A stretch of DNA of 64,000 nt from Actinomycetota bacterium (GTDB taxonomy: Bacteria > Actinomycetota > Thermoleophilia > Gaiellales > F1-60-MAGs149), in contig VFJZ01000057.1 of NCBI GenBank assembly GCA_009885805.1, forward strand, positions 46,652-110,651, read 5' to 3'. The translations under genes were made by a program, and so were the position numbers. Positions 1 to 64,000 of this stretch are shown here, piece after piece. Positions within the stretch are counted from its first letter, which is position 1, and each line of letters opens with the position of its first letter. The notes under the pieces are model-generated. The model did not search any database and was not told where the DNA came from. It saw only the letters and a list, made by a program, of their open reading frames with translations.

Positions 1-545
1 TGCCGCGGCCGGGTCGGCTCCGACGGGTCGTGGCGGCGCTCCTGCCTGGCGCCGGCGGCGGACGATTCGTTGCCGGCTTCGCCGCCGCCACGGTGCTCGC
101 GTTCGGGCTGCTCGTGGTCCTCGAGGGCCCGGGCGCGCTGCGCGACTTCTGGGACCGGACGTTCGGCTGGCAGCTCGATCGACCGTCGCCCTTCTCGATC
201 TGGGACTGGGGCGGCTACCCGGGCTTCCCCGACCTCGCGCCACTGCAGAAGGTGCTGAAGGCGGCGCTCGTGCTCTTCGCGTTCGCGCTCTACTTCATCC
301 CGCGCCGGCTCGATCCGGTGCGAACCGCCGCCTTCGCCGGCGCCCTGCTGGTCGGCTTCCAACTCGTGCTGACGCACTGGTTCTACCTGTACATCCCGTG
401 GTTCGTCCCGGCGCTGGCCGTCGCGCTGTACGCCGGCCGCCCCGCTCTCGGCGAGCAGCGCGTGAAGGCGTACGAGACGGTGTCAGTCGCCGAGACTTCC
501 CGACAGCGCCTGCCACGCCCGTTCGCGCGCCGCCTGCCGGCGTGA
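1..545 (+). CDS. C-terminal part of a polytopic membrane protein (GT87/DUF2029-like mannosyltransferase suspected); 5' end outside window
   Basis: Open frame runs in from the left edge (ORF track 30..545); hydrophobic helices, 'LVLTHWFYLYIPWFVPALAVAL'. Confidence 0.55.
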   Translation, partial: PRPGRLRRVVAALLPGAGGGRFVAGFAAATVLAFGLLVVLEGPGALRDFWDRTFGWQLDRPSPFSIWDWGGYPGFPDLAPLQKVLKAALVLFAFALYFIPRRLDPVRTAAFAGALLVGFQLVLTHWFYLYIPWFVPALAVALYAGRPALGEQRVKAYETVSVAETSRQRLPRPFARRLPA

Positions 546-686
546 GTCGAGCCTGATCTGGGCGACCGTCCGACGCCGCCACGCCTCGATGTTGACCATG
601 GCGGCGATGCCGCCGAGGGTGCAGATCGTCGCTGCAAGCATCATTCTGGGCGACGGATTTCGCTCCGCTCGCCGGTACTCCTTCAC
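483..686 (-). CDS. small single-TM protein, 67 aa
   Basis: GTG overlaps TGA of the upstream phosphoesterase gene (GTGA); VKEYRRAERNPSPRMMLAATICTLGGIAAMVNIEAWRRR...; tail overlaps the opposing ORF. Confidence 0.45.
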   Translation of the reverse strand: MKEYRRAERNPSPRMMLAATICTLGGIAAMVNIEAWRRRTVAQIRLDSRRQAARERAWQALSGSLGD

Positions 687-1465
687 GACTCGTGAATGAT
701 GCGGACGGCCTCGATCGCGGTCGCCCGCCCGTCGCCGTCCGTCTCGATGATCGCGCCCTCGAGCCTGACGTCGCCGGCGGCCGGTTCGGACCGCTGCGGC
801 TGCTGGGTGAGGAACCGGCGCAGGATGATCTCCTTCTTGACGCCGATCACGGAGTCATGCGGTCCGGTCATACCGAGGTCGGTGATGTACGCGGTGCCGC
901 CGTCGAGTACGCGCGCGTCGTTCGTCTGGACGTGCGTGTGGGTGCCGACGACGCCGGTGACCCGACCGGCCAGGTGCCAGCCCATTGCGACCTTCTCGCT
1001 CGTCGCCTCGGCGTGGAGGTCGAGCAGGATGAACGGGGTGCGCGCTGCGGCCTCGTCGACCAGTGCGTCGACGACCTCGAACGGCGACCTCGCGGGTTCC
1101 AGCGTCAGGCGGCCGAGCAGGTTCAGCACCGCGACCCGGGTACCATCGGCGGCGGTGACGAACGCGAGGCCGCGCCCGGGGAGCGACGCCAGCAAGTTCG
1201 CGGGCCTCACGACGCGCTCGGTGCCGGCCAGGTAGACGCCGATCCCGCTCCGCCGCCAGGTGTGGTTGCCGAGCGTCACGCAGTCCACGCCCGCGGCGAG
1301 GATGCGATCCGCGAGGCGCCCGGTGATGCCGGCACCGTCGGCGACGTTCTCGCCGTTGGCGAGTACGAGATCGAGGCCGAACTCGCTGCGCAGGGCGGGG
1401 ACGCGCGCCTCGACCGCGCGCAGCCCGGCCGGGCCGAAGATGTCGCCGAGGAAGAGGATTTTCAT
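683..1465 (-). CDS. TIGR00282/YmdB family metallophosphoesterase
   Basis: MKILFLGDIFGPAGLRAVE...LANGENVADGAGIT...DCVTLGNHTWRR...VGTHTHVQT motifs; ATGA overlap with upstream gene. Confidence 0.9.
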   Translation of the reverse strand: MKILFLGDIFGPAGLRAVEARVPALRSEFGLDLVLANGENVADGAGITGRLADRILAAGVDCVTLGNHTWRRSGIGVYLAGTERVVRPANLLASLPGRGLAFVTAADGTRVAVLNLLGRLTLEPARSPFEVVDALVDEAAARTPFILLDLHAEATSEKVAMGWHLAGRVTGVVGTHTHVQTNDARVLDGGTAYITDLGMTGPHDSVIGVKKEIILRRFLTQQPQRSEPAAGDVRLEGAIIETDGDGRATAIEAVRIIHES

Positions 1466-2259
1466 GGAATCGCCAGCACCGCCGCCGGACGCACCTCGAT
1501 GTGCAGGTGGTTCCCCTCGTCGGAGGTGTACTGCGCGAGTTCCATCTCGAGGACCTCGGACAGGTCGGCGATCGTACCGATGAACGTCGGCTCCTGCCCG
1601 GCCGTGACGGTCGCACCCACGCGCAGGCCTGGATCGGCGATGACGTGGGAGAGGACCACAACCGAGCCCGGGTCGGCCTGTGGTTGGACGGCGATCTGGG
1701 AGCCCCAGGCGGCGCCGTCGATGATGTTCGGGGCGATCGAGAGGACCGTGCCGTTGACCGGCGAGTACACCTGCGTGCCCGGCGCCGCGCCGACATCGAC
1801 CGCGGCGGTCGATCCGTCCGAGACGTAGTAGTCCGGTGTGGCGTCGGTCACGCCGATCACGCGGCGCTCGATCCGATCGAGGATGCCGGCATTGACAAGA
1901 TTGCCTGACGGCGTCAACTCGAGGCTGTCCGACCCGGCGACGCGGTGGTAGACGATCGCCGTCACTCGCGAGGCGTTGATCGGCAGGTACAGCAGGACGG
2001 GGCCGCGGGCCGCCAGCTTCAGGGGGCGCGGCGGCGGCGACACGACGAGCTGCGGCGCGGCCTCCGGCGCGGCCGCGTCGAGAGCGATCGTCCCGTCGTC
2101 CTGGCGCAGGGCCGAGCCCAGCGCGACGGCGGTTACGACCAGCAGCCCGCCCAGGACGATCAGCCGACGCGTTCGCCGCCATTCCGATCCGGCACCTGTT
2201 GCCCGCCGGTGGTGCCGGCGAAGATTAGGCGCCGGCTCGTCGAGGCCGCGTTCGCTCAC
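1462..2259 (-). CDS. membrane-anchored M23 peptidase-like (possibly degenerate) protein
   Basis: N-terminal TM helix; GAAPGTQVYSPVNGTVLSIAPN...VVLSHVIADPGLRVGATVTAGQ...EGNHLHIEV resembles LytM/M23 fold (H-x-H retained). Confidence 0.65.
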   Translation of the reverse strand: MSERGLDEPAPNLRRHHRRATGAGSEWRRTRRLIVLGGLLVVTAVALGSALRQDDGTIALDAAAPEAAPQLVVSPPPRPLKLAARGPVLLYLPINASRVTAIVYHRVAGSDSLELTPSGNLVNAGILDRIERRVIGVTDATPDYYVSDGSTAAVDVGAAPGTQVYSPVNGTVLSIAPNIIDGAAWGSQIAVQPQADPGSVVVLSHVIADPGLRVGATVTAGQEPTFIGTIADLSEVLEMELAQYTSDEGNHLHIEVRPAAVLAIP

Positions 2260-2285
2260 GGTGGCTCCGACTATATCGTGCGCTC

Positions 2286-2933
2286 GTGACCGCACCGCTG
2301 GTGGAGGCCCGGGCCGTTGCACGTCGCTTCGGTGCCCGTGCGGCCCTCGTCGATGTTTCGTTCGCGGTCAACGCGGGCGAGACGCTCGCCCTCGCCGGTG
2401 CCAACGGCGCCGGCAAGTCGACGCTGCTGGGCCTCATCGCCGGCGCCTTGCGCCCGACCTCGGGATCGATCTGCGTCGGCGGCCGGGTCGGCTACGTACC
2501 CCAGTACGTCGCCCTCTGGCGGCGTCTGACCGTCCGGGAGAATCTCCTGCTCCTGTCTCGCCTGGAGGGGTGCGGAGGCGTCGACGCGCTGATCGATAGC
2601 GCCGGCCTCGCCGACATCGCCGACCGGCCGGTGCGCGAGCTCTCGGTCGGTCAGGCCCAGCGCGCGAACATCGCCGTCGGTCTGCTCGGCGGTCCTGCAG
2701 TGCTGCTCCTGGACGAGCCAACTGCGGCCCTCGACCCGCACCAGCGCCGCCGCGCCTTCGACCTCGCGCTGCGCGTGGCGGCCAGCGGCGGCGCGGTCGT
2801 GTTCACGACCCAGAACATGGAGGAGATCCCGCGGCACGCCGATCGCGTCCTGGTCCTGCACGCGGGCGCGGTCGTCTACGACGGCGCGACCGATGTCGAC
2901 ATCGGTGGCCTGATCGAGGGTGCGTCGTCGTGA
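2286..2933 (+). CDS. ABC transporter ATP-binding protein
   Basis: Walker A GANGAGKST, signature LSVGQAQR, Walker B VLLLDEPT. Confidence 0.93.
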   Translation: MTAPLVEARAVARRFGARAALVDVSFAVNAGETLALAGANGAGKSTLLGLIAGALRPTSGSICVGGRVGYVPQYVALWRRLTVRENLLLLSRLEGCGGVDALIDSAGLADIADRPVRELSVGQAQRANIAVGLLGGPAVLLLDEPTAALDPHQRRRAFDLALRVAASGGAVVFTTQNMEEIPRHADRVLVLHAGAVVYDGATDVDIGGLIEGASS

Positions 2934-4228
2934 GGCGCGTCTGCCTCCTGATCGCGAAGGACCTCCGCGTGCTCCGGCGGTCGCCGACGCTCGCGGTCGC
3001 GTTGCTCCTCTATCCCGCGCTGATCGCCGCGGTCGTCGCACTGGTCGAGCGCGATGCCGGCGGACGTGCACGGATCGCCTGGGTCGACGAGGCCGCTCTG
3101 CCGCCCGTGATCGAGATCGGTTCGACCACGATCCGGTTCGCCGAGCTGCGCGCGCGCGTCGAGCGCCGCGTCGATCTCGTCCCGATGACACGGGCCGCTG
3201 CCGCCGCGGCGCTCGACGACGGCGACGTCGTGGCCGTGTTCCGCGTTCCGAAGGGACTCGTCGCTGCTCTTCGGTCGAGCGTGCGTCAGGCGTCGATCGA
3301 GGTGACCACGCGCGGCGGCGCGCGCGGCGAACGCGCCGTCCGCGAGGCCCAGGCGTTCGTCTACGAGCTGAACGCCGCCGTCCAGCGCGAGGTCCTCGAG
3401 GAGTCGCTCGAGTTCCTTGGCGTCCTCGGCAACGGCGGCGAGGCGGAGATCGGCGGCGAGGCGTTCCCGATCCTCGGGCTCGCGCGGGCCGCCGAGGTCG
3501 CCGCCGCCGTGCAGCGGCGGACGGTCGACCCGCGGGATCGCGCCGATCTCCAGGAGGTGCTCGACTTCGCGCGCGCGGCGCGGCTCGCGCTCGCGTTCGC
3601 CGATCCGTCGCTGCGGGTGGTGGCGGCGCCGATCGAGCTCGAGGCGATGGTGCGCGGGGACGACGATCTCCTTTCTGGCCGCGGCGTCGCCCTCGCCCTC
3701 GCGGCGGGCGTCGTGCTCGCCGGCCTGCTGCTCGGCGCCGCCGCGCTCGCGACGGAGCGCGACGAGCGGACGCTCGTGCGGCTGCGCCGCACCGGTCTCG
3801 GGCCGGGCGGTGTGATCGTTGCGAAGGCGGGATTCGTGACCGTGGTCTCGGTGGCACTGGCCGCCATCGCCGTACTGCTGCGGGTCGTACTCGGCGGCGG
3901 TGGCGATGGCGGGGTTGCGGCCTTCGGCGTGCTCGCGCTCGCCGGCGCCGCCGCCGGCGCCGTCGGACTGTTCGTCGCCAGCGTCGTGCACGAGGTGGCG
4001 CCCGCCGTCTTCGTGTCGTTACTGCTGGCGATCCCCTTCCTGCTCGCCGCTCTCGTCGGACGTTCGTCGGGGAGCGTCGGCACGCTCGCCCGCGCCTTTC
4101 CGTTCGCGCCCGCGGCCGACGGCGTGGCGGCGGCCTTCGCCGGCGGCCCGGCGGCTGGCGCGGCGCTGCACCTGTCGCTGCTCGGCGCCGTCGCCCTCGT
4201 CGCGGCCCGCGTCGTCGCGACCCGCTGA
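2930..4228 (+). CDS. ABC-2 type transporter permease
   Basis: GTGA overlap with the ATPase gene; N-terminal TM, large extracytoplasmic loop, several C-terminal TMs. Confidence 0.85.
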   Translation: MRRVCLLIAKDLRVLRRSPTLAVALLLYPALIAAVVALVERDAGGRARIAWVDEAALPPVIEIGSTTIRFAELRARVERRVDLVPMTRAAAAAALDDGDVVAVFRVPKGLVAALRSSVRQASIEVTTRGGARGERAVREAQAFVYELNAAVQREVLEESLEFLGVLGNGGEAEIGGEAFPILGLARAAEVAAAVQRRTVDPRDRADLQEVLDFARAARLALAFADPSLRVVAAPIELEAMVRGDDDLLSGRGVALALAAGVVLAGLLLGAAALATERDERTLVRLRRTGLGPGGVIVAKAGFVTVVSVALAAIAVLLRVVLGGGGDGGVAAFGVLALAGAAAGAVGLFVASVVHEVAPAVFVSLLLAIPFLLAALVGRSSGSVGTLARAFPFAPAADGVAAAFAGGPAAGAALHLSLLGAVALVAARVVATR

Positions 4229-4286
4229 CGTCGGAGCGAACCACGTCGCCCGGGGGTAGGATGCGTGAACGCGTGGTAGGTCAGCC

Positions 4287-5264
4287 CTGACGTCCCCGGC
4301 CCGGCCCCGTCGGCTACGCCGCACTCCGGCCCTCCGGGCGCTCATCCGCGAGACGCGCCTCGAGCCGGCGAGCCTCCTGCTGCCGATGTTCGTGGTCCCC
4401 GGCGAGGATCGCCGCGAGGCGATCGCGACCTTCCCCGGCGTGGCGCACATGTCGACCGACGTCGCGGTCGCCGAGGCCGTTCGCGGCGCCTCGCGGGGCA
4501 TCGGCGGCGTGCTGCTGTTCGGCCTGCCGGACTTGAAGGACGCGATCGGCTCGTCCGCCTGGGACGACGGCGGCCCGGTGCAGGCCGCGACCCGCGCGAT
4601 CCGCGCCGCCGTGCCCGGTCTGGTGATCGCCACCGACGTCTGCCTCTGCCAGTACACCGATCACGGTCACTGCGGCGTCCTGCACGACGACGGCACCGTC
4701 GCCAACGACGAGACGCTGCCGCTGCTGGCCCGGGTCGCCGTCTCGCACGCGCGGGCGGGTGCCGACATCGTCGCCCCGAGCGACATGATGGACGGCCGCG
4801 TCCACGCGATCCGAGCGGCGCTGGACGAGGCAGGCCACGCCGAATCGGCGGCGATCCTGAGCTACTCGACGAAGTTCGCCTCGGCGTTCTACGGTCCGTT
4901 CCGCGACGCCGCGCACTCGGCACCGCAGCGCGGCGACCGCAAGACCTACCAGATGGATCCGGCGAACGCCCGCGAGGCGTTGCGCGAGTCGCTGCTCGAC
5001 GAGGCAGAGGGAGCAGACATGTTGATGGTGAAGCCCGCAGGTCCGTACCTCGACGTCCTCGCCCGAGTCGTCGAATCGACCGACCTGCCCGTGGCCGCGT
5101 ACCAGGTCTCCGGTGAACACGCGGCCCTGCGGTTCGCGGCCGCGAACGGCGCTCTCGATCTGCGCTCGGCGACGCTGGAGTCGCTGCTCGCGATCCGGCG
5201 AGCCGGCGCGAGCGCGATCATGACCTACGCCGCGATCGACGCGGCGGAGTGGCTCGATGACTGA
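4287..5264 (+). CDS. hemB: delta-aminolevulinic acid dehydratase (porphobilinogen synthase), predicted CTG start
   Basis: RPRRLRRTPALRALIRETRLEPASLLLPMFV...DVCLCQYTDHGHCG...YSTKFASAFYGPFRDA...KPAGPYLD. No ATG/GTG/TTG lies between the in-frame stop (4266) and ATG 4386, so the conserved N-terminus needs CTG 4287. Confidence 0.93.
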   Translation: MTSPARPRRLRRTPALRALIRETRLEPASLLLPMFVVPGEDRREAIATFPGVAHMSTDVAVAEAVRGASRGIGGVLLFGLPDLKDAIGSSAWDDGGPVQAATRAIRAAVPGLVIATDVCLCQYTDHGHCGVLHDDGTVANDETLPLLARVAVSHARAGADIVAPSDMMDGRVHAIRAALDEAGHAESAAILSYSTKFASAFYGPFRDAAHSAPQRGDRKTYQMDPANAREALRESLLDEAEGADMLMVKPAGPYLDVLARVVESTDLPVAAYQVSGEHAALRFAAANGALDLRSATLESLLAIRRAGASAIMTYAAIDAAEWLDD

Positions 5265-6540
5265 GGACCGCTCGCGCGCGCTGTTCGCCGAGGCCCAGCA
5301 GCACATCCCCGGTGGCGTCAATTCGCCCGTGCGCGCGATGCGCTCCGTCGGCCGCGCCTTCCCCCTCTTCATCGCCTCGGCCGCCGGCGCGACGCTGACG
5401 GACGCCGACGGCAACGACTACGTCGATCTCGTCGGCTCGTGGGGGCCGATGATCGTCGGCCACGCGCATCTCGCCGTCGTCGAGGCCGTCCGCGAGGCGA
5501 TGGTCCGCGGGTCCTCGTACGGCGCCCCGACCGCAGGCGAGACCGACCTCGCGGTGCGCGTGAAGCGTGTCTACCCGGGTATCGAGCTGATCCGCTTCGT
5601 CTCGAGCGGCACCGAGGCGTCGATGAGCGCGTTGCGGCTCGCCCGCTCGGCGACCGGCCGCGAGAAGGTGCTCAAGTTCGCCGGCTGCTACCACGGCCAC
5701 GTGGACGCGCTGCTCGCCGAGGCCGGGTCGGGCATCGCCACGCTCGGCATCCCGTCGACGCCGGGCGTGCCCGCGAGCGTCACGGCCGGAACGATCGTCG
5801 TGCCATTCAACGACGACGACGCCGTCGACCGGGCGTTCGCCGCCCACGGTCGCGACCTCGCCTGCGCGATCGTCGAGGGCGTCCCCGGCAACATGGGCGT
5901 CGTGCCGCCCGCGCGGGGCTTCATGGAGCGCCTGCAGGCTCGCTGCCGCGAGTCGGGTGCCCTGTTCGTCGTCGACGACGTCATGAGCGGCTTTCGAGTT
6001 GCTCCCGGGGGTGCCGTCGAGCTCTACGGCCTCGAGCCGGACCTCGTCGTCCTCGGCAAGATCATCGGCGGCGGGTTGCCCGCTGCGGCCTTCGGCGGCC
6101 GCCGGCAGGTGATGGAGCTGCTGGCACCGCTCGGCTCGACGTATCAGGCGGGGACGCTATCCGGCAACCCGCTCGCGATGACCGCCGGCTGCGTGACTCT
6201 CGACCTGCTGGCCGAGCCAGGTGTCTACGACCGCCTCGAGCGGACGTCGGCGCGCCTCGCGGCCGGGCTGGGCGCCGCTGCGGCCGACGGCTGCTGCGTG
6301 CAGCGCGTCGGCTCGATGATGACGCTGTTCTTCCGTCCCGGCCCCGTCCGCTCGTTCGCCGAGGCGGCCGGCTCCGAGACGGGACGGTTCGCGGCCTTTC
6401 ACGCGCACTGCCTCGCCCAGGGCATCTACCTGCCGCCGTCGCAGTACGAGGCCTGGTTCGTCTCGCTTGCCCACGACGACGCCGCGATCGACGCCGTCGT
6501 CGCTGCCGCCGGTGGTTTCTTCGCCCGGAGCCCGCAGTGA
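5257..6540 (+). CDS. hemL: glutamate-1-semialdehyde 2,1-aminomutase
   Basis: IPGGVNSPVRAMRSVG, VLGKIIGGGLPAAAFGG, full-length GSAM similarity. Confidence 0.96.
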   Translation: MTEDRSRALFAEAQQHIPGGVNSPVRAMRSVGRAFPLFIASAAGATLTDADGNDYVDLVGSWGPMIVGHAHLAVVEAVREAMVRGSSYGAPTAGETDLAVRVKRVYPGIELIRFVSSGTEASMSALRLARSATGREKVLKFAGCYHGHVDALLAEAGSGIATLGIPSTPGVPASVTAGTIVVPFNDDDAVDRAFAAHGRDLACAIVEGVPGNMGVVPPARGFMERLQARCRESGALFVVDDVMSGFRVAPGGAVELYGLEPDLVVLGKIIGGGLPAAAFGGRRQVMELLAPLGSTYQAGTLSGNPLAMTAGCVTLDLLAEPGVYDRLERTSARLAAGLGAAAADGCCVQRVGSMMTLFFRPGPVRSFAEAAGSETGRFAAFHAHCLAQGIYLPPSQYEAWFVSLAHDDAAIDAVVAAAGGFFARSPQ

Positions 6541-6893
6541 TCGCGACGATCGCGGCGCGGGCGGCTGCGAGCAGCCCCGTGTTCGCCGCCAGCGTCCGTC
6601 CGACCCCCACCGGTGTGGCGGAGCACGGTCCGCGCGTTGCGCCGCGTTTCGCACTCGGGCTGGAACTGATCCACGAGGGCTACCTCGTGCACCAGGGCGC
6701 CTCACGCGCCTTCGCGCCACCGGATACGGAAGTGGCGATCCTGCTCGGCGACCATCTGTACGCGGATGGCCTGGTCGAGATCTGCCGGACTGGCGACCTC
6801 GTCGCCGTCGCCGCTCTCGCCGAGCTGATCGCGTCCGTCTCGATCGCGCCCGACGAGCCGGCCTGGGCGCGCGCGGTCGCCGCCCTCCGATGA
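6537..6893 (+). CDS. small polyprenyl-synthase-like protein lacking both DDxxD motifs
   Basis: GTGA overlap with hemL and ATGA overlap with ubiD-like gene; LELIHEGYLVHQGASR...ILLGDHLYADGLVEICRTGDLVAVAALAELI aligns to VELVHSATLVHDDVLDR...ATGDYLFARAFALMVETGDAAAVTELAECT of the full enzyme at 12349..13314. Confidence 0.75.
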   Translation: MIATIAARAAASSPVFAASVRPTPTGVAEHGPRVAPRFALGLELIHEGYLVHQGASRAFAPPDTEVAILLGDHLYADGLVEICRTGDLVAVAALAELIASVSIAPDEPAWARAVAALR

Positions 6894-8398
6894 ACGACCT
6901 CCGCGCCTGGATCGAGGTGCTGCGGCGGGAGGGAGAGCTGGCAGAGGTCACCGCCGAAGTCGACCCCTATCTCGAGATCACGGAGATCGCCGACCGCACC
7001 ATGAAGGCCGGCGGCCCGGCCCTCCTGTTCACGAACGTGCGGGGTTCGGCGATGCCCCTCCTGATCAACCAGTTCGGCACCGAGCGGCGGATGTGCCTCG
7101 CGCTCGGCGTCGCGACGCTGGACGAGGTTCGGGAGCGGGTGTCCGACGTCTTCGAGCTGCTCCAGCCACCGAAGGGCCTGTCCGCCGCGCTCGATGCGGC
7201 GGCGACGGGACTGCGCACGCTGCGCGACTCGAAGCCGAAGGTCGTCTCGAGCGGGCCGTGTCAGGAGGTCGTGATGGAGACGCCGGACCTCGACCGGCTG
7301 CCGATCATGACGTGCTGGCCCGACGACGGCGGGCCGTTCATCACCCTGCCGTCGGTCATCACCCGCGACGTCGTCACCGGCGGGCGCAACGTCGGCATGT
7401 ACCGCCTCCAGAAGCACTCGTCGACGACGCTCGGTCTGCACTGGCAGATCCACAAGGACGCCGCCGCCGACTGGCGCGAGGGCGCCGGCCGGATGGAGGT
7501 CGCGATCGCGCTCGGCACCGATCCGATCACGGCCTACGCCGGCTCGATGCCGCTGCCGAAGCACATCGACGAGTTCGCCGTCGCGGGGGTGTTGCGCGGC
7601 ACCCGCACCGAGCTCGTCCGGTGCCGAACGGTCGACCTCGAGGTGCCGGCGAACGCCGAGATCGTGATCGAGGGCTACGCGGAGCGCGGCACCCTGCATC
7701 CCGAGGGGCCGTTCGGCGACCACACCGGCTACTACACGCCGGTCGAGCCGTTCCCGCTGCTGCACGTGACGGCGATCACGCACCGGCGCGACCCGATCTA
7801 CCCGTCGATCGTCGTCGGCGTGCCGCCGTCCGAGGACGTCTGGCTCGGCAAGGCGACCGAGCGCATCTTCCTGCCCGCCGTGCAGATGACGCTGCCCGAG
7901 GTCGTTGACTACGACCTGCCAGCCGCCGGTGTCTTTCACAATTGCTGCATCGTCGCCATCCGCAAGCGCTTCCCCGGCCATGCGCGGAAGGTGATGCACG
8001 CGATCTGGGGAACGGGACTTCTGTCTCTGACCAAGGCGGTCGTCGTGGTCGACGAGTGGGTGGACGTGCACGACTACACCCAGGTGATGTGGCAGCTCGG
8101 AGCGAACGTCGACCCGGCGCGCGATGTCCTCGTCTCCAGCGGGCCCCTCGACCAGCTCGACCACGCCCCTGCGATCCAGAGCCTGGGCGGTAAGATCGGC
8201 TTCGACGCGACCCGGAAATGGCCCGAAGAGGGCTACCCACGGGTGTGGCCGGAGGTCGCGCGGATGTCCGCTAGCGTTCGCGAGGCCGTCGACGAACGTT
8301 GGTCGGCGCTCGGCATCCGACTCGACGTCGTCGCGCGGGTCGACGCCGGCAGTTCGGCCCGATCCCGGCGTCGTTTTTTTGGCCGGGGCAGCCCGTGA
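6890..8398 (+). CDS. UbiD family decarboxylase (MqnL-like by context)
   Basis: MNDLRAWIEVLRREGELAEV...; conserved UbiD sequence HPEGPFGDHTGYYTP, PAVQMTLPEVVDYDLP. Confidence 0.93.
   Translation: MNDLRAWIEVLRREGELAEVTAEVDPYLEITEIADRTMKAGGPALLFTNVRGSAMPLLINQFGTERRMCLALGVATLDEVRERVSDVFELLQPPKGLSAALDAAATGLRTLRDSKPKVVSSGPCQEVVMETPDLDRLPIMTCWPDDGGPFITLPSVITRDVVTGGRNVGMYRLQKHSSTTLGLHWQIHKDAAADWREGAGRMEVAIALGTDPITAYAGSMPLPKHIDEFAVAGVLRGTRTELVRCRTVDLEVPANAEIVIEGYAERGTLHPEGPFGDHTGYYTPVEPFPLLHVTAITHRRDPIYPSIVVGVPPSEDVWLGKATERIFLPAVQMTLPEVVDYDLPAAGVFHNCCIVAIRKRFPGHARKVMHAIWGTGLLSLTKAVVVVDEWVDVHDYTQVMWQLGANVDPARDVLVSSGPLDQLDHAPAIQSLGGKIGFDATRKWPEEGYPRVWPEVARMSASVREAVDERWSALGIRLDVVARVDAGSSARSRRRFFGRGSP
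8341..8380 (+). terminator. intrinsic (Rho-independent) terminator
   Basis: CGACGCCGG (8341-8349) / CCGGCGTCG (8365-8373) perfect 9-bp stem immediately followed by TTTTTTT (8374-8380). Confidence 0.8.
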
Positions 8399-8424
8399 TC
8401 GAGCTTGTGCCGTCTGTTCTCACG

Positions 8425-8454
8425 TTGACATCCGTCCGAAGGGTGAATCACAAT
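8425..8454 (+). promoter_or_regulatory. sigma70-type promoter for Rieske/cytochrome b operon
   Basis: TTGACA (8425-8430) - 18 nt - CACAAT (8449-8454), followed by AGGAGG RBS (8475-8480). Confidence 0.6.
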
Positions 8455-8489
8455 GCCGCCGTCAATGCCCTCGCAGGAGGTTGAGTCTC

Positions 8490-9122
8490 GTGGCTGATCC
8501 CTCTGGGGGCCACACCGGGAACGAAGGAGCGGGCGCCGCCGGCGCTCACGTTGATCCGGCCAGCGCCCGCGCGGCCGTCTCTCGTGGACGCTTTCTGACC
8601 GGAGTCACGCTGGGACTCGGCGGCATCCTCGGCGCCGCCATCACCGTTCCCGCGATCGGGTTCGCTCTCGGGCCGTCGTTCGTGGGCGAAGAGTGGTACT
8701 GGGCCGACCTCGGCTCGGTCGACCTGTACAACGAGGAGTACACCCCCGTCATCTTCGAGCGGGGGCCGGGTGGCCACCTCGATCGTCGCGTCGCCTTCAT
8801 CCGGCGCGACGGGCCCGACGCCTTCACAGCGATCTCCAATACCTGCATGCATCTCGGCTGCCCGGTCGTCACGCGCGGCGGCGCCTTCGCCTGCCCGTGT
8901 CACGGCGGGCAGTACGACTCGGAGGGGCGCCGCACGCTCGGACCGCCGGTTCGACCGCTGAACCGCTTCGAGTTCAAGATCGAGGGCGGCAACCTGCTGC
9001 TCGGCCGCGTGTTCGCCGCCGAGGAGCGGGGCGACGAGGTCATCACGTCGAAGGTCTGGAAGGACCCCGGCCAGCAGGTCGAAGGTCTCCTGTCGTTCCT
9101 CTACCCGACGCCGCCGCGTTAG
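8490..9122 (+). CDS. qcrA: Rieske 2Fe-2S protein of menaquinol:cytochrome c reductase
   Basis: N-terminal TM, CMHLGCPV...CPCHGGQYD Rieske motifs; AGGAGG RBS upstream. Confidence 0.93.
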   Translation: MADPSGGHTGNEGAGAAGAHVDPASARAAVSRGRFLTGVTLGLGGILGAAITVPAIGFALGPSFVGEEWYWADLGSVDLYNEEYTPVIFERGPGGHLDRRVAFIRRDGPDAFTAISNTCMHLGCPVVTRGGAFACPCHGGQYDSEGRRTLGPPVRPLNRFEFKIEGGNLLLGRVFAAEERGDEVITSKVWKDPGQQVEGLLSFLYPTPPR

Positions 9123-9133
9123 GAGCTCCCGCG

Positions 9134-9847
9134 ATGGCACCCCCGATTCCAACTCCCAAAGAGGTTGTCCAGATCCCGCTCGACTGGGTCGAGGAGCGCT
9201 CCGGTCTCGTCTCGCTGCACAAGTACCTGCTGTTCCGGAACGTCCCGAAGGACATCTCGTGGCTCCAGACGCTCGGCTCGGCGCTGATCACGACGTTCAT
9301 GATCCAGGTCGTCACCGGCATCCTGCTCGCGATGTACTACCACCCGACGGCCGACGGCGCCTTCGAGTCGATCCGCTACATCACCGACGAGGCGACGCTC
9401 GGCTGGCTCGTACGAGGTATGCACAAGTGGGGATCGAGCATGTTCGTGATCCTCCTCTTCCTGCACATGGGCCGTGTGTTCCTGATGGGCTCGTACAAGT
9501 ATCCGCGGGAGATGACGTGGCTGACGGGAGCGATCCTCTTCCAGCTCGTGATGTTCATGTCGCTCACCGGCTACCTGCTGGTGTTCGACCAGCGCGCCTA
9601 CTGGGCGTCCGTCGTCGCCATCAACATCAACGGCACGGCGCCGATCCTGGGACCGTTCATCGCCGAGTTCCTCAAGGTCGGGCCGGAGTTCTCGGAGAAC
9701 ACCCTGTCGCGCTTCTACTCGCTGCACATGCTCGCCGTCCCCGGCGGCATCATTGCCATGATCGGCCTGCATCTGTACCTCGTGATCCGCCTCGGCGTCA
9801 CCTCACCGCCGTGGTCCAAACATCGCGCGAAGGCCGGTGACGTCTGA
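9134..9847 (+). CDS. qcrB: cytochrome b6-type subunit
   Basis: LQTLGSALITTFMIQVVTGILLAMYYHPTADGAFESIRYI...LHMGRVFLMGSYKYPREMTWLTG...LHMLAVPGG. Confidence 0.95.
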   Translation: MAPPIPTPKEVVQIPLDWVEERSGLVSLHKYLLFRNVPKDISWLQTLGSALITTFMIQVVTGILLAMYYHPTADGAFESIRYITDEATLGWLVRGMHKWGSSMFVILLFLHMGRVFLMGSYKYPREMTWLTGAILFQLVMFMSLTGYLLVFDQRAYWASVVAININGTAPILGPFIAEFLKVGPEFSENTLSRFYSLHMLAVPGGIIAMIGLHLYLVIRLGVTSPPWSKHRAKAGDV

Positions 9848-10713
9848 TGCCGCGACTGACTGCACGGGAGCGGCGCGAAGCCTACCAGCGCGAGCACGAC
9901 TTCCAGGTGAAGACCGGGAAGGCGTTCTTCCCGTACGCGATCTTCCACGACACGGTCGCCAGCCTCGTCACCGTCGTGCTGATCATGGGCATGTCGATCA
10001 TCTGGTGGGCCGACTTCGGACCGGTCCCCGACGATCCGGAAGCCGGCCGCGCCGGTGGCTTCCTCGGCCCCGCGTACGAGAATCGGGCCGACCCGGGCAC
10101 CGAGGAGTACGACCCGCGGCCCGAGTGGTACTTCTTCTTCCTCTTCCAGCTCCTCCGGATCTTCAAGGAGCCGGAGATGCTGCTGTTCGCGACCATCATC
10201 ATCCCGACGCTGCTGATGGTGCTGATGATGGCCTGGCCGTTCATCGATCGGCGGCCGGAGCGACGCGTCTCGCGGCGGCCGATCGCCATGGTGCTCGCGG
10301 TCGCGACACCCGTGGCCCTGATGTTCCTGACGTGGGAGGGCTCGAAAGCGCCGGCCGTCGGCGCCGCCTCGGACCATCCCGGTGCCGCCGCCTTCGCGAA
10401 CTTCCAGCCGTGCGGCACCTGCCACACGCTGGCTGACGCGGGCACGGGCGGTACCGTCGGGCCGAACCTCGACACCTCGAACCCCGACTACGCAACCGCC
10501 CTCGCCATCATCGCGGACGGCAAGGGTGCGATGCCGGCGTTCAAGGCGCAGGGTCTGACCGACGACCAACTCTCCTGTCTCGCCGGGTACATCGCGACCT
10601 GGGCCGGTGCGCAGGCAGGCGCGCCAGGGCCGAAGGCCCCGACGGCAGAGGGCTATCCCGACTCCTGTACCGCGGCCGGCCCCGACTACGCGGGCGCCGG
10701 CGCCGGCGGCTAG
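9847..10713 (+). CDS. qcrC: cytochrome b subunit IV fused to c-type cytochrome domain
   Basis: RADPGTEEYDPRPEWYFFFLFQLLRIFKE (subunit IV) followed by FQPCGTCHTLADAGTGGTVGPNL...MPAFKAQGLTDDQLSCLAGYI (CxxCH cytochrome c). Confidence 0.94.
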   Translation: MPRLTARERREAYQREHDFQVKTGKAFFPYAIFHDTVASLVTVVLIMGMSIIWWADFGPVPDDPEAGRAGGFLGPAYENRADPGTEEYDPRPEWYFFFLFQLLRIFKEPEMLLFATIIIPTLLMVLMMAWPFIDRRPERRVSRRPIAMVLAVATPVALMFLTWEGSKAPAVGAASDHPGAAAFANFQPCGTCHTLADAGTGGTVGPNLDTSNPDYATALAIIADGKGAMPAFKAQGLTDDQLSCLAGYIATWAGAQAGAPGPKAPTAEGYPDSCTAAGPDYAGAGAGG

Positions 10714-10968
10714 TGGTTCGACGCGGAAATGGGGTTGTGGTCGAGGTTCTTGGAGCGAGCGGGAGGATCGCCCGTCGCGCGGGGCTTGCTGGAGCAAGGG
10801 CAAGCGGCGGGCGGGTCGCCCGCGAAGCCCGCGGCTGCGCCGCTTGCGGCGCAGTTGTCGGTCGCCGGAGCGTGATGGTGCGGCGGGCTGCGGTTCGACC
10901 GCAGCGCCAGCATGCGCAGGACGATCCAGGGGCCTCCGAACGCCGCGCCATTTCGGGGGCGCACCACT
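10712..10968. mobile_element. MITE-like 257-bp structured element, copy A
   Basis: Imperfect terminal inverted repeats AGTGGTTCGACGCGGAAATGG / (rc right end) AGTGGTGCGCCCCCGAAATGG; strongly similar to the reverse complement of 63805-64000; contains palindrome TGCGCCGCTTGCGGCGCA. Confidence 0.8.
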
Positions 10969-10978
10969 GAGCGGCACC

Positions 10979-11004
10979 GGGCCGGGGCGGCGACGCCCGG
11001 GCCC
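10979..11004 (+). promoter_or_regulatory. GNRA-capped hairpin upstream of ubiX-like gene (terminator/attenuator candidate)
   Basis: GGGCCGGGGCG-GCGA-CGCCCGGGCCC, 11-bp stem with one G-G mismatch. Confidence 0.5.
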
Positions 11005-11021
11005 TGCGATCCTTCTGGCAT

Positions 11022-11612
11022 ATGCGTGTCTTTCTCGGCATCACCGGCGCCTCGGGCGCTCCGTACGCCGCTCGTGTCCTCGACGGCCTGACGGCCGCCG
11101 GCGCCGAGGTCGGGCTCTGCGTGTCGGCCGCCGGCGCCGAGGTGCTCGCCTGGGAGCTCTACCGCGACCGGACGCTGCCGGCGGACGTCGCCGTCGCCCG
11201 CCTCGTCGCCGAGCACGGCTCCGCTCGCGTCACCGTCTACGCCGAGGACGACTGGTTCTCACCCTATGCCTCGGGCTCCGCCCGCTGCGACGCGTACATC
11301 ATCTGCCCCTGCTCGATGGCGACGTGCGGCACGATCGCCTCGTCCGGACAGGCCAACCTCATCCACCGCGCCGCTGGCGTCGCCCTGAAGGAGGACCGCC
11401 GCCTCGTCCTCGTCCCGCGAGAGACGCCGCTGTCCGTCATCCATCTCCGCGCGCTACTCACGCTGCGGGAGGCGGGCGCGCTGGTGGCGCCGGCGATGCC
11501 GGGCTTCTACGGCCATCCCGATACCCTGACGGACGCGATCGACTTCGTGGCGGGCAAGGTGCTTGATCTGGTGGGTGTTGACAACGATCTGCTGAGGCGG
11601 TGGGGCGGATGA
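11022..11612 (+). CDS. UbiX family flavin prenyltransferase (MqnM-like by context)
   Basis: MRVFLGITGASGAPYAARVL...CPCSMATCGTIASSGQANLIHRAAGVALKEDRRLVLVPRETPLS. Confidence 0.95.
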   Translation: MRVFLGITGASGAPYAARVLDGLTAAGAEVGLCVSAAGAEVLAWELYRDRTLPADVAVARLVAEHGSARVTVYAEDDWFSPYASGSARCDAYIICPCSMATCGTIASSGQANLIHRAAGVALKEDRRLVLVPRETPLSVIHLRALLTLREAGALVAPAMPGFYGHPDTLTDAIDFVAGKVLDLVGVDNDLLRRWGG

Positions 11613-12352
11613 GCGGCGCGGCGCTCGAGCCGCGCGCCGCCGACGGCACGCTGCCGCCCGAGCGGGTGCAGGCGATGTTCGATCGCATCGCCCGCCCGTA
11701 CGACCTGATGAACCGCGCCATGACGGTCGGCCTCGATCGGCGCTGGCGCTCGCTCGCCGCGGACGAGGCCGGAGTCGGGTCGGGCGCCGCCGTCGCCGAC
11801 ATCTGCTGCGGGACGGGTGATCTCGCGCTGGAGCTGGCGGCGCGCGTCGGCGCCGCCGGCGAGGTCACCGGGATCGACTTCTCCGCCAACATGCTGACGA
11901 TCGCGCGGCAGAAGGCGGCCGACCGCGGCGTTGCGAACATACGCTTCGTCGCCGGCGACGCCCTCGCGCTGCCGATCGGCGATGACGAGGTCGCCGCGGC
12001 GACGATCGCCTTCGGCATGCGCAACCTCGCCGACCACGCGCAGGGCTTCCGGGAGCTCGCCCGGATCGTCCGTCCGGGCGGACGCGTCGTCTGCCTCGAG
12101 ATCACCACGCCGCGCAACGGTCTCGGACGGAGCTTCTACCGGCTCTGGTTCGACCGTCTCGTCCCCGCCATCGGCGGTCTCGTCGACCGCGGTGAGAACG
12201 CCTACTCCTACCTGCCGGCGTCGGTTCGGCGCTTTCCGCCGCCTGGCGAGCTCGGTGCCGTCATGTTCGCAGCCGGACTCGAGCGCGTCCGCTACCGGCT
12301 GCTGGCGGGTGGCATCGTCGCGCTGCACGTCGGCGAGGTGCCCCTCGCGTGA
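11609..12352 (+). CDS. menG: demethylmenaquinone methyltransferase (UbiE/MenG family)
   Basis: VQAMFDRIARPYDLMNRAMTVGLDRRWR, ADICCGTGDLALELAARV, ATGA overlap with ubiX-like gene. Confidence 0.92.
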   Translation: MSGAALEPRAADGTLPPERVQAMFDRIARPYDLMNRAMTVGLDRRWRSLAADEAGVGSGAAVADICCGTGDLALELAARVGAAGEVTGIDFSANMLTIARQKAADRGVANIRFVAGDALALPIGDDEVAAATIAFGMRNLADHAQGFRELARIVRPGGRVVCLEITTPRNGLGRSFYRLWFDRLVPAIGGLVDRGENAYSYLPASVRRFPPPGELGAVMFAAGLERVRYRLLAGGIVALHVGEVPLA

Positions 12353-13314
12353 GCGCGATCGACGAGATCTCCCTGCTCGCCGGGCCAGGCGTCCGCTCGT
12401 ACCTCGGCCGCCTCGAGGCGACCCTCGAAGCCGCGACGTCGTGGGGGGCCGGAGCGACGCCGGACGCCGCGCGCGACACGCTTGCCGCTGGCGGCAAGCG
12501 CCTGCGGCCCGTTCTCGTCTACCTGTCCGCGGCGGACCGGGACGGTGACGACCTCGTCGCGGCCGGCGCGGCGGTCGAGCTCGTCCACTCGGCGACGCTG
12601 GTCCACGACGACGTCCTCGACCGCTCCGCTCTGCGGCGCGGGCGGCCGACCGTCTGGGCGCTGCACGGCCCGGCGCGGGCGACGGCGACGGGCGACTACC
12701 TGTTCGCCCGCGCGTTCGCCCTGATGGTCGAGACCGGCGACGCCGCCGCGGTCACGGAGCTCGCCGAGTGCACGCTCGGGCTCGCCCGCGGCGAGGCCCT
12801 CCAGATGCAGCAGGCGCGTCGGCCCGACACGACGCCCGATCAGTACCTGGAGCGGTGCGGGCTCAAGACCGGCCTGCTGTTCGCCACCGCCTGTGCGCTC
12901 GGCGGTCGTCTCGGCGGCGTCCCTCCGACATTGCTGCCGGCGCTCCGGCGCTACGGACACGACCTGGGCCTCGCGTTCCAGCTGAGCGACGACGTGCTGG
13001 ACTGCGCCGGGTCGATCTCTGCCACCGGCAAGCCGATCGGCACCGACCTGCTCGACGGCACGGCGACGCTGCCCCTGCTCTACGCCGCCCGTCTCGACGT
13101 CGCCGTCGCGGCGGCGATCGCAAGGCGCCCGGAACCGGATGCCGTTCTCGGCCTGCTCACCCGCGTCGCCGACACCGGGGCGCTCGCGGCGGCACGCGCC
13201 ATCGCGCACGAGCACGCAGCGCGGGCCGAGGCTGCGCTCGACGATCTCGATGACCACCTCGACACCCGACCGCTCCGCGCCGTGGTCCGCGGAGTCGTCG
13301 ACCGGGAGGGATGA
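12349..13314 (+). CDS. polyprenyl diphosphate synthase
   Basis: GGKRLRPVLVYLSA, VHDDVLDRSALRRGRPT, LAFQLSDDVLD; GTGA overlap with menG. Confidence 0.93.
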   Translation: MSAIDEISLLAGPGVRSYLGRLEATLEAATSWGAGATPDAARDTLAAGGKRLRPVLVYLSAADRDGDDLVAAGAAVELVHSATLVHDDVLDRSALRRGRPTVWALHGPARATATGDYLFARAFALMVETGDAAAVTELAECTLGLARGEALQMQQARRPDTTPDQYLERCGLKTGLLFATACALGGRLGGVPPTLLPALRRYGHDLGLAFQLSDDVLDCAGSISATGKPIGTDLLDGTATLPLLYAARLDVAVAAAIARRPEPDAVLGLLTRVADTGALAAARAIAHEHAARAEAALDDLDDHLDTRPLRAVVRGVVDREG

Positions 13315-13363
13315 GCATGCAACGGTCGGAGCGAAGCGGAGGCCCTTGCGTGCGGTGGCGAAT

Positions 13364-13396
13364 GCCGTGCGACGATGCGACGAAGGAGCGCACGGC
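13364..13396 (+). promoter_or_regulatory. hairpin presenting the mqnE Shine-Dalgarno in its loop
   Basis: GCCGTGCG (13364-13371) / CGCACGGC (13389-13396), loop contains AAGGAG; ATG at 13397 directly abuts the stem. Confidence 0.5.
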
Positions 13397-14521
13397 ATGA
13401 GCATGGCGATCGCCACCACCCGCAATGCCGAACTCGTCGAGATCCGGGCCAAGGTCCTGGCTGGCGAACGCCTCGACCTCGACGACGGCATCGCGTTGCT
13501 CGAGTGCGATGACCTGCTCGGCCTCGGCGACCTCGCCGACACGGCGCGGCGCCTCCGCGGCGGCAGCGACGATGTCTTCTTCGTCAACAACCTGTACCTC
13601 AACCACACGACCGTCTGTCGCGTGAAGTGCAAGTTCTGCGCCTTCGCGCGCACCTCGAAGCAGGCCGATGCCGAGACGTGGGAGATCGACGATCTCGTCG
13701 CCAAGGCGGTGAAGATCCGCTCCCACCAGGAGTTCAGTGAGATCCACATGGTGGGCGGCGAGAGCCCGCATCTGGACTTCCAGTACTACCTCGACATCAC
13801 GCAGTCGCTGCGCGAGGCGATGCCCGACGTCCACCTGAAGCTGTTCACGGCGTCCGAGATCCACCACATGACGAAGCTGTCGGGATTGACGCACCGCGAG
13901 GTGCTGGAGCAGTTGATCGCCGTTGGCCTCGACACGCTCCCCGGTGGCGGCGCGGAGGTGTTCTCGCCGCGCGTGCGGAAGATCATCGCTCCCGGCAAGG
14001 AGCCGGGGCAGACGTGGCTCGAGACCCACCGGACCGCGCACGGCCTCGGGCTGAAGACGCACTGCACGATGCTCTACGCCCATGTCGAGACGTTCGAGGA
14101 GCGCATCGAGCACCTCCTCGCGTTGCGCGACCTCCAGGACGAGACCGGCGGGTTCATGGCCTTCATCCCGCTCCCGTTCCATCCCGAGAACACCGTCTTC
14201 GAGCGGCGCGGCTGGAAGTTCACGACCGGGATGGACGATCTCAAGATGATCGCCGTGTCGCGGCTCATGCTCGACAACATCGAGCACGTCAAGGCCTACT
14301 GGATCATGATCTCGACGCCGCTCGCGCAGGTGGCGCTGCATTTCGGTGCGAACGACATCCAGGGGACCGTCGTCGAGGAGAAGATCGCGCACGCTGCCGG
14401 CGCCGTCACGCCCACCGAGGCGAAGGTCGCCGATCTCGTCCGCGTCATCCGCGAGGCCGGGCGCCGCCCGGTGCAGCGCGACACCTTCTACCGAACACTG
14501 CGAACCTTCGACGCGCCATGA
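13397..14521 (+). CDS. mqnE: aminofutalosine synthase (radical SAM)
   Basis: LNHTTVCRVKCKFCAFAR radical SAM motif; HMVGGESPH, GVDTLPGGGAE-type sequence, PIPFHPENT-like PLPFHPENT. Confidence 0.93.
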   Translation: MSMAIATTRNAELVEIRAKVLAGERLDLDDGIALLECDDLLGLGDLADTARRLRGGSDDVFFVNNLYLNHTTVCRVKCKFCAFARTSKQADAETWEIDDLVAKAVKIRSHQEFSEIHMVGGESPHLDFQYYLDITQSLREAMPDVHLKLFTASEIHHMTKLSGLTHREVLEQLIAVGLDTLPGGGAEVFSPRVRKIIAPGKEPGQTWLETHRTAHGLGLKTHCTMLYAHVETFEERIEHLLALRDLQDETGGFMAFIPLPFHPENTVFERRGWKFTTGMDDLKMIAVSRLMLDNIEHVKAYWIMISTPLAQVALHFGANDIQGTVVEEKIAHAAGAVTPTEAKVADLVRVIREAGRRPVQRDTFYRTLRTFDAP

Positions 14522-15294
14522 TCCGCCTCGGCCGCGTCGACTACATCAACACCTTCCCGCTGGCGTGGAGCCTCGCGCGCCACCTCGACCCGGGTGAGGT
14601 CAGCGAGGTGGTCGGCGTTCCGACCGCCCTGAACGCGATGCTCCGCGCAGGCGAGGTCGACGTGGCGAACGTCTCCAGCATCGAGTACGGGCGCAACCAC
14701 GCCTCCTACGTGTTGCTGCCCTCGCTCTGCGTCGGCTCCGACGGCGCCGTGGAGTCCGTGCAGCTGGTGACGGACGTGCCGCTGCCGGCCGTCCGCAGCG
14801 TCGCCGCGACCAGCCAGAGCGCCTCCTCGGTCGTGCTCGTCCGCATCCTGCTCCCGCACGCGGAGATCCGGTCGGAGGGCGAGTCCGCCGATGCGCGTCT
14901 GCTGATCGGCGACGACGCGCTGCGCTCGGCGTTCGACGATCCGATGCCGCACCACGACCTCGGTGCGCTGTGGCGGGAGCGCACCGGCCTGCCGATGGTG
15001 TTCGCGGTCTGGGCGGCCAGACGAGGAACGCCGGGTCTCGACGCCCTCGACCGCGCGCTCGCCGAGGCTGTCACCGACGCCCACGAGCACTCGGCGGCGG
15101 TGGCGCGCTCGGCGGCGGCCAGGTACGGCTACCCGGCCGGGTTCCTGGCCCGGTACTTCGAGAAGCTGCGCTACCGGTTCGCGGAGCGCGAGCGTGCCGG
15201 CCTGGCACGGTTCCTCGCCCTCGCCAACGAGGCCGGGCTGATCGAGGACACCCCTGAACTCCGCTTCGTCGCCGACCTCGAGCCGGTGTCGTGA
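14518..15294 (+). CDS. mqnA: chorismate dehydratase
   Basis: RLGRVDYINTFPLAWSL...GVPTALNAMLRAGEVDVANVSSIEYGRN...LLIGDDAL; flanked by mqnE and mqnC. Confidence 0.92.
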   Translation: MIRLGRVDYINTFPLAWSLARHLDPGEVSEVVGVPTALNAMLRAGEVDVANVSSIEYGRNHASYVLLPSLCVGSDGAVESVQLVTDVPLPAVRSVAATSQSASSVVLVRILLPHAEIRSEGESADARLLIGDDALRSAFDDPMPHHDLGALWRERTGLPMVFAVWAARRGTPGLDALDRALAEAVTDAHEHSAAVARSAAARYGYPAGFLARYFEKLRYRFAERERAGLARFLALANEAGLIEDTPELRFVADLEPVS

Positions 15295-16394
15295 TGGCCA
15301 TCGCAACGTCCACCCGGACGGTCGCTGACGTGCTCGAGCGCGCGCTGCAGGGCGAGCGGATCTCCGACGACGACGCGCTCGTCCTGCTCGGCAGCCGTGA
15401 CCTCGTAGCGATCGGTCAGGTCGCTGACGAGTTCCGGAATCGCAAGACCAACGCGGACGAGGTGACGTTCGTCGTCGACCGCAACATCAACTACAGCAAC
15501 GTCTGCGTCACCGATTGCCACTTCTGCGCGTTCTACCGCCTGCCCGGCGACGTCCGCGAGGGGTACACGCTGCCGAAGCCGGTGATCTTCAAGAAGATCG
15601 CCGAGACGCTCGCGATCGGTGGGACCGGCGTCCTGATGCAGGGCGGGCACAACCCCGATCTCGGCATCGAGTGGTACGAGGACCTGTTCCGCTCGATCAA
15701 GGAGCGATACCGGGTGCACCTGCACGCGCTGTCGCCGCCGGAGATCCAGTTCATTTCGCGGCGATCGAAACTGTCCGTGCCGACGGTGCTGTCGCGCCTG
15801 CGCGACGCCGGCCTCGACTCGCTCCCCGGCGGCGGCGGCGAGATCCTCGTCGATCGCGTGCGTCGCATCATCGCGCCGAAGAAGACGAAGTCGGCCGACT
15901 GGCTCGGCGTCATGCGCCACGCCCACCGGCTCGGTATCTCGACCTCGGCGACGATGATGTACGGCCATGTCGAGACGGTGGCCGAGCGGGTCGAACACCT
16001 CCGCCGGATCCGCGACCTCCAGGACGAAGCGCCCGGGTTCCGCGCCTTCATCTCGTGGACCTTCCAGCCCGACAACACGCGGCTCGGCCAGACCGTGACC
16101 GATACGCCCACCTCATTTGACTACCTCATTACCCAGGCCGTCTCCCGGATCTACCTCGACAACGTGGACCACATCCAGTCGTCGTGGGTGACGCAGGGCA
16201 TGAAGATCGGCCAGGTCGCGCTGCATTTCGGTGCTGACGACCTCGGCTCCGTGATGCTCGAGGAGAACGTCGTCTCCGCCGCCGGCACGACGTACCGCGC
16301 CACGGTCGAGGACTTCTGCCGGGTTATCCGCGCGGCCGGCTACCGTCCGGTGCAGCGTGACACCCTCTACCGCCGTATCCGTGACGACTTCTGA
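15294..16394 (+). CDS. mqnC: cyclic dehypoxanthinyl futalosine synthase (radical SAM)
   Basis: RNINYSNVCVTDCHFCAFYR, GVLMQGGHNPDLGIEWYEDL, DSLPGGGGEILVDRVR. Confidence 0.94.
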   Translation: MAIATSTRTVADVLERALQGERISDDDALVLLGSRDLVAIGQVADEFRNRKTNADEVTFVVDRNINYSNVCVTDCHFCAFYRLPGDVREGYTLPKPVIFKKIAETLAIGGTGVLMQGGHNPDLGIEWYEDLFRSIKERYRVHLHALSPPEIQFISRRSKLSVPTVLSRLRDAGLDSLPGGGGEILVDRVRRIIAPKKTKSADWLGVMRHAHRLGISTSATMMYGHVETVAERVEHLRRIRDLQDEAPGFRAFISWTFQPDNTRLGQTVTDTPTSFDYLITQAVSRIYLDNVDHIQSSWVTQGMKIGQVALHFGADDLGSVMLEENVVSAAGTTYRATVEDFCRVIRAAGYRPVQRDTLYRRIRDDF

Positions 16395-16584
16395 GGGCGG
16401 GCGGCACGTGCTGTACATCTGGACGCCGACCGGCTACCGGCTCGAAGAGCGGGAGGGGCCCGTGCCCCGGCTCGGCGACGTCGTCGATCTCGGTGCGTTC
16501 GGCCGCCAGACGGTCCAGAAGATCGGAGCGTCCCCGTTCCCCGCCGACGCGCGCCCCTGCGCCTTCCTGACGGCGGAGCCGTGA
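16381..16584 (+). CDS. small conserved-looking protein of unknown function, about 67 aa
   Basis: GTG start within 3' end of mqnC, GTGA overlap with the next gene; VLYIWTPTGYRLEEREGPVPRLGDVVDLGAFGRQTVQKIG. Confidence 0.5.
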   Translation: MTTSEGGRHVLYIWTPTGYRLEEREGPVPRLGDVVDLGAFGRQTVQKIGASPFPADARPCAFLTAEP

Positions 16585-17213
16585 CCGTGCCGCTCCTCTC
16601 GGTTCTGCAGGTGCTCGTCGACTTCGTGACGGAGTCGATCGGTGATCACGGTGTCCTGGCCGTGTTCATCCTGATGGCGCTCGAGTCTGCCTGCATCCCG
16701 GTACCGAGCGAGGTGATCCAGCTCTTCGCGGGCTACCTCGTCTCGCAGGACCGCATGGGTCTCGTCGCCGCGATCCTCGCCGGGACGCTCGGCAATGTCG
16801 TCGGTTCGTGGGTCGCCTGGGGGGTCGGCGCCCGCGGTGGCCGTCCCTTCATCGAGCGACACGGACGCTACCTGCACGTCACGCCGAAGCGGATGGCACT
16901 CGCCGACCGCTGGTTCGAGCGGTACGGCAACCGCGTCGTCTTCTGGTCGCGGATGCTGCCGATCGTCCGTACCTTCATCTCGCTGCCGGCGGGCGTCGCG
17001 CGGATGCCGTTCGGTCGCTTCACGATCTACACCTTCTTCGGCGCGCTGCCGTGGTGCGCGATGCTGACGCTGCTGGGCGTCAAGGTCGGCGAGAACTGGG
17101 AGACGTGGGAGGGGCGCCTCAAGTACTTCGACTACTTCGTGGCGGCGGTGCTCGTCGCCGGCACCGTCTGGCTGATCGTCCGCTGGCGCCGTCAGCCGGT
17201 CGCGGCCGCGTAG
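16581..17213 (+). CDS. DedA family membrane protein
   Basis: FILMALESACIPVPSEVIQLFAGYL, GNVVGSWVAWGVGARGGRPFIERHGRY, RMLPIVRTFISLPAGVARMP. Confidence 0.92.
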   Translation: MTVPLLSVLQVLVDFVTESIGDHGVLAVFILMALESACIPVPSEVIQLFAGYLVSQDRMGLVAAILAGTLGNVVGSWVAWGVGARGGRPFIERHGRYLHVTPKRMALADRWFERYGNRVVFWSRMLPIVRTFISLPAGVARMPFGRFTIYTFFGALPWCAMLTLLGVKVGENWETWEGRLKYFDYFVAAVLVAGTVWLIVRWRRQPVAAA

Positions 17214-17220
17214 CCGGGAC

Positions 17221-18288
17221 GTGTTCCGTGCGGTCCTGATCGCGTGGGCCGCGACGCGCCTGCTCTACCTCGGCGCGGCGGAGTGGTCGGCCCGTCGGGT
17301 CGCCGCCGGTGACGCGCCGGAGCGCTATCAGGCGGCGCACTTCTGGGACACGCTGGCGGCGTGGGACGGCGCCCGCTATCTCGACGTGGCCACGGTCGGG
17401 TATCCCGCCGAACTCGCTCCTCAGCATGGCTTCTTCCCGTTCCTCCCCGGGCTCCTGGCGGCGCTCGACCGACTCGGACTGCCGCCGGAGGCGGCGGGTC
17501 TCGTGCTCGCCAACGGCGCCGGTCTCGTCGGCATCTGGGCGGCCTATCTGGTCACCAGCCACCTGTTCGGGCCGGTCGTCGCGACCCGCACGGGGATCGC
17601 GCTCGCCTGTTTCCCACTCTCCTACGTCCTGTCGATGCTCTACACGGAGCCCTTCGCGATCGCCGCCGGGTTCGGCGCCGTCGCCCTCGCCCAGCGTGGC
17701 CGGCTCCGGCTGGCGGTGCCGCTCGGAATTGCGGTCGGCCTGTCGCGGTCGACCGGCCTGCTCTTCTGCCTGCCGCTGGCCGGCGTCGCGCTGCGGGCCG
17801 GCGGCCCGCGTCTCGCGCGCGCCGCCGTCGCTCTGGGGCCGCTCGTCGGGTTCGCGCTGTTCGCGGCGTACCTCCAGCTGCGGACGCAGAGCGCGTTCGC
17901 GTTCCAGGAGGCCCAGCGGCGGTTCTGGTTTCGACGCTCCCCCGGCACCGGCGCCGTACGCGCCCTCGTCGACGGCATCTCGCTCGACCGGGACTTCATC
18001 GCCAGCCCGTCGCCCTGGCTCGTACCTGCGTATCTCGGCGCGATCGCCGGCGTCGCCCGGCGTGTTCCGATCGAATGGACGCTGTTCGCTCTCCTGACGA
18101 TAGCGCTGCCACTCGCAACCGGCCGCTACGCCGGCGTCGCCCGCTACGGGCTGCTTGCCCTGCCGGCGTTCTGGGCGCTGGCGTGGCTCGGCGGTCGCTA
18201 TCCGCGGCTCGCGATCGCCTACGTCGTCGCCGCGCCGCTGGTCGGAGCGTTCGAGATCGTCTGGTGGCTGCCCGGGCACACGCCCTGA
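17221..18288 (+). CDS. PIG-V/GT-C like membrane mannosyltransferase
   Basis: WDGARYLDVATVGYP...FFPFLPGL...YTEPFAIAAGFGAVALAQRGRL pattern of GPI mannosyltransferase-like proteins. Confidence 0.7.
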   Translation: MFRAVLIAWAATRLLYLGAAEWSARRVAAGDAPERYQAAHFWDTLAAWDGARYLDVATVGYPAELAPQHGFFPFLPGLLAALDRLGLPPEAAGLVLANGAGLVGIWAAYLVTSHLFGPVVATRTGIALACFPLSYVLSMLYTEPFAIAAGFGAVALAQRGRLRLAVPLGIAVGLSRSTGLLFCLPLAGVALRAGGPRLARAAVALGPLVGFALFAAYLQLRTQSAFAFQEAQRRFWFRRSPGTGAVRALVDGISLDRDFIASPSPWLVPAYLGAIAGVARRVPIEWTLFALLTIALPLATGRYAGVARYGLLALPAFWALAWLGGRYPRLAIAYVVAAPLVGAFEIVWWLPGHTP

Positions 18289-18297
18289 CGGCGGCGA

Positions 18298-19482
18298 TCA
18301 GATCTCGTGGATGGCGATGAACGGCGCCCTGTCACGGAGGGAGAGCGCGACGCGGCCCCCGACCAGCGCGATCATCTCGTTGCCGACGAGATCGCGGCGC
18401 CAGCCGGACGCGAGCGGATGCCCGTCGACGTCGCCGAGGACGACCGCCTCCATGAAGCCGTCGAGGTCGGCGCGCGTCGCCACCAGTTCAGGCGCGATGC
18501 CGGCATCCACGCAGCGCACCTTGAGGAGCGTCCCGGCGAGACCGGCGGCGGCGTCGGCGCGGCGCTGGACGGCGGGCGGAGCCGGCGCGTCGGCGACGAT
18601 CGGCGGCGCCTCCCGGCCGGCTGCGACCGCCGCCAGGATCTGCTCCACGTCCCGCGGCTTCAGCCCCGTCGCGGCGCCGCGGATCGCGGCGAGGGCAGCG
18701 GCGTCGACGGGCGAGCCGCGGGCGATCTCGACCAGCGTCGGGTCCTTCACGAGCCAGCCCGCCGGCAGGTCCCGGCGCCGTGCCTCGCCGTCGCGCCAGG
18801 CGGCGAGTTCGCGGAGGACGGCGAGCTGACGGGGCGACAGCCGGCCGCGGCGCTGCACCTTGCGCCACGCGTCGAGCGGGTCGGCCGACGGGTCGCCGCC
18901 GTCGGGGTAGCGGCGCGCGACCTCGGCCAGCGCCCACTCGAGGCGGCCTGCCTCCCCGAGCCGCCGCACGATCTCGTCCCACAGCGCTTCGAGCCAGCGG
19001 ACGTCGTCGCCCGCGTACTCGAGCTGCGACGCGGACAGCGGCCGGCGTTTCCAGTCGGAGAAGGATTCGTGGTGCCCGGGCCTGATACCGAGCGCGTCGG
19101 TCAGGAGCCGCTCCAGGCCGGCGGAGGCCGTCAGCCCGACGAACCCGGCCGCGACTTGCGTGTCGCGAACCCGTGTCGGTCGAACGCCGTGATGGATACC
19201 GAAGGCCAGGAGGTCGCCCGACGGCGCGTGCATCAGAACCTCCACCGCCGGGTCGGCGACGAGGTCGGCGATCGGCTGGAGCGGCGCTCCTTCGAGCGGG
19301 TCGACGAGCCACACCGCTCCGGCGACCGCGACCTGCACGAGGCAGAGTTGCGGCGCGTAGGTGCGCTCCCAGAGAAACTCCGTATCGATGGCGCAGCGAC
19401 CGGCTGCCCGAGCCGTCGCCGCCAGCTCGTCGACGCCGCGGGCGTCCCTGAGTACGGTGTCCGTCACGCCAGCGGGGGTCAC
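18298..19482 (-). CDS. rnd: ribonuclease D
   Basis: CAIDTEFLWERTYAPQLCLVQVA, HAPSGDLLAFG, YAGDDVRWL, HRDC-like C-terminus. Confidence 0.92.
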   Translation of the reverse strand: MTPAGVTDTVLRDARGVDELAATARAAGRCAIDTEFLWERTYAPQLCLVQVAVAGAVWLVDPLEGAPLQPIADLVADPAVEVLMHAPSGDLLAFGIHHGVRPTRVRDTQVAAGFVGLTASAGLERLLTDALGIRPGHHESFSDWKRRPLSASQLEYAGDDVRWLEALWDEIVRRLGEAGRLEWALAEVARRYPDGGDPSADPLDAWRKVQRRGRLSPRQLAVLRELAAWRDGEARRRDLPAGWLVKDPTLVEIARGSPVDAAALAAIRGAATGLKPRDVEQILAAVAAGREAPPIVADAPAPPAVQRRADAAAGLAGTLLKVRCVDAGIAPELVATRADLDGFMEAVVLGDVDGHPLASGWRRDLVGNEMIALVGGRVALSLRDRAPFIAIHEI

Positions 19483-21311
19483 TCCTCGGAATGTACCGGC
19501 GCGGCGTCGCGCGCGACGAGGGCGGCGTAGCGGCCGCCGAGGCGGATCAGGTCGTCGTGCGTGCCGCGCTCGACGATCCGACCCTGTTCGAGCACCAGGA
19601 TCTCGTCGGCATCCCGCACCGTTGAGAGGCGGTGGGCGATCGTGAGCGTGGTGCGGCCGCGCGCGAGATCGCGGAGTGCGCTCTGGACGAGGTGTTCCGT
19701 GCCGACATCGAGGGCGCTGGTCGCCTCGTCCAGCACCAGGACCGGCGGATCGCGCAGGATCGCGCGGGCGATCGCGATGCGCTGACGCTCGCCGCCGGAG
19801 AAGCGGAAGCCCCGTTCGCCGACGACCGTGTCGTATCCGGCGGGCAGCGCTGCGACGAGGTCGTGGATCTGGGCCGCGCGGGCGGCCGCCTCGACGGTCT
19901 CGTCGTCGGCGCCGGGGCGCGCGAAGCGAATGTTCTCCCGCACGGTGCCGTGGAACAGGTACGTCTCCTGCGACACGACGCCGACCGCCTCGTGGAGCGT
20001 CGCGAACGTGAGGTCGCGGAGGTCATGGCCGTCGAGCAGCACACGGCCGCGATCGGCGTCGTACAGCCGGGCGGCGACGTAGCCGAGGGTCGTCTTGCCG
20101 CTCCCCGTCTCGCCGACGACAGCCACGTGTGCTCCGGGTGAGGCGTGGAACGTGATCTCGTCGAGGGCATCGCGGGCGGCCTCCGGGTAGCGGAGGGAGA
20201 CCGCGTCGAAGCGGAGGTCGCCGCGCAGCGCGGCCCGTTCGATCGAGCGGGCTCCGGGACGCTCCGTGATCTCGACCTCGAGATCGAGGTACTCGAACAC
20301 GCGGTCGAAGAGGGCGAACGACGCCTGCACCTCGGTCTGGATGTTGAGGAGCGACCCGACCGGGAAGAACAGCCGTGTCTGCAGCGTCGTGAACGCGATC
20401 AGCGTGCCGAGCGACACCTCGCCAACGCCGTAGACGAGCGCCCAGCCGGCGGCGCCGTAGACCAGCGCCGGCATCAGCTGGAACGACGACTGCACGGTTG
20501 CCATCACCCAGCGCCCGGCCATCCGCTGGCGCAGCTCGAGGGCCGCGAGCCGCGCCGACTCGTCGCGAAACCGCGCCGCGAGCACATCGCCCTGCCCGTA
20601 GGTCTTCGCGAGCAGGACGCCCGACACTGACAGTGACTCCGTCACCAGTGAACTCATGTCCGCCATCGACCCCTGCTTTTCGGACGCGATCTCGCGCCGC
20701 CGATCGCCGACGCGGCGCGTGAGCAGGACGAACAGCGGCAGGAGCGCGAACGCGGCGAGGGCGAGTCGCCACTCGAGGATGAGCATCGCGCCTGCTGTCG
20801 CGAGCACCGTGGTGACGTTCGAGACGATCGACGTCGCCGTGTTCGTGACGACGCCCTGTACGCCGCCGATGTCGTTTGCGATCCGCGACTGCACGTCGCC
20901 GGTACGGGTGCGCGTGAAGAAGGCCAGGGACAGGCGCTGGAGGTGGTCGAACACGGCCGAGCGGAGGTCGTGCATGACACCCTGCCCGATCCGGTTCGAC
21001 TGCCACGTCTGGGCGACACCGATCACCGCCGAGACGAGGGGGACCGCGATCATGCCGGCGACGAGCCAGTTGAGGAGCGTCAGGTCGAGTGCGCGACCGG
21101 CGACGAGCACGTCGTCGAACAGCGCCTGCAGCAGAAACGGCGGCACCAGGCCGATCAGCGCCGCCAGGCCGATCAGTCCCAGGAGCCAGGTCAGACGCGC
21201 GCGGTACGGTCGGAAGAGTCCGGCGACCCGGCGGGTGTTCGCCCGCCGCACGGCGGGGTCGGCGGTCCGGCGGGCCGGCGGCTCGCCGCGTGATCGCTCC
21301 CGGTAGGACAC
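19479..21311 (-). CDS. ABC transporter, fused permease/ATPase (MsbA/MDR type)
   Basis: Six-TM domain plus GETGSGKTT, FSGGERQRIAIARAI, VLVLDEATSALD. Confidence 0.95.
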   Translation of the reverse strand: MSYRERSRGEPPARRTADPAVRRANTRRVAGLFRPYRARLTWLLGLIGLAALIGLVPPFLLQALFDDVLVAGRALDLTLLNWLVAGMIAVPLVSAVIGVAQTWQSNRIGQGVMHDLRSAVFDHLQRLSLAFFTRTRTGDVQSRIANDIGGVQGVVTNTATSIVSNVTTVLATAGAMLILEWRLALAAFALLPLFVLLTRRVGDRRREIASEKQGSMADMSSLVTESLSVSGVLLAKTYGQGDVLAARFRDESARLAALELRQRMAGRWVMATVQSSFQLMPALVYGAAGWALVYGVGEVSLGTLIAFTTLQTRLFFPVGSLLNIQTEVQASFALFDRVFEYLDLEVEITERPGARSIERAALRGDLRFDAVSLRYPEAARDALDEITFHASPGAHVAVVGETGSGKTTLGYVAARLYDADRGRVLLDGHDLRDLTFATLHEAVGVVSQETYLFHGTVRENIRFARPGADDETVEAAARAAQIHDLVAALPAGYDTVVGERGFRFSGGERQRIAIARAILRDPPVLVLDEATSALDVGTEHLVQSALRDLARGRTTLTIAHRLSTVRDADEILVLEQGRIVERGTHDDLIRLGGRYAALVARDAAPVHSEE

Positions 21312-21362
21312 GCGCCCTATGCTGCCCGCATCCCGACGCGAGCGAGCCAGCAGGCGGGAGGT

Positions 21363-22937
21363 TCAGGCGGCGATGGACGCGCGAGCGGGCGCCCGTCCGA
21401 TGACGCGCAGCAGGGCGTCGACGACCGACGGGTCGAGTTGCCTGCCCGCCTCGGCAGCCAGACGGCGTTCCGCCTCGTCCACGTCGAGCGCCTCCCGGTA
21501 GGGCCGTCGCGACGTCATCGCGTCCCACGTGTCGCACGCGAACACGATCCGCGAGAGCAGCGGGATGCCCTCCCGCGTCAGTCCGTCTGGATAGCCGGTA
21601 CCGTCCCAGCGTTCGTGGGCACTGCGGACGCCGGCCGCGGCCGAGCCGAGGAACGGGACCCCGCGAAGGATGCGCTCGCCGACGATCGTGTGCTCGCGGA
21701 CGTACACCCACTCGTCCTCGGTGAGGGCCCCGGGCTTGGACAGGATCGCGTCGGGGATCGCGATCTTGCCGACGTCATGGAGCACGGCGGTGAACTCGAG
21801 GTCGCGCAGCTCGTCGGCCGTCAGGCCGAGCTCTCGGCCGACCGTGACGGCCAGGCGCGCCGTCGCGCTCGCGTGCTCGTGGGTGTCGTGGTCCTTCGCC
21901 TCGAGAGCATTGGCGAGCGCGGTCACCGTCGACATGTACGCCGTCTCGATCTGTGTGCGCAGCCGCTCACGCCGGAGCACGCCGGCGGCGTTGCCAGCCA
22001 GGGTTTCGAGGGTCCCGAAGATCGCCGGGTCCGGCGCTGCGCCGCGGAGGATCACGAGGAGCGCCCCGAACACCTCCGTGCCGTCGGCGATCGGCTGGAC
22101 GACGGCAAGCCGACCACGGAACGCCGCCGGCCGCTCGGGTTGCAGACCAAGGCGCGCGAGGAGCGTCAGCGTGTCGACGAACAGCAGCGGTCGGCCGCGG
22201 CCGAGCCCGGCGGGGAGGGCGCGGACGCCCTCGACGGGGTCATCGCGCAGCACCTCGCCGGCGAGCCCGACGATCCGCGCCGACGGGCCGTCGATCAGGA
22301 CGACAGCGCCGCACTCGGCGTCGGCGGCCCGACGCGCGCCCGCGGCGGTGTGCTCCATGGCGCCGACCAGGTCGGGCGCAGCGGCCGAAGCGGCGGCGGC
22401 ACGCGCCAGCACCTGCTCGCGTTGCAGCGCCTGGTGGTGCGCGCGGCGCGTGTCGTGGGCGACGAGGACCAGGGCCATCGTCAGGCCGGCCTGGGTAAGC
22501 TCGGTTTCGGCGTCGGCGCGGAACGGCCCGGTGCGGCGAAATGCGATCAGCGTCCCCAGCAACCGATCACCGCACGCGATCGGGGCCGCCAGAACGCCGG
22601 TCACGCCCTGGGCGCGGAGATGGGGATCCGAGAGATCGTGCGAGGCGTAGTCGTCGATGCGGAGCGGTGCCCCGGCGAGCATTGCCGCCTCCACGAGCGC
22701 GTCGACGGCGATCGGTAGGTCGCTGGAGTACGCCTGGCGCGGCTCGACCCCGTCGGCGTGGCGCAAGACGAGATCGTGGAGATGACGGCGGCGGACGCAG
22801 AGCCAGACGCCGTCGGCCTCGACCAGCGTGCGGGTCGCGGCGGTCGCCGGTGGCGCCAGCTGCTCGAACGCTCCGGGCGCGTCGACCAGGGCTGCGATGC
22901 TGGTCAGGGCGGCCTGGAGCGCGGGTGGGGCCGACAT
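21363..22937 (-). CDS. GAF-domain HD-GYP c-di-GMP phosphodiesterase-like protein
   Basis: LHDVGKIAIPDAIL...HTIVGERIL...AHERWDGTGYPDGL; two GAF-like N-terminal regions. Confidence 0.9.
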   Translation of the reverse strand: MSAPPALQAALTSIAALVDAPGAFEQLAPPATAATRTLVEADGVWLCVRRRHLHDLVLRHADGVEPRQAYSSDLPIAVDALVEAAMLAGAPLRIDDYASHDLSDPHLRAQGVTGVLAAPIACGDRLLGTLIAFRRTGPFRADAETELTQAGLTMALVLVAHDTRRAHHQALQREQVLARAAAASAAAPDLVGAMEHTAAGARRAADAECGAVVLIDGPSARIVGLAGEVLRDDPVEGVRALPAGLGRGRPLLFVDTLTLLARLGLQPERPAAFRGRLAVVQPIADGTEVFGALLVILRGAAPDPAIFGTLETLAGNAAGVLRRERLRTQIETAYMSTVTALANALEAKDHDTHEHASATARLAVTVGRELGLTADELRDLEFTAVLHDVGKIAIPDAILSKPGALTEDEWVYVREHTIVGERILRGVPFLGSAAAGVRSAHERWDGTGYPDGLTREGIPLLSRIVFACDTWDAMTSRRPYREALDVDEAERRLAAEAGRQLDPSVVDALLRVIGRAPARASIAA

Positions 22938-22999
22938 CTATCCGTTATCGCCCATTTGGGTGTACTGCTTGAGGGCGCAAAGTATGCTCCGTCGCTGAG

Positions 23000-24076
23000 A
23001 TGGGCGTCCCGTTGATGGATCTCCAGGGGCAGTGGACGGCGCTGCTCCCGGCAGCGCGCGCGGCGCTCCTCGACGTGGTCGATTCCGGTCGGTTCATCCT
23101 CGGCCCGCAGGTCGCCGCGTTCGAGCAAGAGGCCGCCGCCGCGCTTGGCGTAGCGCACGCGGTCGGCGTGGCGAACGGCACCGAAGCGCTCGTCCTCGCG
23201 CTCCGGGCCGTCGGCGTCGTTCCGGGCGACGAGGTGATCTGCCCGGCCTTCACCTTCTACGCGACTGCCGAGGCGATCGCAGCCGTCGGTGCCACGCCGG
23301 TCTTCGCCGACATCCGCGTGGGCGACTACTGCCTCGACCCGGCGGCCGTCGAGGCCGCGGTGACGTCGCGCACTCGCGCCGTGGTCCCCGTCCACCTCTT
23401 CGGCCACCCGGCCGACATCTCCGCGCTGCGAGCAGTCTGCGACCGCCATGGCCTGGCGCTCGTCGAGGACGCGGCGCAGGCCTTCGGTGCGGCTGGCGTG
23501 GCGTTGCGCGGCGACGTCTCAACGTACTCCTTCTTTCCCACGAAGAACCTCGCGACGTTCGGTGACGGTGGGCTGATCGTCACGTCGCGCGAGGACGTCG
23601 CCGAGACGTCCCGCACCCTGCGTTTCCACGGCTCGCGTGACAAGCAGACGTTCACGCAGGTCGGCTACAACTCCCGTCTTGACGAGTTGCACGCTGCCGT
23701 GCTGCGTGTCTTCCTGCCGGCGGTGGCGGGGTGGAACACGGCGCGGACGGCGGCGGCGGAGCGCTACCGCGCTCTGGGACTCGGCGAGGTCGTCGGGCTG
23801 CCGCCGGACGGCGGCGTCTACCACCTGTACGTCGTCCGCACCTCGAGCCGCGCCGCCGTCGCGGACGCGTGCCGGGCGGCCGGTGTGGCGACCGGCGTCT
23901 ACTACGCGACGCCGCTGCACCGCCAGCCCGTGTTCGCCCGGCTCCCGCCGCGTGATCTCCCCGTCACGGACGCCGCCGCCGACCAGTGCCTTGCGCTACC
24001 GATGTTCCCCACCATCAGCGAGGCGCAGCAGGTCGCCGTCGTCGCGGCGGTGACCGGCGTGCTCGCGCCAGCGTGA
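23000..24076 (+). CDS. DegT/DnrJ/EryC1/StrS family aminotransferase
   Basis: VPLMDLQGQW, GVANGTEALVLALRA, VEDAAQAFGA, SFFPTKNLATFGDGG. Confidence 0.94.
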   Translation: MGVPLMDLQGQWTALLPAARAALLDVVDSGRFILGPQVAAFEQEAAAALGVAHAVGVANGTEALVLALRAVGVVPGDEVICPAFTFYATAEAIAAVGATPVFADIRVGDYCLDPAAVEAAVTSRTRAVVPVHLFGHPADISALRAVCDRHGLALVEDAAQAFGAAGVALRGDVSTYSFFPTKNLATFGDGGLIVTSREDVAETSRTLRFHGSRDKQTFTQVGYNSRLDELHAAVLRVFLPAVAGWNTARTAAAERYRALGLGEVVGLPPDGGVYHLYVVRTSSRAAVADACRAAGVATGVYYATPLHRQPVFARLPPRDLPVTDAAADQCLALPMFPTISEAQQVAVVAAVTGVLAPA

Positions 24077-25083
24077 AGGTCTGGGTCGATCTTACGAACG
24101 CCCCGCACGCCGTGGTGCTGGCGCCACTGGTGCGCGCGCTCGAGGCCAGGGGCGATGTCGTGGAGGTCACGGCCCGCGACTACGGCCAGACGGTCGCGAT
24201 CGCCCGGCTGCAGGGTCTCGACCCCGTCGTCGTCGGCCGGCACGGTGGCCGCGGCCGGAGTGGCAAGGCGCTGGCAGCCCTCGATCGGGTTCGCGCGCTG
24301 CGCATCTGGGCGCGCGCTCACCGGTTCGACGCTGCCCTGGCACACGGGTCGACTGACCAACCCCTCGTGGCCCGACTGCTCGGCGTACCCGCGACGACCA
24401 TGTTCGATTACGAGTACGCCGTCCTCCAGCACTCGGTCAACTGCCGACTGGCACGGCGGACGCTCGTGCCGGACGCGATCCCGCCGGACCGCCTCGCCCG
24501 GTACGGCGCCGTCGGCCGCCGGCTCGTGCGGTACCCCGGCCTCAAGGAGGAGTACGCGATGGCCTCCTTCGAGCCGGACGCGACCGTCGCCGCTTCCTTC
24601 AGAGGCTCGAACGACATCCTCGCAGTTCTCCGCCCAGCACCGGAGCTAGCCCTCTATCACCGCATCGAGAACACCCTCTGGGATGATGTCCTGGAGCGGC
24701 TGGTCGCCGACGAGCGGGTCGTGGTCGTGGTCCTGCCCCGGACCGTCGAACAGGCGGAACGCGTACGTGGCCTCGGCTTGGCGCGGGTGGTCGTCCCGGC
24801 GGAAGCGATCGACGGCCAGAGCCTCGTGGCCGGCGCCGACCTCGTGATCTCCGCCGGCGGCACGATGAATCGCGAGGCCGTGGTTCTCGGCACACCGGTG
24901 TACACGACCTTCGCGGGCCGTCTCGGTGGTGTGGACGACAGGCTCATCCGCGAAGGAAGGCTCCGGCGCCTGCAACGTGCCGCCGACATCTCGATCGAAC
25001 CACGGCCGGCAGTGGCGGCCACGAGGATCCGCCGCGACCCGGTCGAGCTGCTACGCCTGGCTCTCGACCCCGACGTCCTATAA
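24073..25083 (+). CDS. DUF354 family protein
   Basis: VKVWVDLTNAPHAVVLAPLVRALEARGDVVEVTARDYGQT, MFDYEYA, YPGLKEEYA. Confidence 0.88.
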   Translation: MKVWVDLTNAPHAVVLAPLVRALEARGDVVEVTARDYGQTVAIARLQGLDPVVVGRHGGRGRSGKALAALDRVRALRIWARAHRFDAALAHGSTDQPLVARLLGVPATTMFDYEYAVLQHSVNCRLARRTLVPDAIPPDRLARYGAVGRRLVRYPGLKEEYAMASFEPDATVAASFRGSNDILAVLRPAPELALYHRIENTLWDDVLERLVADERVVVVVLPRTVEQAERVRGLGLARVVVPAEAIDGQSLVAGADLVISAGGTMNREAVVLGTPVYTTFAGRLGGVDDRLIREGRLRRLQRAADISIEPRPAVAATRIRRDPVELLRLALDPDVL

Positions 25084-25094
25084 TCGGGCCTTAT

Positions 25095-26948
25095 ATGCGC
25101 CTGCTCCCGAGGCACCGGCTCGGCATCGTCGTGATCGATGCGGTGCTTCTGATCGTCGCCTGGTACGCGGCCTTCTATCTCCGTTTCGATCAGGTCACCC
25201 CCTACTGGGAGCGCCTCCGCGACGCCGGCTGGTGGCGGTTCGTCGCCGTCCAGGTTGTCGTGCTGGTTCTGATGCGGGTCTACCAGCGGTGGTGGAAGCG
25301 CACGTCGCTGGGCGACGTGCTGTCGCTCGCGAGGGCGCTGGCGGTGGCCGAGGTTGCTGCCTACGCCTCGATGTGGCTCCTGCCGCCGATCGCCCGCAGC
25401 GGTAACGATCCCCTACCGCGCGGCGTCGTGGCGCTCGACCTGGTCCTGGCCGGGCTCCTGCTGGTCGCGGCGCGTGCCGTCTCCCGCATCGTCTTCGAAC
25501 GATCCGGGCCCTTCGCGACGGGTCGCCAGGTGCTCGTCATCGGCGCCGGTGACGCGGGCGACCTGATCGTGAAGGAGATGAAGAAGCCTCGTTCCGGCTA
25601 CGCCCCGATCGACATCCTCGATGACGACCCGGCGAAGCGGGGGCTGCGGCTCCACGGCGTGAAGGTGGTCGGCCCGATCGATCTGCTCGATGATCTCCTC
25701 GGTCGGACACGCCTCGACGAGGTGGTGATCGCCATGCCCGCCGCGCCGGGAGCGCGGCGCCAGCTCGTCGTCGATACGTGCCGGCGGCACGGCGTCCCGG
25801 TGCGGACGCTGCCTGGGCCGGAGGAACTGCTCGGTGCCGACTCGCTCGTGACGCGTCTGCGCGACGTTCGCGTCGAGGATCTGCTCGGCCGGCCGCCGGT
25901 CCGTCTCGACCCGGCCGAGATCGGCGGGTACCTCGCGGGGCGCACGGTTCTCATCACCGGCGCGGGCGGATCGATCGGCTCGGAGCTCGCCCGTCAGATC
26001 GCCCGCCTCGCTCCCGCCCGTCTCGTGCTCGTCGACAACGGCGAGACCAGCCTGTTCACGATCGATCGCGAACTCGCGGACCAGGGCCTCGGCGGCGTCG
26101 CCGCCGTGCTCGCCGACGTGCGTGACGTGGCGCGGATGCGTCTGCTGCTCGCTGCGGAGCGACCTGGCGTGCTGTTTCACGCCGCTGCCTACAAGCACGT
26201 GCCCGTCACCGAGCGCAACCCGGTCGAGGCCGTGCGGAACAACACCCTCGCGACCCGCGATCTGGCGATGCTCGCCCGCGACGCTGGCGTCGAGCGCTTC
26301 GTCCTGATCTCGACCGACAAGGCCGTCAACCCGCAGACGGTCCTGGGTGCCTCCAAGGCGGTCTGCGAATGGGTCGTCGAGGCCGCGGCGCAGGAGGCGT
26401 CGGCGACGCGGTTCATCGCCGTCCGTTTCGGGAACGTGCTCGCGTCGTCGGGGTCGGTGATCCCGATCTTCCGCGAGCAGATCGCCGCTGGCGGCCCCGT
26501 CACCGTCACGGACCCGGCGATGACCCGTTACTTCATGACGATCCCGGAAGCCGCCCAGCTCGTGATCGAAGCGGGCGGCGTCGGCGACTCTGGCGAGATC
26601 TTCGTACTCGACATGGGCGATCCCGTCTCGATCATGGCGCTGGCGGAGGACATGGTCCGCCTGTCGGGCAAGCAGGTCGAGATCCGGGTCACCGGGATCC
26701 GTCCGGGCGAGAAGCTGACCGAAGAGCTGTTCGAGCGCGACGAGGTCGTCGAGCCGACTCGCCACGCGAAGCTCCGCGTCGCGCGGCGACCGCCGATCGA
26801 TGCCGCCTGGCTATCCGAGCGTCTCGCTCGGCTCGAGGCGCTCGTGTTGACGGGAGACGCTGAGGCCGTCGCGGCGTCGCTGATCGAGACGGTCCGCTCG
26901 CCGGTGCGGGCGAATCCGGAACGTGACCCGTCCGTGGTCGGCGGTTGA
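25095..26948 (+). CDS. CapD/PglF-like nucleoside-diphosphate sugar epimerase/dehydratase with N-terminal TM domain
   Basis: TM region, GAGDAGDLIVKEM, GAGGSIGSELARQIA, HAAAYKHVPVTERNP, STDKAVNPQTVLGASK. Confidence 0.94.
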   Translation: MRLLPRHRLGIVVIDAVLLIVAWYAAFYLRFDQVTPYWERLRDAGWWRFVAVQVVVLVLMRVYQRWWKRTSLGDVLSLARALAVAEVAAYASMWLLPPIARSGNDPLPRGVVALDLVLAGLLLVAARAVSRIVFERSGPFATGRQVLVIGAGDAGDLIVKEMKKPRSGYAPIDILDDDPAKRGLRLHGVKVVGPIDLLDDLLGRTRLDEVVIAMPAAPGARRQLVVDTCRRHGVPVRTLPGPEELLGADSLVTRLRDVRVEDLLGRPPVRLDPAEIGGYLAGRTVLITGAGGSIGSELARQIARLAPARLVLVDNGETSLFTIDRELADQGLGGVAAVLADVRDVARMRLLLAAERPGVLFHAAAYKHVPVTERNPVEAVRNNTLATRDLAMLARDAGVERFVLISTDKAVNPQTVLGASKAVCEWVVEAAAQEASATRFIAVRFGNVLASSGSVIPIFREQIAAGGPVTVTDPAMTRYFMTIPEAAQLVIEAGGVGDSGEIFVLDMGDPVSIMALAEDMVRLSGKQVEIRVTGIRPGEKLTEELFERDEVVEPTRHAKLRVARRPPIDAAWLSERLARLEALVLTGDAEAVAASLIETVRSPVRANPERDPSVVGG

Positions 26949-27898
26949 TGGACACGCGGCAGCTCGCCGTGCTCGTCGCGGTCGTCGACCGCTCGTCCTT
27001 CTCCGTCGCGGCCGACCAGCTCGGCGTGACGCAGCCGGCCGTTTCGCTCGCGATCCAGGCCCTCGAAAAGCGCCTCGGCGCGAGGCTGCTCGACCGCTCT
27101 GGCCGGACCGTCCGGCCCACCGAGGCCGGACGCACGGCCTACCGTCACGCCCAGCGTGTCCTCGCCGCGGAGGGGGACATGCTGCGCGCGCTCGACGACG
27201 AGGACGGCGCCGTCGGCGGGCCGCTGGTCGTCGGCGCGTCGTCCGGACCCGGTGAGCGACTGCTGCCGGTGCTGCTCGGCGCCTTCCGGGCCGAGCACCC
27301 GGAGGTGCAGGTGTCGTTGCGGGTCGACGACTCGGGTTCGATCGTCGAACTCGTTGCAGACCGCCAGGTCGAGCTCGGCGTCGTCGGTGCCGAGCGTCCG
27401 CAGCGGTCGCTCCTGTTCGAGCCGTTCCTGCGCGACGAGATCCTGCTCTGCCTGCCGCCGGGTCACCCGGCAGCAGGCCGGACGCTGAGCCTCGAGGAGC
27501 TGCGTGCGCTGCCGCTCGTGGTGCAGCAGGAGGGCTCGGGTGTCCGCGCTTTCGTCGAACGCGAGCTGCGCCTCCTCGGCGTCCGCCCGCGCGATCTGAA
27601 CGTCCTCGCCGAGCTCGGCCTGACGGAGTCGACCAAGGCTGCGGTCGAGGGTGGGCTCGGCGCGTGCTTCGCCAGCGCGGTGTCGGTCGAGCGCGAGCTA
27701 GGCGACGGTCGGCTCGTCACGGCGTCGGTGCGCGGGCTCCGCACGGCGCGTCTGCTCTACACCGTCCGCCTCGTCAATCGTCCGGCGAGTCGCGTCCTGC
27801 GGGCGTTCCTCGCGTTCGCAGCCGACCGGTTGGGCGAGCGCTCGCCGGTCAGCGGGGAAGCCTCGGCCGGCCTCGTCCGCGGCGGTCGCGTCGGATGA
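26948..27898 (+). CDS. LysR family transcriptional regulator
   Basis: MDTRQLAVLVAVVDRSSFSVAADQLGVTQPAVSLAIQALEKRLGARLLDR. Confidence 0.95.
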   Translation: MDTRQLAVLVAVVDRSSFSVAADQLGVTQPAVSLAIQALEKRLGARLLDRSGRTVRPTEAGRTAYRHAQRVLAAEGDMLRALDDEDGAVGGPLVVGASSGPGERLLPVLLGAFRAEHPEVQVSLRVDDSGSIVELVADRQVELGVVGAERPQRSLLFEPFLRDEILLCLPPGHPAAGRTLSLEELRALPLVVQQEGSGVRAFVERELRLLGVRPRDLNVLAELGLTESTKAAVEGGLGACFASAVSVERELGDGRLVTASVRGLRTARLLYTVRLVNRPASRVLRAFLAFAADRLGERSPVSGEASAGLVRGGRVG

Positions 27899-27941
27899 TT
27901 CCCCTCATCCGGCGATGGGCACGTGCCGATGACTTCTGCGA

Positions 27942-28157
27942 ATGCCCCCCTGCGACGATCCCATACTCGAGGTGGCGACACCTCGGGGCCATCTGCACGC
28001 CGACCTCGGCCGACTGATCGCCCGCCTCGCCGACGAGCACGACTCCGCCGTGCGTACGGACCTCGCTGACCGCGCCTACGACGTCCTCGCCGTGCTCGAG
28101 CGGCTGGACGGCGTGATCGGCGTGGCTCATCCGCGCGGCCTGCGTCTCGCTTCGTAG
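27942..28157 (+). CDS. hypothetical small protein
   Basis: 71-aa ORF in otherwise unassigned gap; balanced composition (VRTDLADRAYDVLAVLERLDGVIGV). Confidence 0.3.
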   Translation: MPPCDDPILEVATPRGHLHADLGRLIARLADEHDSAVRTDLADRAYDVLAVLERLDGVIGVAHPRGLRLAS

Positions 28158-28309
28158 GCCGCACCGCCCTGCTCGCGCTGGGCCAGGCGTCCGTGGTGAC
28201 CTCCCTCGTGAGTGAGCGCAGCGTGTCGCCGAGCGCGTGCCCGGTGCCGCCTTCCGTCGGAAGTGTGACGCGCCCGTGTCGGACCGGAACGTTCGGAACC
28301 GGAATTCTC

Positions 28310-28350
28310 GGGGCCTGTCCCCGTTCTGGCGGCAAGCGGGGCCAGGCCCC
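28310..28350. terminator. large two-segment hairpin beyond the 3' end of the GntR gene
   Basis: GGGGCCTG-T-CCCCG-(13 nt)-CGGGG-C-CAGGCCCC; no T-tract. Confidence 0.45.
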
Positions 28351-28352
28351 GG

Positions 28353-29075
28353 TCAGGCCAGCCCGAGGCGTAGCCCGAGGATCCAGTCGTACGTCGCCTC
28401 CACGTGCCGCTCTATGGCGACGCGGGCGGCCGCCTCCTCCCCGTCCGTGATCGCCCGCACCAGCGGCTCGTGGCCCGCGCCCGACGCTCGCCGGGCGAGC
28501 TCGGGGCCGGGGACAAGGGCCAGCACGTCGCCGAGTTCCGCCTGGATCGCGGACTCGGCCCGCACGAGGCGGGCGTTCCCGGTCGCCTCGGCGATCGCGA
28601 CGTGGAACCGCGCGTCGGCCAGGCGGAATCCCGCGAACGTCACGGCCGCCGTCTCGACCGCGGCTGCGGCCCGCGCCAGGAGCGCGCGCTGGTCTAGCGT
28701 CGCCCTGACAGCTGCGAGCGCGGCGGCTTCGCCCGAGACGGCTCGGCGCCAGTCCGTCAGATCGCGGAGGTCGGCGACGCGCGGCGGGGTCGCTGCGGGC
28801 TCCAGGGCCCGCCGCGCGTCCTCGACGACAAACGACCCGCCGCCGCGCCCGCGCCGTGTCTCGACGAAACCGGCGTCGCGAAGGATCGCCAGTGCCTGCC
28901 GCAGTGTCATCGGCGCCACGGCGAGGTGTGACGCGAGGTCGCCCTCACTCGGCAGTCGCTCACCCGGCTCGAGGACACCGGAGCCGATCGCCTCCCCGAG
29001 GCGCCGCACGATCGCCTCGACGGCACCCTCGACCTGGAGGGGTGCGAACACTGACTGTCGGGCGCTGACCGGCAT
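28353..29075 (-). CDS. GntR family regulator, FCD subfamily
   Basis: MPVSARQSVFAPLQVEGAVEAIVRRLGEAIGSGVLEPGERLPSEGDLASHLAVAPMTLRQALAILRDAGFVETRRGRGGGSFV. Confidence 0.92.
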   Translation of the reverse strand: MPVSARQSVFAPLQVEGAVEAIVRRLGEAIGSGVLEPGERLPSEGDLASHLAVAPMTLRQALAILRDAGFVETRRGRGGGSFVVEDARRALEPAATPPRVADLRDLTDWRRAVSGEAAALAAVRATLDQRALLARAAAAVETAAVTFAGFRLADARFHVAIAEATGNARLVRAESAIQAELGDVLALVPGPELARRASGAGHEPLVRAITDGEEAAARVAIERHVEATYDWILGLRLGLA

Positions 29076-29079
29076 GTCC

Positions 29080-29108
29080 TTGAAACGTCTACACAATAGA
29101 TGTATAAA
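29080..29108 (+). promoter_or_regulatory. sigma70-type promoter with embedded dyad (candidate GntR operator)
   Basis: TTGAAA (29080-29085) - 17 nt - TATAAA (29103-29108); spacer contains TCTACACAATAGATGTA (TCTA-N5-TAGA and TACA-N7-TGTA dyads). Confidence 0.65.
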
Positions 29109-29141
29109 GAGCGGCAACGACCGCCCCGCCTGGGAGGGTAG

Positions 29142-30008
29142 ATGGTGAACGGACCGACACCGGCGCAGATCGACAGCTATCGGCGCGACGGCTTCCTCGT
29201 CGTCGAGGAGTTCATGGGCCCTGACGAACTCGAGCGCGTTCGGGAGCGGTTCCACGAATGCTTCGAACACCGCTGGGCGACCGGGCTCTCTCCCGACGAG
29301 GTGAACTACATCCCCGGCGTGACGCCGCCCGAGATGGCGCGTCAGCTGTGCAATGTCTGGAAGGCCGACCCGGTCCTCGCAACGACGACGCTGTCAGAGC
29401 GGAACGGCCGCTGGGGTGCGAAGCTGGCAGGGGCCCCGGGGATGCGGCTGATGCAGGACAACATGATCTGGAAGCCGCCGGGCTCGAAGGCACTGCTGGC
29501 ACATCAGGACGCCGCCTACCTCGACTACCTCGTCCCGAAGAACATGACGTCGTGCTGGATCGCACTCGACGACACGCAGGCGGACTCGGGCACGATCTAC
29601 TACGCCCGCGGCTCGCACCTCTGGCCACGCCAGGATGCGGGAGGGCAGTTCCACGGTCCCGACGACTGGACCGGCTACCTGCGCGAGGTCGTCGCGCCGG
29701 AACTGGCGGACGCGGTCGAATGGGTGCCGATCGAGGTTCCCGCCGGCGGCTGCGCCTTCCACGACGGCTGGTGCTGGCACGGCTCGCCCCCGAACGAGCG
29801 CCTCGACCGTGAGCGGCGGTCGATCATCTCCCACATGGTCACGACCGAGACCCGCTGGCACGAGACGAATCGGCACCCGCTGTACTCGCGCTACATGCGG
29901 CCGGGGGAACTGGAGATGGACGAGGCGTTCTACCCCGTGCTGTGGAGCGAGGCCGGTCAGCGCACGTCGTACATCGATCGCGACTACGCATCGCTTCAGG
30001 TCGCCTGA
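29142..30008 (+). CDS. phytanoyl-CoA dioxygenase (PhyH) family Fe(II)/2OG oxygenase
   Basis: IDSYRRDGFLVVEEFMGPDEL, LLAHQDAAYLDY (HxD-like), GCAFHDGWCWHGSPPN, RRSIISHMV. Confidence 0.9.
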   Translation: MVNGPTPAQIDSYRRDGFLVVEEFMGPDELERVRERFHECFEHRWATGLSPDEVNYIPGVTPPEMARQLCNVWKADPVLATTTLSERNGRWGAKLAGAPGMRLMQDNMIWKPPGSKALLAHQDAAYLDYLVPKNMTSCWIALDDTQADSGTIYYARGSHLWPRQDAGGQFHGPDDWTGYLREVVAPELADAVEWVPIEVPAGGCAFHDGWCWHGSPPNERLDRERRSIISHMVTTETRWHETNRHPLYSRYMRPGELEMDEAFYPVLWSEAGQRTSYIDRDYASLQVA

Positions 30009-30009
30009 G

Positions 30010-31386
30010 ATGGCGTCCGCGCTCGACGTGCAGCGGGCCGCGAACGCGGCCCTTGAACCCGAGATCGCGGCGCGCGTCCGCGACGCCGGCGTCGAGTTCG
30101 TCTACTACCAGTTCATCACCCTCAACAGCCGCGTCATGGCGAAGGTCGCGCCGGCCCGGCACCTGGCCCGCAACCTCCAGCGCGGCGTCCAGTTTCACGG
30201 CTCGGCGGTCACCGACCTGGCCTCCAACCGGCACGGCGACCTGATCGCCGCCGGTCCTCACACCGAGGAGTTCGTTGCGCTCCCCGATGCTGCGACCTTC
30301 CAGGTCCTGCCCTGGGACCGGCACTTCGCGCGCGTGTTCTGCAACCTCTACCGGCGGCCGGATCGCGCGGAGCGTGCTGGCGAACCGCTGCCAACCTGCG
30401 TGCGCTCAAACCTCCAGCGGCTGCACGCGGGGTTCGAGGCTCGCACGGGATTCGAGCTGCGGTCCGGGACGGAGCCCGAGATGAGCTGGTTCGGTGACGA
30501 GATCGAGGTCTGGTCGCAGCCGAACGTCTCGCCGGCGTACCACATGGGCGCGCTCGAGACCGTGCGGCCGATCGTGAAGAAGGTGGTCGCGTACGCCCAG
30601 GAACTCGGCCTCGACATGATCGAGGGCGACTACGAGGACGCCGGACAGATCGAGCTGAACTTCAACTTCGACCGCTGCGACCGCACGTGCGACAACCTCA
30701 TCACCTACCGGCTGATCTGCGCCCAGGTCGCGAAAGAACTCGGCGTCGTCGCCAGTTTCATGCCGAAGCCGCTGGTCGGTGCGATGGCGAACGGCTGCCA
30801 CCACAACCTCTCGCTCTGGCGCGGCGGCGAGAACGTCTGCGCGGAGCCGGGCCGCGCCGAGCTCCACCTCACCGAGACTGCTCGCCACGCGCTCGGCGGG
30901 ATCCTCAGGCACGCCCCCGGCATGCTCGCACTGTGCGCTCCGACCGTGAACTCCTACGCCCGCTACTGGGATGTCGGACAGTTCGCGCCTGGCGCTGTCA
31001 ACTGGGGTTTCGACAACCGCACCTGTGCCGTGCGGGTGTCCGCCTCCGGGCGGCTCGAGTACAAGCTCCCCGACGCCAGCGTCAATCCGTACCTGTCACA
31101 CGCCGCCGTGCTCGCCTCGATCGAGCACGGCCTGAACGAGCACCTCGACCCGGGCCCGCCACAATCGGGTGACTCGTACGACCCGGCGGTGTCTGGGCGG
31201 TACGCACCGCTTCCGCGGACGCTCGGCGACGCGCTCGCCGCGCTTGCCGGAGACGAGGTCGTCCAGCGCGCCCTGCCGCCGGAGCTGCTCGCTGCCTTCG
31301 TCGAGTACAAGACGGACGAGTGGGAGCGGTTCTGCTCCACCGTCACGGAATGGCACCGCGACATGTACCTGAAGGCGCTGCCGTGA
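30010..31386 (+). CDS. glutamine synthetase family protein
   Basis: Catalytic-core-like EGDYEDAGQIELNFNFDRCDRTCDNLITYRLICAQVAKELGVVASFMPKPLVGAMANGCHHNLSLW. Confidence 0.87.
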   Translation: MASALDVQRAANAALEPEIAARVRDAGVEFVYYQFITLNSRVMAKVAPARHLARNLQRGVQFHGSAVTDLASNRHGDLIAAGPHTEEFVALPDAATFQVLPWDRHFARVFCNLYRRPDRAERAGEPLPTCVRSNLQRLHAGFEARTGFELRSGTEPEMSWFGDEIEVWSQPNVSPAYHMGALETVRPIVKKVVAYAQELGLDMIEGDYEDAGQIELNFNFDRCDRTCDNLITYRLICAQVAKELGVVASFMPKPLVGAMANGCHHNLSLWRGGENVCAEPGRAELHLTETARHALGGILRHAPGMLALCAPTVNSYARYWDVGQFAPGAVNWGFDNRTCAVRVSASGRLEYKLPDASVNPYLSHAAVLASIEHGLNEHLDPGPPQSGDSYDPAVSGRYAPLPRTLGDALAALAGDEVVQRALPPELLAAFVEYKTDEWERFCSTVTEWHRDMYLKALP

Positions 31387-32096
31387 CGGTCCAGGCGGGC
31401 CGCCTGGTGCTGGCCTGCGCCGACATGGATGCGCGACCCCTGTTCTACACCGAGCCCGACGGCACGCGCGGCGGCTACGAGCCGGGCGCGGCGGCTCGCG
31501 TCGCCGAGGCGCTCGAGTTCGAGCTGGTCTGGTCGTTCCAGCGCTGGGACCGGTTTCGGTCGGCGCTCGACGCGGGCGAGGTCGACGCGATCTGGTGCGG
31601 CTCGGCGATCACGCCCGAGCGGCAGCGGATCTTCAGCTACTCGCGGCCGTACGGTGCGATCGACGAGGCGGTACTCGTGCGCGCCGATTCCGACATCCAC
31701 GACCTCGGCGGCCTCGCCGGCCGCCGCGTCGGCGCCATTGCCGATTCCACCAACATGCGGCTGGCCGAGAGCTTCGGCGCGGCGGAACTCGTTGCGTTCG
31801 ACGGCTCGTCGGATGACGTCTTCCGCGAGATGATCGAGGCCGTCGAGACTGGGACGATCGACGCGATGGTCGACGACGAGCCGGCGTTCGGCGGTATCAC
31901 GGCGGCCGGCGCGTTCCGCGTCGCACATGTCGCCGAGACCCAGAACGCCTGGGGCGCAGCTTGTCGCCATGGCGATGGTGCGACGACCGCCCTGATCGAC
32001 GACGGCCTCACCCGCGCGATCGCCAGTGGCGCGCTGGCGGCAGAGTGGCGCCGCTGGTTCGGATCCAAGCGCGTCCCACCCGTGATCGCAGGCTGA
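31383..32096 (+). CDS. SBP_bac_3-like (amino-acid binding fold) protein without signal peptide
   Basis: FYTEPDGTRGGYEPGAAARVAEAL, RFRSALDAGEVDAIWCGSAITPERQRIFSYSRPY, LAGRRVGAIADSTNMRLA; GTGA overlap with GS-like gene. Confidence 0.85.
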   Translation: MTVQAGRLVLACADMDARPLFYTEPDGTRGGYEPGAAARVAEALEFELVWSFQRWDRFRSALDAGEVDAIWCGSAITPERQRIFSYSRPYGAIDEAVLVRADSDIHDLGGLAGRRVGAIADSTNMRLAESFGAAELVAFDGSSDDVFREMIEAVETGTIDAMVDDEPAFGGITAAGAFRVAHVAETQNAWGAACRHGDGATTALIDDGLTRAIASGALAAEWRRWFGSKRVPPVIAG

Positions 32097-32100
32097 TACG

Positions 32101-32907
32101 TCAGGAGGGGGCGCCGGCGTTGGCGTCAGGCGCACGACCGGCGGGCCGCACCGTCCAACCCGTCACGCGCTGAACGGCGAGGAGTGCCAGGTACGCCGGG
32201 TTCAGGAGCAGGTAGCGCCGCCACAGTCGTCGCGGCTCGAGAACCAGGCGCCAGAGCCACTCGAGGCCGTTCCGGCGCATGAAGGCCGGCGGCTCCCGGA
32301 GATCGCCCGCGAGGTACGTGAACGCCGCTCCGACGGCCAGGACCGGCAGCGGCAGTCGGCTTCGCATGGCGGCGACGAAGGTCTCCTGACGCGGGCAGCC
32401 GAGCCCGACGAAGCAGATCCGCGCGCCCGTCGCGATGATCCGGGCGGCGATCGCGTCCAGTTCGTCGGGCGTCGCCGGGCGGAACCGCGACGGCTCCATC
32501 CCCGCCAGCACGAGCGCGGGGTGACGGCGGGCAACCTCTGCCTGCAGGCGGTCGAGGATGGCGGGAGTCGTGCCGTACCAGTAGACCGGCAGCGACGCCG
32601 TCTCGAGCTCGCCCAGCAGACGCGCCGTCAGGACTGCACCGTGCACCTGGTCGGGAAGGGCCGTCCGGTGGAGCAGGTTCAGCCCCCAGCGCACGGGCTG
32701 CCCGTCGGGTGTGACGAGGTCGAGGCTGTTGATGCGCGCCCGCTGCTCCGGATCGAGGACACCGGTCATGACCCCGTGAACGGCAAGGGCGGAGACCGCC
32801 AACGCCCGTCGCTCGTTTGCCGCGGCGAGGATCCGCGCGATGGCGCCGTCGTAGTCGACGGCGTCGATCCGCACGCCGAGGAGCAGCCGCTTGCCGACGT
32901 CGATCAC
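32101..32907 (-). CDS. WecG/TagA/CpsF family glycosyltransferase
   Basis: [98 protein letters not shown]. Confidence 0.93.
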
Positions 32908-33971
32908 GTCCGCCAGCGCTCGCGGTTCGCCTCGTGCAGTTCCTCGAGGATGCCGCGCACATCGTACGTCGGCCGCCAGCCGGGATAGTGGGAGATGAAG
33001 CGCGCGTTCGAGCCGATCCACCAGACGTGGTCGCCGACGCGACTCGCGTCCTCGTAGGACCATTCGAGCTCGCGCCCGGCGATCTCCGACGCGAGGTCGA
33101 TCGCCTCGAGGACCGAGCAGTTCGACGTGCGACCGCCGCCGATGTTGTAGACCTCGCCCGACCGCGGCTCGGCGACGAACCGATCGAAGGCCTGCACGAG
33201 GTCGCGGGCGTGGATCGCGTCGCGCACCTGCTTGCCCTTGTAGCCGTAGACGGTGTAGGGGCGGCCGGCGATCGCACAGCGCATGACGTACGCGAGGAAG
33301 CCGTGGAGCTCGGCCGCCGCGTGGTTCGGGCCCGTCAGGGTGCCGCCGCGGAAGCACGCCGTGCGCAGGCCGAAGTAGCGGCCGTACTCCTGCACCATCA
33401 CATCCGCCGCCACCTTCGAGGCCCCGAACACGGAGTGCAGGCAGGCGTCGATCGGCATGTCCTCCGCAATGCCGTCGGCGTACGGATGATCGGGCGCGAT
33501 CTCGAACCGTCGGTCGAGCTCGACGAGCGGGAGGTCGTTCGGCCGGTCGCCGTACACCTTGTTGGTCGAGCAGAAGATGAACGGCGCCGCCGGGCAGTGC
33601 CGCCTGACTGCCTCGAGCAGGTTGATGGTGCCGACGGCGTTCACGTCGAAGTCGGTGAGCGGGTCGCTCGCGGCCCAGTCGTGGGACGGCTGGGCCGCGC
33701 AGTGGACGACGACTGCGACATCGGCGCCGTAGCGCTCGACGAGCCGCGCGAGGCCGTCGCGGTCGCGGATGTCGGTCTCGGCGTGCGTGTAGGAAGCGAG
33801 GTCGCGCTCCAGCCGTTCGCGTACGGGCCGCGTCGAGCCGTCGGCGCCGAAGAACGTCGCCCGGAGGTCGTTGTCGATGCCGACCACGTCGAGGCCACGA
33901 CCGGCGAACCAGCTCGCCGCCTCCGACCCGACGAGCCCCGCCGAGCCCGTGATGACGGCAACGCTGCCCAC
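32904..33971 (-). CDS. NAD-dependent epimerase/dehydratase (CDP-paratose 2-epimerase-like)
   Basis: [73 protein letters not shown]. Confidence 0.9.
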
Positions 33972-33979
33972 CCCCGGCG

Positions 33980-35122
33980 ATGATACCCGCCGTGCCAGCC
34001 CGGACGATCACCTTCGACGCCGACGTCCTCGGCCGCCGGCGCGGCGGCGAGGAGACGATGGTGCGCGGGCTGCTCGAGGGGCTCGGCTCGCTCGACCTCC
34101 CCTTCCGGGTGCTCGCGTACGTGCGCAGCGCGGACGCGTTCGCCGCTCGCGGCGCGGTCGAGCCCGTGGTGCTGCGGGCACGCTCGAATCACCTGCGCGT
34201 GGCCGTGGCGCTGCCCCGGCAGATCGCCGTCGACCGCCCCGCTCTCCACCACGGCAACTACATCCTGCCCCGGGTCGCGGTGCCTGGCGTCGTCACCGTC
34301 CACGACTGCTCCTGGGCCCGCCTCGCGGAGACGATGCCGCTGGCCGATCGCATCGCCTTTCGCCGCTTCGTGCCGTGGTCGGTGCGGCGCGCCAGGCACG
34401 TCGTGACGGTCTCCGCCGACGCCCGCCGCGATCTGCTGGACCTGCTGCCCTGGCTCGAGCCGGAGAAGGTGACGGCGATCCCGAACGGCGTCGATGCGCG
34501 CTACCGGCCCGATACCGGCGTCTCGCCGTTCACGGAGGCACCGTACGTCCTCCATGTCGGGCGGCTCCAGCCGCGCAAGAACGTCGCCCGGCTCCTGGAG
34601 GCCTTCGCGACGCTGCGGCTGCGTCGGGCCGGCCCGGAGGTCCTGCTCCTGGCCGGGCCGGACAAGCAGGAGGGCGATGCCTACCGCGCCCTCGCCGCGC
34701 GCCTCGGCATCGCCGATGCGGTGCGGTTCGTCGGGCACGTCGCCGACGCCGAACTACCGGCCCTCTACGCCGGCGCCGAGGCGGTCGTCTTCGTCTCGCT
34801 GTACGAGGGGTTCGGGCTGCCCGTGGTCGAGGCGATGGCCTGCGGCACGCCCGTCGTCTGCTCCGACACGACCGCGTTGCCGGAGACGGCCGGAGGGGCC
34901 GCGATGCTGGTCGATCCGCTGTCGCCGACCGCGATCGCGGCCGGACTCGAGCGCGTGCTGGACGGTCCCGGCGAGCGCGACCGCCTGCGCCACGCCGGCC
35001 TGCGGCGCGCCGGGCAATTGAGCTGGACGGCGGCCGCCGAGCGGCTCGTGGCCGTCTACGAAGCCGTCATGCGATCGTCTGCCACGCGCGGACGAGTTCG
35101 GCCGCCGAGCGATCCCAGGTGA
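33980..35122 (+). CDS. GT4 family glycosyltransferase (start may be GTG 33992)
   Basis: [43 protein letters not shown]. Confidence 0.92.
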
Positions 35123-36077
35123 AGTCCGCGGCACGGTCGCGACCGAGCCGGCTGAGCTCCGCACCGCGCCGCAGCGCCGCGGCGAGGCCTGCCGCGATCG
35201 CCTCGCTGTCGAGCGGGTCGACGAGGATGGCCGCATCGCCGCACACCTCTGTGAGCGCCCCGGCGCGCGCCGCGACGACCGGGCAGCCGCTCGCCATCGC
35301 CTCGACGGCGGGAAGGCCGAAGCCTTCGTCGAGCGAGGGAATGGCGAGGCAGGCCGCGCCGGCGTAGAGCGCGTGGAGCGTGTCGTCCGTGACGCGGCCG
35401 AGCCACTCGACGCCGGCCCCGGGCGGCCGCCCGTCGCCCCAGCCGCCAGCGCCAGCGACGACGAGGCGCAGGCCGGCGAGACGTGTCGCCTCGGCGAGCC
35501 GGACGAGGTTCTTGCGCGGCTCTGGCGTACCGACGAAGAGGACGTAGCCCTCGCCTGCCGGTCGCGCTGATGGCGTCTCCCCGCGGAACCGGGCGGCAAC
35601 TCCGAGCGGTACGACAGCGACGCGCCGGGTGGTCGGTCGCAACGCGGTTGCGACCGCCTCGCTGGACGTGACGACCAGGTCGGCGACGTGCAGCAGCCGG
35701 CTCAGGGTCGCCCTCGAGTAGCGGCGATTCCACGCGCTCATCGTCTCCGGGTGGCGCCACGGCACCAGGTCGTGCACGGTCACGGCGACCGGCGGGTGCC
35801 CTCCGATCAGCGGGCCGCGAGCGAGGGCCAGGTGGTAGACGTCGGCGTGGACGCGGCGGGCCGCGCGTCGGCCGAGCAGCGGATACCGGACGACGTCGTG
35901 CCACAGCGCCAGCGCGCGCCGTCGCGGGTCGTCGCGGTCGAGTACGCGCCCGTCGGCCAGCGGCACCACCGCCACATCGCCACGCCGGGCGAGGGCGATC
36001 GCCAGTTCGCGCGCCACGCGCGTGGTCCCGGCTGCCGCGTGACGGGCGTGGGCGAGGTCGAGCGCGACGCGCAGCAC
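35067..36077 (-). CDS. GT4 family glycosyltransferase
   Basis: GYVLFVGTPEPRKNLVRLAEA, PSLDEGFGLPAVEAMASGCPVVAA. Confidence 0.92.
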   Translation of the reverse strand: MLRVALDLAHARHAAAGTTRVARELAIALARRGDVAVVPLADGRVLDRDDPRRRALALWHDVVRYPLLGRRAARRVHADVYHLALARGPLIGGHPPVAVTVHDLVPWRHPETMSAWNRRYSRATLSRLLHVADLVVTSSEAVATALRPTTRRVAVVPLGVAARFRGETPSARPAGEGYVLFVGTPEPRKNLVRLAEATRLAGLRLVVAGAGGWGDGRPPGAGVEWLGRVTDDTLHALYAGAACLAIPSLDEGFGLPAVEAMASGCPVVAARAGALTEVCGDAAILVDPLDSEAIAAGLAAALRRGAELSRLGRDRAADFTWDRSAAELVRAWQTIA

Positions 36078-36100
36078 ACACGGCACCGTACCCTCCGGCC

Positions 36101-37225
36101 GTGCGGATCGTGTGGGACGTCTCGCCGCTCGCCGTGCCGCCGACCGGCATCGGGCGCTACATCCGGGGGGTCCTCGGCGCGTGCGCCCGCGCCGCCCCGG
36201 ACAACGACTGGGTGGCGCTCTCGGTCGGCGGTGCCGGGGAGACGACACGCCTCGAGGCCCACCTTGCCGGCCTCGACGGCGTGCGGCGGCTGCACCGCCG
36301 CCTGCGCCCCGGGCGCGTCTTCCGGCGCGGGCTCAACGCCTGTCCGCTGCCGCTGCTCGAGGTGATCGCGGGTCGCTGCGACGTCTTCGTCGGCTCCGAG
36401 TGGCTGCACCCCCGGCAGCGCCAGGGCGCGCGGGCCGCGATCGTCTACGACCTCGTGCCGCTCACCCATCCGCACCTCACCACCGTCAAGACGCGCGACC
36501 TGCACCTGCGCAAACTCGACGAGGTGCGTCGCTGCGATCTCGTCGTCTGCATCTCCGACGCGACCGCCGCCGCCGTAGCCGAGCATCTCGGCCTCGCTCG
36601 GGACCGGCTCGTCGTCGCCCGCCCGGGCGTCGACGACGCCTACCGGACGGCGCGCCCCGGGCGGTCGCCGTGCGGTGGGCGCCCGTACCTCCTCGCGGTC
36701 GGCACGCTCGAGCCACGCAAGAATCTTGGCGCCGCGATCGACGCCTTCGCCCTCCTGCGCGGTCAGCACCCCGACCTGGCACTCGTGCTGGCGGGAGGGG
36801 CCGGCTGGGGCGACGACGGCATCGACGCCCGTGTCGCCGCGCACGGCCTGGCGGATCGTGTCGTCCGGCTCGGGTACGTCGCCGATGCCGACCTGCCCGG
36901 GATCGTCGCCGGCGCCGCCGCGCTGTGTCTGCCCGCCCTCGTCGAGGGGTTCGGGATGCCGGTTGCAGAGGCCCTGGCCGCTGGCGTTCCGGTCGTCTGC
37001 AGCGATCATCCGAGCCTCGACGAGGCCGCGGGCCCGGCCGCGTTTCGCGCTGCGCCCACCGACGCCGATGCGATCGCGCGCGCGCTGGCGTCCGCCCTCG
37101 TCGCCGAGCCGGCGCGGATTACGGCTGGCCGTGACCACACCGCTGCACTCACCTGGACGGCGAGCGGCGAGATCGTCGCGGCGGCCCTGCGCGGTGCCTG
37201 CGACGACGGGGCCCGATCGGGCTGA
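36101..37225 (+). CDS. GT4 family glycosyltransferase
   Basis: MRIVWDVSPLAVPPTGIGRYI, LAVGTLEPRKNLGAAIDAFALL, LVEGFGMPVAEALAAGVPVV. Confidence 0.93.
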   Translation: MRIVWDVSPLAVPPTGIGRYIRGVLGACARAAPDNDWVALSVGGAGETTRLEAHLAGLDGVRRLHRRLRPGRVFRRGLNACPLPLLEVIAGRCDVFVGSEWLHPRQRQGARAAIVYDLVPLTHPHLTTVKTRDLHLRKLDEVRRCDLVVCISDATAAAVAEHLGLARDRLVVARPGVDDAYRTARPGRSPCGGRPYLLAVGTLEPRKNLGAAIDAFALLRGQHPDLALVLAGGAGWGDDGIDARVAAHGLADRVVRLGYVADADLPGIVAGAAALCLPALVEGFGMPVAEALAAGVPVVCSDHPSLDEAAGPAAFRAAPTDADAIARALASALVAEPARITAGRDHTAALTWTASGEIVAAALRGACDDGARSG

Positions 37226-37256
37226 CCGTGTCGGCATGCCGACTACGATCCGGCGC

Positions 37257-38081
37257 GTGAGCGCCGTCGTCTCGATCGAAGGTCGCCCGACCGGACTGGC
37301 GCGCGTCCTCGGCTACCGCGATCTGCTGGTGACGCTGACCCGCCGCGAGCTGCGCGCGAAGTACAAGGGCTCGCTGCTCGGCATCGCCTGGTCGTACCTC
37401 CACCCGCTGCTGATGATGAGCGTCTACGTGCTCGTCTTCTCGGTGCTCTGGCGCGCCGTCGCCATTCCGAACTACCCGGTCTTCGTCCTCGCCGGTCTCG
37501 CCGCCTGGTCGATCTTCCAGGCGGGCGTCTACGTCGGCATGATCAGCGTGCTGGCCAACGGCGACCTCGTCAAGAAGATCTGGTTCCCCCGCGAGACTCT
37601 GGTCATCTCGACCGTCCTGGCGCAGGCGGTGGCGGGGATCGTCACGTTCGCCGTCGTCGCCCCGGCCGGCCTGATCTTCGCGAACGGCACGCTGCCGATC
37701 GCGTTGCTCGCGGTGCCGTTCCTCGTCGTCCTGACGGCACTGACGCTCGGCCTCGCGCTGCTCCTGGCGACCGCGAACGTCTTCTTCCGGGACGTCGAGC
37801 ACTTCATCGGTGTCTTGTTTCTCCCCTGGTTCTTTCTGACGCCGATCTTCTACAGCCTGGAGTCGCTGCCCGGCGCGGCTGCCCACCCGCTGGTGATCGA
37901 CCTGCTGCGGTACGGCAATCCGGTGACGCCGTACGTCGAGGCCCTGCGCGGCGTCCTCGTCCACGGTGTCGTCCCCGGCCCGGCTGCGCTCGCCTACGTC
38001 TTCATCGTCGGCCCCGTACTCCTCGTCGTCGGTCTCACGGTTCTGCAGCGGTACGAGGACCGCTTCGCACTGGCCCTGTGA
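37257..38081 (+). CDS. ABC-2 permease for polysaccharide export (Wzm-like)
   Basis: LVTLTRRELRAKYKGSLLGIAWSYLHPLLMMSVYVLVFS, six TMs; followed by Wzt-like ATPase. Confidence 0.92.
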   Translation: MSAVVSIEGRPTGLARVLGYRDLLVTLTRRELRAKYKGSLLGIAWSYLHPLLMMSVYVLVFSVLWRAVAIPNYPVFVLAGLAAWSIFQAGVYVGMISVLANGDLVKKIWFPRETLVISTVLAQAVAGIVTFAVVAPAGLIFANGTLPIALLAVPFLVVLTALTLGLALLLATANVFFRDVEHFIGVLFLPWFFLTPIFYSLESLPGAAAHPLVIDLLRYGNPVTPYVEALRGVLVHGVVPGPAALAYVFIVGPVLLVVGLTVLQRYEDRFALAL

Positions 38082-39277
38082 CCGTCGTCGGCGAGATCAT
38101 CACGGAGGGCCTCGGCCGGCACTTCCGGCTGACCACGGGCGGCCCGCGTTCGCTCAAGGAATCGCTGCTGCGGCGGGGCCGGCGGACGACGCGCGATCTC
38201 TGGGCGGTGCGCGGCGTCGACCTGCACATCCGACCGGGTGAGACCTTCGGGATCGTCGGTCACAACGGCTCCGGCAAGTCGACGCTGCTGAAGATGCTCG
38301 CCGGCATCTTCTCGCCGAGCGAGGGGAGGCTCGCGATCGGCGGCCGGGTCGGTTCTCTGCTCGAGGTCGGCGCCGGCTTTCACATCGAGTTCACCGGCGC
38401 CGAGAACGTCTACCTGAACGCCGCCATCTACGGCATCCCGCGCGCGTACGTCGACGAGCACCTCGACGAGATCATCGCCTTCGCGGAGCTCGAGGAGTTC
38501 GCGCACATGCCGGTCAAGACGTACTCCAGCGGCATGTACACGCGTCTCGGGTTCGCCGTCTCGATGCACATCAACCCCGATGTCCTGCTGCTCGACGAGG
38601 TGCTGGCGGTCGGCGACGAGGCGTTCCAGCGAAAGTGCATCTCGCGCATCTTCGACTACCAGGCGAGTGGCGGCACCCTCGTCTTCGTCTCGCACGACGC
38701 CTCGGCGGTGGAGCGCCTCTGCGACCGCGCGCTGCTGCTCGACCGTGGGCAGCCCGTGGCGCTCGGCGCGACGACGGACGTGTTGCGCGAGTACCACCGG
38801 CGGATGGCGGCCCACGGATCCGCGGCCGTGACGGTCGCCGACGTCCAGGCGGAAAGGGCCGGTCCCGTACGACTGGGGGCGACGACCACAGCCGGCGGCG
38901 ACGGTGAGGTCCGCCAGCGTTTCGTCGAGGGCGAGTCCTTCACGCTCGAGATCGAGGTCATCGCCGCCGCGGAGGTGCGTGACGCGACGGCGCGCCTCGG
39001 TCTGCGTGACGCATCGGGCCTCGTCCTGGCGCGCCAGGTCCTCGCCAACGTCGATCTGGAGCCGGGGGAGCGTCGTCAGTTCCAGCTCGACCTGCCGATG
39101 CTACCGCTGCACAGCGGCGACTTCTCCTTCTCGCTCGACGTGACCGCGCCCAACGGCGAGCCCTTGCTCGCGGCCGAGCGGTTCGCGCCCTTCTCCGTCT
39201 ACTCGCTCGATGGTGTCGTCGACGGCGTCCTGCGGCTTGGTGGAGCACTGCAAGCCAAGACTGCCTCGACGACCTGA
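38078..39277 (+). CDS. polysaccharide ABC exporter ATPase with C-terminal substrate-binding domain (Wzt-like)
   Basis: GHNGSGKSTLLKMLAGIFSPSEG, YSSGMYTRLGFAVSMHINPDVLLLDEVLAVGDEAFQRKC, C-terminal beta-rich extension. Confidence 0.94.
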   Translation: MTVVGEIITEGLGRHFRLTTGGPRSLKESLLRRGRRTTRDLWAVRGVDLHIRPGETFGIVGHNGSGKSTLLKMLAGIFSPSEGRLAIGGRVGSLLEVGAGFHIEFTGAENVYLNAAIYGIPRAYVDEHLDEIIAFAELEEFAHMPVKTYSSGMYTRLGFAVSMHINPDVLLLDEVLAVGDEAFQRKCISRIFDYQASGGTLVFVSHDASAVERLCDRALLLDRGQPVALGATTDVLREYHRRMAAHGSAAVTVADVQAERAGPVRLGATTTAGGDGEVRQRFVEGESFTLEIEVIAAAEVRDATARLGLRDASGLVLARQVLANVDLEPGERRQFQLDLPMLPLHSGDFSFSLDVTAPNGEPLLAAERFAPFSVYSLDGVVDGVLRLGGALQAKTASTT

Positions 39278-41517
39278 GCCGCAGTCGTCGCGCGCGCCGC
39301 GGCACGGCCGGCGGCGACGTGCTCCGCGACCTCGGCGCCTCCAGCGAGCAGCCGCCCGAGCCGGGCGGCGATCGCGGCGGGTGGCTCGTCGAGAGCGACC
39401 TCGTGGACGCCGGTGCCATCGCCGGCCGCGACCACCGGTAGGCCCGCTGCCAGGCAGGTCGCGACCGTGTCCGATCGTTCCCCGTTCGACGTTGCGCGGA
39501 GCTGCACCGCGACCGCGGCCGTGCGCACGAGCCGCCACCACTCGTCGTCGTTGACCGCGCCGGCGACCGTGACGCCGTCGGCCGCCCCATGCTCCGCGGC
39601 GAGCGTCAGCAGGGCGCGCCGGTGCTCCGACTCGACCGGCCCGGCGAGGACGAGACGGAGCGACGGTCGCTCGCGCCGCGCCAGCGCAAACGCCTCGACC
39701 AGCGCGTCCGGCCGCTTGGCGGGTCCGACGACACCGAACGAGACGACGAGGTCGCGGTCGACCTCGGTCCGGTCGACGGTCGCGGCGTGCGGATCGGCCG
39801 CGAACGGGACGACTCGCACCTTGCCCTCCTGCCCCTCTGGCGCCTCGCCGCGCGCGATCTCTGCGGCAGCGTCGGAGTGGACGAGGTAGGCGGTGGCGAG
39901 TGCGATCACCTCGCGCGCGAGGTAGACGCCGAAACGATCGAGGTCGGCCGGCTGTCGGAACTCCGGCAGCCCGGCCGCCGCTGGATAGCGGCCGGGGTAG
40001 AGCGCGTCGAGCAGCTCCGCGTAGGTTGCACTGCGCAACTCGGGCCGGTGCTGGTCGAGCCAGTCGTAGAGCCCGCTGAGTCGGACGTCGTGCGCCATCA
40101 CGACGCCCGGCCGGACGCGCAGCAACCGGAGGATCTCGGCGTGGAACGCCGAGTTTCCGATGGCATAGACGACGTCGTCGAAGCCGCCTGCCAGCGCCTC
40201 GGCGACTCCGCTGGCGCGGATCGGGACGACTCGGTGACCGGCGACGTGGGTGGCGTGCGGCGCCGGAGCGATCAGGGTGACGTCGCGACGGGCGGAGAAC
40301 TCGCCGACGAGTCGCGTCGCGTAGCCGGCGACGCCCGAGATGGCCGGTGGGAGCGGCGTCACGAAGGCGAGCCGGCGGGGGCGCGGTCGCCGGCGGCGTG
40401 GTGGCGCGACCGTCTCGTAGGCGGCGGCCGTGCGGGCGGCGACCGCGTCCCAGCGATGCTCGGCGCCCAGCGGTCGTGCAAGTGAGCGTCGGAACCCATC
40501 GTCGGCGAGGGTGCGCGCCAGCGCGGCCGTGATCGAGTCCTCGTGCGCCGGGTCGAACCGCGCCGCGGCGTCGGTGACGATCTCCGGGAGCGACGACGTC
40601 CCGGAGCAGATGACGGGCGCTCCGCAGGCGAGCGCCTCGGCCACCGGCAGGCCGTATCCCTCGTACAGCGATGGGAAGCAGAACAGGTGGCAGGAGCGAT
40701 AGAGATCGATCAGCGTCGCCTCGGCGACGAAGCCGGTCAGGAGCACCTGCCCCGCGGCGCCCCGGTCGGCGGCCAGCGCCAGCAGTGCGGCACGATCCGT
40801 CGGCTCGACGCTGCAGACGATCACGAGCTGGTGGGCATCGCGCAGACTCCGAGGCAGTGCGGCGTACGCGCGGATCAGACCCTCGATGTTCTTGCGATGG
40901 TCGATGCCGCCCGTGTAGAGGACGAAGCCCGACGCGAGTCCCGCGACCGCCGCCTGCGCCGTGGCGAGCGAGGCGGCCGGGTCGGGCGCCGGAGCGAACG
41001 CCTGGCCGACGCCGCCGCCGATCACGGTGACGCGACCAGCCGGGATGCCGAGCAGTTCGACGGCGTCACGCGCGGTCGCGGCCGAGATTGCGAGCACGAG
41101 GTCGGCGGCGCGAATCAGGCCGAGCCGGTTCCGGTACCGGCGCGCGGTCATCGCGTCGGCGAGGTAGTGCGACGCGAACACCAGTGGTATCAGGTCGTAG
41201 AGCGTCACCGCGATCCGCCAGGCGCCATCGCGGACGGGAGCGGGTAGGACCCGGCTGAGCGGGCCGGCCTCGAACGGCGAGCCGACGTGGTAGAGGCCCG
41301 GCGGCCCCCCGACGGTGCGCGCCTCGGCGATGCGCAAACCGTCGCTCAGCTGCCCCAGGCCAGTTGGTATCGCAGCGTCACCGTCGAGGACGTAGTCGGC
41401 GACGGCTCCGGGAGCAACGCGCTCCAGTGCCAGCGCCTGCTCGGAGAGGAACCGCGCGATGCCGCGCTCGCGATAGGCCGCGCTCTGCGTGCCGGTCAGG
41501 TCGAACAGGACCCTCAT
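39199..41517 (-). CDS. two glycosyltransferase (GT4-like) domains in one polypeptide
   Basis: First domain: FVLYTGGIDHRKNIEGLIRAYA, SLYEGYGLPVAEALACGAP; second: LAFVTPLPPAISGVAGYATRL...VVSFGVVGPAKRPDALVEAFALA. Confidence 0.9.
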   Translation of the reverse strand: MRVLFDLTGTQSAAYRERGIARFLSEQALALERVAPGAVADYVLDGDAAIPTGLGQLSDGLRIAEARTVGGPPGLYHVGSPFEAGPLSRVLPAPVRDGAWRIAVTLYDLIPLVFASHYLADAMTARRYRNRLGLIRAADLVLAISAATARDAVELLGIPAGRVTVIGGGVGQAFAPAPDPAASLATAQAAVAGLASGFVLYTGGIDHRKNIEGLIRAYAALPRSLRDAHQLVIVCSVEPTDRAALLALAADRGAAGQVLLTGFVAEATLIDLYRSCHLFCFPSLYEGYGLPVAEALACGAPVICSGTSSLPEIVTDAAARFDPAHEDSITAALARTLADDGFRRSLARPLGAEHRWDAVAARTAAAYETVAPPRRRRPRPRRLAFVTPLPPAISGVAGYATRLVGEFSARRDVTLIAPAPHATHVAGHRVVPIRASGVAEALAGGFDDVVYAIGNSAFHAEILRLLRVRPGVVMAHDVRLSGLYDWLDQHRPELRSATYAELLDALYPGRYPAAAGLPEFRQPADLDRFGVYLAREVIALATAYLVHSDAAAEIARGEAPEGQEGKVRVVPFAADPHAATVDRTEVDRDLVVSFGVVGPAKRPDALVEAFALARRERPSLRLVLAGPVESEHRRALLTLAAEHGAADGVTVAGAVNDDEWWRLVRTAAVAVQLRATSNGERSDTVATCLAAGLPVVAAGDGTGVHEVALDEPPAAIAARLGRLLAGGAEVAEHVAAGRAAARATTAAQVVEAVLACSAPPSRRTPSTTPSSE

Positions 41518-42032
41518 GAAACGGCCGGGCGGCGGGCCGTCGCCAGAACGGTCCCCTCGACGAGTCGTCGATCGAGCACGTCAAGGCCGGCCAGAAGTCG
41601 GCTCGCGACCGCGTCGTCGCCTGTTGCGATCACGATCAGGCCGCCGCTTCGGACCCGGGCCGCCGGCTCGTGGTGCGGGTCGGCGTCGAGCAGGAGCACG
41701 GCGTCGGCGTCATCGCCGTCACGGAAGCCGAGCGCGTCGAGCGCGGCCCGGATCGCACTCGACTCGTCGATCACGGCGACGCGCGCGCCCGGATCCAGGT
41801 GACGCAGGGCGTGGATCGCGTACGCGAGCGTGACCGTCGCCGGGACGGGATCCGCCACGCGAGCGATCTGCCGGGCGAGCAGGCCGACGGAGTCCTCGAG
41901 GCCCTCGAACCCCGCTGCGGCGATCCGGTCGGTCTGGGCTGCGCGCGCATGCACGGCGTGGAGGACGGGCTGCACGAGGGCTCGCCGCAGCGGTGCGACG
42001 ACGAGGAGCGCGGCGCGCTTGACGAGGGCCAT
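41514..42032 (-). CDS. protein of unknown function, possibly a truncated Rossmann/methyltransferase-like fold
   Basis: ATGA overlap with the tandem GT gene; TLAYAIHALRHLDPGARVAVIDESSAIRAALDALGF. Confidence 0.65.
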   Translation of the reverse strand: MALVKRAALLVVAPLRRALVQPVLHAVHARAAQTDRIAAAGFEGLEDSVGLLARQIARVADPVPATVTLAYAIHALRHLDPGARVAVIDESSAIRAALDALGFRDGDDADAVLLLDADPHHEPAARVRSGGLIVIATGDDAVASRLLAGLDVLDRRLVEGTVLATARRPAVS

Positions 42033-42086
42033 CGAGGCGATTCTACGGTGGCGCCCGCCCGGAGAGGGTCGGTGTAGGATCCGGCC

Positions 42087-42403
42087 ATGCACGATCACGC
42101 CGCCCCCGCCGCGGACGAACGCGAGCCCGCGCCGCGTCTGGCCGGATTCGGCCTCGCTGCCGGCATCATCGCGGTGCTGATGGCGGCGACCGTACGGCTG
42201 GCGCCGGCCGGCTTCCTGATCGGTATCGTCGCGGTGGTCGTCTCCGCTCTCGGGTTCGTCGTCGCGACGATCCAGACCCGGTCGCCGAAGCTCGCCGTCG
42301 CCGGCATCTTCTGCGGTGCGTTCGCGATCCTCTTCTGGTTGCTCGCGCGTGAGGATATCGGCGCCGTCGCCGGCGGACGCGACGCCTGGCCCGACTGGCT
42401 GTT

Positions 42404-42407
<4 letters not shown>
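42087..42407 (+). CDS. small membrane protein, 106 aa
   Basis: Three hydrophobic segments; leaderless-type TAGGAT box immediately upstream. Confidence 0.7.
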
Positions 42408-44280
<1,873 letters not shown>

Positions 44281-44283
44281 CGA

Positions 44284-45195
44284 GTGGCGGCGATCCGCGC
44301 CGAAGGGGTCTCGAAACGCTACGGGACGGTCGAGGCGCTGCGCGACGTCACCGTCGCCGTCGACGAGACCGCGACGGGGCTCCTCGGTGCAAACGGCGCC
44401 GGGAAGTCGACCCTCATGCGGGCGCTGCTCGGCCTCGTCCGCCCCGACGCCGGCTCGCTCGGCATCCTCGGGCTCGACGCGGCACACGACGGCGACGCCA
44501 TCCGCCGGCGCGTCGGGTACATGCCGGAGGGTCACTGCCTGCCGCGGGAGCCATCGGCTCACGCCTTCGTCGTCCACCTCGCCGAGCTCCGCGGCCTGCC
44601 GCGCCGGGCGGCCGTGCTGCGGGCGAGCGAGGTGCTGTTCCAGGTCGGGCTCGAGGAGGAGCGGTCGCGCCCGATCGGCACGTTCTCCACCGGCATGCGC
44701 CAGCGGGTCAAGCTGGCGCAGGCCCTCGTCCACGGTCCCGAGCTGGTGGTGCTCGACGAACCGACGGCGGGCCTCGACCCGGCGGGGCGCGAGGAGATGC
44801 TTCGCCTCGTCCGGCGCCTGTCGGCCGAGCTCGGCATCCGCGTCCTCTTCTCCTCCCACGTCCTCGAGGATGTCGCCCGCACCTGTGACGCGGTCGTCGT
44901 CCTGCGCGATGGCGAGGTCGTTACGGCCGGGCGGCTCGACGCCTTGCAGGGCGCCTCGACCGCAGCGACGGCGGTTCGTGTCTCCGGCGACGCTGCCGCC
45001 TTCTGCTCCGCGCTCGAACGCCGTGGACTGGAGCCCGTGGCGGCAGGCGACCGGTACGTCGTGCAGGGCGCCGATGCCGCCGTGTTCGACGCCATCCGCG
45101 ACGCCGCCGCCGAGAGCGGTGCCGGCCTGCGGCTCCTCGCGCCGGCCTCGCCGACGATCGAGGACATTCTCGTCGGCGCGATGGAGGAGGCGTGA
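44284..45195 (+). CDS. ABC transporter ATP-binding protein
   Basis: GANGAGKSTLMRALLGL, STGMRQRVKLAQALVHGPELVVLDEPTAGLD. Confidence 0.93.
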   Translation: MAAIRAEGVSKRYGTVEALRDVTVAVDETATGLLGANGAGKSTLMRALLGLVRPDAGSLGILGLDAAHDGDAIRRRVGYMPEGHCLPREPSAHAFVVHLAELRGLPRRAAVLRASEVLFQVGLEEERSRPIGTFSTGMRQRVKLAQALVHGPELVVLDEPTAGLDPAGREEMLRLVRRLSAELGIRVLFSSHVLEDVARTCDAVVVLRDGEVVTAGRLDALQGASTAATAVRVSGDAAAFCSALERRGLEPVAAGDRYVVQGADAAVFDAIRDAAAESGAGLRLLAPASPTIEDILVGAMEEA

Positions 45196-46058
45196 TGGGA
45201 ACCCGCGTCGAGGATCTCCGCTACACGAGCTACGACGGCGAGCGCCGTGGGAGCGTGGCGTGCGTCGCTGCATTGACGCGCCAGTCGGCGCTTCACGCGC
45301 TCGGCTTCGGGCGCAGCTGGCGCGCGAAGTTCATCCCGCTCGGCCTGATCGCCCTCTGCTTCGGCCCCGCCATCGTGGTCCTCGGTCTGCGGGCGCTGTT
45401 CGCGCAGCAGTTCCCTGAGCCGCTGACCGACCTCGTGCCGTACGAGGCCTACTACAACGTGATCTCGATCGGCATCCTCGCGCTCGCCGGCGTCGTCGCG
45501 CCCGACCTGCTCTGTCCGGACCGGCGCGATCGCGTTCTCGACCTCTACTTCGCGACGGCCGTCTCGCCGCGCCAGTACCTCGTCGCGAAGCTGGCCGCCG
45601 CCCTCGTCCCCCTGCTCGGTGTGACGCTCGCGCCGGTTCTCTTCCTCTTCGGCGGCAACGTCCTGTTCGCGCTGCACCCGTTCGGCTACCTGCAGGATCA
45701 CCTCGGCGATCTCGCCCGGATCGTCACGGCCGGCTTCGTGATCGCGAGCTTCTACGGGCTGCTCGGACTCGCGGCCTCGTCGCTGACGGCGCGCCGCGCG
45801 TTCGCGATGGGAGGGCTCGTCGGCCTGCTGATTGCGAGTAGCGCGACGGGCGGGGTCCTCGTCGAGGGTCTCGGTGCGGACAGCTCCGCGCAGCTCCTGG
45901 CGCTGCCGGCGATCCCGATCGTCCTCGCGGAACGCATCTTTCCGGATGGTGACGATCTGGTGGGCGTCGGAACCGCAGGCTGGTTGCTGGCATACGCGGC
46001 GGTCTGCGTCGTCGCGCTCGCGGTCCTGCTGTTCCGCTACCGGGGGTCGGACGAGTGA
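45192..46058 (+). CDS. ABC-2 transporter permease
   Basis: GTGA overlap with ATPase gene (ATG 45195 possible); six hydrophobic segments. Confidence 0.82.
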   Translation: MMGTRVEDLRYTSYDGERRGSVACVAALTRQSALHALGFGRSWRAKFIPLGLIALCFGPAIVVLGLRALFAQQFPEPLTDLVPYEAYYNVISIGILALAGVVAPDLLCPDRRDRVLDLYFATAVSPRQYLVAKLAAALVPLLGVTLAPVLFLFGGNVLFALHPFGYLQDHLGDLARIVTAGFVIASFYGLLGLAASSLTARRAFAMGGLVGLLIASSATGGVLVEGLGADSSAQLLALPAIPIVLAERIFPDGDDLVGVGTAGWLLAYAAVCVVALAVLLFRYRGSDE

Positions 46059-46987
46059 CGGCCGTCGTCCTCGACGGCGTCTCGCGCTGGTTCGGCGACC
46101 GCGTCGCGGTCGCCGACGTGTCCTTCGACGCCGGCCCGGGCGTCACCGGTCTGCTCGGACACAACGGCGCTGGCAAGACGACCGCGCTGCGACTCGTCGC
46201 CGGGTTCACGACGCCCAGCCGGGGCACGGTTCGCGTCGGCGGCGTCGACCCGCGTCGGGACCGCGAGATCTTCCGTCAGGTCGGGCTGGTTCCGGATACG
46301 GACGGGCTCTGGCCGTTCATGACCGCCCACGCCGCGGTTGCCCTCCTGGCGCGACTGCGCGGCGTCACCGATCACGCCGCCGCCGCGGAGCGCGCGCTCG
46401 ACACCGTCGGGCTGAGCGACGTCGCCGGGCGGCGGCTGGCCGGTTTCTCGAAGGGCATGCGGCAGGGCGTCAAGCTTGCTCAGGCACTCGTGCACGACCC
46501 GCGCGTGCTGCTGCTCGATGAGCCGCTGAACGGGCTCGATCCAGCCCGGCGGCGCGATGTCGTCGATCTCATCCGACGGCTCGGCGACGAGGGTCGGACG
46601 GTGATCGTCTCGTCGCACGTGCTGCACGAGGTGGAGCGGATGGCCCCCCGCGTCGTGGTCCTGGTGAACGGGCGTCTGGTCGCCGAGGGCGAGACCGTCG
46701 CGATCCGCGCTCTGCTCGCCGACCGGCCTCGCGCGATCCGCCTCGAGGCCGGTCCGGGGACGCGCACGCTGGCGCGCGCGCTGCTCGGCGCCGGCCACGC
46801 CGACGCGGTGCGACTGGACGGCGAGACCGCGACGGTCGAGACGGCCGATCCGGATGCGCTGGCGCGGGCGCTGCCGGCAATCGCCCGGGCCGAGGGCGTC
46901 TCGCTGCGGCGGATCGAGCCGATCGGCGACGACCTCGAGAGCGTCTACGCGTACCTCCACGCGCGCGCCCGCGGGGCGGCGCGGTGA
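46055..46987 (+). CDS. ABC transporter ATP-binding protein
   Basis: GHNGAGKTTALRLVAGF, FSKGMRQGVKLAQALVHDPRVLLLDEPLNGLD. Confidence 0.93.
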   Translation: MTAVVLDGVSRWFGDRVAVADVSFDAGPGVTGLLGHNGAGKTTALRLVAGFTTPSRGTVRVGGVDPRRDREIFRQVGLVPDTDGLWPFMTAHAAVALLARLRGVTDHAAAAERALDTVGLSDVAGRRLAGFSKGMRQGVKLAQALVHDPRVLLLDEPLNGLDPARRRDVVDLIRRLGDEGRTVIVSSHVLHEVERMAPRVVVLVNGRLVAEGETVAIRALLADRPRAIRLEAGPGTRTLARALLGAGHADAVRLDGETATVETADPDALARALPAIARAEGVSLRRIEPIGDDLESVYAYLHARARGAAR

Positions 46988-47700
46988 TCCCGCTGACCAC
47001 GTTGTACGTCCGATCCCTGGCGGGGCGCCGGCGCACGCTCGCGCTGCTCGTGCTGGCTCTCGTCCCGGGCATCCTCGCGATCGTCGCGACCGCTACCGGT
47101 GCCTACGACGACGCCGACCGCTTCACGGCCCGGCTCGTCGAGCGGATCCTCCTGCCCGTGGTGGCGGCCCTCGTCACGGTCGTACTCGGTGCGAGCGTCA
47201 TCGGCGAGTCGCGGGACGACGGCACCGTCGTCTACGTGGTCGCGACGCCGCTCAGCCGCCTCACGATCGTGGCGGCGGCGTGGCTCGCGACGCTGCTGAC
47301 TGCGATCGTGCTGCTCCTGCCGTCTGCGCTCGTCGTGGTCATCGTTCCGGGCGCGGCCGGCTTCGACGGCGTCCGCGCGACCGTGGCCGCGCTGATCCTC
47401 GCCTGCGCCTGCTACGCCGCGGTGTCCGTCGTCGCGTCGCTGGTGCTCCGCCATCCGGTACTCGCCTGCGTGCTCTACGTCGTGCTCTGGGAGGGCTCGG
47501 TGGCGAGCTTCGCGGCCTCGGCGTCGAAGCTCTCGATCGCGGCCTACGCCAAGGTGGTGGCCGCGGGTGGGCTCGCTCAGGCCGAGCGCCTCAACGTCCC
47601 TGACGTCTCGGGCGCCGTCGCTGTCATGTTCCTCCTGGCGGTGTGCGTCGCTGCCGGGCCGCTCGCCGCCGCTGCGCTGCGTCGGGCCGAGATCCCCTGA
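46984..47700 (+). CDS. ABC-2 transporter permease
   Basis: GTGA overlap with ATPase; polytopic membrane protein. Confidence 0.82.
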   Translation: MIPLTTLYVRSLAGRRRTLALLVLALVPGILAIVATATGAYDDADRFTARLVERILLPVVAALVTVVLGASVIGESRDDGTVVYVVATPLSRLTIVAAAWLATLLTAIVLLLPSALVVVIVPGAAGFDGVRATVAALILACACYAAVSVVASLVLRHPVLACVLYVVLWEGSVASFAASASKLSIAAYAKVVAAGGLAQAERLNVPDVSGAVAVMFLLAVCVAAGPLAAAALRRAEIP

Positions 47701-47704
47701 GGGT

Positions 47705-49735
47705 TCATGACACGGTTGTTTCGGCGGCAACGGTGTCGCCGATCAGCAGCCGAATCCTCACACCGGGAGCCGCCGCCCGACGGAGGCGCCCAGACCGATC
47801 GTGGAGGGGCACCCGCAGGGTGATGACGCCGCTCCGCTCGCCGGGCAGGAGGGTCCGGGGGAGACTCGACGTGACTTCCTCCGGCAGTCCGGGCAGTGTC
47901 GCCTCGACGAGAACTGGATCTCCGGCCCAGGCAGGTGTCAGAGCGCCCGGGAGTGGTGCGCCCGCGCCGGCCGTTACGCGGAGGGTCACCTCGATCACGG
48001 TGCCGTCCGCCGTGGGTCTGACGACGGGCGCATCGATCCGTCCAGTCGCGACCGCCGCGAGCGCGCCGGGCGAGGTGGCCGGGAAGAGGTGCCCCTCCTG
48101 CGCGAGGCGGTCGGCGAGCGCTCCCGGCTGCACCCAGAGGCCCTGCAGACCTCGGTACTCGGGCATGACGAGGCGCGCACCGGGGAAGGCTGCGTCGAGT
48201 TCAGCACCGCTGACAATCAGGTCTCCGCACGGCGTTTCTCCCGGCCCGAACGATTCGTACCGCGTCGGTGCCAGCAGGCGGTAGACGCCGTAATGGAACA
48301 GGCTGAAGGCGGTGCGATCGAGCCCGATGCAGGGCGGCACACCGATCCGGGCGAGGGCCTCGGGGATCGCACGTTCCGGCGCGAGCGCGGCGGATATCGG
48401 CACCAGCAGGCCGCGGCTGTTCTTGATGCCGAAGGCCGCGAAGATCAGTGCGACGACGGCGATCGGTACGAATCGCCCCAACCGGCGAGTGGCTCCGACC
48501 ACGGCTATCAGCACCGCCGCGGCAGCGCCGATCAGGAGGGGATCGGGCCATCCGATCCGTCGTTTGAACGGCTCGATGCCGAGAACCATTGCGCCGTTGT
48601 AGAGACCCCGGAGTTGCTCGGGGCCGGCTAACCCGTAGAAGCAGACCGCAGCCGTCAGCGTCGCTCCGGCGCCGACTACCACGTATCGGCGGTGCACGAT
48701 CAGAGGATCGCTGGTCACGAGCACCGCGAGGCCGGCCACGAGGAGTGGCGCGATTGCGCCTTCGATGTACCGACCGTAGAGAAGGTGGTCCGTGCGCTCG
48801 GCCTTGCCGTTGGCGAGAATCGAGAACGCGTAGACCCCGGCGAACGCGAGGATCGGGAATGCGGTCAGATACCGCTGCCCGGAGGCTTCGCCGGCGCGCA
48901 GGTTTCGGACGAGCGCGACGAGCCCAACCGTCACGAGACCGAGAGTGGCGGCGTTCAGGTAGAAGTACTGCCCGACAGCGGTCGTGAGGAGCCCGCCGAC
49001 CTCGGTGATCCGGCCGGCGAGCGAGCCTGAATCGTAGTGGTCCGGGCTGTAAAGGGTCCCCGAGACATCTCGGATGAGCAGACGGGTCGCCACGAGGCCG
49101 AGCGCCAGCGGGAGACCGAAGCCTATCGGGGCCCTGAGGTCGCGCGTGCGTGCCGCCACGATCACGACGACGATGACACCTGCGGCGATGACGCCGGCGC
49201 CGCGCGGGTGGAGTGTGTAGGTCGCGGCGGACCCCAGCCCAGCCAGAGCCCACCAGAGGATGCGGCCCTGGCGCAGCGCGTTGGCGAAGACGCCGACGAG
49301 CGCGAGTTCAAGCGCCGCGAAGGGCACCTCGGACTCCGCCACGCTCGTGTAGCCGACGAACGACGTGTAGAGCCCCGTCGCCGCGGCGACCAGTGCTCGG
49401 CCGCCGCCGTCACCGACGCCCGGAAACAGTTGCCCGCAGACCCACCATGCCGCGATCGTCAGCAGCGCGCCGACGACCGCGTTTGTGGCCAACGCTCCGT
49501 GATACGCCGCGAGCGGCCCGTCGGTGAGCCACACGGCTGGCAGGTAGAGCAGGCCGGTGCCGGGATGGTAGGGGACGCCCGTCGGCGGAGCCTCACCCCC
49601 GAGGTAGAGGGCAGCGCCCAGGTAGCCGTACTCGTCGCCCATCACGATCGGCGTCAGCATCTGGCGCCCGAGGACGAACTGCAAGGAGCCGACGACGGAC
49701 GCCGCGGCCAGTGGCCAACCGAGACGTCGCGTCAC
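47705..49735 (-). CDS. GT-C fold membrane glycosyltransferase-like protein
   Basis: VMGDEYGYLGAALYLGGE (early D-E motif), about 12 TMs, YGRYIEGAIAPLLVAG; paralogous to 59950..61551. Confidence 0.75.
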   Translation of the reverse strand: MTRRLGWPLAAASVVGSLQFVLGRQMLTPIVMGDEYGYLGAALYLGGEAPPTGVPYHPGTGLLYLPAVWLTDGPLAAYHGALATNAVVGALLTIAAWWVCGQLFPGVGDGGGRALVAAATGLYTSFVGYTSVAESEVPFAALELALVGVFANALRQGRILWWALAGLGSAATYTLHPRGAGVIAAGVIVVVIVAARTRDLRAPIGFGLPLALGLVATRLLIRDVSGTLYSPDHYDSGSLAGRITEVGGLLTTAVGQYFYLNAATLGLVTVGLVALVRNLRAGEASGQRYLTAFPILAFAGVYAFSILANGKAERTDHLLYGRYIEGAIAPLLVAGLAVLVTSDPLIVHRRYVVVGAGATLTAAVCFYGLAGPEQLRGLYNGAMVLGIEPFKRRIGWPDPLLIGAAAAVLIAVVGATRRLGRFVPIAVVALIFAAFGIKNSRGLLVPISAALAPERAIPEALARIGVPPCIGLDRTAFSLFHYGVYRLLAPTRYESFGPGETPCGDLIVSGAELDAAFPGARLVMPEYRGLQGLWVQPGALADRLAQEGHLFPATSPGALAAVATGRIDAPVVRPTADGTVIEVTLRVTAGAGAPLPGALTPAWAGDPVLVEATLPGLPEEVTSSLPRTLLPGERSGVITLRVPLHDRSGRLRRAAAPGVRIRLLIGDTVAAETTVS

Positions 49736-51600
49736 GACAGGCGTCGCGCGACCACCAGGTAGCCGTCGCCGAGGTCGGTGCCGAGAAACAGGCGCTGCAG
49801 AAGGCTGAACGGGAGCATCGTCCGCTCCGAGACGAGCGCGCCGACGAGGCGCCGCGCGGGGATCATGTTCCCGCTCTCCGCCGAGCGTTCGATCAGCTCG
49901 TCCCGGCCCGCGTCGCCCTGATCAGCGGTCATGAGCCGGCGGATGCGCATCAGGATGTTGGCGAGGGGATAGCCGTAGCACCAGAACACCTCGGGCTCGA
50001 ACCCGGTCTCCCGCAGCTTCGCCGTCAGCTCGAAGCGATCGTAACGGCGGAAGTGTCCGGCCATCTCATCGACGCGAGAGAAGCGAGCCTGATGGGCGGG
50101 CACGCTCAGGATCAGCCTGCCGTCGGCGCCCAGTAGGGTGTGGATCTCCCGGAGCAGCCCAAGGTCGTCCTCGACGTGTTCGAGGACCTCGAACATCAGG
50201 AGCGCTCCGGCCTCGCCGCGGAGGTCGTCGAGCTGCTCGAAGCCGCCGACGAGCACGTCCGGCCGTCGCTCCGCCGGTAGTCGAGCAACCCGGGCCCGCG
50301 CGAGCACGGCCGCGCTCGCGGACATGTCGAGGCCCGTCGCGCGGAACCCGCGTTCCGAGAGCAACTCGAGGACGGCGCCCGAGCCGTACCCGAGCTCCAC
50401 CACGGGGCGCCCTTGGTCGAGGCGTCCCAGGAGCTCGCGGAGCAGGTGGAGACGCATCAGCCAGCGGGGCGCCGGCGTCCACGCGAGCGTGGCATCGGGC
50501 GCCAGCAACGCCGCCACCTCGGGCCCGATCGCCGTCGGCCCGAAGCGCCGGTCGAATCGTCGTCCGATCGCCTCGGACAGGGCAGCGACTCGCGGTCGAT
50601 CGGCGGCCAGGTCGATCAGCGCCGTCGCCAGTGCCTGGGCGTCGCCGATTGCGACGAGAACAGCGTCGTCGCCGAGCGCGGCGCGGGCGGCCGGCGTGTC
50701 ACCCGTCACGACGGCGCGACCGACTGCGGCTGCCTGGTAGACCTTGTTCGGGATCACGCGGCGAGCCTTCCCCGTCGCGCCGAAGATGCCCAGGACGACG
50801 TCGTGTTCGGCAATCAGCGCCGGCAGGTCGGCGTAGTCGACCCAGTCGATCACGCGTGAGCCCGGCCGATCCGGCATCTGTGCGTCGAAGTCGACGCGGT
50901 CCTGACCACGCCCGACGATCGTGAAATCGATCGGAGCGTCGGCAACCAGGCCGATCGCGGCCGCGACGGTCGTGGTGCCTTGCAGCGGTACGAACGTTCC
51001 GAAGAACAGCACCCGCAGCCGCGCCCCCGGCGTCGCGACCGGACTCCGCACGAAGTGGCGGTCGTCAGCTCCGACCGGGACCGCGGCGAGCTTGGCGGCG
51101 GGGATGCCGAGCTCGTCGACGAAGAACGCGGCGTGCTCGGTCGTGTCGACCAGCGCCCGCCGGCACTGACGAGCCGCAAGGCGATCGAGCACCCGTGCGA
51201 GCCGCGCCTGGACACCGTGCGCGTCCACGGCCTGGCGGTCGAGCGCAACCGTGTCGTACACCGACAACATCAGGTCGAGCACGACCTTGTCGCGTCCCGC
51301 CAGCAGCCGGGCGAGGAAGACATCGAGATGGCCGAAGTAGCCGACGAGGACGACGTCGTGCGGAGGAGCGCGTCGATACGCCCGTGCGAGCCTGAACCAT
51401 GCGCCTGCGAGCCGCCACAGGGTCCGCGGTGCCAGCGGGTTCCGGGCCAGCTGGATCTTCTCCTCGGTTCGTCCGGGCCAGGCCGGCTCGTGAACCTCGA
51501 TCACCTCGGCCCCCGCCGCCTCGAGCGCGCGGTGCAGGTTGGCGACGCGCGGATGAAGCTTTCGATCGTACGTTCCGAATAGGCAGACCCGTAGCGTCAT
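49732..51600 (-). CDS. bifunctional glycosyltransferase / class I SAM methyltransferase
   Basis: N-terminal GT4-like (VLFFGTFVPLQGTTTVAAAIGL, VIPNKVYQAAAVGRAVVTGDTPA), C-terminal VVELGYGSGAVLELLSERGFRATGLDMSASA...EVLEHVEDDLGLLREI. Confidence 0.9.
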   Translation of the reverse strand: MTLRVCLFGTYDRKLHPRVANLHRALEAAGAEVIEVHEPAWPGRTEEKIQLARNPLAPRTLWRLAGAWFRLARAYRRAPPHDVVLVGYFGHLDVFLARLLAGRDKVVLDLMLSVYDTVALDRQAVDAHGVQARLARVLDRLAARQCRRALVDTTEHAAFFVDELGIPAAKLAAVPVGADDRHFVRSPVATPGARLRVLFFGTFVPLQGTTTVAAAIGLVADAPIDFTIVGRGQDRVDFDAQMPDRPGSRVIDWVDYADLPALIAEHDVVLGIFGATGKARRVIPNKVYQAAAVGRAVVTGDTPAARAALGDDAVLVAIGDAQALATALIDLAADRPRVAALSEAIGRRFDRRFGPTAIGPEVAALLAPDATLAWTPAPRWLMRLHLLRELLGRLDQGRPVVELGYGSGAVLELLSERGFRATGLDMSASAAVLARARVARLPAERRPDVLVGGFEQLDDLRGEAGALLMFEVLEHVEDDLGLLREIHTLLGADGRLILSVPAHQARFSRVDEMAGHFRRYDRFELTAKLRETGFEPEVFWCYGYPLANILMRIRRLMTADQGDAGRDELIERSAESGNMIPARRLVGALVSERTMLPFSLLQRLFLGTDLGDGYLVVARRLS

Positions 51601-53045
51601 CGACGGCGTCGCTGAAGTCGGCGCGGGACGACGCGTAGGACCAGGACCAGACCGACGTAGGCCGCGGTCGCAGCAGCGCAGATCGGTATCACGTCGAGCG
51701 GTGACGACGCCTGCGAGGCGATCGCGAAGGCGCCGACGGCCGCGACGACGAGGCGGCCGACCCGGCTCGGGTCGGCGAGCGCGCCGAAGTGGCGGCGCAC
51801 GAGGAGGGCCTGGCCGGCGACGCAGATGCCGGCGGCGATCAGCGTGCCGAGGGCCGCCCCGGACATGCCGTACGCGACTGTCAGCGGGTAGCCGATCGCG
51901 GCCTGAACGACGAGCGCCGCTGCCGCGACGACCATCGGCGGCACCGGGCGCCCGCTTCCGGTGAGGAGTGATGCCAACGTGTAGGCGAGGCCGAGGCAGC
52001 CGATCGCTGGCGCGAGCAGCTCGAAGGCGGTCGCGGCGCCTTCGAACTCGGTGCCGAAGGCGAGATCGAGCAGTTCGACGCGGGCGCCCGCCATCACCGC
52101 GACGAGCACGAGCACGACCGCGATCGCGCCCTCGACACCGTCCTTCACGAGTAACCGCTGGCGGCCGCGATCGGCCGACGCGATCGCCTCCGCCATCGCA
52201 GGGAACAGCACGATCCCGGCCGGGATCATGATGTAGTACGTCAGACGGGCGGCGTTCTGGGCGGCGGCGTAGACACCCGCGGTCACGTCGTCGGCGATGG
52301 CTCCCTTGACGAACAGCAGATCGAGGGACATGGTCGCGGTGAGGGCGAGCGCGAGGCCGATCGATGGCAGCGCGAAGCGAACCAGCGGCCACCACTCGAA
52401 GCTCCCCGACGCCGCTCCACGCGGACGTCTCGGCGCCAGCGCGACGAAGGCGACCAGGGGCGCGAGGGCGAACCCCGCGACAGCTCCGGTGAACTCGAAC
52501 GCGAGCGCGAGGCCGAGTACGCAGGCGACGCGGGCAGTCGAGTAGACGGCGTTCAGCAGCGCCTGGCGGGCGAAGTCGCGGCGCCCGTTGAGGACGCCCC
52601 CGATCGTCGCGAACAGCGCGTAACTCGGCACGGCGACCGCTGCGACCAGCAGCCCTGAGAGCAGTCGGTCGTCGTCCAGCACGGACGCGAGCAGCGGTGC
52701 CGAGAGCGCCAGCAGCACGATGCCGCCGGTCGATGCAACGCCCTGGACACGAAGTGCCGTCCGCCACGCGCCGCGCTCGTCGGCGCCGGCTGCGATCGCC
52801 CGGGACAGCGCCTGGGGAACGCCCTGCGTCTGCATCAGGTTCACGATCGTGAGCAGGGCGATGACGATGCCGTAGACGCCGTAGGACCCGGGTCCGAGGA
52901 AGCGGGCGAGCACGACGTTGAGGATGTAGCCCGACAGCACGAACAGGCCCTGAGCGAGCGACAGGGTCGCCGCTCCGCGCAGACTCGAGCGTCGCGGCAG
53001 GTCGATGGACGGCTCCTGAGCGCCCGCCTGTTCGAACGCGGTCAG
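51597..53045 (-). CDS. oligosaccharide flippase (MOP superfamily, Wzx-like), predicted CTG start
   Basis: RRSSLRGAATLSLAQGLFVLSGYILNVVLARFLGPGSYGVYGIVIALL; the first TM begins upstream of the first canonical start (GTG 52940). Confidence 0.85.
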   Translation of the reverse strand: MTAFEQAGAQEPSIDLPRRSSLRGAATLSLAQGLFVLSGYILNVVLARFLGPGSYGVYGIVIALLTIVNLMQTQGVPQALSRAIAAGADERGAWRTALRVQGVASTGGIVLLALSAPLLASVLDDDRLLSGLLVAAVAVPSYALFATIGGVLNGRRDFARQALLNAVYSTARVACVLGLALAFEFTGAVAGFALAPLVAFVALAPRRPRGAASGSFEWWPLVRFALPSIGLALALTATMSLDLLFVKGAIADDVTAGVYAAAQNAARLTYYIMIPAGIVLFPAMAEAIASADRGRQRLLVKDGVEGAIAVVLVLVAVMAGARVELLDLAFGTEFEGAATAFELLAPAIGCLGLAYTLASLLTGSGRPVPPMVVAAAALVVQAAIGYPLTVAYGMSGAALGTLIAAGICVAGQALLVRRHFGALADPSRVGRLVVAAVGAFAIASQASSPLDVIPICAAATAAYVGLVLVLRVVPRRLQRRRR

Positions 53046-54520
53046 CGCGCACCTCGAGCCGTGGCGACCGCGAGTGGCGTCCGCAGGAGGATCGAGACGT
53101 CCATCCAGACCGACCAGTGCTCGAGGTAGTAGAAGTCAAGGCGCACCATCGCGTCGAAGCCGAGGTCGGAGCGGCCCGAGATCTGCCACAACCCCGTCAT
53201 GCCAGGCAGGACGAGGTAGCGTCGGCGATGCCGGGCGGCCAGCCGCTCGTAGTCGCGCATCGGCAGCGGTCGCGGCCCGACGAGGCTCATCTCACCGCGC
53301 AGCACGTTCCACAACTGCGGCACCTCGTCCAGCGAGAGCCGCCGCAGCACCAGGCCGACCGCGGTGACGCGCGGGTCGTCGCGGATCTTGAACAGGGCGC
53401 CGTCCGCCTCGTTGGCGTGCTCCAGGGACGCCTGCTCCTCGGCCGCGCCCTGCCGCATGGAGCGGAACTTCAGCATCTCGAACGGCTGCTCGCCGATCCC
53501 GATCCGTCGATCGCGGTAGATCACCGGGCCGGTCGAGCCGAGCCGGATCGCCAGCGCGATCACCAGCAGGAGCGGCGACAGCACCGCCAGCAGCGACGCG
53601 GCGACGACGATGTCGAACGCCCGCTTCGCGAACCAGTCGAGCCCGACGATCGTCGGCGGCTTCACCTCGAACAGGGGCAGAGCCTGGCCCGGGATGTACA
53701 CGGCCTCGCGCGCGAGGAGGCGCGCGGCCGTCGGCACCACCCGCAGCGCGACGCCATGGCGTGTGCAGGCGTCGAGCGCCTCGAGCAGCACATCGTCGTC
53801 CGGCAGCGTCGTCAGGATCACCCCGTCTGCCCGACCTCTCGTCAGGGCGATCTCGAGGTCGGCGACCGACACGACGCGGTCGACGATCTCGACCGGTGCG
53901 CCTGCGTCGTCGCCGAGGAGAGCGGCTTCGACCGGACCGGCCTCGTCCGGCGCACCGCAGACGACAACGCGCTGGACGCGACCGGTCGCGCGCTGCAGCA
54001 CCCAGGTCAGCGCATCGAACGATCGTCGCAGCGCCACGATCAGGGCGGTCGACACCACGAGCGTCCAGATCCAGATCGTGTACGTCCCGGAGCTGTGCCC
54101 GGTTGCGTAGGAGAATCCGGCCACGAGGACGAGTGTCTGCACCATGGCTGAGACGACCGCGCCGTCGCCCGGTCGTCGTCCTGCACGGCGATAGAGCCCG
54201 GCCCGGGTGAAGACGAGGACGCCGACCAGCGCGATGAACGGGAGCCACTCCGCCTCGGCGCGCCAGACGAGTCCCCAGAGGACGCGTGGCCGGTCGATCG
54301 CGTCCTTGACGACGAGGCCGCCGTAGAGCGCGACCGCGATCGCTCCCACGTCGATCGCAACGAGTGCGCTGATCCGGGCGAGCGCAGCGACGAGTCGCCC
54401 GGCGGTACGCCCGTGCGCGATGCCCGTGGCGGGCGCGCGCATGTCGCGGCCGGTCAGGGTCGAGTCGACTTCGTCGATGGCACGCGGCGGCAACTGGCGG
54501 CGCCGCAGGAGCGAGGACAT
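53042..54520 (-). CDS. polyprenyl glycosylphosphotransferase / sugar transferase (WbaP/EpsE-like); start predicted at 54520 (54529 also possible)
   Basis: KRAFDIVVAASLLAVLSPLLLVIALAIRLGSTGPVIYRDRRIGIGEQPFEMLKFRSM, LRRLSLDEVPQLWNVLRGEMSLVGPRPL. Confidence 0.94.
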   Translation of the reverse strand: MSSLLRRRQLPPRAIDEVDSTLTGRDMRAPATGIAHGRTAGRLVAALARISALVAIDVGAIAVALYGGLVVKDAIDRPRVLWGLVWRAEAEWLPFIALVGVLVFTRAGLYRRAGRRPGDGAVVSAMVQTLVLVAGFSYATGHSSGTYTIWIWTLVVSTALIVALRRSFDALTWVLQRATGRVQRVVVCGAPDEAGPVEAALLGDDAGAPVEIVDRVVSVADLEIALTRGRADGVILTTLPDDDVLLEALDACTRHGVALRVVPTAARLLAREAVYIPGQALPLFEVKPPTIVGLDWFAKRAFDIVVAASLLAVLSPLLLVIALAIRLGSTGPVIYRDRRIGIGEQPFEMLKFRSMRQGAAEEQASLEHANEADGALFKIRDDPRVTAVGLVLRRLSLDEVPQLWNVLRGEMSLVGPRPLPMRDYERLAARHRRRYLVLPGMTGLWQISGRSDLGFDAMVRLDFYYLEHWSVWMDVSILLRTPLAVATARGAR

Positions 54521-54540
54521 CTCTGACATCGTACCGACCG

Positions 54541-55671
54541 ATGCCGGGCGGGCGCCCCCTGCGGATCCTGATGATGACGACGAGTTACCCGCCGGCGCCT
54601 GGTGTGCCCTCGGGGCCGTTCGTCCACCGCCTCGCCGCGCGCCTCGTCGCGGCGGGTCATACCGTCGACGTCCTCGCTCCGCACGCGCCCGGCGCGATAC
54701 CACGCCTGACCGACGGTGTCCGGTCGCACTTCTTCCGCTACGCACCCGCCCGCCTCGAACGCCTCGCGTACGGCCCAGGCATGGTGTACAACCTGGCGGC
54801 CGATCGGCGCCGGCTGGCCTTGCTGCCACCGTTCACCGCCGCCTTCGCTCTCGCCGCGTATCGTCTCGCGCGCGGCGCGGACGTCGTTCACGGTCACTGG
54901 CTCCCCGCCGGGCTGATTGCCCGCTGCACCCGGCGGCCGTCGATCACGACGGTCCACGGCTCCGATCTCGTCCTCGCGGCCCGGGTGCCCTCCCTCGTCC
55001 GGCTCGCTCTCGGCAGCGGCCCCGTCGTCGCCGTCTCCGCCGAGATGCGGCAGGAGCTCGAACGGCTCGCGCCGCGCCTCTCGATACGGGTGATCCCACC
55101 GGGTGGCGTCGAGTTGCCGGCGCGGCCGTATGCCGAGTCGATCCCCGGCCGTGTGCTGTTCGTCGGGCGCCTCGTCGACGTCAAGGGCGTCGATACGTTG
55201 CTCGGGGCGTGGCCAGCGATCCGGGCCGCGCACGCCGACGCCGAACTCGACATCGTCGGCGACGGCCCGATGGCATCGCTCGTGCGGGGTGACGGCGTTC
55301 GGGCGCTCGGTCGCGTCGAGCCCGCGCGGATCGGCGAACTCTACGCCGCAGCCTCCGTCGTCGTCATCCCCTCGCGGCGCGACTCGTTCTCGCTCGCTTG
55401 CCTGGAGGCCATGGCGACGGCCCGCCCGGTCGTCGCGACGCCGGTCGGCGACATGGCCGACCGCGTCCGCGACGGCCTCGATGGGCGCGTCGTCAGGCCC
55501 GGCGATCCGGCCGCGCTCGCAGCCGCCGTGCTGGAGGTGCTCGGCGACCGCGGGCGCGCGGCGCAGATGGGAGAGGCCGCGCGGAGGCGCGTCGAGGAGC
55601 GCTACTCGTGGGACGCGATCGTCGCCGACACGCTCGCCGCGTACCGCGAAGCGATCGGTCCCACGAGGTAG
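54541..55671 (+). CDS. GT4 family glycosyltransferase
   Basis: LMMTTSYPPAPGVPSGPFVHRLA, VLFVGRLVDVKGVDTLLGAW. Confidence 0.93.
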   Translation: MPGGRPLRILMMTTSYPPAPGVPSGPFVHRLAARLVAAGHTVDVLAPHAPGAIPRLTDGVRSHFFRYAPARLERLAYGPGMVYNLAADRRRLALLPPFTAAFALAAYRLARGADVVHGHWLPAGLIARCTRRPSITTVHGSDLVLAARVPSLVRLALGSGPVVAVSAEMRQELERLAPRLSIRVIPPGGVELPARPYAESIPGRVLFVGRLVDVKGVDTLLGAWPAIRAAHADAELDIVGDGPMASLVRGDGVRALGRVEPARIGELYAAASVVVIPSRRDSFSLACLEAMATARPVVATPVGDMADRVRDGLDGRVVRPGDPAALAAAVLEVLGDRGRAAQMGEAARRRVEERYSWDAIVADTLAAYREAIGPTR

Positions 55672-55687
55672 CGCACGCTCCTGACGG

Positions 55688-56821
55688 CTAGTTCCGGGCC
55701 CGCCCGATCTGGCGCCACGTGTACCAGAGCGGCCGTCGCGTGTTCTTCGCGGTCAGGACGCCGGACTGCCAGCCCGCGAGGGTCTTCTCATCGCGGACGA
55801 GGTACCAGACGTTCCCCTTGATCTGCGGGATGCGGTCGAGTTTACGCACCATCTCGGCGAAGAACGCCGCCTGGGTCGCCGACCTGACGCCGATCCGCCG
55901 GTCCGGCGGGTTGACCTGCCAGCCGATCTCGGTCAACCAGATCGGGAAGCTCCGCCCCTTCCAGGATCGCACGAAGGCGACGAACCGGTCGAGGTTGCCG
56001 AGCCGGTAGTACGGCTGGAAGTAGCCCTTGCCCGGCGCACCGTCGGACGGGCCCCAGACCGGGAACCGCGCGTACGGATGGAGCGAGATGCCGTCGAGCT
56101 TCGCGCCGCGAGCACGCATCTGCTTGTAGAAGGTCTCGTGATCGACGCCGGTGAAGCCGCCGACCGCGCCGCCGATGACGTGGGCCTTCGGGCCGCCCTC
56201 GGGATCCTCGGCGTGAATCGCGCCGTAGGCGACGTTGAGGATCGTCACGTACTCCTTCGCACCCGCGGCCTTGCCATTGCCGGCCGGGCCGCCAGGGATC
56301 GCGAGGCCGAGCGCGTTGTTGGCCTCGTTCCAGATCTCCCAGTGGGTGATGCGCGGCAGCGGCGGCGTGTCGACGGGTGCGCCGGCGGGTACGAAGGTGC
56401 CGTCGTAGCGCGCCGCAGCAGCCTTCATGAAGTTGCGGAAGTGCGCCGCCTTCGGGACGGGCACGTGGTAGACGAAGCCGGAATACTTCTTGGCCCAGGG
56501 CGGCGTTCCCCAGACGGTGTAGATGACCGTGCCACCCCAGGCGGCGGCATCCTTGACGTTCTTGTCGAGCTGCGTCCAGTCGTAGGCCGGGTCGTTGGGA
56601 TCGAGCGGTGAGGCGGGCCGGGTCTCCGCGATCCGGTTCCAGGCGATGGAGGTGCGGATCAGATCCATCTCGAGCAGGTTGACCTGCTCCCAGAACCGAT
56701 CGGGCTCGCGATTCTGCAATGCGACGTCAGTGATGCCGAGCTGGACGGCGGCCGAGCCGGTGGCGGGGACGAGCGAGCAGGCGAGAACGGCGGCGACAGC
56801 CGCGAGCATTGCGCGTCTCAT
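55688..56821 (-). CDS. secreted clan GH-A glycosidase-like protein
   Basis: Signal peptide [35 protein letters not shown] (acid/base) and IWLTEIGWQ (nucleophile) motifs. Confidence 0.85.
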
Positions 56822-57771
56822 ACGGTCGGGTTCCTTCCGATCAGTTCATGGCGGGCCGTGCGTTCGAGCAACAGCCGGAGGCCCGGGTCGAGCCCTGTCA
56901 GAGGCTCCCACCCGAGCAACTCGCGGGCGCGGCTGATATCTGGACGTCGCTGCTGTGGATCGTTCTCAGGCAGCGACTCAAACACGATCGAGCTCTGCGA
57001 CCCCGTCAGTTCGATCACGCGTGTGGCCAGTTCGAGCAGCGTGAACTCTTCCGGGTTGCCGATGTTGACCGGGTCGTGCACCCCCGATGTCGCCAGCGCC
57101 CAGATGCCGACGATGAGATCGTCGACGTAGCAGAACGACCGCGTCTGCGACCCGTCACCGAACACGGTCAGCGACTGATCGAGCAGCGCCTGACGGATGA
57201 ACGTCGGGATCGCGCGGCCGTCGAAGGCCCGCATCCGCGGGCCGTAGGTGTTGAAGATCCGGACGATCGCGGTGTCGACGCCCTGCTGGCGGTGGTACGC
57301 CATCGTCAGCGCCTCGGCGTATCGCTTGGCTTCGTCGTACACGCCGCGCGGGCCGATCGGGTTCACGTTGCCCCAGTAGGTCTCTCTCTGGGGGTGCTCG
57401 AGCGGATCACCGTAGACCTCGCTCGTCGACGCGAGCAAGAACCGGGCGCGCTTGAACTTCGCGAGACCGAGCGCGTTGTGCGTTCCGTAGGCGCCGACCT
57501 TGAGCGTGTGGAGCGGCAGGCGCAGGTAGTCGATCGGGCTCGCCGGCGACGCGAAATGGAAGACGAAGTCGACGGGACCGGGCAGGTCGAGGTGTCGGGT
57601 GACGTCGTGATTGACGAACGCGAACGCCTCGTCGCGGATCTGCTCGATGTTCGTGAGCGATCCGGTGTCGAGGTTGTCGACGCAGATGACGCGGTGCCCC
57701 TCTCGCAGCAGGTGCTCGCAGAGGTGCGACCCCAGAAAGCCCGCGCCGCCCGTTACCACCGAGGTCGGCAT
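56818..57771 (-). CDS. UDP-glucuronate decarboxylase-like SDR
   Basis: [107 protein letters not shown]. Confidence 0.94.
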
Positions 57772-57929
57772 GTGCTGATTGTAGGCGGCCTTCCCGACGA
57801 GGCCGTCAGCTTCAAACAGAACCTTTACGAGTCCACGGCGCCGTCGTTCCGGGATGTCGGACTCAACGGCTTGCCGCCTCGTGCCGATACGGGTGCAGCG
57901 GGACCGGATCAGTGAAGGAGGCGAACCCG

Positions 57930-58781
57930 ATGGAGCACGTGTCGTTGATGGAGTTGGTCGACGAGGTCAGGGATCTGCCCCTGACGGTTTCGGCGGTCCT
58001 CGCCGAGGTCATCTCCGAGTGCGACAACGCCGACGCGTCGGTCTCCAGTCTCGCCCGTATCATGGCCGGCGATCAGGCGCTTGCCGCGATGGTCCTGAAG
58101 CTCGCCAACTCCGCCTACTACGGCTACGCCCGCAAGATCGAGTCGCTGCCCGACGCGGTCGTGCTGCTCGGGTTCTCGTCGATCAAGAACCTCGCCATCA
58201 CCGCCTCGATCACGCGCCTGCTGGCGTCTGATCGCGACGGGTTCGGCGAGGTTCGCTCGGATCTGTTCGACCACTCGCTCGCCACCGCCGTTGCCGCGCG
58301 CGTGCTCGGGCGCGCCAGGCGGGTCGCCGGCGAGAAGGCGTTCGTCACCGGCCTGCTCCACGATCTCGGTCTGGTCGTACTGGTCTGCTACCGCACCGAG
58401 GCCTTCGCCGACCTGCTGCGCGCGACCGAGGTCGAGCAGGCTCCGTTCCATCACGTCGAGCTGGACGTCCTCGGGTTCGAGCACGCCGAACTCGGCGCCC
58501 TGATCGCTGCCGAGTGGAAGTTTCCGGCCGCGATCTGCGAGGCCCTCCGGTACCACCACGCGCCGGAGTCGGCTGTCGTCGATCCGGTGCTCGCGCGCGC
58601 GATTCACTGTGCCGAGTGGATCGCCAACCACAGCGGCCTCGGGCTCGTCACGCCGGGCCTCGCCGAGTGGCCCGACGAGGAGGCGCGGACGGACTTCGGG
58701 ATCGACGAGCACTCGATCAGCTCGATCGAGGCCGAAGTTCGTGCCGAATACCTCGACGGTGCGTCGCTCAAGGCGGCCTGA
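57930..58781 (+). CDS. HDOD domain protein
   Basis: [68 protein letters not shown] upstream. Confidence 0.93.
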
Positions 58782-58846
58782 GCCTCATCTGATCTTCCCG
58801 GCGGCGCCCACCCGTCGCGGTCGGACGAACCGGTACCGTTGCACGG

Positions 58847-59953
58847 GTGCGCATCGCCATCGTCGACCCGCGCGGGGACTCCCGGCCCTACGACCACGGC
58901 CTCGGCGTCGCCCTCGTCGCGCGCGGGCACGACGTCGTCCTGCTGACGAGTCGGTTCCGGCACGGCGAGCTGCCTCCCGCGCCTGGCCTGCGGGTGGAGG
59001 AGCGCTTCTACCGGCTGGCCGACCGGCTCCCGGGCCGACTCCGTCGCGTCGCGCGTGGCCTCGAGCACGTGGTCGACCTCGTCGCACTGCTGGGGCCGCT
59101 GCGGCGCGCTGACGTCGTGCACGTGATGTGGCTACCGCTCGGCCCGGCCGATCGGCTGTTCTGGCGTGTGGCCCGGCGGCTCCTGCGCGGCCCGGTCGTC
59201 TACACGGCGCACAACGCCCTCGCCAGGGACGGGGTCGGCTCGGACCGGCAGCAGGTGGCCGACTGCCGGCCGTTCGCGTGCGTGGTCGTCCATTCGGCTG
59301 CCGGTGAAGAGAGCCTCCGGCGGCTCGGCGTCGGCGCGCCGGTCGTGCGCATCCCGCACGCTGCGCTGACGTCCTACGGCGGCGTGACGGCGATCCCGCC
59401 CGACCTTCCGACCGGCGTTCCAATTGCCCTGTTCGCAGGGCTGATCCGGCCCTACAAGGGCCTCGGCGACCTCCTCGACGCCTGGCCGGAGGTGCGCCGG
59501 CGCGTTCCGGATGCGATGCTGCACGTCCTCGGGCGCCCGCTTGGCGCGGACGCCGACGCGCGGCGCGCGGCCACGGCAGACGGCGTTGTCGCGGATCTGC
59601 GGTACGCGTCCCCGGGTGCCTGGGCCGGCGCGATGGACCGCGCGGACGTCGTCGTCCTGCCGTACCGATCGATCGATCAGTCCGGCGTGCTCGCCTCTGC
59701 GATCGCTCTCGGTCGACCGGTGGTGGCGACGGCCGTGGGCGGGTTCGCCGAGACGTTGACGGCGACCGGCGCGGGCCTGGTCGTCCCGCCCCGCGATCCG
59801 GCGGCGCTGGCCGCCGCGATCGCCACGGTGCTGACGGACGGGCCGCTGCGCACCCGGCTCGCGGCCGCCGCGGCCGCCGCCGCTCGTGGCGAGCTGTCGT
59901 GGGAGACGAGCGCCGAACGCCACGAACGGGTGTACCGCGAGGCGCGAACGTGA
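58847..59953 (+). CDS. GT4 family glycosyltransferase
   Basis: MRIAIVDPRGDSRPYDHGLGVAL, ALFAGLIRPYKGLGDLLDAWPEV. Confidence 0.92.
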   Translation: MRIAIVDPRGDSRPYDHGLGVALVARGHDVVLLTSRFRHGELPPAPGLRVEERFYRLADRLPGRLRRVARGLEHVVDLVALLGPLRRADVVHVMWLPLGPADRLFWRVARRLLRGPVVYTAHNALARDGVGSDRQQVADCRPFACVVVHSAAGEESLRRLGVGAPVVRIPHAALTSYGGVTAIPPDLPTGVPIALFAGLIRPYKGLGDLLDAWPEVRRRVPDAMLHVLGRPLGADADARRAATADGVVADLRYASPGAWAGAMDRADVVVLPYRSIDQSGVLASAIALGRPVVATAVGGFAETLTATGAGLVVPPRDPAALAAAIATVLTDGPLRTRLAAAAAAAARGELSWETSAERHERVYREART

Positions 59954-61551
59954 GGCGCGAGGGCCTCGTCGTCGCCGCGTGCGGGTACACCGTCCACGCG
60001 CTGCTGTCCCTCGTGATGCGCGTGCCGATCATCATGTACGACGAGTTCGGCTACTTCGCCTCGGCGCGCCACCTCGCCGGCGAGGGCCAGGTCTCGAACC
60101 TGAAGTATCACCCTGGCTACGCGTTCCTGCTCGTCCCGTCGTTCCTCCTCACCGACTCCTCGGACGACGCCTACCGGCTCACGCTGCTGACGGTCAACGC
60201 CGGGCTGGGGGCGCTGACGACCTGGATCGCGTGGCGCCTGGTGATCGAGTTCGCGCCGGACCTCGCGCGCAGCCGCCGCCTCCTCGTGACGACGATCGTG
60301 GCGGTGTATCCGTCGTGGCTGTTGTTCACGAACCTCACTTGGTCGGAAAACCTGCTTGTTCCGGTCGCAGCGGCGCTGGTGCTCGGCGCGGGGCGACTCT
60401 CGCGCGGTATCGGCCCGATCGCAGCTCTCGGTTTCGGCGTCCTTGCCGGCTCGGCCTACCTGGTCCACCCGCGGGGCATAGCGATCGCGGCGGCGGCCGT
60501 CGCCGTCGCGATCGTCGTTCTACCGGCCGCCGGCCGCGGCGTCCGCGCGGTGCTCGTCGCGGCCGGTGCCGCCCTCGTCGTGGTTCTCACGCCACCGGTC
60601 ACACGGGCCGTCACGAGTTCGCGTGGCTACAGCCGGGAGACATTCCTCCAGGGGTTCGGCGTCGAGGATGTCCCGGCCTTCTTCGGTGCCATCGGCGGTC
60701 ACCTGTTCTACCTGTCCGCGGCGACCTACGGTCTCGCCCCGCTCGGCGTCGTCGGCCTCGTCTCCCTCGTCCGCCGTCACGGGCGGCGCGACCGTGGCGC
60801 GATCGCTCTGGCCGCGCTCGCCATCGCCGTCGCCGGCATCGCCGTCTCGGGCGTCTTCTGGCACGACCCGTTCCGCTCCGACCAGATGATCTACGGGCGC
60901 TACAACGAGGCCATCCTCCTGCCCCTGTTCGCTGCCGGTGCGGTGTCCCTCGTCCGCCGCGAGTTGCCGCTCCGGACGGCCGCGATCGTGATGTTTGCGC
61001 CGATCCTGACCCTCTGGGTCGTGCCGTACCTCGCGTTCTCCGAGGCCGTGCGGAGCACGCTGCCCGTGGCCGTCAACGTCCTCGGCGTGGCGCCGCTCGT
61101 TTCGGCCGAGGGCGTCGAACCGCTCAAGCTCGCGGTCGCCCACGGCGTCGCCGTCCTGGCCGTGCTCGTCGCGTACGCGCGCGGCCCGACGCTTGCCGCT
61201 CCGGCCGTGCTCCTCGCCGGGATGCTCGCTCTCGCCGGCACGCTCGAGTGGGGGCTCTTCGCGAACGGCAGCAGGGAGCGCAGCGAAGAGCGTCGGATCG
61301 CCGTCGTCCTGCGGACGATGGATCCGGACTGCGTCGGCTCGCGGCGGGGGAAGGTCGACGTGATCAGGCTCAGCATCTACAACACCACGCTCGACGGCTG
61401 GCGGTGGGCGGACCCCGACGTCGATCCCGGCTGCCGGCGCCTGCTCGTCTCGACCGAGCCCGACGCCGTCGTGCTGGCGCGGACTCCGGGCGCTCGGGTG
61501 GTGCAACGCGAGCTTCGATCGGCGAACGTGCTGTGGGAGATCTCCCGGTAG
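59950..61551 (+). CDS. GT-C fold membrane glycosyltransferase-like protein
   Basis: GTGA overlap with GT4; IIMYDEFGYFASARHLAGEG, IYGRYNEAILLPLFAAGA; polytopic. Confidence 0.78.
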   Translation: MRREGLVVAACGYTVHALLSLVMRVPIIMYDEFGYFASARHLAGEGQVSNLKYHPGYAFLLVPSFLLTDSSDDAYRLTLLTVNAGLGALTTWIAWRLVIEFAPDLARSRRLLVTTIVAVYPSWLLFTNLTWSENLLVPVAAALVLGAGRLSRGIGPIAALGFGVLAGSAYLVHPRGIAIAAAAVAVAIVVLPAAGRGVRAVLVAAGAALVVVLTPPVTRAVTSSRGYSRETFLQGFGVEDVPAFFGAIGGHLFYLSAATYGLAPLGVVGLVSLVRRHGRRDRGAIALAALAIAVAGIAVSGVFWHDPFRSDQMIYGRYNEAILLPLFAAGAVSLVRRELPLRTAAIVMFAPILTLWVVPYLAFSEAVRSTLPVAVNVLGVAPLVSAEGVEPLKLAVAHGVAVLAVLVAYARGPTLAAPAVLLAGMLALAGTLEWGLFANGSRERSEERRIAVVLRTMDPDCVGSRRGKVDVIRLSIYNTTLDGWRWADPDVDPGCRRLLVSTEPDAVVLARTPGARVVQRELRSANVLWEISR

Positions 61552-61587
61552 AGTCTCCGTTCAGGCTGGCCGGACCAGGAGGATCAG

Positions 61588-62511
61588 ATGCCGCTCGACC
61601 CGCAGATCGAGGCCGCGTTGTTCGGTGCTGCCGACGCGCCGTCGTTCTCCCTCGGCGTCGAGGAGGCGAGGGCGGCGGAGTACGAGTTCATCGAGATGTG
61701 CGGGCCGCTGCTGCCGATGGCGGCGGTGGAGGACCGTCGCGTTCCGGTCGACGGCGCCGAGATCGGCGTCCGCCTCTACACACCGGCCGGCGCGGCGCCC
61801 TTCTCGGGTCTTGTCTTCTTCCACGGTGGCGGCTGGGTCGCGGGTGACCTCGACACGATGGACCGCGTCTGTCGCAACGTCGCGCACGGCGCCGGCTGCG
61901 TCGTCGCGTCCGTGGATTACCGGCGCGCCCCGGAGCACCGCTTCCCGGTCGCGGCCGAGGACTGCTACGCCGCGACGGCGTGGGTTGCTGCGAACGCCGG
62001 CGCGCTCGGGATCGATCCGGCGCGGCTCGCGGTCGGCGGCGACAGCGCCGGCGGCAACCTCGCCGCCGTCATCAGCCTGATGGCGCGTGACCGTGGCGGG
62101 CCCGCGATCGCCTTTCAGCTGATGATCTACCCGGTCACCGACTGCTCGTTCGACACGCCGTCGTATCACGACTGCGCCGACGGGTTCGGCCTCACGAGGG
62201 CGATGATGGAGTGGTTCTGGGAGCAGTACGTCCCCGCCGCCGCGGAGCGTCCGCACCCGTATGCCTCACCGCTCCGCGCCGAGCACCATCGGGGGCTGCC
62301 GCCAGCGCTCGTCCAGGTCGCCGGCTACGACCCGCTGCGGGATGAGGGCCGGGCCTACGCGGATCGTCTCCGCGCGGCCGGTGTCGCGACGGAGTTCCGG
62401 TGCTACGACGGCCTGGTCCACGGCTACCTGCAGATGGTGACGATCGCCGCTGCCGCCAGTGATGCGACCGCCGACGCGATCGCGGCCCTGAGGGCCGCGC
62501 TGCGACGGTGA
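61588..62511 (+). CDS. alpha/beta hydrolase, HSL-type carboxylesterase
   Basis: VFFHGGGWVAGDLDTMD (HGGGW), GGDSAGGNLAAV (GDSAG), RBS GGAGGA. Confidence 0.94.
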   Translation: MPLDPQIEAALFGAADAPSFSLGVEEARAAEYEFIEMCGPLLPMAAVEDRRVPVDGAEIGVRLYTPAGAAPFSGLVFFHGGGWVAGDLDTMDRVCRNVAHGAGCVVASVDYRRAPEHRFPVAAEDCYAATAWVAANAGALGIDPARLAVGGDSAGGNLAAVISLMARDRGGPAIAFQLMIYPVTDCSFDTPSYHDCADGFGLTRAMMEWFWEQYVPAAAERPHPYASPLRAEHHRGLPPALVQVAGYDPLRDEGRAYADRLRAAGVATEFRCYDGLVHGYLQMVTIAAAASDATADAIAALRAALRR

Positions 62512-62543
62512 TCATCCCGTAGTAGCATCGTGTCGCAGGCCCC

Positions 62544-63806
62544 GTGAGAACCGTCGCTCGCCACCTCGCCCGCGTTGTCCTGGGGCCGTCGGAGAACCAC
62601 TTCCGGCGGCTCTGGTTCTCGCTGGCGGTGACGATGTTCGGTACCTGGGCCGGCGCCGTCGCTCTCAGCGTCCGGCTGTACGACCAGACCGGTTCGCCGA
62701 CGTACGCCTCCCTGCTCTACGTCGCGGAGTTCGCCCCCGTCGTGCTGATCGGCGTTCTCAGCGGGCGGCTCCTCGACCGGCTGCCCCCCGTGCGCGCGCT
62801 GGCCGTGCTCGAGGTCGTCGCCGGCGCGATGTGGTTGCTGCTCGTGTTCGTCGACCGGCCGCCGCTCGTGATCGCGCTGGCGTTCGTGACGGGGGCCTGC
62901 GCGGGTGCCTACAAGATCCTCGCCACGAGCGCCGTCTCCCTGCTCGTGAGGGACGACGATCTCGCCGCCGCCAACGCGGCCACGCTCTCGATCGACAACA
63001 TCACGACGACGCTCGGTTTCGCCGCAGGCGGTGCGTTGCTGGGGTTTGCGGCGCCGGAGTTCGTGATCGGCCTGAACGCGGCGACGTTCGCGTTCAGCGC
63101 CCTGCTGCTGGTGACCGTCCCGTACCTGCGCGCGCCGCTCGACGCCGCCACGCTCGCTGCGCAGCCGTTCCGCGACCGGATGACGCTCGGCGCCCGGCGG
63201 ATGTGGCAGAACCCCCGTTTGCGCGTCGTCCTCCTGTCGCTGCCGATCGCGACCGCGGGGATCGGGGCGGCCAACAGCCTCGAGGTTCCCTACCTGCGCG
63301 GAACGGCCGGATTCTCGCCGACCCTGATCGGCGTCGCCCTGGCCGGCGCCGCCTGTGGCCTCGTGCTGGGTGCCTGGGTGGCGCCCTTCCTGCCCGCGAC
63401 GACGAACACGTACATCGTCGCGATGGCGGTCATGGGGGTGTCCTGGGCGGTGGTCGCAATGACGGTGATGCCAGCGCCGATCATCGCCGCCAACCTCGCC
63501 AGTGGTGTCGCCAACGGCGTCGCGATCATCCGTTTCCGGACGACGATGCAGGAGGAGACGCTGCCCGCCGAACGCGCCTCGACGATCGGATTCATCTACG
63601 CGCTGGCGTTCGGGCTGGGCGTCGCCGGTGCGGCCGTCGCCGGCCCGATCGGATCGCAGATCGGCGTTCGCGAGGGATTGCTGCTCGGCGCGGGGCTGTT
63701 CGCTGTCACCGCCGTGGTCGCCCTCGCCGCCCACGTTGCCACGCGCGCCGCCGGGCCGGTGCTCGCGGACGACGGCGCCGGCGCGAGGGTCGACGCCAGC
63801 CGCTAG
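62544..63806 (+). CDS. MFS transporter
   Basis: About 12 TMs; SENHFRRLWFSLAVTMFGTWAGAVALSVRLYDQTGSPTYASLLYVAEFAPVVLIGVLSGRLLDRLPPV. Confidence 0.9.
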   Translation: MRTVARHLARVVLGPSENHFRRLWFSLAVTMFGTWAGAVALSVRLYDQTGSPTYASLLYVAEFAPVVLIGVLSGRLLDRLPPVRALAVLEVVAGAMWLLLVFVDRPPLVIALAFVTGACAGAYKILATSAVSLLVRDDDLAAANAATLSIDNITTTLGFAAGGALLGFAAPEFVIGLNAATFAFSALLLVTVPYLRAPLDAATLAAQPFRDRMTLGARRMWQNPRLRVVLLSLPIATAGIGAANSLEVPYLRGTAGFSPTLIGVALAGAACGLVLGAWVAPFLPATTNTYIVAMAVMGVSWAVVAMTVMPAPIIAANLASGVANGVAIIRFRTTMQEETLPAERASTIGFIYALAFGLGVAGAAVAGPIGSQIGVREGLLLGAGLFAVTAVVALAAHVATRAAGPVLADDGAGARVDASR

Positions 63807-64000
63807 TGGTGCGACACGGCAATGGCGCGATGTTCGGAGGCCCCTGGATCGTCCTACGCGTGGTGGTGACGCGGTCGAAGGGCTGACCGCATCTCCAACG
63901 CGCTGCGGCGACCGTCTGCTGCGCCGCAAGCGGCGCAGCCGCGGGCTTCGCGGGTGACCCGCCCGCCGCTTGAACTTGCTCCGGCAAGCCCAGCGCGACG
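63805..64000. mobile_element. MITE-like structured element, copy B (inverted relative to copy A, truncated by window edge)
   Basis: AGTGGTGCGACACGGCAATGGCGCG...TTCGGAGGCCCCTGGATCGTCCT...TGCGCCGCAAGCGGCGCAGCCGCGGGCTTCGCGGGTGACCCGCCCGCCGCTTG matches the reverse complement of 10712-10968. Confidence 0.8.

Follow-up and report, generated by a model that had tools for sequence, protein, structure and literature searches.

The 255-bp stretch that separates a cytochrome gene from a ubiX-like gene in the window, by which we mean the whole 64,000-nucleotide stretch of DNA analyzed here, is a copy belonging to a genuine MITE family. The family is new; the element type itself is ordinary and already known. 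Its members carry no genes, and they are probably moved in trans by a transposase of the IS630 family (Tc1/mariner type), a parent that we infer. Assignment to IS630 appears likely from the targeting of TA within CTAG, together with the resemblance of the terminal inverted repeats (TIRs) to those of IS630 elements from the same class.

Alignment of many copies placed the limits of the window copy at 10713-10967 on the + strand. The first-pass annotation had proposed an element of 257 bp at 10712-10968; the element itself held, with each end corrected by one base. The left TIR (GTGGTTCGACGCGGAAATGGGG) occupies 10713-10734 (+) and the right TIR 10946-10967 (-), and the inverted ends are present as originally quoted, matching at 17 of 21 positions. 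Between them lie a stem-forming left internal core (10752-10829, +) and a right internal core (GCGCAGGACGATCCAGG, 10914-10930, +) that shows almost no variation in either of the two genera discussed below. With the window at 71.5% GC, it is to be expected that open frames run across the element; a Pfam search of the ORFs overlapping it matched no family, in agreement with the earlier view that it holds no credible ORF, and no copy encodes a protein.

Upstream lies a gene for a cytochrome b C-terminal/cytochrome c fusion (9847-10713, +), whose TAG stop is the insertion site, and downstream a gene for a ubiX-like flavoprotein (11022-11612, +). The left target TA (10711-10712), part of a CTAG, also forms the first two bases of that stop. 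The sequence at the insertion reads GGCGGCTA-[G...C]-TGAGCGG, the right target duplication having decayed at 10968-10969 to TG, either by a one-base change from TA or by an inserted G. The surrounding cluster, at about 6467-14521, comprises ubiD-like, Rieske, cytochrome b, cytochrome b/c fusion, ubiX, methyltransferase (menG/ubiE-like), polyprenyl synthase-like and radical-SAM menaquinone-type genes, names that were partly read off translations, with two genes only tested against Pfam. A second, inverted family copy was found where it had been reported, at the right edge of the window (about 63804-64000, the start being approximate, - strand). It has a CTAG target at its left edge and is truncated because the right edge of the window is the end of contig C100 (110,651 bp).

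The family is present at about 20 copies in the window's own genome (G000, from an uncultured actinobacterium; 3.56 Mb, 101 contigs). BLAST of the element against this genome returned 30 places at E <= 0.001, and the element is thus not merely a matter of the two copies in the window; eight near-full-length copies had E below 1e-70 and 83-89% identity, the query itself excluded. A TIR pattern allowing up to 3 mismatches matched 32 times, and the reversed-pattern control gave 0 matches. The flanks of the copies are unrelated and similarity stops at the TIRs, with none extending beyond the proposed limits. Both ends are retained even in shorter variants, the smallest of about 109 bp. The many copies, their shared TIR bounds and their CTAG targets bear out the first-pass description of a non-autonomous transposable element. 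On contig C35 (51575-51980), a possible response-regulator gene is followed downstream by two MITE copies that are within about 400 bp of each other.

The same MITE family occurs in a different genus of the same taxonomic family, in Actinomycetes bacterium 336R_metabinner_16 (JANYCN01; G001), where the TIR pattern gave 261 matches, corresponding to about 130 copies (control 0). Copies in this genome range from 74 to 316 bp, with size classes of 256 and 316 bp, and the size variants arise by internal deletion and insertion. Of the MITE copies sampled, most frequent are those of the 316-bp class, and its members (e.g., L110:1501-1816) carry in an internal loop a 61-bp insert consisting of two hairpins, GCGGGCGTGCTGGATAGCACGCCCGC and GCGTGTCAAGGCGAAGGCCTTGACACGC. 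Within a class-wide sample of 399 genomes, the family was carried by these two genomes only. The class-wide BLAST matches outside them, and two plasmid matches, were short and weak and were judged to be chance; the viral contigs and plasmids searched held no copies. Contigs end inside MITE copies at 63804-64000 of the window, on contigs C10, C78 and C83 of G000, and at many G001 contig starts, so that assembly is interrupted at the repeats, and an autonomous element may be concealed there.

Examination of the target sites, as the first-pass annotation had proposed, revealed TA within CTAG flanking the copies. Among a set of 20 elements compiled for G001, one row of which (L117) is actually a G000 copy, C precedes the left TA in all 20 and G follows the right TA in 19. 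Intact G000 copies have CTAG on both sides; since CTAG is palindromic, duplications of 2 bp (TA) and 4 bp (CTAG) look alike at intact copies. Exceptions such as L005 and L013 have CTAG on the left and CTAA or CTAC on the right, and given these we favor a 2-bp TA duplication while leaving some room for one of 4 bp.

In 24 of 26 genomes the ubiX gene could be placed, and a cytochrome-gene homologue lies upstream in every one of those loci. In relatives other than G001, the gap between the two genes is 9-315 bp and the element is absent; a search of those relatives' genomes for the element gave no significant full copy. The cytochrome stop falls within CTAG in many of them, for example GGCGACTAGCCGACC in G006. 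The G001 locus has a further gene between the cytochrome homologue and ubiX. The pre-insertion site is visible in the relatives, and the empty site sought earlier is accordingly established by comparison at the level of genes, not of strains. Stop-codon targeting as a special feature of the family was considered and rejected: 20 of 34 elements abut the stop of a long frame, compared to 34 of 46 background CTAG sites, and the association therefore reflects where CTAG occurs, the background being as high or higher. Joining of flanks to find disrupted genes was uninformative, as long chance frames occur at 71% GC.

PMC2170065 describes IS630-family transposition into TA as duplicating the TA, and gives a CTAG preference for IS630, citing Tenzen and Ohtsubo 1991. 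The window's own genome has three IS630-type (PF13358) genes. An intact IS630 of about 1.17 kb on contig C34 (374 aa, PF13358, ends TAGTGTCCTGTCGCGGAG, target CTAG) sits at the edge of a MITE, inserted exactly at that MITE's CTAG. The IS630-like genes on C10 and C13 were discarded as parents, having no MITE-like ends. At L085:1034-2340, a short MITE variant directly adjoins an intact IS630 whose insertion site is the CTAG of that MITE, and L071 (C30) resembles the same MITE and IS630 pair after a deletion.

Elsewhere in the class, IS630 elements end in sequences like TAGTGTTCTGATCGG (L194), TAGTGTCTTGATTGG (L198) and TAGTGGTCCATCCGG (L197); the TA there is flanked by C and G, which gives a CTAG target, as for the MITE. 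The tip TAGTG is common to these ends and to the MITE TIRs, which take the forms TAGTGGT-CTGATTGTC-AAATGGC and TAGTGGT-TCGACACGG-AAATGGC. The MITE TIRs are closer to the class IS630 TIRs than are shuffled TIRs (mean-identity P 0.002 and 0.0045 over 22 nt), the resemblance past the first bases being moderate, similar and not identical. In G001, the genome richest in copies, the only trace of IS630 was a C-terminal fragment located where a contig ends, and it is most similar to the L197 transposase. Neither G000 nor G001 nor the sampled genomes yielded an autonomous element bearing the MITE's own TIRs; the search for a parental transposase with matching TIRs, suggested by the first-pass annotation, returned none with identical ends, only IS630 relatives whose TIRs are similar and whose target is shared. 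On contig C81 of G001, a pair of TIRs spanning 2331 bp was examined as a candidate autonomous element and proved to belong to two distinct short MITEs, with two ordinary genes between them.

In the history that we propose, an IS630-family DDE transposase would bind the TIRs, excise the element and paste it at a TA, which would be duplicated in the process. The window copy would have inserted into the CTAG containing the stop codon of the cytochrome gene, and the stop has been preserved, since TAG is read again from the duplicated TA and the first base of the element, G. Lying between the cytochrome gene and ubiX, the element is probably harmless. A transcript of it, if made, would form a long hairpin.

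The MITE might instead derive from another CTAG-targeting DDE family, of the IS701 or IS5 type, an assignment that we consider unlikely. An IS701-type transposase (PF13546) is present in the same genome, and the preference of IS701 for YTAR targets counts in favor of such a source. The visible end of the resident IS701 (TAGGGCTTTGTTAGCGG on the reverse strand) nevertheless differs from the MITE TIRs, and this transposase was rejected as the parent; the CTAG-left, CTAA/CTAC-right exceptions are more easily explained by a 2-bp TA duplication than by one of 4 bp, and the shared TAGTG tip is that of the class IS630 ends. Almost no credence attaches to the idea that the repeat is not mobile and is instead an ancient repeat between genes or an artifact of assembly. 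Several copies do fall at the ends of contigs, the points at which assembly breaks off, but unrelated flanks inside long contigs, occurrence in two independent MAGs, precise common ends and CTAG targets all argue against it.

The fold of the element brings in a further reading, in which it serves mainly as a structured RNA or regulatory element, maintained for the sake of its fold, with mobility incidental. The window copy folds end to end at -153.2 kcal/mol (z -3.7), compared to -121.5 (z -2.9) for its other strand, and a 316-bp G001 copy reaches -214.4 (z -14.2). In the consensus structure, 93.4% of cells are paired and 26 pairs have changes on both sides, although these represent few independent events, essentially two lineages, and maintenance of a palindrome would also yield them. 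None of the shuffles reached the observed values for cells paired, double changes or covariation, and slid structures dropped to 31-46% paired. The consensus fold is stronger on the + strand (-95.5) than on the other (-69.9), both far below column shuffles. Set against this, the copies occupy arbitrary CTAG sites with unrelated neighbors, internal parts are freely deleted, giving lengths of 74 to 316 bp, and an Rfam covariance-model search gave no match. We therefore regard a primary role as RNA or regulator as very unlikely, and retain the reading of a MITE mobilized by an IS630-family transposase.

The sole feature that goes past routine is a block-wise difference between the TIRs of the two genera; the remaining biology is ordinary. 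In an alignment of eight G000 and seven G001 copies, identity between lineages was 71-81% for the TIR tips, 75-81% for the inner heptamer, and 80% and 81% for the left and right cores, whereas the 9-bp inner TIR block had only 26% (left) and 34% (right), which is chance level; within lineages the figure was 76-87%. In this block the two ends have changed in concert. Read most simply, the pattern in these sequences suggests that the TIRs of each lineage match a different transposase, the ends having been re-tuned. Retention of the cores may reflect recent exchange between the genera or selection on structure. A more specific model, which we offer tentatively, is that of a modular TIR, in which the tip TAGTGGT and the inner heptamer AAATGGC would stay fixed and frame an exchangeable 9-bp recognition block that would be swapped at both ends together to suit the IS630 transposase of the host, with the structured interior preserved.

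Two further elements with the same frame and other inner blocks are known, both found by a search for that frame. An Acidobacteria MAG (MNEX01000038.1) holds a 163-bp element at CTAG (L246:2641-2803) with ends TAGTGGT-CCGATCGCG-AAATGGC, and its genome gave no further clear copies. A related short element of about 168 bp in G186 (L160, about 1355-1523, -) likewise lies at CTAG and has the TIR TAGTGGTCTGTCCC.

Among known repeats, RUP (repeat unit of pneumococcus) is short and gene-less, with about 110 copies, TA ends, a TIR resembling that of an IS630 element (IS630-Spn1) and a stable fold (PMC2229807, PMC3049150). The MITE shares these traits of a short gene-less repeat, TA ends, IS630-like TIR and stable fold. 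RUP, however, is 107 bp and AT-rich, with its parental IS630 in the same genome, whereas the MITE is 255 bp, GC-rich and CTAG-specific, and its parent was not found. The Correia/NEMIS elements of Neisseria are alike in having TIRs of about 24 bp, TA ends and a long hairpin, and their size classes of 107 and 155 bp, which differ by an internal 50-bp insert, recall the 256- and 316-bp classes of G001; the hosts are different, and the likeness is one of description. With IS630/Tc1-mariner insertion sequences, the MITE has in common the TA duplication, the CTAG preference and, in class members, the TAGTG tip, but it has no transposase and the TIRs are only partly alike.

These results add a highly amplified MITE family, at about 130 copies in one genome, to a little-studied actinobacterial class, and the family accounts for breaks between contigs in these MAGs. 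With both TIRs changed block by block while the interior is conserved, it provides a natural test of how the ends of a MITE track transposase specificity.
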